This document shows positions 1-41,318 of a DNA stretch of 41,318 bases, in pieces; positions within the stretch are counted from its first letter, which is position 1; each line of letters starts with the position of its first letter. The translations under genes were made by a program, and so were the position numbers. The notes beneath the pieces are model-generated. The model made no database searches and was not told the DNA's origin. It saw only the letters and a program-made list of their open reading frames with translations. This DNA comes from a bacterium (GTDB taxonomy: Bacteria > JAHJDO01), in NCBI GenBank assembly GCA_030611945.1, contig JAUWOV010000005.1:1-41318 (forward strand), read 5' to 3'.

Positions 1-318
1 GCAAAGAATCTTACATATCTGGTTAATTTAAGGAAGAATGTTGATTTAAAGATTAAAGAAGATGTTTTTGAAGATCTTAAAAATCACTTAACGGATGTAA
101 CAGATAAGATATATTATGTGAGAAAGCATACACGTAGAATGGAGAAACTTCTGAAGAATGCCGTCAATCTGAAAGCAGAGGAGAAGTCTAATTTATTCTT
201 TGAAGAATTAAAACCTCTAATGGAGCATATAAGAAAACATGTTGATGAACTTGAATGTGTTGTAGCTGATGAGCATTGGGATCTGCCGAAGTATAGGGAG
301 ATGCTGTTTGTGCAGTAA
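1..318 (+). CDS. Glutamine synthetase type III, C-terminal fragment (5' end outside window)
   Basis: Frame 1 is open from base 1; C-terminus ...HVDELECVVADEHWDLPKYREMLFVQ resembles the GSIII tail. Confidence 0.75.
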   Translation, partial: AKNLTYLVNLRKNVDLKIKEDVFEDLKNHLTDVTDKIYYVRKHTRRMEKLLKNAVNLKAEEKSNLFFEELKPLMEHIRKHVDELECVVADEHWDLPKYREMLFVQ

Positions 319-322
319 AGAA

Positions 323-354
323 AGGCACAAAGCGGCAAAGGCACACAGGCACAA
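323..354. repeat. Four degenerate octamers AGGCACAA/AGCGGCAA/AGGCACAC/AGGCACAA
   Basis: Direct reading; same unit and length as 35374..35405. Confidence 0.85.
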
Positions 355-372
355 AGAACTAAAAATATAAAT

Positions 373-1095
373 ATGCATATCTTGTCAGAGAGAATAGTTT
401 CATGGCTTAGAGAGCAGGTGAAAAAGTCCGAAGCCAAAGGTTTGGTTTTTGGTCTTAGCGGAGGTATTGATTCTGCTTGTGTCGGGGTTCTTTGTAAGAA
501 GGCTTTCGGAAATAATTGTCTTGGGCTGATAATGCCGTGTGAGAGCCATAGCGACGATGAAGATATGGCATTACTGGTTGCGAACAAGTTCTCAATTCCG
601 GTTAAGAAAATATCTCTTGATGAACCGTTTAGGGAGCTTTTAAAAATTCTGCCCCATTCAGACAATCATCTCTCCATAGCAAATGTAAAGCCGAGACTCA
701 GGATGCTTACTTTGTATTATTTCGCCAGCAATTATGACTACCTTGTTGCAGGGACAGACAATAAAACAGAGGCGATGTTAGGTTATTATACCAAATACGG
801 AGATGGCGGAGTGGATATCCTTCCTATCGGAAACATGTTCAAGAGTCAGGTGAGAGAACTGGCGCGGGAATTGAACATACCGAGGGAGATAATAGAAAGA
901 AAACCATCTGCAGGCCTGTGGCAAGGTCAATTTGACGAAGACGAAATGGGGCTCTTATATGACGAAGTAGACGGCATATTAAAGGCAATCGAAAGCAATG
1001 ATACTACAGATACAGACAGACAAAAGCTTGATAAAGTAATGAACATGATATCAAACTCACAGCATAAACGAGACCCTATTCCTGTATTTGTGTAG
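373..1095 (+). CDS. nadE: NH3-dependent NAD+ synthetase
   Basis: GLSGGIDSACVGVL PP-loop, AGTDNKTEAMLGYYTKYGDGGVDILPIG, KPSAGLWQGQFDEDEMG. Confidence 0.93.
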   Translation: MHILSERIVSWLREQVKKSEAKGLVFGLSGGIDSACVGVLCKKAFGNNCLGLIMPCESHSDDEDMALLVANKFSIPVKKISLDEPFRELLKILPHSDNHLSIANVKPRLRMLTLYYFASNYDYLVAGTDNKTEAMLGYYTKYGDGGVDILPIGNMFKSQVRELARELNIPREIIERKPSAGLWQGQFDEDEMGLLYDEVDGILKAIESNDTTDTDRQKLDKVMNMISNSQHKRDPIPVFV

Positions 1096-1104
1096 GGACG
1101 GGGC

Positions 1105-1275
1105 CTAAATTTCTGCAACAGCAACTGATTCAGCAGGCTCTTCCATAAGCGATGGATTAATCTCTGCTTTGTCTGTTTTTACTTTGTATCCTCTGTAGCA
1201 TTTTTCACAGACTTCCTTATTGTTCTTAAAATATACCGAGTCTACTTCATTCTTGCATATTTCGCATATATACAT
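1105..1275 (-). CDS. 56-aa CxxC...CxxC zinc-ribbon-like protein (not in ORF track)
   Basis: Reverse-complement translation MYICEICKNEVDSVYFKNNKEVCEKCYRGYKVKTDKAEINPSLMEEPAESVAVAEI*; upstream AGGAGGTGA ribosome-binding site. Confidence 0.75.
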   Translation of the reverse strand: MYICEICKNEVDSVYFKNNKEVCEKCYRGYKVKTDKAEINPSLMEEPAESVAVAEI

Positions 1276-1280
1276 TTACT

Positions 1281-1463
1281 TCACCTCCTCACATTTTTAT
1301 ACATTTGCCCTTCAAGCCACTCATCTATTGTTTTTCTCTTAAAACGCCATTGGTTTGAGAGTTTCACAGCAGGAATCTTTGCATTATTAGCAAGTTTATA
1401 GACTGTTCTCTCGTTCATTTTAATGTAATCAGCTACGTCTTTTATAGTCATTATTTCACTCAT
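1281..1463 (-). CDS. Excisionase-family helix-turn-helix DNA-binding protein
   Basis: MSEIMTIKDVADYIKMNERTVYKLANNAKIPAVKLSNQWRFKRKTIDEWLEGQ; internal ATG preferred over the ORF-track start at 1499. Confidence 0.8.
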   Translation of the reverse strand: MSEIMTIKDVADYIKMNERTVYKLANNAKIPAVKLSNQWRFKRKTIDEWLEGQMYKNVRR

Positions 1464-1584
1464 GTACAAAATTCTAACATTAAAATACATAGATGTCAAG
1501 AGAAAAGTTTATTTTTGTATAAAAACAATATTAAACTACCTTGTAATACAATAAACTGACAGTTCTAAGTGTTTTTCCAATTCG

Positions 1585-1614
1585 CTTGATTTTAGTTTGT
1601 GGAACTATTACACT
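1585..1614. repeat. 30-bp dispersed repeat, copy 1
   Basis: CTTGATTTTAGTTTGTGGAACTATTACACT, 26/30 gapless identity to 4782..4811. Confidence 0.7.
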
Positions 1615-1690
1615 AAGCTTCATGTTTGAGAACTTTGTAAGATAAAATCAGATTTCTTTTCAGGAGATTTGTAAGATTGGTTTTAGCAAA

Positions 1691-2401
1691 ATGAAATTAT
1701 CAATAATTATTCCTGTATATAATGAAAAAAATACAATAGAAGAAGTTTTAAATCGTGTTTTGGCTGTTGACCTTTCAGAGTTTAATTTAAAAAGAGAAAT
1801 TATTATTATTGATGACGGTTCTTATGACGGGACAAGAGAAATTTTAGATAAGATGGCAAAAAATAGAGACAGTGATTATAATCAAATAAAGGTAATTTAC
1901 CATCAAAAAAATTACGGGAAAGGAAGAGTGGTAAGAACTGGCTTTAAATATATGACAGGCGATGTTGCTATCATTCAGGATGCTGACTTAGAGCTTCGTC
2001 CTGAAGATCAGCCGTTGTTATTATTGCCAATAATTGAGGGGAAGACAAAGGTAGTGTTTGGCTCGAGATTTAGAAAAAAGGTTAAAGGTGTAAACTTTTA
2101 TACTTTAGTTGCTAATAAAATATTTACATTTTTCACAAATTTTCTTTACGGGGTTCATATTACAGATGTTATGACTTGTTATAAAGTAATGAATAGAGAA
2201 GTAATAAAGAAACTCCAACTTTGCAGTGATAAATTTGATGTTGAGCCGGAACTTGCAGCTAAGATATGCAAATCTGGATACAAAATTTACGAAGTACCTG
2301 TTTCTTATAATCCGCGAAAGTTTAAGAGCGGGAAGAAAATAAAATTTTCTGATAGTTTTCCTGTGCTGTGGGCTTTATTCAAATACCGATTTGTTGATTA
2401 G
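1691..2401 (+). CDS. Family 2 glycosyltransferase, dolichyl-phosphate mannose synthase-like
   Basis: LSIIIPVYNEKNTIEEVL, IIDDGSYDGT, QDADLELRPED. Confidence 0.9.
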   Translation: MKLSIIIPVYNEKNTIEEVLNRVLAVDLSEFNLKREIIIIDDGSYDGTREILDKMAKNRDSDYNQIKVIYHQKNYGKGRVVRTGFKYMTGDVAIIQDADLELRPEDQPLLLLPIIEGKTKVVFGSRFRKKVKGVNFYTLVANKIFTFFTNFLYGVHITDVMTCYKVMNREVIKKLQLCSDKFDVEPELAAKICKSGYKIYEVPVSYNPRKFKSGKKIKFSDSFPVLWALFKYRFVD

Positions 2402-2410
2402 GAGAGTGAT

Positions 2411-3025
2411 ATGAAAAAGACAGTTATCCAGAGTATCTGGGATTTTATAGGGTTTCCACTAAGCGCATTTCTTTTAGATGAACCTGCTCAGAAGAAACTA
2501 GGTCTTACAACTTTAAAAGAGAGAAGATTGTTTGCAGTTCTGCCTTTGCTTCAGGGTAATGTTCTTGATATTGGTTGTGGGCACAATGAACTAATTAAAT
2601 CTTACAGAGCAAAAGGAAGACAGGGGGTAGGTGCTGATGTCTTCCCATTTGAAGGAGTTGATAAAATTGTTGATACAACTAAATTGCCGTATGCCGATAA
2701 ACAATTTGATACAGTAACGATTATAGCAGCTCTTAACCATATTCCTTTAGGAAAGAGAATAGCAGTTCTAAATGAAGCATATCGTGTACTTGAAAACAAA
2801 GGTAGACTGATTGTAACAATGATAAATGGAACAATCGGATATCTTTGTCACAAATTGATGTGGTGGGATTTCGATCAGGGAGAAAGGGAGGTGGATTGGA
2901 AAGAAGAGAATTATGGATTGTCAAATAAATATGTGACGGAGATTATTGGGAAGTGCGGTTTCCGTCTCATAAAGAGAAAGCGTTTTGTTTATGGATTGAA
3001 TAACCTTTTTATTTTTGAAAAGTAA
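2411..3025 (+). CDS. Class I SAM-dependent methyltransferase
   Basis: NVLDIGCGHNELIKSY motif I and downstream Rossmann features. Confidence 0.85.
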   Translation: MKKTVIQSIWDFIGFPLSAFLLDEPAQKKLGLTTLKERRLFAVLPLLQGNVLDIGCGHNELIKSYRAKGRQGVGADVFPFEGVDKIVDTTKLPYADKQFDTVTIIAALNHIPLGKRIAVLNEAYRVLENKGRLIVTMINGTIGYLCHKLMWWDFDQGEREVDWKEENYGLSNKYVTEIIGKCGFRLIKRKRFVYGLNNLFIFEK

Positions 3026-4773
3026 TGATGAAGATACTTTACCGTTATAAAATTTTGGTATTTTTTATTGTATTGCTTTCTTTATTCTTAAATCTTTACG
3101 GAATTAATTGGGGAGTACCTGATAAAGAAAGGATAAATCTTGTATTTGAGGATGTATCTTTAGTTAAAATTCTTTCTGAAGAGATGCAAAAATCAAGGGA
3201 GGAAATTTATGAAAAAATGGAATTCTGGGCTGATCCGTCTCAACCAATGAAGGAAAAAACAATAGAAGTAGAAATAAAAAATGAGAAGTTATCAATTTCC
3301 AGAAAAATGATTGATGCAGCAAGGTCGTATTTAATCCGCTCTTATGGAGATGATGAACAACATACATTAATCTGTATGGGCAATATGAATCCTTCGAAAT
3401 TAAATTTTAATCCCCGATTTTTCATTTATGGAGGAGGATACTTATACCCGGTAGCTGTGGGATTAAAAATTGCTTCTCTTTTCAATTATTTAGATCTAAA
3501 TTCAGATATAAAGTATTATTTTTTAAATCCACAACAGATGGGGAAAATGTTTACTACAGGGAGGATTATTGGAGCAATATTTTGTGCCATTGCTACTTAT
3601 TTAATTTTTCTTTGTGGAATTAATCTTTATGGAATTCGAACCGGTTTAATTGCCAGTTTATTATTTTCTGTTGTTCCTGGAACAGTTATTTTTAGTCACC
3701 ATTTAAAACCTTATGCTCTTACTATTTTTTGGATGATGCTTTCTTTTTACTGGGTAACCAGAATATTAAAAGAAGATAAAATTAAATTACCCATTCTTGC
3801 TGGTTTATTTGCTGGTTTTTCTGCAGGGACTAATCTTCTCAGCGGTTTCGTTTTATTTTTTATCCCTTTTGCTTATTTTTTGAGGAAATTGCCTCAGGAA
3901 AATATTAGTAAAAAATTAAAAATGATTTTAATTGCAATTGCGTTTTTTATTGTCGGATTTTTATTAACAAATCCATACTGGCTTTCTTCTCTTAAAAATG
4001 TGGTTAATGAATATAAAACTGCATCCGGTTGTTGGGGATTTAATCCTACTGTTGGAAATTTATATTATTATTTAAGGTATACTCTATCTAGTGTTTTTGG
4101 TATTCCGTTATTAATTTTCATTATTTGTGGTATTGCTTATGCTTTTTATAAAAGGGAAAAACAGGATATTTTAATTTTACCTCTTCTTCTCTTAATGCTC
4201 ATTTATTTTGCTTCTTCAACGACCAAGTTTGCCCATTACGGAATTTTCCTTGCTCCTTTTTTAATTTTCCTTGTCGGACGATTTTTTGCTGTTGGGTTAT
4301 CTAAAACTAAACGGTTAAAATGGATAACGTTAATTTTTTTAATTTTTGTCTCTTTTTATACTTTCTCTTATTCTTTTTCTTATGATAAAATTTTTGCTCA
4401 GAAGAATACAAGAACAATTGCAGGGGAATGGATTAATAATAATATTTCTCAAGGTTCAAAGATTGGGTTGCTTGGACTTCCTTCACCATGGAGAACACCC
4501 CCATTTAGTTTTTTTAGATATAGTTTGGAAATTACTGGTTTTGATAAGGAAATAATCAGAAAAAAACAACCTAAATATTTTATTTTAAGTGAATATCAAT
4601 GGCAAAGAAGCATAGGTTATAAAGAAATGAGAAAATGGTTTGAAAATTATAGAGAGATAAAAAGATTTGAAAAAATTCCGAATTTCTTTGTTTTTAAATT
4701 TAAAAGAACAGAAAATTCTCCTCATGATTGGTGTATTCCCAATCCCACAATTCTAATTTTTGAAAGGAAATAA
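3025..4773 (+). CDS. Multi-pass GT39/ArnT-like glycosyltransferase
   Basis: Many TM segments, N-terminal acidic region, NMNPSKLNFNPRFFIYGGGYLYP motif shared with 7697..9433. Confidence 0.78.
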   Translation: MMKILYRYKILVFFIVLLSLFLNLYGINWGVPDKERINLVFEDVSLVKILSEEMQKSREEIYEKMEFWADPSQPMKEKTIEVEIKNEKLSISRKMIDAARSYLIRSYGDDEQHTLICMGNMNPSKLNFNPRFFIYGGGYLYPVAVGLKIASLFNYLDLNSDIKYYFLNPQQMGKMFTTGRIIGAIFCAIATYLIFLCGINLYGIRTGLIASLLFSVVPGTVIFSHHLKPYALTIFWMMLSFYWVTRILKEDKIKLPILAGLFAGFSAGTNLLSGFVLFFIPFAYFLRKLPQENISKKLKMILIAIAFFIVGFLLTNPYWLSSLKNVVNEYKTASGCWGFNPTVGNLYYYLRYTLSSVFGIPLLIFIICGIAYAFYKREKQDILILPLLLLMLIYFASSTTKFAHYGIFLAPFLIFLVGRFFAVGLSKTKRLKWITLIFLIFVSFYTFSYSFSYDKIFAQKNTRTIAGEWINNNISQGSKIGLLGLPSPWRTPPFSFFRYSLEITGFDKEIIRKKQPKYFILSEYQWQRSIGYKEMRKWFENYREIKRFEKIPNFFVFKFKRTENSPHDWCIPNPTILIFERK

Positions 4774-4781
4774 GCTCCTTT

Positions 4782-4811
4782 CTTGATTTTAGTTTATAAA
4801 GCTATTACACT
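4782..4811. repeat. 30-bp dispersed repeat, copy 2
   Basis: CTTGATTTTAGTTTATAAAGCTATTACACT. Confidence 0.7.
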
Positions 4812-4836
4812 TACATTTGAAATTGTTTAAAGAAAT

Positions 4837-6051
4837 ATGAAAGAAAAATTAAACAGCATAATTTATATGCAGTCCAAGAGAAAAGCGATCCTTTTTATCT
4901 TTATAACGGCCTTGTTATTCAGGCTTATTGGTCTGTTTTTTGTTGATATACATAATCTTGAATACGGAGATCTGGCATATCAAACAATAGTTGATAATTT
5001 ATTAGATGGAAATGGATATACAACAGGGAAGTATCTTGCATTCAGGCCTCCTTTATTCCCGCTAATGCACGCAGGGATATTAGCTGTTTTTGGCAGAGAT
5101 AATATACTTGCCTTAAGAATCTTTTTTATATTGATAGGTTCTATTACATGCGTTGGGTTGTATTTGATTGCAAGAGATATCTTCAAACTCAAACTTGCCA
5201 TGCTGGCAGGTTTATGGCTGGCTCTCAGTCCGCAGCATATCTGGTATAATATTCATATCCTGTCAGAATGCCCTTATACATTATTTCTGGTGTTTCTTGT
5301 GTATTTTCTGCTTAAAGCTGTTCACAAAAATAAACTGGTATTTTCATGTACAGCTGGCATTCTGCTTGGATTTTCTTTGTTAACCAGATCTATACTAGCA
5401 GGTTTTATTCCTTTTATTTTTTTATGGATATTTATTGTTTGTAAAAACAAGTTAAGTGTCTTAAAGCATTTTGCTGTTTTTTTAATACCCGCTTTACTAA
5501 TTATTTCTCCATGGGTTGTAAGAAATTATATGGTTTTAAATACATTTATCCCTTTCTCTACCGATGGAGCAGAGGTGTTTTTCTATGCTAATAATCCAGG
5601 CGTGCTTCATTCAGAGACTGGATTTTGCAGCAAATATTCACCCGAAGTTACGAAAGGGTTAGGGGAGATTGAAATACAGAGAGCATATTATAATTTTGGA
5701 TTAAATTTCATAAGAAACAATCCTGATGAATTTCTGAGGAATGCAATGGATAGATTCATACAGTTCTGGCGGCCATTTCCAAATGTAAAATTTCCGCAAG
5801 TAAAACCGGTATACGCTATAGTATATTTCTTGAGTTATCTTCCCGTTTTGATATTGTTGTTTATAGGTATGCCTTTATCTTTTAGACATCTTAAATACAC
5901 AGGTTTAATATATCTTCTGATTATTTATTGTACTGGCGTTCATATGGTGCTTCTTGCATGTATAAGATATAGAGAGCCTTTAATGCCGTTTTTAATACTT
6001 TTTGCTGTTTTTGGTATAACAAGTTTAACGCAAAATGGTAAAAGAGCTTGA
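4837..6051 (+). CDS. GT39-like membrane glycosyltransferase
   Basis: YGDLAYQTIVDNLLDGNGYTTGKYLAFRPPLFPLMHAGIL; paralogue of 12472..13689 (PWVVRNYMVL... vs PWTIRNYIVF...). Confidence 0.82.
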   Translation: MKEKLNSIIYMQSKRKAILFIFITALLFRLIGLFFVDIHNLEYGDLAYQTIVDNLLDGNGYTTGKYLAFRPPLFPLMHAGILAVFGRDNILALRIFFILIGSITCVGLYLIARDIFKLKLAMLAGLWLALSPQHIWYNIHILSECPYTLFLVFLVYFLLKAVHKNKLVFSCTAGILLGFSLLTRSILAGFIPFIFLWIFIVCKNKLSVLKHFAVFLIPALLIISPWVVRNYMVLNTFIPFSTDGAEVFFYANNPGVLHSETGFCSKYSPEVTKGLGEIEIQRAYYNFGLNFIRNNPDEFLRNAMDRFIQFWRPFPNVKFPQVKPVYAIVYFLSYLPVLILLFIGMPLSFRHLKYTGLIYLLIIYCTGVHMVLLACIRYREPLMPFLILFAVFGITSLTQNGKRA

Positions 6052-6782
6052 AGATTATCGCAGATAATAGAGAGTTTTATGATAAAGCCTGGGAAGAATG
6101 GGATGATATGGAACAATACGCTCCGACACCCAGACATCTCAGGAATTTTATACTCTCACTTGTAAAAGAATGTAACGATATAGCCTCTGTTTGTGATATT
6201 GGCTGTGGTAACGGCTTTGTATTAGAAGGCGTCAATGAATTAAGTAAAGATTATATTTTAACCGGCACAGAACTTTCAGAAGCTGTTTTAAAAAAAGCAA
6301 AAAAGCGTGTTCCAAATTCCACATTTGTAAAATTGAATATTGAAAGAGAAACATTAGTCCAAAAATTTGATTTAGTCATATGTTCTCAAGTGCTTGAGCA
6401 CATACAAAATGATATTTCAGCCTTAAAAAATATCTATAATATGACTAATAAATATTTTATTTTGACTGTTCCCACAGGAAGATTTGACTCAACAAGCAGA
6501 TTGATGGGGCATTACAGGCATTACTCTGTGAAAGAGATAAAAAACAAACTGCGCGCCGCAAACTTTGAAATTCTTAAAGAAAAAATATGGGGATTCCCAT
6601 TCCATTCTTTGTATAAGCATACTTTGAACCTTTTGCCGGATATACAAAAAAAGAAAATTGGTTTTGGGAAGTACAATTTTTTAAAAAAACAATTTTGCAA
6701 AGTTCTCTATTGGTTGTTTTTTTTAAATGTTTTTCCTTTTGGAAATGATATTATTCTACTGACAAAAAAATGCAGCAAATGA
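6048..6782 (+). CDS. Class I SAM-dependent methyltransferase (TTG start)
   Basis: VCDIGCGNGFVLEGV, FDLVICSQVLEHIQN. Confidence 0.87.
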   Translation: MKIIADNREFYDKAWEEWDDMEQYAPTPRHLRNFILSLVKECNDIASVCDIGCGNGFVLEGVNELSKDYILTGTELSEAVLKKAKKRVPNSTFVKLNIERETLVQKFDLVICSQVLEHIQNDISALKNIYNMTNKYFILTVPTGRFDSTSRLMGHYRHYSVKEIKNKLRAANFEILKEKIWGFPFHSLYKHTLNLLPDIQKKKIGFGKYNFLKKQFCKVLYWLFFLNVFPFGNDIILLTKKCSK

Positions 6783-6823
6783 GTTATAAATAACCATGGT
6801 CGTAGTATTGTAAAGGAATTATT

Positions 6824-7576
6824 ATGTGGCGTGGCAAAAAAGTAGTAGTTGTTTTCCCAACATACAATGAAAAAAATTCTATAAGGAATGCAGTCAGTGA
6901 GATGTTTGCAGAAGAATACGTTGATGATGTTATTGTAGTTAATAATAATGCGGTTTTTGGAACAGATGAAGAAGTTAAAAAGACCAAAGCAAAATTGATT
7001 TATGAAGAAAAACAGGGTTATGGGTATTCAATAAAATGCGGACTTAAAGAAGCTTTAAGATTAGAAGCAGATTTTATTATCATATCAGAACCAGACGGAA
7101 CATTTATATCTCATGATGTAGTTAAGTTGCTAGCCTATTCTGACGATTTTGATGCTGTCTTTGGCACAAGGACCACAAAAGAACTGATAATGCAGGGCGC
7201 AAATATGGGAGTTTTTCTTAAATGGGGAAACTGGACAGTTGCAAAAATGGTAGAACTGCTGTTCAATACAACTGTGTTGACAGATGTTGGATGCACAATG
7301 AAGCTTCTGAGTAGAAATGCATTAGAAAAAATAAAGGATCAATTCACAGTTGGAGGCTCACGCTTTGGTGTGGAGCTTATGCTTCTGGTAGTAATTAACA
7401 GAATAAATTTTTTTGAAATACCTTTAAATTATAGCAGGAGGGTTGGTCTCTCCTCTGTTACAGGGAAAAAACATGTGGCTTTTCTTCTGGGGCTTAAGAT
7501 GATTTCTCTAATTATTAAATATAGAATAAAAAGTATGTTTTGTAAATTTAGGTTAAAGAGAAAGCAACTTGGATAA
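6824..7576 (+). CDS. Family 2 glycosyltransferase
   Basis: VVVVFPTYNEKNSIRNAV, SEPDGTFI, DVGCTMKLLSR. Confidence 0.87.
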   Translation: MWRGKKVVVVFPTYNEKNSIRNAVSEMFAEEYVDDVIVVNNNAVFGTDEEVKKTKAKLIYEEKQGYGYSIKCGLKEALRLEADFIIISEPDGTFISHDVVKLLAYSDDFDAVFGTRTTKELIMQGANMGVFLKWGNWTVAKMVELLFNTTVLTDVGCTMKLLSRNALEKIKDQFTVGGSRFGVELMLLVVINRINFFEIPLNYSRRVGLSSVTGKKHVAFLLGLKMISLIIKYRIKSMFCKFRLKRKQLG

Positions 7577-7817
7577 AAGACTAAAACACTGGTTGTCATA
7601 TTTCTTTTTGTGGACTTTTTGTTATCTTTTTTACCCCTGCTGGCTAGTTCAAGGTTCTCCTTTTAAAAGATATATATGGCTTTTATTATTATTCGTCTAT
7701 TTTGTGGTATTTAGTGTTTTGTATTTTAATACTACTATAATCGGATTTATGTACCAGAGATCCGCTGAAACGCCGAACTGTTTAAACGTAATTCCCATGA
7801 ATGAAAGAGGCTTGTAA
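7569..7817 (+). CDS. Short hydrophobic ORF, possible truncated membrane protein
   Basis: Overlaps the upstream GT2 by 8 nt; ~60 hydrophobic residues, then antisense to the 3' end of 7697..9433. Confidence 0.35.
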   Translation: MDKRLKHWLSYFFLWTFCYLFYPCWLVQGSPFKRYIWLLLLFVYFVVFSVLYFNTTIIGFMYQRSAETPNCLNVIPMNERGL

Positions 7818-9433
7818 AATGTCTTATATATCTCATAGTCTTGAGATGTAAACAAACTATGAAAAAACCCGCCTGAAAGAGCTCCTTTTTTAATCTCTTC
7901 AATACTATTGTTGAGTCCATATTGTATGTTTGAAGTTATAAAATATTCAGGCTTTTTCTTCTGTAATGCAGAATAGTCATTGCCAACTATAACCAGTTTA
8001 TATCTATTCTCATCTACAGGCGGAATCTGATATTGCCATGGAATCTCTGTCATACCAATGGCTGCCCCTTTCTCTATGTTTTGAGCAATCCATTCCCCTG
8101 CCTCAGTTCTTATGTTTTTTTCTACCAAAAGTTTTTCATAGCCCATTCCGTAACAGAATGTGAATAACAGAACAAAGATGATTATAGAATAACCGATATG
8201 TTTTTTTATGGATTTCAGCTTGTTTAATAGTTCAAACCATCCACTGCATCCAAGAATAATAAGTAAAGGAACAATAGGAAGAATATATCTTGTAAAATGT
8301 TTAGAAAAGAAAGAAATAAAAACAAAGAAAAAGAGTATCCATGATAAAAGAAGCAAAACCACTTTTTCTACAAAGATTTTATTTCTTTTAAAAAACAGCA
8401 TTTTAATTAGAATACCAATTAAAGCAAAAATAAAAAGAGGAGTGCCTAGGCCATATTTTAAACTGGAAATATAGAATCTCCAGCTAAAAGATAATCCTGT
8501 ATGCTCACTCAGGGCAATCAAAGGTTTGGGGAAAGTTATGAAGAAGTAAGGATTTGTTATGAAAAAGAAGAGCAAGAACACTGCAACGGTTAAGGCAAGT
8601 CCTTTAAACAGACGTTTTAAATCCTTACAACTAAGAATAATTCCGATTACAGGTATTATCAGGCTTGCGCCAAAGGTTAGCTTTGTTCCACAGGCAAGAC
8701 CGGAAAACAGACCTGCCAAGAAAACTTTTTTGAAGGAAAATTTTTCAATAAATTTGACCGTAACAAACAGACATACCATTATCCAGAATAGGCCGGGAAC
8801 ATCAACATACATGTAATGGGCATTTAATAACACTAAAGGCGTGAATAAAATTAAGAGACTGCTTATAAATGAACCAATATTATTTTTAAACACCTTTTTA
8901 AATATAAAGTAGCTTAAAACAATAATCCCAATACCATATAACGCTGTTACAAATCTTCCAACTATATAAAACTTAGCAATCTCTTCAGGGTGAAGAAAAT
9001 AGAAGGCAATATCAGAAGTAACAACAATTAAATTAAACTTGGAAAGTAAAAAAAGTAAAAAACCTATCACATATAAATACGCCCCGCCAACTGTAAACTG
9101 ATTAGGATTAAAATCCAATTCTTTTGGATTCATAGCAGATAGGCTTTTTATCAAATAATACTCATCTGGATGGTAACTTCTTATAGGATTGTACAGATTT
9201 CTGGGCGCTTTTTTTTCTGCTTCTTCAGAATGGTAGGCTAAATGCAATCTCATGCCTTTTCGTGTTGCTTTGTTAGGAAAGCGCTTAATAATTTGTATTC
9301 TCTTATTCAAGCTTGTCTGGTTATGGAAATACAAAATATTTAAAAATTTTGATGGTAATCCGAATTCTAGTCCTAAAAAGTATATAAAAGATATAAGCAA
9401 TAAAAATAGCAAAAACGATTTTTTAGTTTTCAT
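7697..9433 (-). CDS. Multi-pass GT39-like glycosyltransferase
   Basis: HPDEYYLIKSLSAMNPKELDFNPNQFTVGGAYLYVIG, many TM segments, RTEAGEWIAQNI shared with RTIAGEWINNNI in 3025..4773. Confidence 0.85.
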   Translation of the reverse strand: MKTKKSFLLFLLLISFIYFLGLEFGLPSKFLNILYFHNQTSLNKRIQIIKRFPNKATRKGMRLHLAYHSEEAEKKAPRNLYNPIRSYHPDEYYLIKSLSAMNPKELDFNPNQFTVGGAYLYVIGFLLFLLSKFNLIVVTSDIAFYFLHPEEIAKFYIVGRFVTALYGIGIIVLSYFIFKKVFKNNIGSFISSLLILFTPLVLLNAHYMYVDVPGLFWIMVCLFVTVKFIEKFSFKKVFLAGLFSGLACGTKLTFGASLIIPVIGIILSCKDLKRLFKGLALTVAVFLLFFFITNPYFFITFPKPLIALSEHTGLSFSWRFYISSLKYGLGTPLFIFALIGILIKMLFFKRNKIFVEKVVLLLLSWILFFFVFISFFSKHFTRYILPIVPLLIILGCSGWFELLNKLKSIKKHIGYSIIIFVLLFTFCYGMGYEKLLVEKNIRTEAGEWIAQNIEKGAAIGMTEIPWQYQIPPVDENRYKLVIVGNDYSALQKKKPEYFITSNIQYGLNNSIEEIKKGALSGGFFHSLFTSQDYEIYKTFYKPLSFMGITFKQFGVSADLWYINPIIVVLKYKTLNTTK

Positions 9434-9534
9434 TAATTAAACGCTCAAGAATTTCAAACTATTTTTTATTCTAACATAAATTTGTCTTGAAAATAAAATT
9501 ATTGTAAAATAGAAAAATATAGGATTTAACCAAG

Positions 9535-10320
9535 ATGACGAAAAATTCTAAATTCTTTCCAAGTTTAACGTTTAGTTTCTATCTTGGTTTGTGGTGCATA
9601 CTTCCGTCTTTTTTTAGATTTTTGACTGTAGTTAAAGAATATTCTTCTGAAAGATGTTTTTGGGTTGTAATTTGGTATCCAATGTTGTGGGGAGTATTCT
9701 TGGACTTGATAGTTGCTTTGCAGATTTTTGCCTTAGTATACCTTATCTATCATATATACGAGAGTAAGAGGGTGCAAATAATTTTACACTCTCTTCTGGG
9801 AGCAGTTTTAGGGGCATTTTATCTGGTTGATTATTATTACCTTAAATTATCAGGTTCCCATGTTGAATATAAACTGCTTCACTATATATTGGATAGTGCA
9901 GCTTTGCTCTCCTCTGCACAAGAAATAACAGGCGGGCATCTTCTTCTATACATGCTGATATCTATTGTTGTTTTACCATGTGGCTTTACTTTTTATTTTA
10001 AATCTTCCACATTTAGAATGCCGAATATAAAGCAAATTTCAATCATTTGTGTTATAGGAGTAGCAGGCGCAGTTTTACCATGTTTTTTGAGAGGCTTTTT
10101 TGATGCCAGGTTCATCATTAAAAAGAATGCTAATCCGATACTTTTAGATGAAGCTCTTTCAATATATGAGTTCTGGAATCTAAGGTCTTTATCCAAAAAG
10201 ACAATCAGTGCTTCTGAAAATCCTTTGATCCCTAAAGCTGAAGATGCACAATATCTGAGTTCTGAGTATCCATTTCTGAAGGATACACGTGGATTCTATG
10301 GCCAAGGAATTTTGACATAA
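9535..10320 (+). CDS. Membrane N-terminal part of LtaS-like sulfatase-family protein (5' part of split gene)
   Basis: Several TM segments followed by a linker ending near the sulfatase domain in the next frame. Confidence 0.65.
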   Translation: MTKNSKFFPSLTFSFYLGLWCILPSFFRFLTVVKEYSSERCFWVVIWYPMLWGVFLDLIVALQIFALVYLIYHIYESKRVQIILHSLLGAVLGAFYLVDYYYLKLSGSHVEYKLLHYILDSAALLSSAQEITGGHLLLYMLISIVVLPCGFTFYFKSSTFRMPNIKQISIICVIGVAGAVLPCFLRGFFDARFIIKKNANPILLDEALSIYEFWNLRSLSKKTISASENPLIPKAEDAQYLSSEYPFLKDTRGFYGQGILT

Positions 10321-10361
10321 ATATAGATCCTCAAAAAAAGCCTAACCTGATCTTTCTATTC

Positions 10362-11501
10362 ATGGAGTCGTTTAGAGCAAAAGATATTGGATGTCTGGGT
10401 GGCAAATATAATGTCTCACCCAATTTTGATAAGTTGGCGCGGGAAGGACTGCTTTTTACGCGGTTCTATTGCAATGGGATACAAACTTCGCGGTCTGTTA
10501 TTGCATCTTTATTTGGCACGTTACCCTATTTTAGTTTCAGTAAAGATTCTTTTCAGGCAAAGTTTTTTCATCTGCCTTTGGTAGGGATTGCAGACCTGCT
10601 TAAAAAAACAGGGTATTCAACGAGCTATCTCTGTTCAGGTCCATTAGGCTTTGAGAATCAGAAAGCATTTTTCTCTAATCATTCATATGATCATGTCTTT
10701 GGGGAGGATGATATTCGCGCAAAATATCCAAATGTATTGGGAACCAGCTTTGGTATTCCTGATGAATATCTTCTAAGGTCTTCTGTTGATTTTCTTAAGC
10801 AAAAGAACAAGGAGGGCAAAAAAATGTTTTCGGTTATCTATACCATAACAAATCACCATCCTTGGATTATCCCTGACGAACGGTTCAATATCTTTAAGGA
10901 TAAAGGTGAGTACGGAAAATTCCTTAACACATTTGCTTATTCTGACTGGTGTCTTGGTCTTTTTATCAAGTTGTTGAAAAAAGAAAATTTATATAACAAC
11001 TCAATAATTTTTATTCTCGCTGACACTGGGCAACCAATGGGTGAACATAATAATAATTTCCTATTAACAAATAGTCTTTATGAAGAAAGCATTCATATCC
11101 CTCTTTTGATTTTGGCTCCCGGACGTCTGAAAGAACCTAAACGACTGCCGTTTATAGCTAGTCAGGTAGATCTTCTTCCAACTATAATGGATATATTCAA
11201 TTTGACAGGTCATAATCATGCTATTGGAGATTCTTTGATGCGCGATGTTCCTGAACGGATGGCTTTTTTCAATAGCACCTTTGGAGGTGGTTATTGGGGA
11301 GCTAGAAAAGGTAATTATAAATATATATTCTCCATTTGTGGAAAACGGCATCTCCTTTTTGACTTGTCAAAAGATCCATTGGAGAGGGAAAATATTGCCT
11401 TAAAAGAAAAAGACATTGTGGAGGATTTTTTTGATCCTATTGTGGCAATCTATCAACTGTACAAACAATCATTCCAAAAAGGGTTAATGCCTTTGAAGTA
11501 A
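10362..11501 (+). CDS. LtaS-like alkaline phosphatase/sulfatase catalytic domain (3' part of split gene)
   Basis: KPNLIFLFMESFRAKDIG (readable upstream of the ATG), SPNFDKLAREGLLFTRFYCNGIQTSRS, ITNHHPWIIP, ADTGQPMGEH. Confidence 0.82.
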   Translation: MESFRAKDIGCLGGKYNVSPNFDKLAREGLLFTRFYCNGIQTSRSVIASLFGTLPYFSFSKDSFQAKFFHLPLVGIADLLKKTGYSTSYLCSGPLGFENQKAFFSNHSYDHVFGEDDIRAKYPNVLGTSFGIPDEYLLRSSVDFLKQKNKEGKKMFSVIYTITNHHPWIIPDERFNIFKDKGEYGKFLNTFAYSDWCLGLFIKLLKKENLYNNSIIFILADTGQPMGEHNNNFLLTNSLYEESIHIPLLILAPGRLKEPKRLPFIASQVDLLPTIMDIFNLTGHNHAIGDSLMRDVPERMAFFNSTFGGGYWGARKGNYKYIFSICGKRHLLFDLSKDPLERENIALKEKDIVEDFFDPIVAIYQLYKQSFQKGLMPLK

Positions 11502-11508
11502 GTTTGAA

Positions 11509-11691
11509 CTAGTATTGTTGAAGCTCCTTTCTTATTTCTTCGGGAAAGTCGGTAGTTACAGCTGCAACATGGTTTTCAATCAGCGCGATGAGTTCTTTTG
11601 GAATGTTCACTGTATAGATGACGATTGGAATGCCTCTTTCACACATTTTTCTTACAAATTTATCAGTTACCAGTTTTTTCTCACATTGTAA
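11509..11691 (-). pseudogene. C-terminal remnant of glycerophosphodiester phosphodiesterase (GDPD)
   Basis: Reverse-complement translation LQCEKKLVTDKFVRKMCERGIPIVIYTVNIPKELIALIENHVAAVTTDFPEEIRKELQQY*; no start codon, in-frame stop upstream at 11692..11694. Confidence 0.65.
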
Positions 11692-11741
11692 TTAAACACC
11701 ATTTTAAGTATACTAAATATCCAACAATATTGGAATAAACA

Positions 11742-12482
11742 ATGTCTGAAATATTTTTATCGCTTATAATACCCGCTTACAACGAAGAAAAAAGAATATC
11801 TCATACAATTGATGAATTTATCAAATATCTGGGCGATCAAAATTATACATACGAAATAATACTAGTGGATGACGGAAGCACTGATGACACGTGGGGCTTA
11901 TTGACTGATTACAGCACCAGATACGATTTTATAAAAGCAATCAAAAACTTAAGCAATGTGGGAAAAGGATATTCAGTAAAAAGAGGGATAGAAGAGGCAA
12001 AAGGAGAGCATATCTTGTTTTCTGATGCTGATCTGTCCGTGCGGCAGGAGTGTGTATCTACGATAATTAAGGAACTAAGAAGCGGAGCTGATATAGCCAT
12101 AGGCTCCAGAGAGGTCAAAGGAGCAAGCATAGAAACACCACAGCCTTGGTTAAGAAGAAAATTAGGAGCATTATTCAATGCTGCTATCAGAAAATTTATA
12201 GTCAGTGATTTTTTAGATACTCAATGCGGATTTAAAGGGTTTAAAGCTAATGCAGCAAAAACGATCTACAGAGAACAGACTCTCTACGGATATTGCTTTG
12301 ATATAGAAATATTACTTCTTGCGCAGAAAAACGGGTATTCTATAAAGGAAATCCCTGTAGTATGGAATGACAGAACGGGCAGCAAATTGAGTATTCTTGA
12401 CAGCCCTGCTATTCTATTGGAAATTGTAAAAATAAAAATGAATCAAATCAAAGGCAGATATAACAAAAATAATGCCGGATAA
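11742..12482 (+). CDS. Family 2 glycosyltransferase, dolichyl-phosphate glucose/mannose synthase-like
   Basis: LSLIIPAYNEEKRISHTI, LVDDGSTDDT, FSDADLSV, DTQCGFKGF. Confidence 0.92.
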   Translation: MSEIFLSLIIPAYNEEKRISHTIDEFIKYLGDQNYTYEIILVDDGSTDDTWGLLTDYSTRYDFIKAIKNLSNVGKGYSVKRGIEEAKGEHILFSDADLSVRQECVSTIIKELRSGADIAIGSREVKGASIETPQPWLRRKLGALFNAAIRKFIVSDFLDTQCGFKGFKANAAKTIYREQTLYGYCFDIEILLLAQKNGYSIKEIPVVWNDRTGSKLSILDSPAILLEIVKIKMNQIKGRYNKNNAG

Positions 12483-13689
12483 AAAACATAGACATATTTT
12501 TATACTTTATATCTTCTTATTTTCCTTTATTGTCAGATTTATATATTTGTATTTCTTTAAACAGAATATAATACATATTGAACATTCTCTTTTTGGAGAT
12601 GCATCTCAGTACATTCTGATTGCAAAAAATATTGCCTCAGGTAATGGATTCAACATGCTGCCTAATTCAAACCTTTTAGCAAACAGAGCTCCTTTTTTTC
12701 CATTTATTCTTGCTGGAGTTTTTAAGTTTTTTGGACAGAGTTACTGGCCAGCAAGAATCTTTCAAGTTTGTATGAGCTCTCTAGTTCCTGTTATTACCTA
12801 TTCCATTGCAAAAGAGGTTGTTTCTAAAAGAGCCGCAATGATTTCAGCGTGCATTTCCATATTTTATCCTTTTTATGTTTTCTATAGCGCGTACGTTCTT
12901 ACAGAGACTTTGTTTGTTTTTCTCTCCTGTTTTTCCTTATTATATTTAATCAGATTTGTAAAAACAGGTTCCTATCAGGACGCATTGTTAGCAGGCATGT
13001 TTTTGGGGCTCTCAGCGCTTACAAGACCTATTGCTCTGGGATTCGGAGTATTTTTTGTAGTATGTTATTTTTTTATACCCAGACGCAGATTTAAAGGCAG
13101 TGCTGCAATTTTAGCAGCTATGTTTTTAGTAATATTGCCATGGACTATAAGAAACTATATCGTTTTTGAGAAATTTGTTCCTCTTACTACTGAAGTAGGA
13201 CGAGTCTTTTACAGCGGGAATAATCCGATGAACAAAACGGGTGGATGTATTAGGTATGTTGATTTTATAGAGCCGAAAGAGACAGTAACCATGGGAGAGG
13301 TTGAAGCATCGCAATACATGTTTAAAAAGGGATTAGAATTTATAAGACACAACCCCGGAACTTTTCTTAAAATGAGTGTAAAAAAAGCTGGGAGATTGTG
13401 GAGGGTTTTCCCTTATTGGACATCCGGCTTCACCAACATAAAATACAAATTAATAAGCATATTTTCTTATGGATTGATCCTTCCATTTTTTCTTATTGGG
13501 ATATTTTTGAGTATAAGAAACTGGAAACTTGTTTTACCTTTATACTGTCTCATAATATATACCAGCATTTTTTGCATGGTATTCTACGGCACTATGAGAT
13601 TCAGACTTCCCCTAATGCCTGCCGTTATTGTACTGGCGTCAATAGGAATAGATAGATTGTTATGGAAAAAATTAAAGTTCTTCACATAA
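12472..13689 (+). CDS. GT39-like membrane glycosyltransferase
   Basis: FGDASQYILIAKNIASGNGF...NRAPFFPFILAGV; paralogue of 4837..6051. Confidence 0.83.
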   Translation: MPDKKHRHIFILYIFLFSFIVRFIYLYFFKQNIIHIEHSLFGDASQYILIAKNIASGNGFNMLPNSNLLANRAPFFPFILAGVFKFFGQSYWPARIFQVCMSSLVPVITYSIAKEVVSKRAAMISACISIFYPFYVFYSAYVLTETLFVFLSCFSLLYLIRFVKTGSYQDALLAGMFLGLSALTRPIALGFGVFFVVCYFFIPRRRFKGSAAILAAMFLVILPWTIRNYIVFEKFVPLTTEVGRVFYSGNNPMNKTGGCIRYVDFIEPKETVTMGEVEASQYMFKKGLEFIRHNPGTFLKMSVKKAGRLWRVFPYWTSGFTNIKYKLISIFSYGLILPFFLIGIFLSIRNWKLVLPLYCLIIYTSIFCMVFYGTMRFRLPLMPAVIVLASIGIDRLLWKKLKFFT

Positions 13690-14843
13690 TTACCCGTCTG
13701 ATTCTGGGTGGGGCGCAGGAAAACACTTTGTACACAGTAGAAGGATTGATGAAGGATTCCGCCTATGATGTTACACTAGTTTCAGGTCCTACCACAGGTC
13801 CAGAAGGAAGTCTCGTGAGCAAGGCAAAGGGATTTGGAGTAAATTTAGTAATTATTAAGAGCTTGACAAGGAATATAAATCCTTTTAGTGATATCTCAGC
13901 TTTTTTATCTCTGTATAAACTAATAAAGAAAAATGATTTTGATATAGTGCATACGCATTCCTCAAAAGCAGGCATCATTGGAAGACTTGCAGCAAAGCTG
14001 GCGGGATGCAGTGTAATTATACATACAATACATGGTCTGCCGTTTCATCCGTATCAGAACAGGTTTCTAAACTTTTTTTATATTCGTCTTGAGAGATTAG
14101 CCGGGAAATTCACAGATAAGATAATTACAGTCTGTGATAGTATGGCTCAGAAAGCGCAGGTTGCAGGCATAAAACCTGTTCATGGATATGTAACGGTTTA
14201 TAGTGGTATGGATTTAGGTAAGTTTATAGAGGAGAGAACAAGTTCCCATCAAGCAAAAAGAAACATCGGAGTACCTGCTGACGCTAAGGTTGTAGGTAAA
14301 GTAGCAAGGCTTTTCCCTTTAAAGGGCTATGAATATTTTATCAGCGCAGCGAAATATATTTCGGAATCTGTACAGAATGTATATTTTTTGATTGTGGGAG
14401 ATGGAATTTTAAGAAAACAATTAGAAGAGATGGTTAGGCAAATGGGATTAAAAGATAGATTTATTTTTGCAGGGCTTGTTCCGCAGGAAGATGTGCCGAA
14501 GTTTATTGCTGCAATGGATATAGTTGTGCATACTTCATTACGAGAAGGATTAGCAAGAGTCATACCCCAGGCAATGGCAATGTCCAAGCCTGTAGTGAGC
14601 TTTGATATTGATGGAGCGAGGGAACTGGTACATAACAACGACACAGGTTATCTTGTTATGCCTAAAGATACTAAGGGACTATCAGATAGAGTAATAGATT
14701 TACTAAATAATACAGAAAAAGCAGAGAAAATGGGCTTAAACGGCAAAAATCTTGTGGACCCGGCATTTCGCATAGAAACAATGATTGATAAAATAAAAGA
14801 AATATATGATAATCTATTGACAAGCTCAAAGGGAAATTTCTAA
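13662..14843 (+). CDS. GT4 family glycosyltransferase
   Basis: VLHIITRLILGGAQENTLYTVEGL, VHTHSSKAGIIGRLAAKLAG, HTSLREGLARVIPQAMAMSKPVV. Confidence 0.92.
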   Translation: MEKIKVLHIITRLILGGAQENTLYTVEGLMKDSAYDVTLVSGPTTGPEGSLVSKAKGFGVNLVIIKSLTRNINPFSDISAFLSLYKLIKKNDFDIVHTHSSKAGIIGRLAAKLAGCSVIIHTIHGLPFHPYQNRFLNFFYIRLERLAGKFTDKIITVCDSMAQKAQVAGIKPVHGYVTVYSGMDLGKFIEERTSSHQAKRNIGVPADAKVVGKVARLFPLKGYEYFISAAKYISESVQNVYFLIVGDGILRKQLEEMVRQMGLKDRFIFAGLVPQEDVPKFIAAMDIVVHTSLREGLARVIPQAMAMSKPVVSFDIDGARELVHNNDTGYLVMPKDTKGLSDRVIDLLNNTEKAEKMGLNGKNLVDPAFRIETMIDKIKEIYDNLLTSSKGNF

Positions 14844-14928
14844 TTTTGAATTTTAAATTATTAATCAAGTTTTAATGCTTTAATTTTTAATTATAAAAGG
14901 CGCAAAGAAAAAAAATAATTAGAAATTT
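14834..14928. repeat. Inverted repeat with AT-rich interior
   Basis: AAATTTCTAATT (14834..14845) and AATTAGAAATTT (14917..14928), a perfect 12-bp complementary pair. Confidence 0.5.
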
Positions 14929-14954
14929 TGAAATTAAAAATTAAGGATTAGTAT

Positions 14955-16058
14955 ATGTGGTGCATAGTTTATCTTCTCTGTTTTTTTATGTCTTTATTTT
15001 TAAGTCTTATTCTGGTTCCTGTTGCTCGAAAATTTGCAATAAAGCATAATATACTTGATCAGCCGGACGACAGGAAGATACATCTGGAACCTAAACCATT
15101 ACTTGGAGGAGTAGCAATATGTATAGCCTTCATAGTAACAATACTTATCAACTTGTTGATACTCTTCTGTTGTTCTGAGATTTTTTCTTTGAATCACTTA
15201 ATGCCTAATTTTTTACTTGATGAAGTCACTTTGATAAAGGCTGTATTACCCAAACTGGTTGTTATTTTGTTTAGTGGAATACTTATATTGGGGTTGGGAC
15301 TGGTTGACGATATTCATAAATTATCCGCAAAAACAAAACTAATGGCGCAGATAATGGTTGCGTTACTGCTTATTAGTTTTGGTATAAGAATAACGCTTTT
15401 TATAGAGAATAATCTTATTAGCAGTATTATCACGCTTGTATGGATAGTTGGGATTACAAATGCGTTTAACTTGCTGGATAATATGGATGGACTCTCAGCA
15501 GGTGTAGCGTTTATTGCGTCTATGATATTTTTCGCAATAGCAGCATTCCAAGGTCAGGTTTTTACCGCAACAATACTTTTGGCTTTTGCCGGAAGCATAT
15601 TTGGTTTTTTGCGTTACAATATGTATCCTGCCAGGATATTCATGGGCGATGCAGGGAGTATGTTTATAGGCTATATGCTGGCTGTATTAACAGTTGTAAG
15701 TTCCTATTATACAAAGAGCAGCCCTACATTGTTTCCTGTAATTATGCCTGTTTTAATACTTGGGGTACCAATTTTTGATACAATCTTTGTGTTAGCTGTA
15801 AGGATTAAAAATGGAAAACCTGTTTCGGAGGGCGATAAAAATCATTTTTCACACAGACTTGTTAATTTAGGAATGACACAAAAACAGGCAGTATTGTTTA
15901 TTTATCTGATTACTTTCTGTGTGGGGATTAATGCTTTACTGCTTTGTTTTGTTAATATATGGGGTTCCGGTGTAATATTGGTTCAGGCTGTGTGTATATT
16001 CGTAATTATTGTAATTTTAGAGAGGATAGCAAAGAGGAATAGTGATAAGAAAAGCTAA
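14955..16058 (+). CDS. MraY/WecA-like polyprenyl-phosphate HexNAc-1-phosphate transferase
   Basis: QPDDRKIHLEPKPLLGGVAI, GLVDDIHKLSAKTKLMAQ, NAFNLLDNMDGLSAG, FMGDAGSMFIG. Confidence 0.93.
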   Translation: MWCIVYLLCFFMSLFLSLILVPVARKFAIKHNILDQPDDRKIHLEPKPLLGGVAICIAFIVTILINLLILFCCSEIFSLNHLMPNFLLDEVTLIKAVLPKLVVILFSGILILGLGLVDDIHKLSAKTKLMAQIMVALLLISFGIRITLFIENNLISSIITLVWIVGITNAFNLLDNMDGLSAGVAFIASMIFFAIAAFQGQVFTATILLAFAGSIFGFLRYNMYPARIFMGDAGSMFIGYMLAVLTVVSSYYTKSSPTLFPVIMPVLILGVPIFDTIFVLAVRIKNGKPVSEGDKNHFSHRLVNLGMTQKQAVLFIYLITFCVGINALLLCFVNIWGSGVILVQAVCIFVIIVILERIAKRNSDKKS

Positions 16059-16506
16059 AGTTAAGGATGTAGAACAAATCCGTAGTTTGATTATGGAATT
16101 TGCGAGCAATGAGGAAATGCTTCCGCGTTCCTTGAGTGAATTATATGATAACTTAAGAGATTTCTTTGTATTTGAGGAATCAGAGAAAATTTTCGGATGC
16201 TGCGCTCTTCACGTTATGTGGGAAGATCTTGGCGAGATACGGTCTCTTGCTGTGAAAACAGAAAAGCAGGGTAAGGGAATAGGCGCTAAACTGGTAGAAG
16301 CATGTATTGAAGAAATGAGCCGGATAGGGCTGAGCAAGGTGTTTGCGCTTACTTACAAACCTGAGTTTTTTGAGAAAAAGAAGTTTTTTAGAATTGACAG
16401 GGCAGAACTTCCTCACAAAGTCTGGGCGGATTGTATCAAGTGTCCAAAGTTTCCTGATTGTGGAGAGGTTCCGGTTATGTATAAGGCAAAAACAAACCTT
16501 GGATAG
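16042..16506 (+). CDS. GNAT N-acetyltransferase, ArgA-like (GTG start)
   Basis: IRKAKVKDVEQIRSLI, EIRSLAVKTEKQGKGIGAKLVEACI, C-terminal WADCIKCPKFPDCGEVPVMYK. Confidence 0.85.
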   Translation: MIRKAKVKDVEQIRSLIMEFASNEEMLPRSLSELYDNLRDFFVFEESEKIFGCCALHVMWEDLGEIRSLAVKTEKQGKGIGAKLVEACIEEMSRIGLSKVFALTYKPEFFEKKKFFRIDRAELPHKVWADCIKCPKFPDCGEVPVMYKAKTNLG

Positions 16507-16856
16507 GATTAAGTTTGAAAAACTTGTGGCAGAAGCTGTTGACGGACTACCGGAGGAGTTTCAGCGGAGAATGGAAAATGTGAATATATCAGTAGAAGAC
16601 AGACCGTCTGAGGAGATACTCAGGAAACAGGGGATAAAGAGTCCCAACACTCTTCTCGGATTATATCAGGGAATTCCTTTAAAGAAGAGGGGAGTCTATT
16701 ATTCAAACGTTCTTCCGGATATGATAACTATTTATCAAAAGCCTATTGAAATGTTATGCAGAAATGAAGATAGCAATAAAGGAAAGAGTTAAAGAGGTAG
16801 TCATGCACGAGCTTGGGCATCATTTTGGAATGACTGAGGAAGATCTGTCCCGCTGA
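16499..16856 (+). pseudogene. Zincin-like metallopeptidase (PF06262-like) interrupted by a frame change
   Basis: LDRIKFEKLVAEAVDGLPEEFQRRMENVNI...YSNVLPDMITIYQKPIEML in one frame; VMHELGHHFGMTEEDLSR (HExxHxxG-type motif) in the +1 frame at 16764..16856. Confidence 0.78.
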
Positions 16857-16870
16857 TAATTTTATATATT

Positions 16871-16886
16871 ATACCTCATAGGGTAT
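16871..16886. promoter_or_regulatory. Imperfect palindromic operator, copy 1
   Basis: ATACCTCATAGGGTAT. Confidence 0.55.
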
Positions 16887-16903
16887 ATTATTTTTCAATT
16901 ATG

Positions 16904-16915
16904 ACCCTATAGGGT
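16904..16915. promoter_or_regulatory. Perfect palindromic operator, copy 2
   Basis: ACCCTATAGGGT; centre ~31 bp from copy 1. Confidence 0.6.
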
Positions 16916-16935
16916 ATAAAATTTACAAAGAAATG

Positions 16936-16964
16936 TTGAAATTATACCCGGCATGTGATATATT
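16936..16964 (+). promoter_or_regulatory. Sigma70-like promoter for the hipBST operon
   Basis: TTGAAA-17 nt-TATATT; spacer contains a TATACCC half-site. Confidence 0.5.
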
Positions 16965-17003
16965 TGGGTTGTTATGAAACAAAAGAGGTTACATCAATGC
17001 ATA

Positions 17004-17213
17004 ATGGATATTTCTCTTCAAATAAAAAATTTGCGGAAGAAAATTGGTTTAACCCAAATTGAGTTTGCCAAGCGGGCAGGCGTTGGTTTGCGTTTTTTAA
17101 GAGAACTTGAACATGGTAAGATGACAGTAAGAATGGATAAGCTTATGCAAGTTTTGGATTTCTTGGGATATCATCTGGAATTAAAAAGGAATGAAAAAAC
17201 GGATATTATCTAG
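17004..17213 (+). CDS. hipB: HipB-like XRE-family HTH antitoxin/regulator
   Basis: IKNLRKKIGLTQIEFAKRAGVGLRFLRELEHGKMTVRMDKLMQVLDFLGYHLEL; ORF track start 16974, internal ATG at 17004 preferred. Confidence 0.87.
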   Translation: MDISLQIKNLRKKIGLTQIEFAKRAGVGLRFLRELEHGKMTVRMDKLMQVLDFLGYHLELKRNEKTDII

Positions 17214-17225
17214 GAAAGATTTTCT

Positions 17226-17549
17226 ATGGATGCATTAAGAAAAGCGCAGGTCTTTTATAAAAATGAATTGGCAGGGTATATTGTCGAGACTCAAAACGGT
17301 TATATTCTCCAGTATGATCATAAATTTTTAAAGAAAAATATTCCAATTTCAATGTCTTTGCCTCCCAGAGAAGAATCTTATTATTCAAAAGAATTATTCC
17401 CTTTCTTTAAAGGGCTTCTTCCTGAAGGGTGGTATTTAAATATCGTTAGCGCGACGCAAAAGGTGGACAGTAAGGATTCTTTTGGTTTATTATTGGCAAG
17501 CGCCAGCGGTGATACCATTGGCGCGGTTACTGTGATAAAAGATGTTTAA
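17226..17549 (+). CDS. hipS: HipS-like protein (HipA N-terminal subdomain as a separate protein)
   Basis: KAQVFYKNELAGYIVETQNGYILQYD...IPISMSLPPREESYYSKELFPFFKGLLPEGW; GAVTVI end. Confidence 0.83.
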   Translation: MDALRKAQVFYKNELAGYIVETQNGYILQYDHKFLKKNIPISMSLPPREESYYSKELFPFFKGLLPEGWYLNIVSATQKVDSKDSFGLLLASASGDTIGAVTVIKDV

Positions 17550-18399
17550 TTCTTCTAAATGGCCGGTCATAGATTTTAATTTAGGAGATATATTCCTGAA
17601 GGCGCAGAAACTGACCGGTAAACTTTCTATTTCAGGAGTTCAGCCTAAGCTGTCTGTTAAGCTGGATAAGAAACAAAATTTGTTAATTCCTGTGGCTGAA
17701 GGAGGGGAGTATATTTTAAAACCACAAATCTCCACTTTCCCAAATATCCCGGAAAACGAACAATGTTGTATGGATATCGCCGAACAATTATATATAGATG
17801 TTCCGTTTCATTGCCTAATTCCTTTAAAAGATAAGAGCCTTGCCTATGTGGTCAAAAGATTTGACAGGGAAAAAGGGGTAAAAATTCACCAGGAAGATTT
17901 TGCGCAAATCCTTGAACAAACAGATAAATATAAGGGATCGGCAGAACAAATGGGCAGAAGGTTGGAAGAAATATCTTCGGCTCCTGGTTATGATACGCAA
18001 TTGCTTTTTGAACGGGTTGTTCTTAACTTTATTCTCGGCAATGGCGATGCCCACTTAAAAAATTATTCCATTTCTTACAGAGACAAAAATAATATTCGCT
18101 TAACACCAGCTTATGATATTGTGTGTTCAAAACTGGTTCTTCCTGATGAGGAAGATTCAGCAATAACTATTAATGGAAAAAAGAATAAATTGCAGCGAGA
18201 GGATTTCAATGAGTTGGCTGAATATTTAAACATTCCTATAAAAGTTCGGTACGAAAAATTTGAAAAGAAGTTTGATGTTATGAGAAAAATCATAGAAACT
18301 TCCAGTATTGACAAGGAAAAGCAACAACAATTTCTCGAAATAATAAAGGAAAGAATGGGTCGTTTAAAATTAAAAAGGGAGGCGGCAAATGACAGTTGA
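17542..18399 (+). CDS. hipT: HipT-like Ser/Thr kinase toxin (HipA core lacking the N-terminal subdomain)
   Basis: KLSISGVQPKLSVKL, VVKRFDREKGVKIHQEDFAQIL, GNGDAHLKNYS, PAYDIVCSKL. Confidence 0.87.
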   Translation: MFNSSKWPVIDFNLGDIFLKAQKLTGKLSISGVQPKLSVKLDKKQNLLIPVAEGGEYILKPQISTFPNIPENEQCCMDIAEQLYIDVPFHCLIPLKDKSLAYVVKRFDREKGVKIHQEDFAQILEQTDKYKGSAEQMGRRLEEISSAPGYDTQLLFERVVLNFILGNGDAHLKNYSISYRDKNNIRLTPAYDIVCSKLVLPDEEDSAITINGKKNKLQREDFNELAEYLNIPIKVRYEKFEKKFDVMRKIIETSSIDKEKQQQFLEIIKERMGRLKLKREAANDS

Positions 18400-18631
18400 T
18401 ATATTGCGTGGAGTACTGGGATGGTGCGCTGTAATTAATACGGGGTTATTGCTGTGGTGGTTTTTATTCTTTGTATTTGCTCATGACTGGATTTATCGCA
18501 TGCACAGCAAGTGGTTCAAGATTCCTATAGAAACGTTCAATACAATTCATTATGCTGGCATGGCTTTCTTTAAAATAGCTGTATTTGTTTTTAATATTAT
18601 TCCGTATTTTGCATTGCGAATTGTTGTATGA
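18389..18631 (+). CDS. Small membrane protein, DUF6868-like
   Basis: LGWCAVINTGLLLWWFLFFVFAHDWIYRMHSKWFKI...IHYAGMAFFKIAVFVFNIIPYFALRIV; overlaps hipT by 11 nt. Confidence 0.75.
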   Translation: MTVDILRGVLGWCAVINTGLLLWWFLFFVFAHDWIYRMHSKWFKIPIETFNTIHYAGMAFFKIAVFVFNIIPYFALRIVV

Positions 18632-18702
18632 AATTGTAGCGCCAGACTGTAAAAATTAAGAAACTCCTTGCAAATTGAAAGGTAGTCTTTTAATATACAA
18701 GG

Positions 18703-19860
18703 ATGATAAAGCGAAATTTACAAAAAACTGTAGAAAAGTCTTTAAAAGTTTTCCCAATTGTTGGAATTTTGGGATCACGTCAAGTTGGAAAAACAACTTT
18801 AGCTAAAAATATACAACAATTGCGAAGGAATGCTGTTTATCTTGATTTGGAGTTGCCTTCCGATTTTAATAAATTACAGGATCCTGAATTATATCTAAAT
18901 CAATATTCGGATTCATTAGTGATTATTGATGAAATCCAGAGAATGCCCTCTCTTTTTCCGCTCTTAAGATCATTAGTTGATAAGAACAGAATAAGCGGTC
19001 GTTTCCTTATTCTTGGGTCAGTTTCTCCTGACTTAATAAGGCAGGCTTCAGAAAGCTTAGCAGGACGAATTATTTATCACGAATTAAAACCACTCTCTAT
19101 AATTGAGCTTGGATATGATAAAACTTTGATTCAAAATTTATGGTTAAAAGGCGGATATCCTGATAGTTACCTTGCGAGTAATAATGAAATAAGCTTCTCG
19201 TGGAGAGAGGCTTTCATAAAAACATATTTAGAGAGAGATATTCCACAACTTGGAATAAAGGTTCCTGCATTACAATTAAGAAGATTCTGGACAATGATAG
19301 CGCATTCTCATGGGCAACTTTGGAATTCAAGTCGGATAGCCAGTAGTCTTGGAATTTCAGCTCCAACAGTTCGTCATTACCTTGATATTCTTGAAGAAAC
19401 TTTTGTTATTAAGCAACTTCAGCCATATCATCATAATATTAAGAAACGCTTAGTAAAATCGCCAAAGGTTTATATAAAAGATTCAGGCTTACTGCATGCT
19501 CTTTTAAGAAATAGAACTATGGATGATATTCAATCTCATCCTTCTCTTGGAAATTCATGGGAAGGTTTTGTAATAGAGCAAATAATTAATATAATTCCTG
19601 AAGATTGGGATGCTTATTTCTACAGGACAGGCGCTGGCGCAGAGATTGATCTGTTACTATTTCCCACCAATAAATTTCCTGTAGCGGTTGAGATTAAATA
19701 CTCTGCAAGTCCTAAGATTTCCAAAGGGTTTTGGAATGCTTATAATGATCTTGATTGTAGAAAAGGATTTTTGATTTATCCCGGGGAATCTACATATCCT
19801 ATTGCTAAAAATATTACTGCCTTATCAATTCAAGAAGTTTTGAAAATATTAGAACTATAA
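18703..19860 (+). CDS. AAA-type ATPase with DUF4143-like C-terminal domain
   Basis: GILGSRQVGKTTLA Walker A, LVIIDEIQRMPSLFPLLRSLVD, GRFLILGS, GAEIDLLL. Confidence 0.88.
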   Translation: MIKRNLQKTVEKSLKVFPIVGILGSRQVGKTTLAKNIQQLRRNAVYLDLELPSDFNKLQDPELYLNQYSDSLVIIDEIQRMPSLFPLLRSLVDKNRISGRFLILGSVSPDLIRQASESLAGRIIYHELKPLSIIELGYDKTLIQNLWLKGGYPDSYLASNNEISFSWREAFIKTYLERDIPQLGIKVPALQLRRFWTMIAHSHGQLWNSSRIASSLGISAPTVRHYLDILEETFVIKQLQPYHHNIKKRLVKSPKVYIKDSGLLHALLRNRTMDDIQSHPSLGNSWEGFVIEQIINIIPEDWDAYFYRTGAGAEIDLLLFPTNKFPVAVEIKYSASPKISKGFWNAYNDLDCRKGFLIYPGESTYPIAKNITALSIQEVLKILEL

Positions 19861-19880
19861 AAATAAAAGGAATTTCTTGT

Positions 19881-21137
19881 ATGAATGAACATCAGGTTGT
19901 TGTCACAGGCTTGGGAGCTGTAACACCGATTGGTATAGGTGTAAAGAAGTTTTGTGAAGGATTAAAGGCAGGGCGAAACGGGATTGCGAAAGTTACTCGT
20001 TTTGATGTGACGGATTTTCGTTCTAAGCTCGCAGCTGAGGTAAAAGATTTTCAAGCTGAAGAATGGATCGACAAAAAATCAGCAAAGCGTATGGATCGAT
20101 TTACACAGTTTGGAATTGCTGCATCTGCAATGGCAGTTGAAGACGCAGGATTGGAATCTTTCTCATTTGATAAAAACAGGGCAGGTGTCATCATCGGTTC
20201 AGGCATTGGTGGTTCACAGACAATTGAAGATGGGTATTCCATACTTCAAGAAAGTGGTCCCAAAGGTTTAAGTCCGTTTTTTGTGTCAAAGCTGCTCATC
20301 AATATGGCAGCGTGTATGGTTTCCATTAAATACGGCTTGAAAGGTCATCTTTCTGCTCTCTCTGTGGCCTGTTCTACTGGATCAAACGCCATTGGCGATG
20401 CTTTTCGGATTCTTCAGAGAGGAGATGCTGATATTATGCTCGCGGGTAGTTCTGAAGCATGTATAACCTCGCTTCCATATGGATGTTTTTGCGCCACACG
20501 ATCCATGACTCCAAATGATTGCGCCGAAAACGCCTCTAGACCATTTGATAAAAATCGCGATGGTTTTGTGATGGGAGAAGGAGCCGGGATTGTTGTTTTG
20601 GAAAATCTGAAACATGCTGTTAATCGAGGCGCAAGAATTTATGCTGAAATCGTCGGATATGGCAATACGGCCGATGCCTATCACTTTACGGCACCGGAAC
20701 CCGAGGGCGACGGCATGATCCGGGTTATGCAGGCGGCGCTGCAGGACGCTGATATGGATGCTGAAAAAATAGGCTATATCAATGCGCATGGCACATCCAC
20801 TGTTTTAAATGATAAATGTGAGAGCATAGCTATTAAAAAAGTATTTGGCGGACATGCAAAAACCTTAAAGGTCAGCTCAATAAAATCAATGATTGGTCAT
20901 CTTATGGCAGCCGCGGGGTCTGTGGAGTTCGTGTCGACTGTAATGAGTGTGTTTACCTGTATGATTCCGCCAACCATTAATCATAAAGAACCTGATGCTG
21001 ATTGTCATCTTGACTTTGTTACCAATGGCGTTGAATCGCTTGATTTAAATGCGGCAATGAGTAATTCGTTTGGTTTCGGTGGAGGCAATGCCTGCCTCAT
21101 AATTAAGAAATATGGAGATATAAATGAAAATTCCTAA
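19881..21137 (+). CDS. fabF: Beta-ketoacyl-ACP synthase II
   Basis: VVVTGLGAVTPIGIGV, VACSTGSNAIGDA, INAHGTST, SSIKSMIGHLMAAAGSVE. Confidence 0.94.
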   Translation: MNEHQVVVTGLGAVTPIGIGVKKFCEGLKAGRNGIAKVTRFDVTDFRSKLAAEVKDFQAEEWIDKKSAKRMDRFTQFGIAASAMAVEDAGLESFSFDKNRAGVIIGSGIGGSQTIEDGYSILQESGPKGLSPFFVSKLLINMAACMVSIKYGLKGHLSALSVACSTGSNAIGDAFRILQRGDADIMLAGSSEACITSLPYGCFCATRSMTPNDCAENASRPFDKNRDGFVMGEGAGIVVLENLKHAVNRGARIYAEIVGYGNTADAYHFTAPEPEGDGMIRVMQAALQDADMDAEKIGYINAHGTSTVLNDKCESIAIKKVFGGHAKTLKVSSIKSMIGHLMAAAGSVEFVSTVMSVFTCMIPPTINHKEPDADCHLDFVTNGVESLDLNAAMSNSFGFGGGNACLIIKKYGDINENS

Positions 21138-22191
21138 ACTTCAGATCGACAGTTTATCCGCAGATATACCTATTGTTCAAGGAGGTATGGGCGTCAGGGT
21201 TTCTCTTGCTTCGCTGGCTTCAGCAGTTGCAAATGAAGGTGGCATTGGCACCATCTCCAGTATGGGTCTGGGAGATTTAGAGGATTCAAAGAAGGAGTAT
21301 GAAAGAATATCCAGGGAAGCATTAGTAAATGAGATCAGTAAAGCAAGGAGTATGACAGATGGCCACCTCGCCGTAAACTTTATGGGTGTGATCAGTAACG
21401 TAGATGATCTGGTTAAGACAGCAGTACGTGAAGGCATCAAGATGATTGTTTTTGGCGCTGGACTGCCAACAAAACTTCCAGCTTTGGTTGAGGATCCCAG
21501 TGTAAATCTTGTGCCCATCATCAGTTCTGCCAGAATTGCAGAATTTATCCTGCGAACCTGGGACAAACGATATGAAAGAACCGCTGATGCGCTGATTCTG
21601 GAAGGACCATTGGCAGGGGGACATCTCGGTTTTTCAGCAGAACAGCTGGAACATCTAGAGGACCACTCCCTCGAAAAACTTCTGCCTGAAGTCATGGAAG
21701 CTATTAAACCCTACGAAGATAAATATGGAAAGAAAATTCCTGTTATTACCGCTGGTGGTATTTATAACGGAAAAGATATTGCGCGAATGCTTTCCCTTGG
21801 CGCTTCAGGTGTTCAGATGGGAACCCGTTTTGTCTGTACCAAAGAGTGTGATGTGTCCCAACAATTCAAGCAAGCCTATCTGGATGCCAAAGAAGAGGAC
21901 ATTGTTATCATTAAAAGTCCTGTTGGTATGCCTGGACGGGCGATAAATAATCGTTTTTTGAAGGATTTGGAAGTTAAAGGAAAACTGAAGATAAACTGTC
22001 CTTATAGATGTCTCACGGCATGTAAAGTCAAAACTGCGAGATATTGTATTGCACAAGCTCTTGTGAATTCCTATTTTGGCGACGTAGACCACGGTCTCAT
22101 TTTCTGCGGGCAGAATGCGTATCGTGTTAATAAGATTACAACTGTTAAAGAACTCATTCAGGAACTTCTCTTGGAACTCAAAGAAGCATAA
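21124..22191 (+). CDS. Nitronate monooxygenase / FabK-like enoyl reductase family
   Basis: IPIVQGGMGVRVSLASLASAVANEGGIGTIS, ITAGGIYNGKDIARMLSLGASGVQMGTRF. Confidence 0.88.
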   Translation: MKIPKLQIDSLSADIPIVQGGMGVRVSLASLASAVANEGGIGTISSMGLGDLEDSKKEYERISREALVNEISKARSMTDGHLAVNFMGVISNVDDLVKTAVREGIKMIVFGAGLPTKLPALVEDPSVNLVPIISSARIAEFILRTWDKRYERTADALILEGPLAGGHLGFSAEQLEHLEDHSLEKLLPEVMEAIKPYEDKYGKKIPVITAGGIYNGKDIARMLSLGASGVQMGTRFVCTKECDVSQQFKQAYLDAKEEDIVIIKSPVGMPGRAINNRFLKDLEVKGKLKINCPYRCLTACKVKTARYCIAQALVNSYFGDVDHGLIFCGQNAYRVNKITTVKELIQELLLELKEA

Positions 22192-22226
22192 GAAAATAGA
22201 ATAACGATAATTCACATGGCGGGAAT

Positions 22227-23765
22227 ATGTTTTCAAAAGTTTATGGCTGCGCAGTTGTTGGAATTGGCGGCAAAATAATAGAGGTAGAGGCTGATGTGGC
22301 TAACGGCTTGCCATCAGTTACAATTGTCGGGCTTCCTGATAATGCAGTAAAAGAGAGTCGTGACAGGGTTAAAGCTGCGATAAAGAATTCGGGATTTGTT
22401 TTTCCTCAAAAGAGAATAACAATTAATCTGGCGCCTGCAGAACTCAAAAAAGAGGGTTCAGCATTTGACCTGCCTATTGCTTTGGGAATACTTGCATGTT
22501 CCGGCTATATAAGCAGCCGAACTATAAGTAAGCATTGCTTTGTTGGAGAGCTTTCGCTGGACGGAGATATTAGATCTGTTAAGGGAGTTTTGCCAATGGC
22601 GCTAACAATTAAAGGAAATAGCGGACATTCTTTTTGCGTACCGGCAGATAATATTCAGGAAGCAGCCGTTGTAGACCAAATAGATACATATCCATTGGAA
22701 AATCTTCAGCAAACAGTAGATTTTATAAATCAGGTAGAAGATATTCCGCCTTTCAAAGTGGATATTGAAGAGATTTTTAAAAAGAACTCTGTGTATGACG
22801 TTGATTTTTCAGATGTTAAAGGGCAGCAGCATGTGAAGAGAGCAATAGAGGTTGCAATAGGAGGCGGGCATAATATGTTGATGATTGGACCGCCCGGAGC
22901 TGGCAAGACAATGCTTGCAAGAAGAATACCCACTATAATGCCGGATATGACTCTGGAAGAGAGTTTAGAAGTAACAAAGGTTCACTCTATTGCCGGTATT
23001 CTTCCTCAGGGAAAAGGACTTATAGCAACCAGGACTTTCAGAGCTCCGCACCATACAATTTCCGATGTAGCGTTGATTGGAGGCACACAATTGGTAAGAC
23101 CTGGAGAAGTAAGTCTTTCTCATTATGGGGTATTATTTTTAGATGAGCTTCCTGAGTTTCGGCGCAACACTCTTGAGGTACTGCGTCAGCCGCTTGAGGA
23201 TGGAGTTGTTACTGTTTCCCGCGCAGCTGCCTCTCATACATATCCTTCCAGATTTACACTTGTAGCAGCAATGAATCCATGTCCATGCGGATACTTTACG
23301 CATCCCATAAAGGAATGCAGATGCACTCCATATCAAATACAGAACTACATTTCTAAAATAAGCGGGCCTCTGCTTGATAGAATTGATATTCATGTGGATG
23401 TTCCGGCTCTTAATTATCAGGAGATATCTGACAGAACACAGTCTGAAACCTCTGCTGTAATAAAAAAGAGAATTAACGATGTTAGAAGGATTCAGCAGCA
23501 AAGGTTTAAAGGGAAAAAGATTTTTTGCAATGCTCATATGCACCCAAAGGATATAAAAGAACATTGTCAGCTTGACGGTCAGACTCAGTCTCTTATAAAA
23601 ACAGCTATAAATAGTTTAGGGTTGAGCGCGAGAGCTTATGATAAAATATTGAAGATTGCGCGTACAATTGCAGATTTGGAGCAAAGTGAGAATATAACCG
23701 TTGCTCATGTCTCAGAAGCGATTCAATACAGAAGTATGGATAGAAACTTTTGGGGAAGTAAATAA
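22227..23765 (+). CDS. comM: YifB/ComM family Mg chelatase-like AAA ATPase
   Basis: [70 protein letters not shown]. Confidence 0.95.
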
Positions 23766-23777
23766 GGGGAAGGAATT

Positions 23778-24722
23778 ATGGCAGACGTAGTAGTAAAGAC
23801 AGTAAATCTTACAAAAGAATACGTGATCGGCATTCATAGAAAGACAAGGGTTTTGGCTTTAGACCATCTGGATATAGAGATTAATAAGGGAGAAACATTT
23901 GGACTGCTTGGACCAAATGGTTCAGGCAAGACAACAACTCTTAAGTTATTACTGGATTTTATATCTCCCAGCGAAGGGCAAGGATGGGTTTTAGGTAAGC
24001 AGTTAGGCAATATAGAGGCAAAAAACAGAATTGGCTATTTGTCAGAGGTTTCGTATTTATACAGCTATCTTACAGCATGGGAATTGCTTGATTTTTGCGG
24101 AAGCCTGTTCGGGATAGCATCAATGGAAAGAAAGAGATGTATTGATAAGATACTGGATTTGGTCGGGCTTGGGGAAAAGGCGCATGTCAGACTTTCTTCA
24201 TATTCAAAAGGCATGCTACAGCGCGCAGGACTTGCGCAAACACTGATCAATGATCCGGATCTTCTGCTTCTTGATGAGCCAACATCAGGTTTAGACCCTA
24301 TTGGACAGAGGGAAATGAGAGATGTGTTCTTAAAATTGAGAGAGCAAGGCAAGACTCTTTTTCTATGTTCCCATCAGCTCTCTGAAGCAGAACTGATTTG
24401 TGACAGAATAGGTATTTTGCATAACGGAAGACTAAATAAAATTGGAAAGCTTGATGATCTTTTAATTATGAAGCATGAGGTTAAAATTAGAGCGATGAAC
24501 ATTGATAAAGAAACTCATAATAGGCTGGATAAAATTACAGAAGTTTCTATTGTTGAAGAAGGAACTGATAAAGGTATGCTTGAAATTAGTCTAAGTGAGC
24601 ATCTTGTTAATACTGTTGTAGACATTCTAAGATCCAGTAATAGCCAGATACTATCTATTATGCCAACAAAGAGGTCATTAGAAGAAATCTTTGTTGAGGC
24701 AGTGGAGAATTCATTATCTTGA
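23778..24722 (+). CDS. ABC transporter ATP-binding protein (ABC-2 type)
   Basis: GLLGPNGSGKTTTLKLLL, YSKGMLQRAGLAQTLINDPDLLLLDEPTSGLDP. Confidence 0.93.
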   Translation: MADVVVKTVNLTKEYVIGIHRKTRVLALDHLDIEINKGETFGLLGPNGSGKTTTLKLLLDFISPSEGQGWVLGKQLGNIEAKNRIGYLSEVSYLYSYLTAWELLDFCGSLFGIASMERKRCIDKILDLVGLGEKAHVRLSSYSKGMLQRAGLAQTLINDPDLLLLDEPTSGLDPIGQREMRDVFLKLREQGKTLFLCSHQLSEAELICDRIGILHNGRLNKIGKLDDLLIMKHEVKIRAMNIDKETHNRLDKITEVSIVEEGTDKGMLEISLSEHLVNTVVDILRSSNSQILSIMPTKRSLEEIFVEAVENSLS

Positions 24723-24747
24723 CAAAATATGAATTATATTATATATG
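24719..24747 (+). promoter_or_regulatory. Sigma70-like promoter for the AbrB-RelE pair
   Basis: TTGACA-17 nt-TATATG, overlapping the ABC gene stop codon. Confidence 0.5.
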
Positions 24748-24777
24748 TATTTATGAAAATATAGGAGACATAATTTC

Positions 24778-25047
24778 ATGTTAAGAAAGTTAGGTCAAAA
24801 CTATCAGGTTGCTTTGCCTAGAGAGGTGGTAAAAATGCTGCATCTTCATATCAATGATTACCTTGACATTGATGTAAAGGACAATAAGATTTCTATTATT
24901 CCACAGATTGTAATTCCAAAGGATCAGGCGTATTTTTACACTCAGGAGTGGCAGAAGGACGAAAAAGAAGCTCATAATAATATCAAAAAAGGACGTGTTA
25001 CCAAAACGAAGGACATCAAACAGCTTCTTAAAGAGCTTGATCGCTGA
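24778..25047 (+). CDS. AbrB/MazE-family antitoxin
   Basis: MLRKLGQNYQVALPREVVKMLHLHINDYLDIDVKDNKISI swapped-hairpin pattern, C-terminal FYTQEWQKDEKEAHNNIKKGRV. Confidence 0.82.
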   Translation: MLRKLGQNYQVALPREVVKMLHLHINDYLDIDVKDNKISIIPQIVIPKDQAYFYTQEWQKDEKEAHNNIKKGRVTKTKDIKQLLKELDR

Positions 25048-25304
25048 TGCATATAGAGGCGACCGAGACTTTTATCAGGCTATATAAGAATCTGCCCGAA
25101 GAAGTCAAGCGGAGAACAAAAAAAGCGCTTGGGTTTCTTGAATCAAACCCAACGCATCCGTCATTAGGTCACAAGAAAATGGCAGGGCAGGAAGATATAT
25201 TTGAAGTCAGAATTTCAAAAAACTACCGTCTTACTTATCGGAGAATAGACAATACCGCCTATTTACGCAAGATTGGCACTCATAACCTTCTGCGTAATCC
25301 GTAA
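25047..25304 (+). CDS. RelE/ParE-superfamily toxin
   Basis: FIRLYKNLPEEVKRRTKKALGFLESNPTHPSLGHKKMAGQEDIFEVRISKNYRLTYRR. Confidence 0.85.
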   Translation: MHIEATETFIRLYKNLPEEVKRRTKKALGFLESNPTHPSLGHKKMAGQEDIFEVRISKNYRLTYRRIDNTAYLRKIGTHNLLRNP

Positions 25305-25343
25305 AAAGATGGTATGGCTTGATTCAGAAGGGAGAGAAATAGA

Positions 25344-26882
25344 ATGAATAAAGACTGGGTAGCTATTTTAGACTTTGGGTCTCAATATACACATCTTATT
25401 GCGCGGCGCGTGAGAGAATGCGGTGTATATTCAGAGATAATCTCCTATGATACTAATGCTCGCGAACTGTCCGGTAATAAGCCGACTTGTATTATACTAT
25501 CCGGAGGGCCGGCCAGCGTTACTGAAAAAGGTAGTCCTGTATGCGATAAAGATATTTTTAATATTGGAGTCTCTGTACTTGGAATATGCTACGGCGCGCA
25601 GCTTATGGCAAAGATGCTGGGCGGTAAAGTTCTTGCTGCAAAAGCGAGAGAGTACGGGAAGGCGGTTCTTAATGTTAAATTTAGAGAGACTTTATTTAAG
25701 AACTTGTCTCTAAAAGAACAAGTTTGGATGAGTCATGGGGATAAAATCTCGCAGCTTCCTCAAGGATTTAGGATAGTTGGCGCAACCGACAATTCACACA
25801 TTGCGGCAATGGAACATGAACAGAAAAAGTTTTATGGAATTCAGTTTCATCCTGAAGTGGTACATACGCCTAAAGGCAAGACAATTATTAAAAATTTCCT
25901 TTATGAAATAGCAGGCTGCAAGCCCGGATGGAATATGAGGTCATTTGTCAATAATACAGTTCAGGAATTGAGAGACAAGATAGGCAAAGAGAAGGTTTTG
26001 TGCGCAATAAGCGGAGGAGTGGATTCTTCTGTTCTTGCCGTGCTTCTTAATAAAGCCATAGGAAAGAATTTGATAGGTGTTTTTGTTGATAACGGACTGC
26101 TTCGCAAAAAAGAGGGAGAACTTGTAGAAAGCAGACTTAAGGGATTTGGCATTAATTTAAAAAGAGTCAATGCGCAGACTGAATTCTTAATTGCGCTCAA
26201 GGGAGTAACGGATCCAGAGAAGAAAAGAAAGATAATAGGCGGGCTTTTTATAAGTGTTTTTGAAAAAGAGGCAAAGAAAATAGGTAAAGTTAAATTTCTG
26301 GCTCAAGGCACATTATATCCCGATGTTATTGAAAGCAGATCTCCAATTGGAGGTCCGTCCGCAACTATTAAAACACATCATAATGTAGGAGGTCTGCCTG
26401 AAAAACTGAATTTTAAGCTGATAGAGCCGTTAAGAGAACTTTTTAAGGATGAAGTAAGACTTGTTGGGAAGGAGTTGGGACTTCCTAATGAGTTAATTGG
26501 AAGACAGCCTTTCCCTGGTCCGGGACTTGCTGTGAGGATTCTGGGCGATATAACTAAGGAAAAGCTTGATGTTCTGCGTGATGCGGATTGGATACTGATG
26601 GATGAAATCAAAGTTTCCGGTATGTATCAGAAATTATGGCAGACGTTCTGCGTTTTATTGCCTGTTAAAACAGTGGGCGTTATGGGTGATGAGAGAACGT
26701 ATGAAAATGTTGCTGCAATAAGAGCGGTTACAAGTGAAGATGCCATGACAGCGAACTGGGCAAGGCTGCCGTATGAACTGCTTGAGCGAATATCCAATAG
26801 AATAATAAACGAAGTAAAAGGCATAAATCGTGTAGTGTATGATATTTCATCAAAGCCGCCAAGCACAATAGAATGGGAATAG
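25344..26882 (+). CDS. guaA: GMP synthase (glutamine-hydrolysing)
   Basis: [69 protein letters not shown]. Confidence 0.98.
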
Positions 26883-26892
26883 GAGGGTAATT

Positions 26893-27525
26893 ATGGAACA
26901 GGAGCAATATATTCAGGCAGAAAGCGAGAAAAAAAAGAAAAAGGGTTGTTTTTTCTGGGGACTTATAGGTTGCGGTGGACTGGTGTTGTTTGTTGCGATA
27001 TCGGTTGGAGTGATGCTTTTCTTTGTGCGAAGTAAATTCATAAAATACAGTTCAAATGAACCAATTCAAATTAAGCAAGTATCTTTTTTATCCGGAGAAA
27101 AGAAAGATATAAAAGAAAGGATTGGAGAGCTGAAATCCATATCGCAAAAGGGTGGAGAATTTGTTCTTACTGATAGAGATTTAAATGTGCTTATCGCGTC
27201 TAATCCCAAGTTTAAGAATAGAGCTTATGTTGATTTTATGGGAGATAAGATCAATATAAAATTTTCCATGCCATTTATGAAACGATATATCAATGGGGAT
27301 CTTTCCGGAAAACTGCATATGAAAGATGGCTTGTTAAAACTGGAAATAGATAGATGCAATGTAATGGATTTTAAGACACCTTCTGAAGAATTAAGAGATA
27401 AAATCGCTTCCAGCTTAGTTGAAGGGCTGGAAAACAATCCGGAATTTAGAAAGATTGAAAGACGGATTGAACATGTATATCTTGAAAAGCAAAAGCTGTA
27501 TATAAAGTTTAAACCTGTGCCATAA
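26893..27525 (+). CDS. Single-pass membrane protein of unknown function
   Basis: KKKKKGCFFWGLIGCGGLVLFVAISVGVMLFF anchor, extracytoplasmic-type C-terminal domain; GGAGGG ribosome-binding site. Confidence 0.7.
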   Translation: MEQEQYIQAESEKKKKKGCFFWGLIGCGGLVLFVAISVGVMLFFVRSKFIKYSSNEPIQIKQVSFLSGEKKDIKERIGELKSISQKGGEFVLTDRDLNVLIASNPKFKNRAYVDFMGDKINIKFSMPFMKRYINGDLSGKLHMKDGLLKLEIDRCNVMDFKTPSEELRDKIASSLVEGLENNPEFRKIERRIEHVYLEKQKLYIKFKPVP

Positions 27526-28357
27526 TTGCATACTCATTAATAATACGTATATCTCCAAGATTGATCATATCAGGCGTGATATGCTGTGAGCCAAGCTTTC
27601 TTTCGGTAAATGTACCGTGATAGTCAGAGCCACCTGAAATGAGAAGGTCATTTTTAAGGCAATATTGAATGTATTTCTCGTTCTCTCCATTTCTGAAATA
27701 TGGAGAATAACACTCTATCCCTGCAATTCCCCATTCGCGCCACTGGTCAAGTTCTTTTTCAGGAAAACGATCAAGGCAATTATAGTAGGCGGGAGGATGC
27801 GCTAAAAACGGATAGCCTCCTGCTTTTCTTGCAATATCTATTACTTCGTATGGCAGAGAAAATATCCTGAATCTGGAAATAAAATCTTCTGCAAGAAGAA
27901 AATATTCGTCCAGATTTTTAAGCGCTTTTTTGTCCATTAAATAATTCAGTAATTTAATCCCTCCTCTTCTGGGATCATATGAATACGCATTAAACTCTTC
28001 CAGATTGAGCTGGGGAATTTGTTTTGAAAAAGTTTCTATAAATTTATTGCAAAAGTTTTCTTCTACGTCTTGAGTATATTTCCTCAAAAGCTCTTTCAGT
28101 TCTTTGTTGGTTTCATCAAATCCATAAACCGTGATATGAAAGTCTCTGCCTCTGAATGTTGATGTAATCTCAACTCCCTGAATATATGATATATCTTTTG
28201 GTTCTATAACTCTGCGTATTTCTGCGTTGTTTGCAATGGAATTATGGTCTGTAACAGAAAATAGAGTTATATTCTTATTTATACACTCATCTATAATTTC
28301 CTCTGCAGTTAATGTCCCATCAGAGGCGCATGAGTGAATGTGCAAATCTACATACAT
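27509..28357 (-). CDS. PHP-domain phosphoesterase
   Basis: YVDLHIHSCASDGTLTAEEII, FSVTDHNSIAN, FLAHP, SGGSDYHG. Confidence 0.93.
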   Translation of the reverse strand: MYVDLHIHSCASDGTLTAEEIIDECINKNITLFSVTDHNSIANNAEIRRVIEPKDISYIQGVEITSTFRGRDFHITVYGFDETNKELKELLRKYTQDVEENFCNKFIETFSKQIPQLNLEEFNAYSYDPRRGGIKLLNYLMDKKALKNLDEYFLLAEDFISRFRIFSLPYEVIDIARKAGGYPFLAHPPAYYNCLDRFPEKELDQWREWGIAGIECYSPYFRNGENEKYIQYCLKNDLLISGGSDYHGTFTERKLGSQHITPDMINLGDIRIINEYAIMAQV

Positions 28358-28470
28358 TTGGAATTATTCCTTAAAGAATACCATTTCGCTGTAATTATAC
28401 AACTATCATAAAGGCATTTCAAATTTTAATTAATGTACCTGTTCATTTCCATTAAAAGCAATTTATCCTT

Positions 28471-28500
28471 TTGACTTTATTGCTTCTCCATTGCTATAAT
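28471..28500 (+). promoter_or_regulatory. Sigma70-like promoter upstream of mgtE
   Basis: TTGACT-18 nt-TATAAT. Confidence 0.55.
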
Positions 28501-28527
28501 GCCTCAACGCTAAATGAATAAGAGCGT

Positions 28528-29892
28528 GTGGAAATTAGTTTTATGGAAAAGAAAATAGAGAGATTTATAAACATTGTTCAGGATTATCTTAGTAACAATG
28601 CAACACTCAAACTTCAGAGGTTATTGAATAAGATCCACACTGCTGATGTGGCTGATGTTATTAGTCACTTGGAAGCCGAAGAGGGACAAAAAATACTAAA
28701 TATGCTGAAGCCGGAGGTTACCGCTGAAGTTTTAAATGAAGTAGATTCCGCCTTAGCAAAAGAACTTGTTCAAGCCATGAGTCCTGTGAGGCTTTCAAAA
28801 ATGCTTGATACAATGCCTCCTGACGATGCCGCTGACATTCTTCAGTATCTCCCCGAAGAAGATCATCTAAAAGTTCTTGCAGAAATGACAGAAGAAGAAG
28901 CAGAAGAAGTAGAAGAACTAATTCAATATGATAAGGACACCGCAGGCGGAATAATGACAACCGAATTTGTATCTTTTCATGAGGATATCACAGTTGCCGG
29001 CGCGTTAGAACATCTGCGAAAAAATATAGATGCGGAAGCCAGTTATTATATATACACAACAGACAAGGAAGACCATCTTCGCGGAGTAGTTACTTTAAAA
29101 GAATTGATTAAGGCAGGTCCTGATAAAAAATTAAAAACCGTGATGATTTCAGACATTATTAGCGTAAAGCCTGACAGTGATCAGGAATATGTAGCAAATC
29201 TGGTTGCAAAGTACGACCTTCTGGCTATTCCGGTTACTGATACTTCAAACAGGCTTCTGGGAATAATAACAGTTGATGATATTATTGACGTAATAAGAGA
29301 AGAAGCTACCGAAGATGCATATAAGTCTGTTGGAACGACAGAGGACGAGCTTTTGACAAAGTCCTCTTTCAATGTTGCTAAGATACGTCTTCCATGGCTT
29401 ATTACAACTCTTCTGGGAGGACTAATATGTGTGCTTGTTGTAAGTAGATTTAAATTTGTTCTGGAACAGGTTATAGCTCTGGCTTTTTTTATGCCCATAA
29501 TTGCCGCTATGGGAGGAAACATTGGAATTCAATCATCTACAATTGTGGTGAGAGGGTTGGCAACGGGCATAATAGACACTAAGAAGATATGGAAAATGCT
29601 TTTTAGAGAAGTAAGAATAGGCGCTATTATGGGACTTGCATGCGGCACCGTTGTCGGAACAGTCGGAGCGTTATGGCAGAGGCAGCTTGTTTTAGGACTT
29701 GTTCTTTTTGTTTCAATGTTTATGGCTATTATTGTTGCTGCAGCAATAGGAGCAATTATACCGCTTGTATTTAATAAGTTTAACATTGACCCAGCTATTG
29801 CCACAGGACCTTTTGTAACAACTGCGAATGACATTACCGGCATGCTCATATACTTCAGTCTGGCATTGGGATTGATGAAATATTTAGTTTAA
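28528..29892 (+). CDS. mgtE: Magnesium transporter MgtE (GTG start)
   Basis: MgtE N domain repeats (PPDDAADILQYLPEE), DTAGGIMTTEFVSF, CBS pair, C-terminal TM domain GGNIGIQSSTIVVRGLATG. Confidence 0.96.
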   Translation: MEISFMEKKIERFINIVQDYLSNNATLKLQRLLNKIHTADVADVISHLEAEEGQKILNMLKPEVTAEVLNEVDSALAKELVQAMSPVRLSKMLDTMPPDDAADILQYLPEEDHLKVLAEMTEEEAEEVEELIQYDKDTAGGIMTTEFVSFHEDITVAGALEHLRKNIDAEASYYIYTTDKEDHLRGVVTLKELIKAGPDKKLKTVMISDIISVKPDSDQEYVANLVAKYDLLAIPVTDTSNRLLGIITVDDIIDVIREEATEDAYKSVGTTEDELLTKSSFNVAKIRLPWLITTLLGGLICVLVVSRFKFVLEQVIALAFFMPIIAAMGGNIGIQSSTIVVRGLATGIIDTKKIWKMLFREVRIGAIMGLACGTVVGTVGALWQRQLVLGLVLFVSMFMAIIVAAAIGAIIPLVFNKFNIDPAIATGPFVTTANDITGMLIYFSLALGLMKYLV

Positions 29893-29910
29893 TTTAAGGA
29901 GAGATTTGAA

Positions 29911-31209
29911 ATGGGAATGACTATAACAGAGAAGATATTAGCTGCGCATGCTGTAAAGAAACAAGGGGCAATATCTCAAGTTTTACCCGGAGAACTTATT
30001 GAGGCGGATCTTGATTTTATTTTGGGTAATGATATTACCGCCCCGATTGCAATCTCTGAGTTTAAAGCTATAGAAAAAGAAAAAGGCAGGGAATTGGAAG
30101 TTTTTGATAAAGAGAGAGTTGCTTTAGTGCCTGACCATTTTACCCCAAACAAGGATGTGAAATCAGCAGAGCAGTGTAAAATGCTTAGAGATTTTTCAAG
30201 AAAGAAGAACATTAAATATTACTTTGAGATAGGCAAAATGGGAGTAGAACATGCGTTGCTTCCTGAGCAGGGACTTGTTCTACCAGGTGATTGTATTATC
30301 GGCGCAGATTCGCATACATGCACTTACGGAGCTTTGGGCGCATTTTCAACAGGCGTTGGAAGCACTGATCTTGCAGCTGCAATGATAAGAGGTAAAGCAT
30401 GGTTTAAAATTCCCGAAAGCATAAAGTTTGTCTACAAAGGAAAACTTAATAAGTGGGTGTGCGGCAAGGATCTTATCCTATATACAATAGGAGATATCGG
30501 AGTAGATGGAGCGCTTTATAAATCAATGGAATTCTGCGGAGATGTTATATCGGGATTAGCTATATCCGATAGACTAACTATGTGCAACATGGCAATAGAA
30601 GCTGGAGGGAAGAATGGCATTATTGAGCCTGATGAAAAGACACTAAATTATGTTAAAAATATTGCGAAAAGGGATTATAAGATATATAAGAGTGATCCTG
30701 ATGCACAATACGCCGATATCAGAGAATATGATGTATCAAAAATAAAACCGCAAGTAGCGTTCCCTCATCTGCCGTCAAACACAAAACCTGCAGCAGATGC
30801 TGATAATATACAGATAGATCAGGTGGTTATAGGTTCGTGTACAAATGGAAGGCTGCAGGACTTGGAAATTGCGGCAGGGATACTGAAGGGACATAAGATA
30901 CATCCGTATGTAAGGCTTATAATTCTTCCGGCAACTCAAAAGATATACGCTGCTGCTATGAAAAAAGGGCTGTTTGATATATTTTTGGAAAGCGGCGGGA
31001 TTATAAGCACTCCTACATGCGGACCATGTCTTGGCGGACATATGGGTGTGCTTGCCGAAGGAGAAAGATGTGTAAGCACAACAAACCGTAATTTTGTCGG
31101 AAGAATGGGACATGTCAAGAGCGAGGTATATCTTGCAAGTCCCGCTGTTGCGGCTGCATCGGCAATTAAGGGGAGAATAACAGATCCGGAGGAGATAAAA
31201 ATAAAATGA
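29911..31209 (+). CDS. leuC: 3-isopropylmalate dehydratase/homoaconitase-like large subunit
   Basis: [70 protein letters not shown]. Confidence 0.92.
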
Positions 31210-31712
31210 AATTTAAAGGAAAGACTTGGAAATATGGAGACAATGTAAATACAGATGAGATCATTCCTGCAAGATACCTTAATACTTCCGACCCAAAAGA
31301 ACTGGCAGAACACTGCATGGAGGATATAGACGCTTCTTTTGCTAAGGGTATTGAAAAAGACGATATCATTGTTGCTCAGGAGAATTTTGGCTGTGGTTCA
31401 TCAAGAGAACATGCCCCGATATCTATAAAGGAAGCAGGAGTTTCCTGTATTATAGCAAATTCGTTCGCAAGGATATTCTATCGCAACTCAATAAATATCG
31501 GACTGCCGATCCTTGAATGTAAGGAAGCAGTCAAGGATGTAGATAAGGGAGACATTCTGGAAGTTGACTTATCGGCAGGTACTGTACTCAATCTTACAAA
31601 GAACAAGTTTTACAAATCCAGCCCGTTTCCAGAATTCATTCAGGAACTAATATCTGCAGGCGGTTTGATGAAGTGGGTTAGTAAAACCCTTCCCCCAGTC
31701 AAGGGGGAATGA
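31206..31712 (+). CDS. leuD: 3-isopropylmalate dehydratase-like small subunit
   Basis: [64 protein letters not shown]. Confidence 0.92.
31690..31709. repeat. Stem-loop at the leuD/cobU junction
   Basis: TTCCCCC-AGTCAA-GGGGGAA, 7-bp stem and 6-nt loop. Confidence 0.6.
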
Positions 31713-31720
31713 GGGGGTTA

Positions 31721-32248
31721 ATGGCTAAAATAATTTTTATTACAGGCGGGGCAAGGAGCGGTAAGAGTTCTTTTGCAGAGAAATTAGCATCAGCGTTTGG
31801 AGAGAAGGTTATCTTTTTTGCAACTGCAGAAGCGCTGGACAAGGAAATGGAAGAGAGGATCAAGAAGCATAAATCAAATAGAAGCAGCGCATGGAAGACA
31901 ATTGAAGAGCCAATAAACATTAATGTTTTAAACAAGTTCAGAAACTTTGAAGGCGCTGTTATTCTGGATTGTATCACGTTGTGGCTGTCTAATATGATAC
32001 ATAAATTCGGCATTGAAAAGTTAGAAAGCCGTATTCTTGGGGATATTCGGACGCTATTAAAAACAGTAAAAACTTCCAAATTTACGCTTGTTGTTGTGAG
32101 TAATGAGTTGGGAATGGGCATAGTCCCTGAAAATAGGTTGGTACGTGAATTCAGAGATATTGCAGGAAGATGCAATCAGCTCATTGCGCGCATGGCAGAT
32201 GAAGTGTATCTTATGGTTTCAGGGATAGCACTTAAGATAGAAGGATAA
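31721..32248 (+). CDS. cobU: Adenosylcobinamide kinase/adenosylcobinamide-phosphate guanylyltransferase
   Basis: IIFITGGARSGKSSFAEKLA, DCITLWLSNM, VVSNELGMGIVPENRLVREFRDIAGRCNQ; ATG after GAGGGGG preferred over 31709. Confidence 0.93.
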   Translation: MAKIIFITGGARSGKSSFAEKLASAFGEKVIFFATAEALDKEMEERIKKHKSNRSSAWKTIEEPININVLNKFRNFEGAVILDCITLWLSNMIHKFGIEKLESRILGDIRTLLKTVKTSKFTLVVVSNELGMGIVPENRLVREFRDIAGRCNQLIARMADEVYLMVSGIALKIEG

Positions 32249-32251
32249 GCT

Positions 32252-33331
32252 TTGAATATTCTTCATATAAATACAGAATGCGGCTGGAGGGGTGGGGAAG
32301 TTCAGATGATGTATCTTATGGATGGTTTGAGGAGAAAAAACTACAATAATGTTGTATCCGCTCAGCCAAATAGCGTGCTGGTAGGAAGAGCTATTAGCAA
32401 TAATCTCAGGGTGTGTCCTGTGGTAATGCGTGGGGAATTGGATTTCAGGGCTATAGGAAATATCTGCAGAATAATAACCGATGAACGTATAGATATTGTT
32501 CATGCTCATACCTCTCATGCGCACACAATTGGAGCAGTTGCAGCAAAGATAAAGAAGATTCCTTTTGTTGTCACGCGCAGGGTTGATTTTGAGGTTGCAT
32601 GTAATGTTTTTTCAAATATAAAATATAATTATCTCGGGGACAAGATAATTGCAATATCCAGTGCCATTAAAAACATATTGATAGAGGCAGGTGTTTCTCA
32701 GGACAAAATAGATGTTGTTTACAGCGGAATTGATACAAAAAAATTCGACAATCTGAGTGATACTCAGTACTTATACGAAGAGTTTAATTTATCAAAATGC
32801 ACACCAATTATTGGCACAATAGCGCATCTGACGGATCACAAGGGGCATAAATATTTGCTTAGCGCTGTTCCAGATGTGTTAAAAACATTCCCAAATGCGC
32901 TTTTTCTCATTATTGGCAAAGGGGAACTGGAAAAAGTTTTAAAAAAACAAGTTAATAAATTAGATATTACAGGAAATGTGATGTTTGCCGGGTTTCGCAG
33001 GGATATTGGCGAATTATTATCAATAATGGACCTTTTTGTTCTCACTTCTCATCTTGAAGGATTATGCACTTCTCTTATGGATGCCATGCTAATGAAGCTG
33101 CCGGTTGTTGCAACAACAGCTGGCGGAATACCGGAAGTTGTTGTAGACAAAGAAACAGGTATTCTTGTTCCACCAAAGACACCAAAGGCACTGGCAGATG
33201 CTATTATACAGTTACTATCCAATAAGGAAGAGGCAAGGAAAATGGGGGAGAGGGGACTGGAGCGAGTAAAAACAATGTTTAACGTATCCAGAATGGTTGA
33301 AGGAACAGAAATAGTTTATACGAGCTTATGA
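32252..33331 (+). CDS. GT4 family glycosyltransferase (TTG start)
   Basis: ILHINTECGWRGGEVQMMYLM, VHAHTSHAHTIGAVAA, LEGLCTSLMDAMLMKLPVVATTAGGIPEVV. Confidence 0.9.
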   Translation: MNILHINTECGWRGGEVQMMYLMDGLRRKNYNNVVSAQPNSVLVGRAISNNLRVCPVVMRGELDFRAIGNICRIITDERIDIVHAHTSHAHTIGAVAAKIKKIPFVVTRRVDFEVACNVFSNIKYNYLGDKIIAISSAIKNILIEAGVSQDKIDVVYSGIDTKKFDNLSDTQYLYEEFNLSKCTPIIGTIAHLTDHKGHKYLLSAVPDVLKTFPNALFLIIGKGELEKVLKKQVNKLDITGNVMFAGFRRDIGELLSIMDLFVLTSHLEGLCTSLMDAMLMKLPVVATTAGGIPEVVVDKETGILVPPKTPKALADAIIQLLSNKEEARKMGERGLERVKTMFNVSRMVEGTEIVYTSL

Positions 33332-33394
33332 ATATTTGCTGTTTACAAATGAGATACTGTCTTACAAATAGATCTACCTCGTAAATTACCTATA

Positions 33395-33479
<85 letters not shown>

Positions 33480-33598
33480 CATGCATTGATAAAAAAATGT
33501 ATGCTATCAAAGATAACAACATAGGTCAATAAAAATCTGGTTGTTTTTGAGGAGCAAAAATGGTATTTTGTTTTTGAGTCCACAAAGGGAGATAGCTA

Positions 33599-34255
33599 AT
33601 GTTTGAAACACTAAAAAATGATATACAGGCTGTGTTTGACAGGGACCCTGCGGCAAGGAATATATTGGAGGTTTTAACGTACGCAGGACTTCACGCAATT
33701 GTGTGGTACAGATCTGCTCATTATCTTTATAAAAATGATGTGCCATTCTTCCCAAGGCTTATATCACAAATAGCGCGCTTTTTTACAGGAATTGAGATTC
33801 ATCCCGGCGCAGAGATCAACAGAGGATTCTTTATTGATCACGGTATGGGAGTTGTAATTGGAGAGACAACAGTTATTGGGGACAATGTAACCATATTTCA
33901 AGGCGTTACACTTGGAGGCACAGGCAAGGAAAGGGGGAAGAGACACCCCACACTTGGAAATGACGTTGTTGTCGGCGCAGGAGCAAAGATTTTGGGAAAT
34001 ATTACAATCGGCAATAATGTAATGGTTGGCGCTAATGCTGTAGTACTAAAGGATGTACCTTCGGACTGCACGGTTGTTGGTATTCCCGGGAGGATAACAC
34101 GAAAAAAAGGTGAAAAAGTTTCTGGTATAAGTCTTGATCACACAAACTTGCCGGATCCGATTGCAGAAAAAATTAAACATCTGGAGAAGATGATAAATGA
34201 AACATCCTCTCACATAAAGAACTGGGTAAAAGTAAAAAGTAAAAAGGATGATTAG
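33599..34255 (+). CDS. cysE: Serine O-acetyltransferase
   Basis: [57 protein letters not shown], left-handed beta-helix hexapeptides. Confidence 0.95.
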
Positions 34256-35639
34256 GGTCTATAATACACTTACAGGCAAAAAAGAGGAGTTTCTATCCCT
34301 AGTTTCGGGCAAGGTCAGGATGTATAATTGTGGTCCTACAGTCTATGACTATTTTCATGTTGGAAATGCAAGGAATTTTATTGTATTTGACGTAATAAGG
34401 AGATATCTCAAACATAAGGGGTATAAAGTTACATTTGTTCAGAATATTACAGACATTGACGATAAGATTATAAACAGGGCAAATAAAGAGAAGGTCTCTG
34501 CTGAGAGTATAGCTAATAAGTATACGGACGCTTTTTTTGGGGATTTAGAAATTCTCGGCATTGTAAAGCCTGATATATGCCCAAAGGCAACTGAACATGT
34601 TTCGGATATTATTTCTTTGATTAAAAGACTTATGGATGCAGGTTTTGCCTATCAAGTTGATGGAGATGTGTTTTTTGAAGTAGGCAAATTTTCTGATTAT
34701 GGCAAATTATCAAAACGTTTGTTTGACGAGGTAAAGCAGTGCGCAAGAGTGAAGATAGACGAGCGCAAGAAGTCTCCTCGCGATTTTGCTCTGTGGAAAA
34801 GCGCTAAACCTGATGAACCAAGCTGGGACAGTCCATGGGGCATGGGCAGACCGGGATGGCATATTGAATGTTCTGCTATGAGCATGAAATATCTTGGAGA
34901 AACGTTTGATATACATTCCGGAGGGCAGGATCTGATCTTTCCTCATCATGAAAACGAAATAGCTCAAAGCGAAGCGGCAACAGACAAGCCATTTGTTAAG
35001 TACTGGTTTCACAATGGATTTTTAAATATTGATGGTGAAAAGATGTCTAAATCTCTGGGTAACTTCTTTTTAGTGAGAGACATACTTAAAAAGTTTAGCC
35101 CTCAAGTTGTGCGGTATTTTATGATATCTGCTCATTACCGTAGCTCGCTTGATTTTAGCGACAAAAGTCTCGCTGAATCAGGGAAAGCTTTTGAGAGAAT
35201 AGAAAATTGTTTTGACAACATCAGTGAAAATGTAAAAGATTTAGATGCGTCTCAAAAAAATATACATACAGAATGGACGAACAAGTTTGAGGAAGCTATG
35301 GACGATGATTTTAATACAGCATCTGCTCTGGGAGTTGTGTTTGATCTAATAACAGAAATTAATAGCTTGATACAGGCACAGAGGCACAGAGGCACAGAGG
35401 CACAAATAAAAGAATACATTTCCGATCTGAAAACATTTTGTTCTATACTCGGGATTCTGCCAAGTATAGAGGATAAGGAATTGGATAAAGATTTACTGGA
35501 TTTAATTGAAGAACGAACAAAAGCTCGCACTAAGAAGAATTGGCAGGAAGCAGACAGAATCCGGAGTCTGCTGGAAGAGAGAGGCGTTGTTCTCAAAGAC
35601 AATCCGGACGGAACAACCAATTGGAAGAGAAAAGGCTAA
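34248..35639 (+). CDS. cysS: Cysteinyl-tRNA synthetase
   Basis: [78 protein letters not shown]. Confidence 0.97.
35374..35405. repeat. Four tandem octamers AGGCACAG x3 + AGGCACAA inside cysS
   Basis: Direct reading; translates within ...[18 protein letters not shown]... Confidence 0.9.
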
Positions 35640-35688
35640 ACGCCAAATTGCAATTTCGCCTTTTGCACTTTGATTTTTGAGTTTTTGT

Positions 35689-37119
35689 ATGATTATTAAA
35701 AAAGACAAAGACCTGATACTTGGATATTTAGAGGATGCTTCCAATTTAGAAGGAGGTAATGTGGATATTCTTTATGTTCCGGAAACTGAAGAGGAAGTGA
35801 AAGAGGCTGTTTGTGAATGCGTTAGTAAAAATATTCCTTTAACTGTTTCTGCAGGAGGAACAGGAACAGTCGGCAGTAGAATCGCGCGCGATGGCGCTAT
35901 TCTTTCAGTAGAAAGACTGAATAAAATTCTATCAATAGATAAAGAAAATAAAAGAGCTGTTTTGCAGTCAGGGGTGATTATTAGTGATTTTTTGGAAGCA
36001 TTGGCTAAACAGAACTTGTTTTATCCGCCATTTCCAACAGAAAGAACAGCTTTTATCGGAGGTAATATAGCAACGAATGCTTCCGGAGAATACAGCTATT
36101 ACTTTGGTTCAACGCGCAATTATGTAAGAAGGATTAAAGTCCTGCTTTCTACAGGAAAGTTTCTGGAGATAGAAAGAGGCAAGATTTTTGCAGATAAGGA
36201 TGGAATTATTAAAATAGGTGAATTAAGCGTCAAGATTCCCTCTTATACCAGTCCTCAAGTCAAGAATGCCGCAGGTTATTTTTCAAAGCCGCAAATGGAT
36301 TTAATTGACTTATTCATTGGTTCAGAGGGCACATTAGGAGTGATTACAGAAACAGAGGTTGAAATAATTGATGATCTGCAGTCTCGGTTCATAATGGTTA
36401 TTTTCCTGCCTGATGAGCAAAGGCTTTTAGAATTTGTTTCTGAGATTAAGAACAATCCGGACCTGAAACCTGTTTCCTTAGAATATTTTGATAAAAACAG
36501 TCTGAATTTTTTAAGAAGCGATTTCCACAGCATACCAGATAGTTCCGAAGCAGCTGTCTATATAGAGGAGGAAGAAGGAGAGAATACTCTTGGTGTATGG
36601 TTAAATCTTCTGGATAAATATGAAGTTATTGATACATGGATAAGCCAGGATAAAAAGAGATATCAGGAGCTTATAAATTTTCGGCATAAGCTTCCGGAGA
36701 AAGTAAGGGATTACTTCAAAGAGATTAAATCACATAAGATCGCTCTTGATATTGCTGTGCCTGACGAATCATTTGAGAAGCTTTTCTATTTTTACAAACA
36801 TGCTTTAGATAATGAGAAGATTAAATTTGTTCTCTATGGACATATTGGAGAAAACCATCTGCATCTTAATTTTTTCCCAAAGAATGAGAAAGAGAAAACG
36901 ATAGTTAATGACATATGTAGCAAAGCTGTCCGGAAAGCAGTAAAAATGGGAGGAACAGTATCTGCGGAACACGGCATAGGGAAGATAAAGCATAAATACT
37001 TAGAAGTAATGTATGGCAGAGAAGGAGTCTCAGAAATGGCAAGAGTTAAGAAAACATTTGACTCGCATTGTATTTTAGGATTAGATAATATCTTTTCAAG
37101 GGAATTAGTTCTTTATTAA
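35689..37119 (+). CDS. FAD-binding oxidase, GlcD/D-lactate dehydrogenase-like
   Basis: LTVSAGGTGTVGSRIARDGAILSVERLNKIL, GGNIATNASGEYSYYFGSTRNYV, GSEGTLGVITE, GTVSAEHGIGKIK. Confidence 0.9.
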   Translation: MIIKKDKDLILGYLEDASNLEGGNVDILYVPETEEEVKEAVCECVSKNIPLTVSAGGTGTVGSRIARDGAILSVERLNKILSIDKENKRAVLQSGVIISDFLEALAKQNLFYPPFPTERTAFIGGNIATNASGEYSYYFGSTRNYVRRIKVLLSTGKFLEIERGKIFADKDGIIKIGELSVKIPSYTSPQVKNAAGYFSKPQMDLIDLFIGSEGTLGVITETEVEIIDDLQSRFIMVIFLPDEQRLLEFVSEIKNNPDLKPVSLEYFDKNSLNFLRSDFHSIPDSSEAAVYIEEEEGENTLGVWLNLLDKYEVIDTWISQDKKRYQELINFRHKLPEKVRDYFKEIKSHKIALDIAVPDESFEKLFYFYKHALDNEKIKFVLYGHIGENHLHLNFFPKNEKEKTIVNDICSKAVRKAVKMGGTVSAEHGIGKIKHKYLEVMYGREGVSEMARVKKTFDSHCILGLDNIFSRELVLY

Positions 37120-37190
37120 CATCTGCCTGGATCTGTTTCCAGAGTTTACTTTTGCATAAAATATTTTACATTACCCGCCAGCGCAAACAT

Positions 37191-37219
37191 TTGACAGAGT
37201 TTTTGAAAGGATGTATATT
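37191..37219 (+). promoter_or_regulatory. Sigma70-like promoter of fur
   Basis: TTGACA-17 nt-TATATT. Confidence 0.6.
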
Positions 37220-37239
37220 AAGAATGGAAATCATTATCA
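37220..37239. promoter_or_regulatory. Fur box-like operator
   Basis: AAGAATGGAAATCATTATC matches 15/19 of GATAATGATAATCATTATC; 7-1-7 core TGGAAATCATTATCA at 37225..37239. Confidence 0.65.
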
Positions 37240-37254
37240 ATAAGAGGTGGTATT

Positions 37255-37734
37255 ATGCCAATTCGAAATGGTCTTAGGCCAATGTGGTGGCATGGAAGAT
37301 TCAGAGGTTGCGGTTATAGGATAACTGCGCCAAGAGAAGCCATACTGGATGTACTCTCCAAATCAGATAAACATTTGAGCGCAGAAGAGATATACATAAA
37401 AGTACATACTTATTATCCTGCCGTAGGATTAACAACTATTTATCGCACTCTGGACATTTTGTCTAATATGGGCTTAATATTTAAGTTTGACTTCGGAGAT
37501 AGTAGGGCAAGGTATGAATTGTCAGAAGGACCTAAGGGGAAAAAGCATCACCATCATTTAATATGTACAAATTGCAATAGAATTATTGATTATGCAGACT
37601 TTATAGATGAAGAGATAAAACTTCTTGAGCAAACCGAAAAAGAACTTTTAAAGAGATACAATTTTAAATCAACAAATCATCTTATTCGGTTTTACGGTTT
37701 ATGTGAAAAATGTCAAAAAAATGAGTTGAATTGA
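37255..37734 (+). CDS. Fur-family metalloregulator with short aromatic/basic N-terminal extension
   Basis: YRITAPREAILDVLSKSDKHLSAEEIYIKV, VGLTTIYRTLDILSNMGLI, KKHHHHLICTNCNRIID, CEKC. Confidence 0.94.
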   Translation: MPIRNGLRPMWWHGRFRGCGYRITAPREAILDVLSKSDKHLSAEEIYIKVHTYYPAVGLTTIYRTLDILSNMGLIFKFDFGDSRARYELSEGPKGKKHHHHLICTNCNRIIDYADFIDEEIKLLEQTEKELLKRYNFKSTNHLIRFYGLCEKCQKNELN

Positions 37735-37735
37735 T

Positions 37736-38176
37736 ATGAATCCATTAGTAATTAAAAAACACCCTGATAAAATTCTCAGAGAAAAATGCGCTCAGGTAGA
37801 AAAGATTACAAATAAAGAGAAAAAACTTTTTGACAAGATGTTTTTTACAATGAAATATTTCCATGGCATAGGATTAGCTGCGCCTCAAATTGGTATATCC
37901 AAAAGATTAATTGTCGCCTGCGTTGAGGAAAGAACTATAAAATTAGCTAACCCCGAGATTATTGATATAAGTGGGGCGGATAATATGGTGGAGGGTTGTT
38001 TAAGCATTCCAGATATTACAGTTGATATAAAAAGGCCTTTTGAGGTTGTTGTAAAAGGTTTAAATGAGAAGGGAGAAAATGCAGAAATAAAGGTTAAAGG
38101 ACTTTTAGCAAGGGTCTTGCAGCATGAAATAGACCATTTAAAAGGCAGATTAATTATTGATTACAGAGGTGAATAG
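37736..38176 (+). CDS. def: Peptide deformylase
   Basis: GIGLAAPQIGISKRLIV, EGCLSIPDI, LQHEIDHLKGRLIID. Confidence 0.96.
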   Translation: MNPLVIKKHPDKILREKCAQVEKITNKEKKLFDKMFFTMKYFHGIGLAAPQIGISKRLIVACVEERTIKLANPEIIDISGADNMVEGCLSIPDITVDIKRPFEVVVKGLNEKGENAEIKVKGLLARVLQHEIDHLKGRLIIDYRGE

Positions 38177-38860
38177 ATGCATGTAGCGGAAAACTATCAA
38201 AGAATCAGAGAAGAAGTTCCGGACAACGTAACTATAGTTTTAGCAGGCAAGACAAGAACTCCTGAAGAGATTCGGGAAGTTATAGAGGCTGGCGCTACGG
38301 ACATTGGAGAGAATTATGTGCAGGAAGCAGAGAAAATGTATGATTCTTTAGGTGAAGAAACGAAAAAAGTTAGATGGCACATGATAGGTCATTTACAAAA
38401 AAACAAGATTAACAAGGCGCTTAGAATTTTTGATGTTATGCAAACAGTTGATTCTTTAGAAAAAGCAATAGATATTAATAAAAGAGCGAAGGAAACGGGA
38501 AGGACGGTTTCCGTGTATATAGAAATAAATATCGGCAGTGAAATGACAAAAGCAGGTATAAAGCCTGAATATGAAGTTGTTGAGAATTTAGTTAGAGAAA
38601 TTTCAGAACTTGAATATTTAAATTTAGAGGGGCTGATGACAATGGGACCTCGGTTTGGAGATCCGAAGGATTCAAGACCTTATTTTAGAGAAACGAAAGA
38701 TATCTTTGAAAGAATAAAAGCGCTTAATCTGTCAAGAGTTAAGATGGAGACATTATCCATGGGAATGTCAAATTCTTACAAGTTCGCAATTGAAGAAGGA
38801 AGCAATATGGTTAGATTAGGGACAGTTGTCTTTGGAGAGAGAAATTTTAAAAACCCTTGA
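38177..38860 (+). CDS. YggS/PLPBP family PLP-binding protein
   Basis: IVLAGKTRTPEEIREVIEAGATDIGENYVQEAEKM, WHMIGHLQKNKINKAL, LSMGMSNSYKFAIEEGSNMVRLGTVVFG. Confidence 0.94.
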   Translation: MHVAENYQRIREEVPDNVTIVLAGKTRTPEEIREVIEAGATDIGENYVQEAEKMYDSLGEETKKVRWHMIGHLQKNKINKALRIFDVMQTVDSLEKAIDINKRAKETGRTVSVYIEINIGSEMTKAGIKPEYEVVENLVREISELEYLNLEGLMTMGPRFGDPKDSRPYFRETKDIFERIKALNLSRVKMETLSMGMSNSYKFAIEEGSNMVRLGTVVFGERNFKNP

Positions 38861-38885
38861 CATAATATTTCTAATTGTATATATT
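38857..38885 (+). promoter_or_regulatory. Sigma70-like promoter of the DUF5320 gene
   Basis: TTGACA-17 nt-TATATT. Confidence 0.6.
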
Positions 38886-38891
38886 GTAATT

Positions 38892-38911
38892 GAAAATGGA
38901 AATCATTTTCA
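38892..38911. promoter_or_regulatory. Fur box-like operator
   Basis: GAAAATGGAAATCATTTTC matches 15/19 of GATAATGATAATCATTATC; core TGGAAATCATTTTCA at 38897..38911. Confidence 0.65.
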
Positions 38912-38927
38912 ATAAGAACAAGGGGAG

Positions 38928-39299
38928 GTGATTAAAATGCCAGGTGGAGACGGAACAGGTCCAGGAGGAATGGGACCAATGACAGGCAGAGCAGCAGGTT
39001 ACTGCGCTGGTTATTCAGTTCCTGGTTATGCAAATCCAATTCAAGGCAGAGGTCGCGGTTTTGGTAGAGGCCGCGGTTTCGGCAGAGGTTTTGGTTTTGC
39101 TAGAGGTGCCTATGGCGCTCCTTATGCTTCTCCTTATTATCCAGTTGCCTATGGTGGTGGTTATCCTTATGCTCAGAATGTGACTACTCAAGAGGAAACA
39201 GATATGTTGAAAGAGCAGTCTAAAGCCATAACTGAAGAACTGGAGGCAGTCAACAAACGGATCAGTGAGTTGAAATCAGTAGCTAAGGAGAGTAAATAG
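38928..39299 (+). CDS. DUF5320-like Gly/Arg-rich small protein (likely ATG 38938)
   Basis: MPGGDGTGPGGMGPMTGRAAGYCAGY; GRGRGF repeats; C-terminal coiled region. Confidence 0.82.
   Translation: MIKMPGGDGTGPGGMGPMTGRAAGYCAGYSVPGYANPIQGRGRGFGRGRGFGRGFGFARGAYGAPYASPYYPVAYGGGYPYAQNVTTQEETDMLKEQSKAITEELEAVNKRISELKSVAKESK
39045..39098. repeat. 18-bp tandem repeat encoding GRGRGF units
   Basis: GGCAGAGGTCGCGGTTTT / GGTAGAGGCCGCGGTTTC / GGCAGAGGTTTTGGTTTT. Confidence 0.75.
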
Positions 39300-39319
39300 C
39301 TGATTGGAGAAAGTAAGTG

Positions 39320-39348
39320 GGGATAGATATACTATCAATGTCTATCCC
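39320..39348 (+). promoter_or_regulatory. Stem-loop in the DUF5320-DUF89 intergenic leader
   Basis: GGGATAGA-13 nt-TCTATCCC, perfect 8-bp stem. Confidence 0.5.
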
Positions 39349-39375
39349 TGCTTGTTTCAAATTAAGAAAGGATAT

Positions 39376-40254
39376 ATGAGAACCTATTTAGATTGTATAC
39401 CATGCTTTTTTAGACAAGCTCTTGATATGACAAGAATCACAGGTGTGGACGAAGCTACACAAAAGAAAGTATTAAATGAGGTTTCTAAATTAATTCCTAA
39501 CTTTCCATTGGACGCAAGTCCGCCAAAAATGGGGAGAGAAATATATCGGATTGTAAAGAGAATAACAGACATAAATGACCCATTTAAAAAGATTAAACAA
39601 AAAAGCAATAAACTTGTTTTAGATATTTATCCAAGGCTGAAGAAAGAAATTAGAAGTTCAGATGATAGTTTTTTAACAGCGACTGAATTAGCCATTGCCG
39701 GTAATGTAATAGACTATGGGGTTAAAAACTCTCTGGATATTGATAGAGAGATAGAAAAAATTCTTGCCAAAGATTTTGCCGGATCTGGAAACGGTTCTAA
39801 TCACAACTTTGATTATCAGGAATTTAGAGATACATTGAATAATGCCGGATCTGTTCTCTATCTAGGGGATAATACTGGAGAGATTGTTTTTGATAAACTT
39901 CTGATTGAAGAATTGAACAATATGTTCCCGAATATAAAGATTACCTATGTAGTAAGAGATAAACCGGTTATTAATGATGCTTTGATGGAGGACGCTATAA
40001 ATTGCGGTTTGGATAAAATAGTAAATGTAATATCAAGCGGATGCGATGCTCCAGGTACTATTCTGGATATTTGTTCAAAGGAATTTCTTAACCTTTATAA
40101 AAATGCAGAAATGGTTATTAGTAAGGGGCAGGGGAATTTTGAGACATTGGCAGATGAAAGCAGACCGATATTTTTTCTATTCAAAGTAAAATGTCCGGTA
40201 ATTGCAAACCATACCGGTTTTAATCTTGGTGATATAGTTCTTAAAAGGATGTAG
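39376..40254 (+). CDS. DUF89/ARMT1-like domain protein
   Basis: MRTYLDCIPCFFRQALDMTR, LYLGDNTGEIVFDKLLIEEL, ISKGQGNFETL; ORF-track start 39304 likely too early. Confidence 0.87.
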   Translation: MRTYLDCIPCFFRQALDMTRITGVDEATQKKVLNEVSKLIPNFPLDASPPKMGREIYRIVKRITDINDPFKKIKQKSNKLVLDIYPRLKKEIRSSDDSFLTATELAIAGNVIDYGVKNSLDIDREIEKILAKDFAGSGNGSNHNFDYQEFRDTLNNAGSVLYLGDNTGEIVFDKLLIEELNNMFPNIKITYVVRDKPVINDALMEDAINCGLDKIVNVISSGCDAPGTILDICSKEFLNLYKNAEMVISKGQGNFETLADESRPIFFLFKVKCPVIANHTGFNLGDIVLKRM

Positions 40255-40267
40255 AGGATAGATAATT

Positions 40268-41098
40268 ATGAGAGAAAAAACAACTCAGGAAATACAGCAG
40301 GAGAAAAGATTAAATGACAATATGAACAAGATAAAGCATAAGTTAATTGTTATTAGTGGAAAAGGTGGAGTTGGGAAAACCACAGTAGCAGTGAACCTTG
40401 CTTACGGATTAGCGATGAATAAGCATAAGGTTGGAATATTGGATGTGGATATTCATGGTCCGAATATCGCTAAGATGCTGGGTGTTGAGGGATCAAAATT
40501 AGTTGGCTCTCAATCAGGAGAGATAGAGCCAATAGAAGTTTTACCCAATCTTAAGGCAGTGAGTATAGCATTTATGATTGACAGTCCTGATAAGCCTATT
40601 ATTTGGCGTGGACCGCTTAAAATGATCACAATTAAACAATTCCTGAGCGATGTGAGCTGGGGTGAACTTGATTACCTCATAATAGATTCTCCTCCAGGAA
40701 CAGGGGACGAACCTTTAAGTGTTTGTCAGCTCATACCTGATATAGACGGCGCCGTAATTGTTACTACACCGCAGGATGTAGCAATTTTAGATTCAAGAAA
40801 GAGTGTTTTATTTGCGCAGACATTAAAGATGAAGGTTATTGGAATAATTGAGAATATGAGCGGTTTTGTTTGTCCGTATTGCAAGAAAAAGATAGATTTG
40901 TTTAAATCAGGTGGAGGAGAGAAGTCTGCAAAAGAGCTAAAAGTACCATTTCTGGGAAGAATTCCTATAGAGCCGGAAATAGCAGCGTCAGGAGATTCAG
41001 GTAACCCGTTTATCAATTCTACAAAGGATACGGAAACTAATAGGGTTATGGAAAGAATAATAAAGAAGGTTGTTGATTTTCTAAACTACAAAGACTAA
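40268..41098 (+). CDS. Mrp/NBP35 family Fe-S carrier P-loop ATPase
   Basis: [56 protein letters not shown]. Confidence 0.95.
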
Positions 41099-41191
41099 TA
41101 ATGAGTTATTAAAGTATCCCAAAATACACTATCGGGAACAAATCTTACAGTATTTAGCAAAAATTGATAAATTGCTTAAAAAAGGGGAAAT

Positions 41192-41318
41192 ATGAAGAAA
41201 ATTAGAAGAAACGTTTTTGCCAACTCCAGATTCAAGAGGCTTAGCCTGATCTTTGTTTTGGCGCTTTGTCTTTTGATTGGGTTGGTTTATGTGGGGATGC
41301 AGAGATCTAAGAAGGAAA
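41192..41318 (+). CDS. N-terminus of a membrane-anchored protein, truncated by window end
   Basis: GGGGAAAT ATG; MKKIRRNVFANSRFKRLSLIFVLALCLLIGLVYVGMQRSKKE. Confidence 0.55.
   Translation, partial: MKKIRRNVFANSRFKRLSLIFVLALCLLIGLVYVGMQRSKKE

Follow-up and report, generated by a model that had tools for sequence, protein, structure and literature searches.

What is the short octamer array that separates a glnN-like gene from nadE near the start of the window (the whole 41,318-nt stretch of DNA analyzed here): an ordinary tandem repeat, or part of something larger? A sequence-only reading had described four octamers at 323-354, a counterpart of the same length within cysS and a single related unit near 14897, and had taken them for a dispersed short tandem repeat rather than a chance occurrence. 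On rereading, the sequence and coordinates of the 32-nt array at 323-354 proved correct, as did those of the four-unit array within cysS, and we annotate the two as follows:

323..356, plus strand: L-type element, four octamers AGGCACAA-AGCGGCAA-AGGCACAC-AGGCACAA plus AG
35374..35405, plus strand: R-type array in cysS, a perfect four-unit array of three AGGCACAG units and one AGGCACAA

The arrays and their dispersed copies

The L-type element is flanked by the glnN-like gene (end 318) and nadE (start 373) and begins 4 bp past the glnN stop, at a junction outside the 23S or 16S rRNA genes. It is a solo, single arm with neither terminal inverted repeats nor an S23p/PF05635 ORF, and its predicted fold displays no hairpin (z +0.3); the single arm and the missing hairpin speak against the explanation favored below. 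Tandem Repeats Finder assigned it a low score, at period 16 only, and Rfam models matched only one tRNA in the window. Matches to AGGCACANAGGCACA with at most 3 mismatches number 6 in the window versus a mean of 1.9 in shuffled sequence, with 6 reached in 1 of 100 shuffles. We rejected a CRISPR assignment, as the octamers are contiguous and devoid of unique spacers, and likewise the view of unit 2 (AGCGGCAA) as a decayed unit, once an AGTGRCAA consensus emerged among the L copies: most feature AGTGRCAA or AGTTACAA at this position. The cysS array is indeed like the one at 323 in length and octamer period, but the two belong to different sub-types (R and L, respectively). It lies in frame, spans 11 residues of the translation, has another length in genome G002 and is absent from G001 and G004. 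The local cysS sequence is replaced by the array rather than cleanly interrupted, which counts against the explanation favored below.

A pattern search of the whole assembly (1.66 Mb), with the reversed pattern as control, recovered 43 exact matches to the two-unit pattern AGGCACANAGGCACA and 10 to the three-unit pattern, versus 0 for either reversed control. There are about 30 dispersed copies, most of which fall into two forms upon side-by-side comparison: L, with the layout AGGCACAA-AGYGRCAA-AGGCACAN-AGGCACAA-AG, of which the window copy is typical, and R, with three or four AGGCACAG-like units, to which the cysS copy belongs. The copies occur solo, as hairpin pairs or, in a single case, around a PF05635 gene. 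Close pairs of L and inverted R are found on contigs C82 and C40 and at two places on C31, and a less regular one at C19; the predicted hairpins of the C82 and C40 pairs are very stable (z -8.6 and -7.5), and those of the C19 and C31a pairs fold less strongly (z about -2.6). As judged with a simple ORF caller, every one of the 14 intergenic copies for which an upstream neighbor could be called is in the sense orientation relative to it, and 10 of the 14 start 3-9 bp past its stop codon. Of the 27 copies tested, about half lie within an open frame, although some of these frames are surely not genes. Thus, the earlier call of dispersal rather than chance holds, as the outcome named as its refutation, a lack of other copies and of enrichment, did not occur, but "tandem repeat" captures only the surface, since the arrays are arms with fixed sub-types that lie in sense after stops, form inverted pairs and once enclose a PF05635 gene.

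A change in unit number between relatives, for which that reading had proposed a check, is seen in cysS and at the C21 site (about 6 units in this genome, 3 in G002 and G003) and is secondary to dispersal. Such variation at shared sites is what ordinary minisatellites would display, if each array had slipped in place and the shared unit reflected composition or chance. We hold this to be highly improbable, because about 30 unrelated sites share one unit and the L layout, with 0 matches to the control, relatives have clean empty sites, and the copies form inverted pairs and keep a sense orientation.

Other repeats accompany the octamers. Three times (L157, L171; G000:C37 near 482, 11840 and 14792), AGGCACA units enclose a double-hairpin cassette, CGTCCAGAGGACGACCAGCCTYTGGCTGG. 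A second dispersed repeat, AAAGTCCCCCTTTGAAGGGGGAT..., found in many places in all five genomes (G000-G004), directly borders the octamers on C40, C73 and C103 (e.g., L158:4546-4583). The L-type pattern is also present on five viral contigs (L394-L398).

Occupied and empty sites in relatives

319..362, plus strand: inserted stretch (approximate), 44 bp versus relatives, from by-eye alignment with L177, L178, L179 and L180
C31:27034-27484: gene-bearing element between polA and coaE, with L and inverted R arms bracketing a PF05635 gene

The glnN-nadE junction of the window is about 44 bp longer than uninterrupted junctions: in the sister genomes G001, G003 and G004 the glnN-like stop and nadE start overlap or lie no more than about 9 bp apart, and the diverged copy of this locus that the assembly carries on C115 is likewise without the insert. 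The TAA found at both 316-318 and 360-362 may be a 3-bp target duplication, the flanks elsewhere being too diverged to compare. The second glnN-nadE and coaE copies, about 82-83% identical, lie at contig ends (G000:C115:1-730, L180; G000:C33:8-569, L290), which suggests that the bin is mixed with a related strain.

The polA-coaE junction of G001, G003 and G004 is without the gene-bearing element, and at two C40 sites one or other of G004 and G003 has nothing comparable. Both C40 sites hold, in G001, an element with another repeat, TTAATCC-like in sequence, and a third kind is present in G003 at one of them; by these alignments, therefore, elements that differ in repeat sequence occupy shared junctions. 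The flanks of the G003 PF05635 gene resemble, by eye, the dispersed repeat of G003 itself. For the TTAATCC-type element of G001 no matching IVP (the PF05635 product, see below) was found, which counts against the favored explanation. In two species, one and the same junction following a similar gene end contains IVP elements whose proteins and repeats differ (L362, G001:C11; L363, G003:C36).

PF05635 genes and their flanking repeats

14834..14946, plus strand: inverted arms of an IVP element without the gene, A+T-rich, recognized by its flank match to G002:C37

Apart from the C31 gene (148.8 bits), no PF05635 gene (encoding the 23S rRNA intervening-sequence protein, IVP) was found in the assembly. 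The product of the C31 gene, a four-helix-bundle protein related to the solved structures 2gsc and 2rld, exceeds the cut-offs of TIGR02436 and NF008911; the arms of the element pair in the predicted RNA fold, and this copy too lies outside rRNA genes. The window carries a second, A+T-rich flavor: the related AGGCGCAAAG reported near 14897 is present (14898-14907) but belongs to this other element, in which 14834-14893 agrees with the 5′ flank of the G002:C37 PF05635 gene at 58 of 60 positions, the match stops where that gene begins, and AGGCGCAAAG occupies the place of the absent gene. Elsewhere in the window, a HipA-like pair of frames after a short helix-turn-helix frame (17226-18399) and an AbrB/RelE-like pair (24778-25304), both recognized by eye in the translations, are likely toxin-antitoxin genes.

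We compared IVP genes in two samples, one of 50 genomes picked for four-unit AGGCACAN arrays and one of 185 genomes of a single class drawn irrespective of arrays. PF05635 is present in 43/50 of the former and over cut-off in 35/185 of the latter, a contrast that is only suggestive because the two sets differ in taxonomy. The flanks are a stronger test: for the 89 IVP genes of the first sample, the median inverted-repeat score is 21, versus 9 for swapped flanks (control: 116 small ORFs from array-bearing contigs, median 10), with 64 genes above the 95% point of the control and 42 above its 99% point. Among the 28 usable loci of the second sample, 23 and 10, respectively, exceed these points, so that inverted flanks lie beyond the control 95% point in 87/117 IVP genes of the pooled samples. 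The strongest flank periods are 7, 8 and 14 bp in the first sample and 7 and 14 bp in the second. A count of co-direction at IVP loci (57/94 on both sides) was discarded because the length-based choice of ORFs misplaced known neighbors such as coaE.

The repeats differ among elements of one genome (G005 alone has several) and are inherited together with the protein: the repeat is shared in 56% of pairs with IVP proteins more than 60% identical and almost never below 45%, and repeat sequence tracks the IVP protein across phyla (Mantel, 0/500 permutations). One pair in this comparison, L266-L231, was set aside as an artefact of masked N runs. The 13 AGGCACA-type IVP proteins (12 genomes) all belong to a single group of 18 rows with weak support, and this label requires 3 changes on the IVP tree versus 12.5 for shuffled labels. 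By record titles, array-bearing contigs span many phyla. NPL-UPA2 Unc8 (G011) has arrays and no PF05635 match, which counts against the favored explanation. The phage collection yielded no IVP, and the matches on plasmids are all below 60% identity. In the second sample, 6 of 29 IVP elements lie just before tRNA-Gln (L323, L326, L328, L329, L330, L333), and two elements (L334 and L267) lie between tRNA genes; tRNA-Gln and tRNA neighborhoods are possible recurrent target sites.

These data bear on two further explanations. The arrays could be MITE-like or REP-like elements moved by an unrelated transposase, with IVP as a passenger that landed between the arms: the hairpin pairs with short spacers resemble MITEs, only one of about 30 copies contains the gene, and IVP has no known transposase activity. 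To our knowledge, no catalytic activity is known for IVP, nor a mobilizing enzyme for the elements, which also counts against the explanation favored here. Nevertheless, a passenger is rather unlikely, given that in unrelated phyla most IVP genes are flanked by inverted arms of their own and that the repeat tracks IVP phylogeny. Alternatively, the arrays could be a selected host RNA or DNA signal (for processing, termination or translation coupling among the genes of an operon) with IVP as its binding protein, as might be read from sense copies just past stops between co-directional genes, purine-rich 5′ arms and strong predicted hairpins. This we consider improbable, since sites are empty in close relatives, the repeat varies between elements inside one genome, one copy lies in frame in cysS, and the same gene family is recognized as parasitic in rRNA (PMC4990558).

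A similar architecture, with another core gene and 9-10-bp units, is displayed by GxxExxY (PF13366) genes of the same genomes (27 loci, gene starts set by domain match). Their flanks are inverted (median score 20 versus 10 for shuffles) and contain ACCACGAAG-, CACAGAGG- and CGCCAAGA-like units (L364-L393), with 9-10-bp periods over threshold in 8 of 54 flanks.

A predicted mobile element and its known relatives

Rather than an ordinary microsatellite, the array at 323-354 is most likely a gene-less derivative of an element resembling the intervening sequences (IVSs) of rRNA; from sequence comparison, it is probably one arm of such an IVS-like mobile element residing outside rRNA. We favor this reading because of the excess of matches over the control (43 versus 0), the L/R layout, the inverted pairs and the sole PF05635 gene between arms; the empty sites at glnN-nadE, polA-coaE and C40, the hairpins and the uniform sense orientation (14/14); the inverted, periodic IVP flanks in two independent samples and the co-inheritance of protein and repeat; and the gene-less second flavor in the window and the resemblance to the Coxiella IVS. 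The full element would comprise a 5′ tandem array, a PF05635 four-helix-bundle gene (IVP/S23p) and an inverted 3′ array. As for how such elements would move, IVP may bind the repeat of its own element, in RNA or DNA form, and mobilize elements that carry it, acting in trans on gene-less copies. Host RNase III would cut the transcribed hairpin, as in rRNA IVSs, and thereby make insertion between co-transcribed genes tolerable, and the solo arms and hairpins would be deletion derivatives.

More tentatively, we entertain a broader scheme, in which widespread single-gene elements insert in sense after stops, perhaps via an RNA step, with a core protein that reads its own 7-8-bp repeat as an address, the two diverging together. 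There might be at least two core families (IVP with 7-8-bp and GxxExxY/PDDEXK_3 with 9-10-bp units), and many of the odd repeats dispersed in the genomes of environmental bacteria could be gene-less copies of these. In a mainly open-access literature, where absence is weak evidence, we found no description of the octamers, their translated peptides or dispersed octanucleotide repeats; the IVP literature examined yielded no account of such repeats, nor did we find IVP and GxxExxY treated together, the GxxExxY literature examined being unrelated. One way to explain the short dispersed tandem repeats of many phyla is by IVP elements, which are also a possible source of odd peptides (e.g., RHRGTEAQ) within conserved proteins. 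A family outside rRNA also offers testable substrates: the protein, the repeat predicted to be its cognate and, as controls, many non-cognate repeats.

IVP is homologous to Avd of diversity-generating retroelements (PMC10053308). Its match to the Avd model NF033474 (E = 3.6e-7; 30 bits) is far under the 80-bit cut-off, and no template/variable repeat pair or reverse transcriptase was seen at the element. With MITEs and REP/BIME sequences, the copies share being short, dispersed, non-coding, often hairpin-forming and apparently moved in trans, and the paired ones have MITE-like terminal inverted repeats. Unlike in those, tandem arrays of 7-8-bp units make up the ends, many copies consist of one arm and form no hairpin, no transposase or RAYT is known to be linked, and the gene-bearing relative encodes PF05635. 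Rickettsia palindromic elements are short and dispersed and can sit in frame within protein genes, as the array does in cysS, whereas here there are tandem octamers, no long palindrome, and most examined copies follow stops. The closest parallel is the Coxiella burnetii 23S rRNA IVS, which combines an S23p gene with inverted repeats at its termini, is cut by RNase III in the stem and has, before the ORF, tandem GACAGAT heptamers of strain-variable number; the same source describes the origin and function of rRNA IVSs and of the S23 protein as unclear (PMC4990558). The PF05635 family, stem-forming terminal inverted repeats and tandem heptamers are common to both; by contrast, the present elements lie between protein or tRNA genes and extend IVP beyond rRNA, with repeat ends that differ from element to element, sites that are empty in relatives and many copies, most of those here, without a gene.
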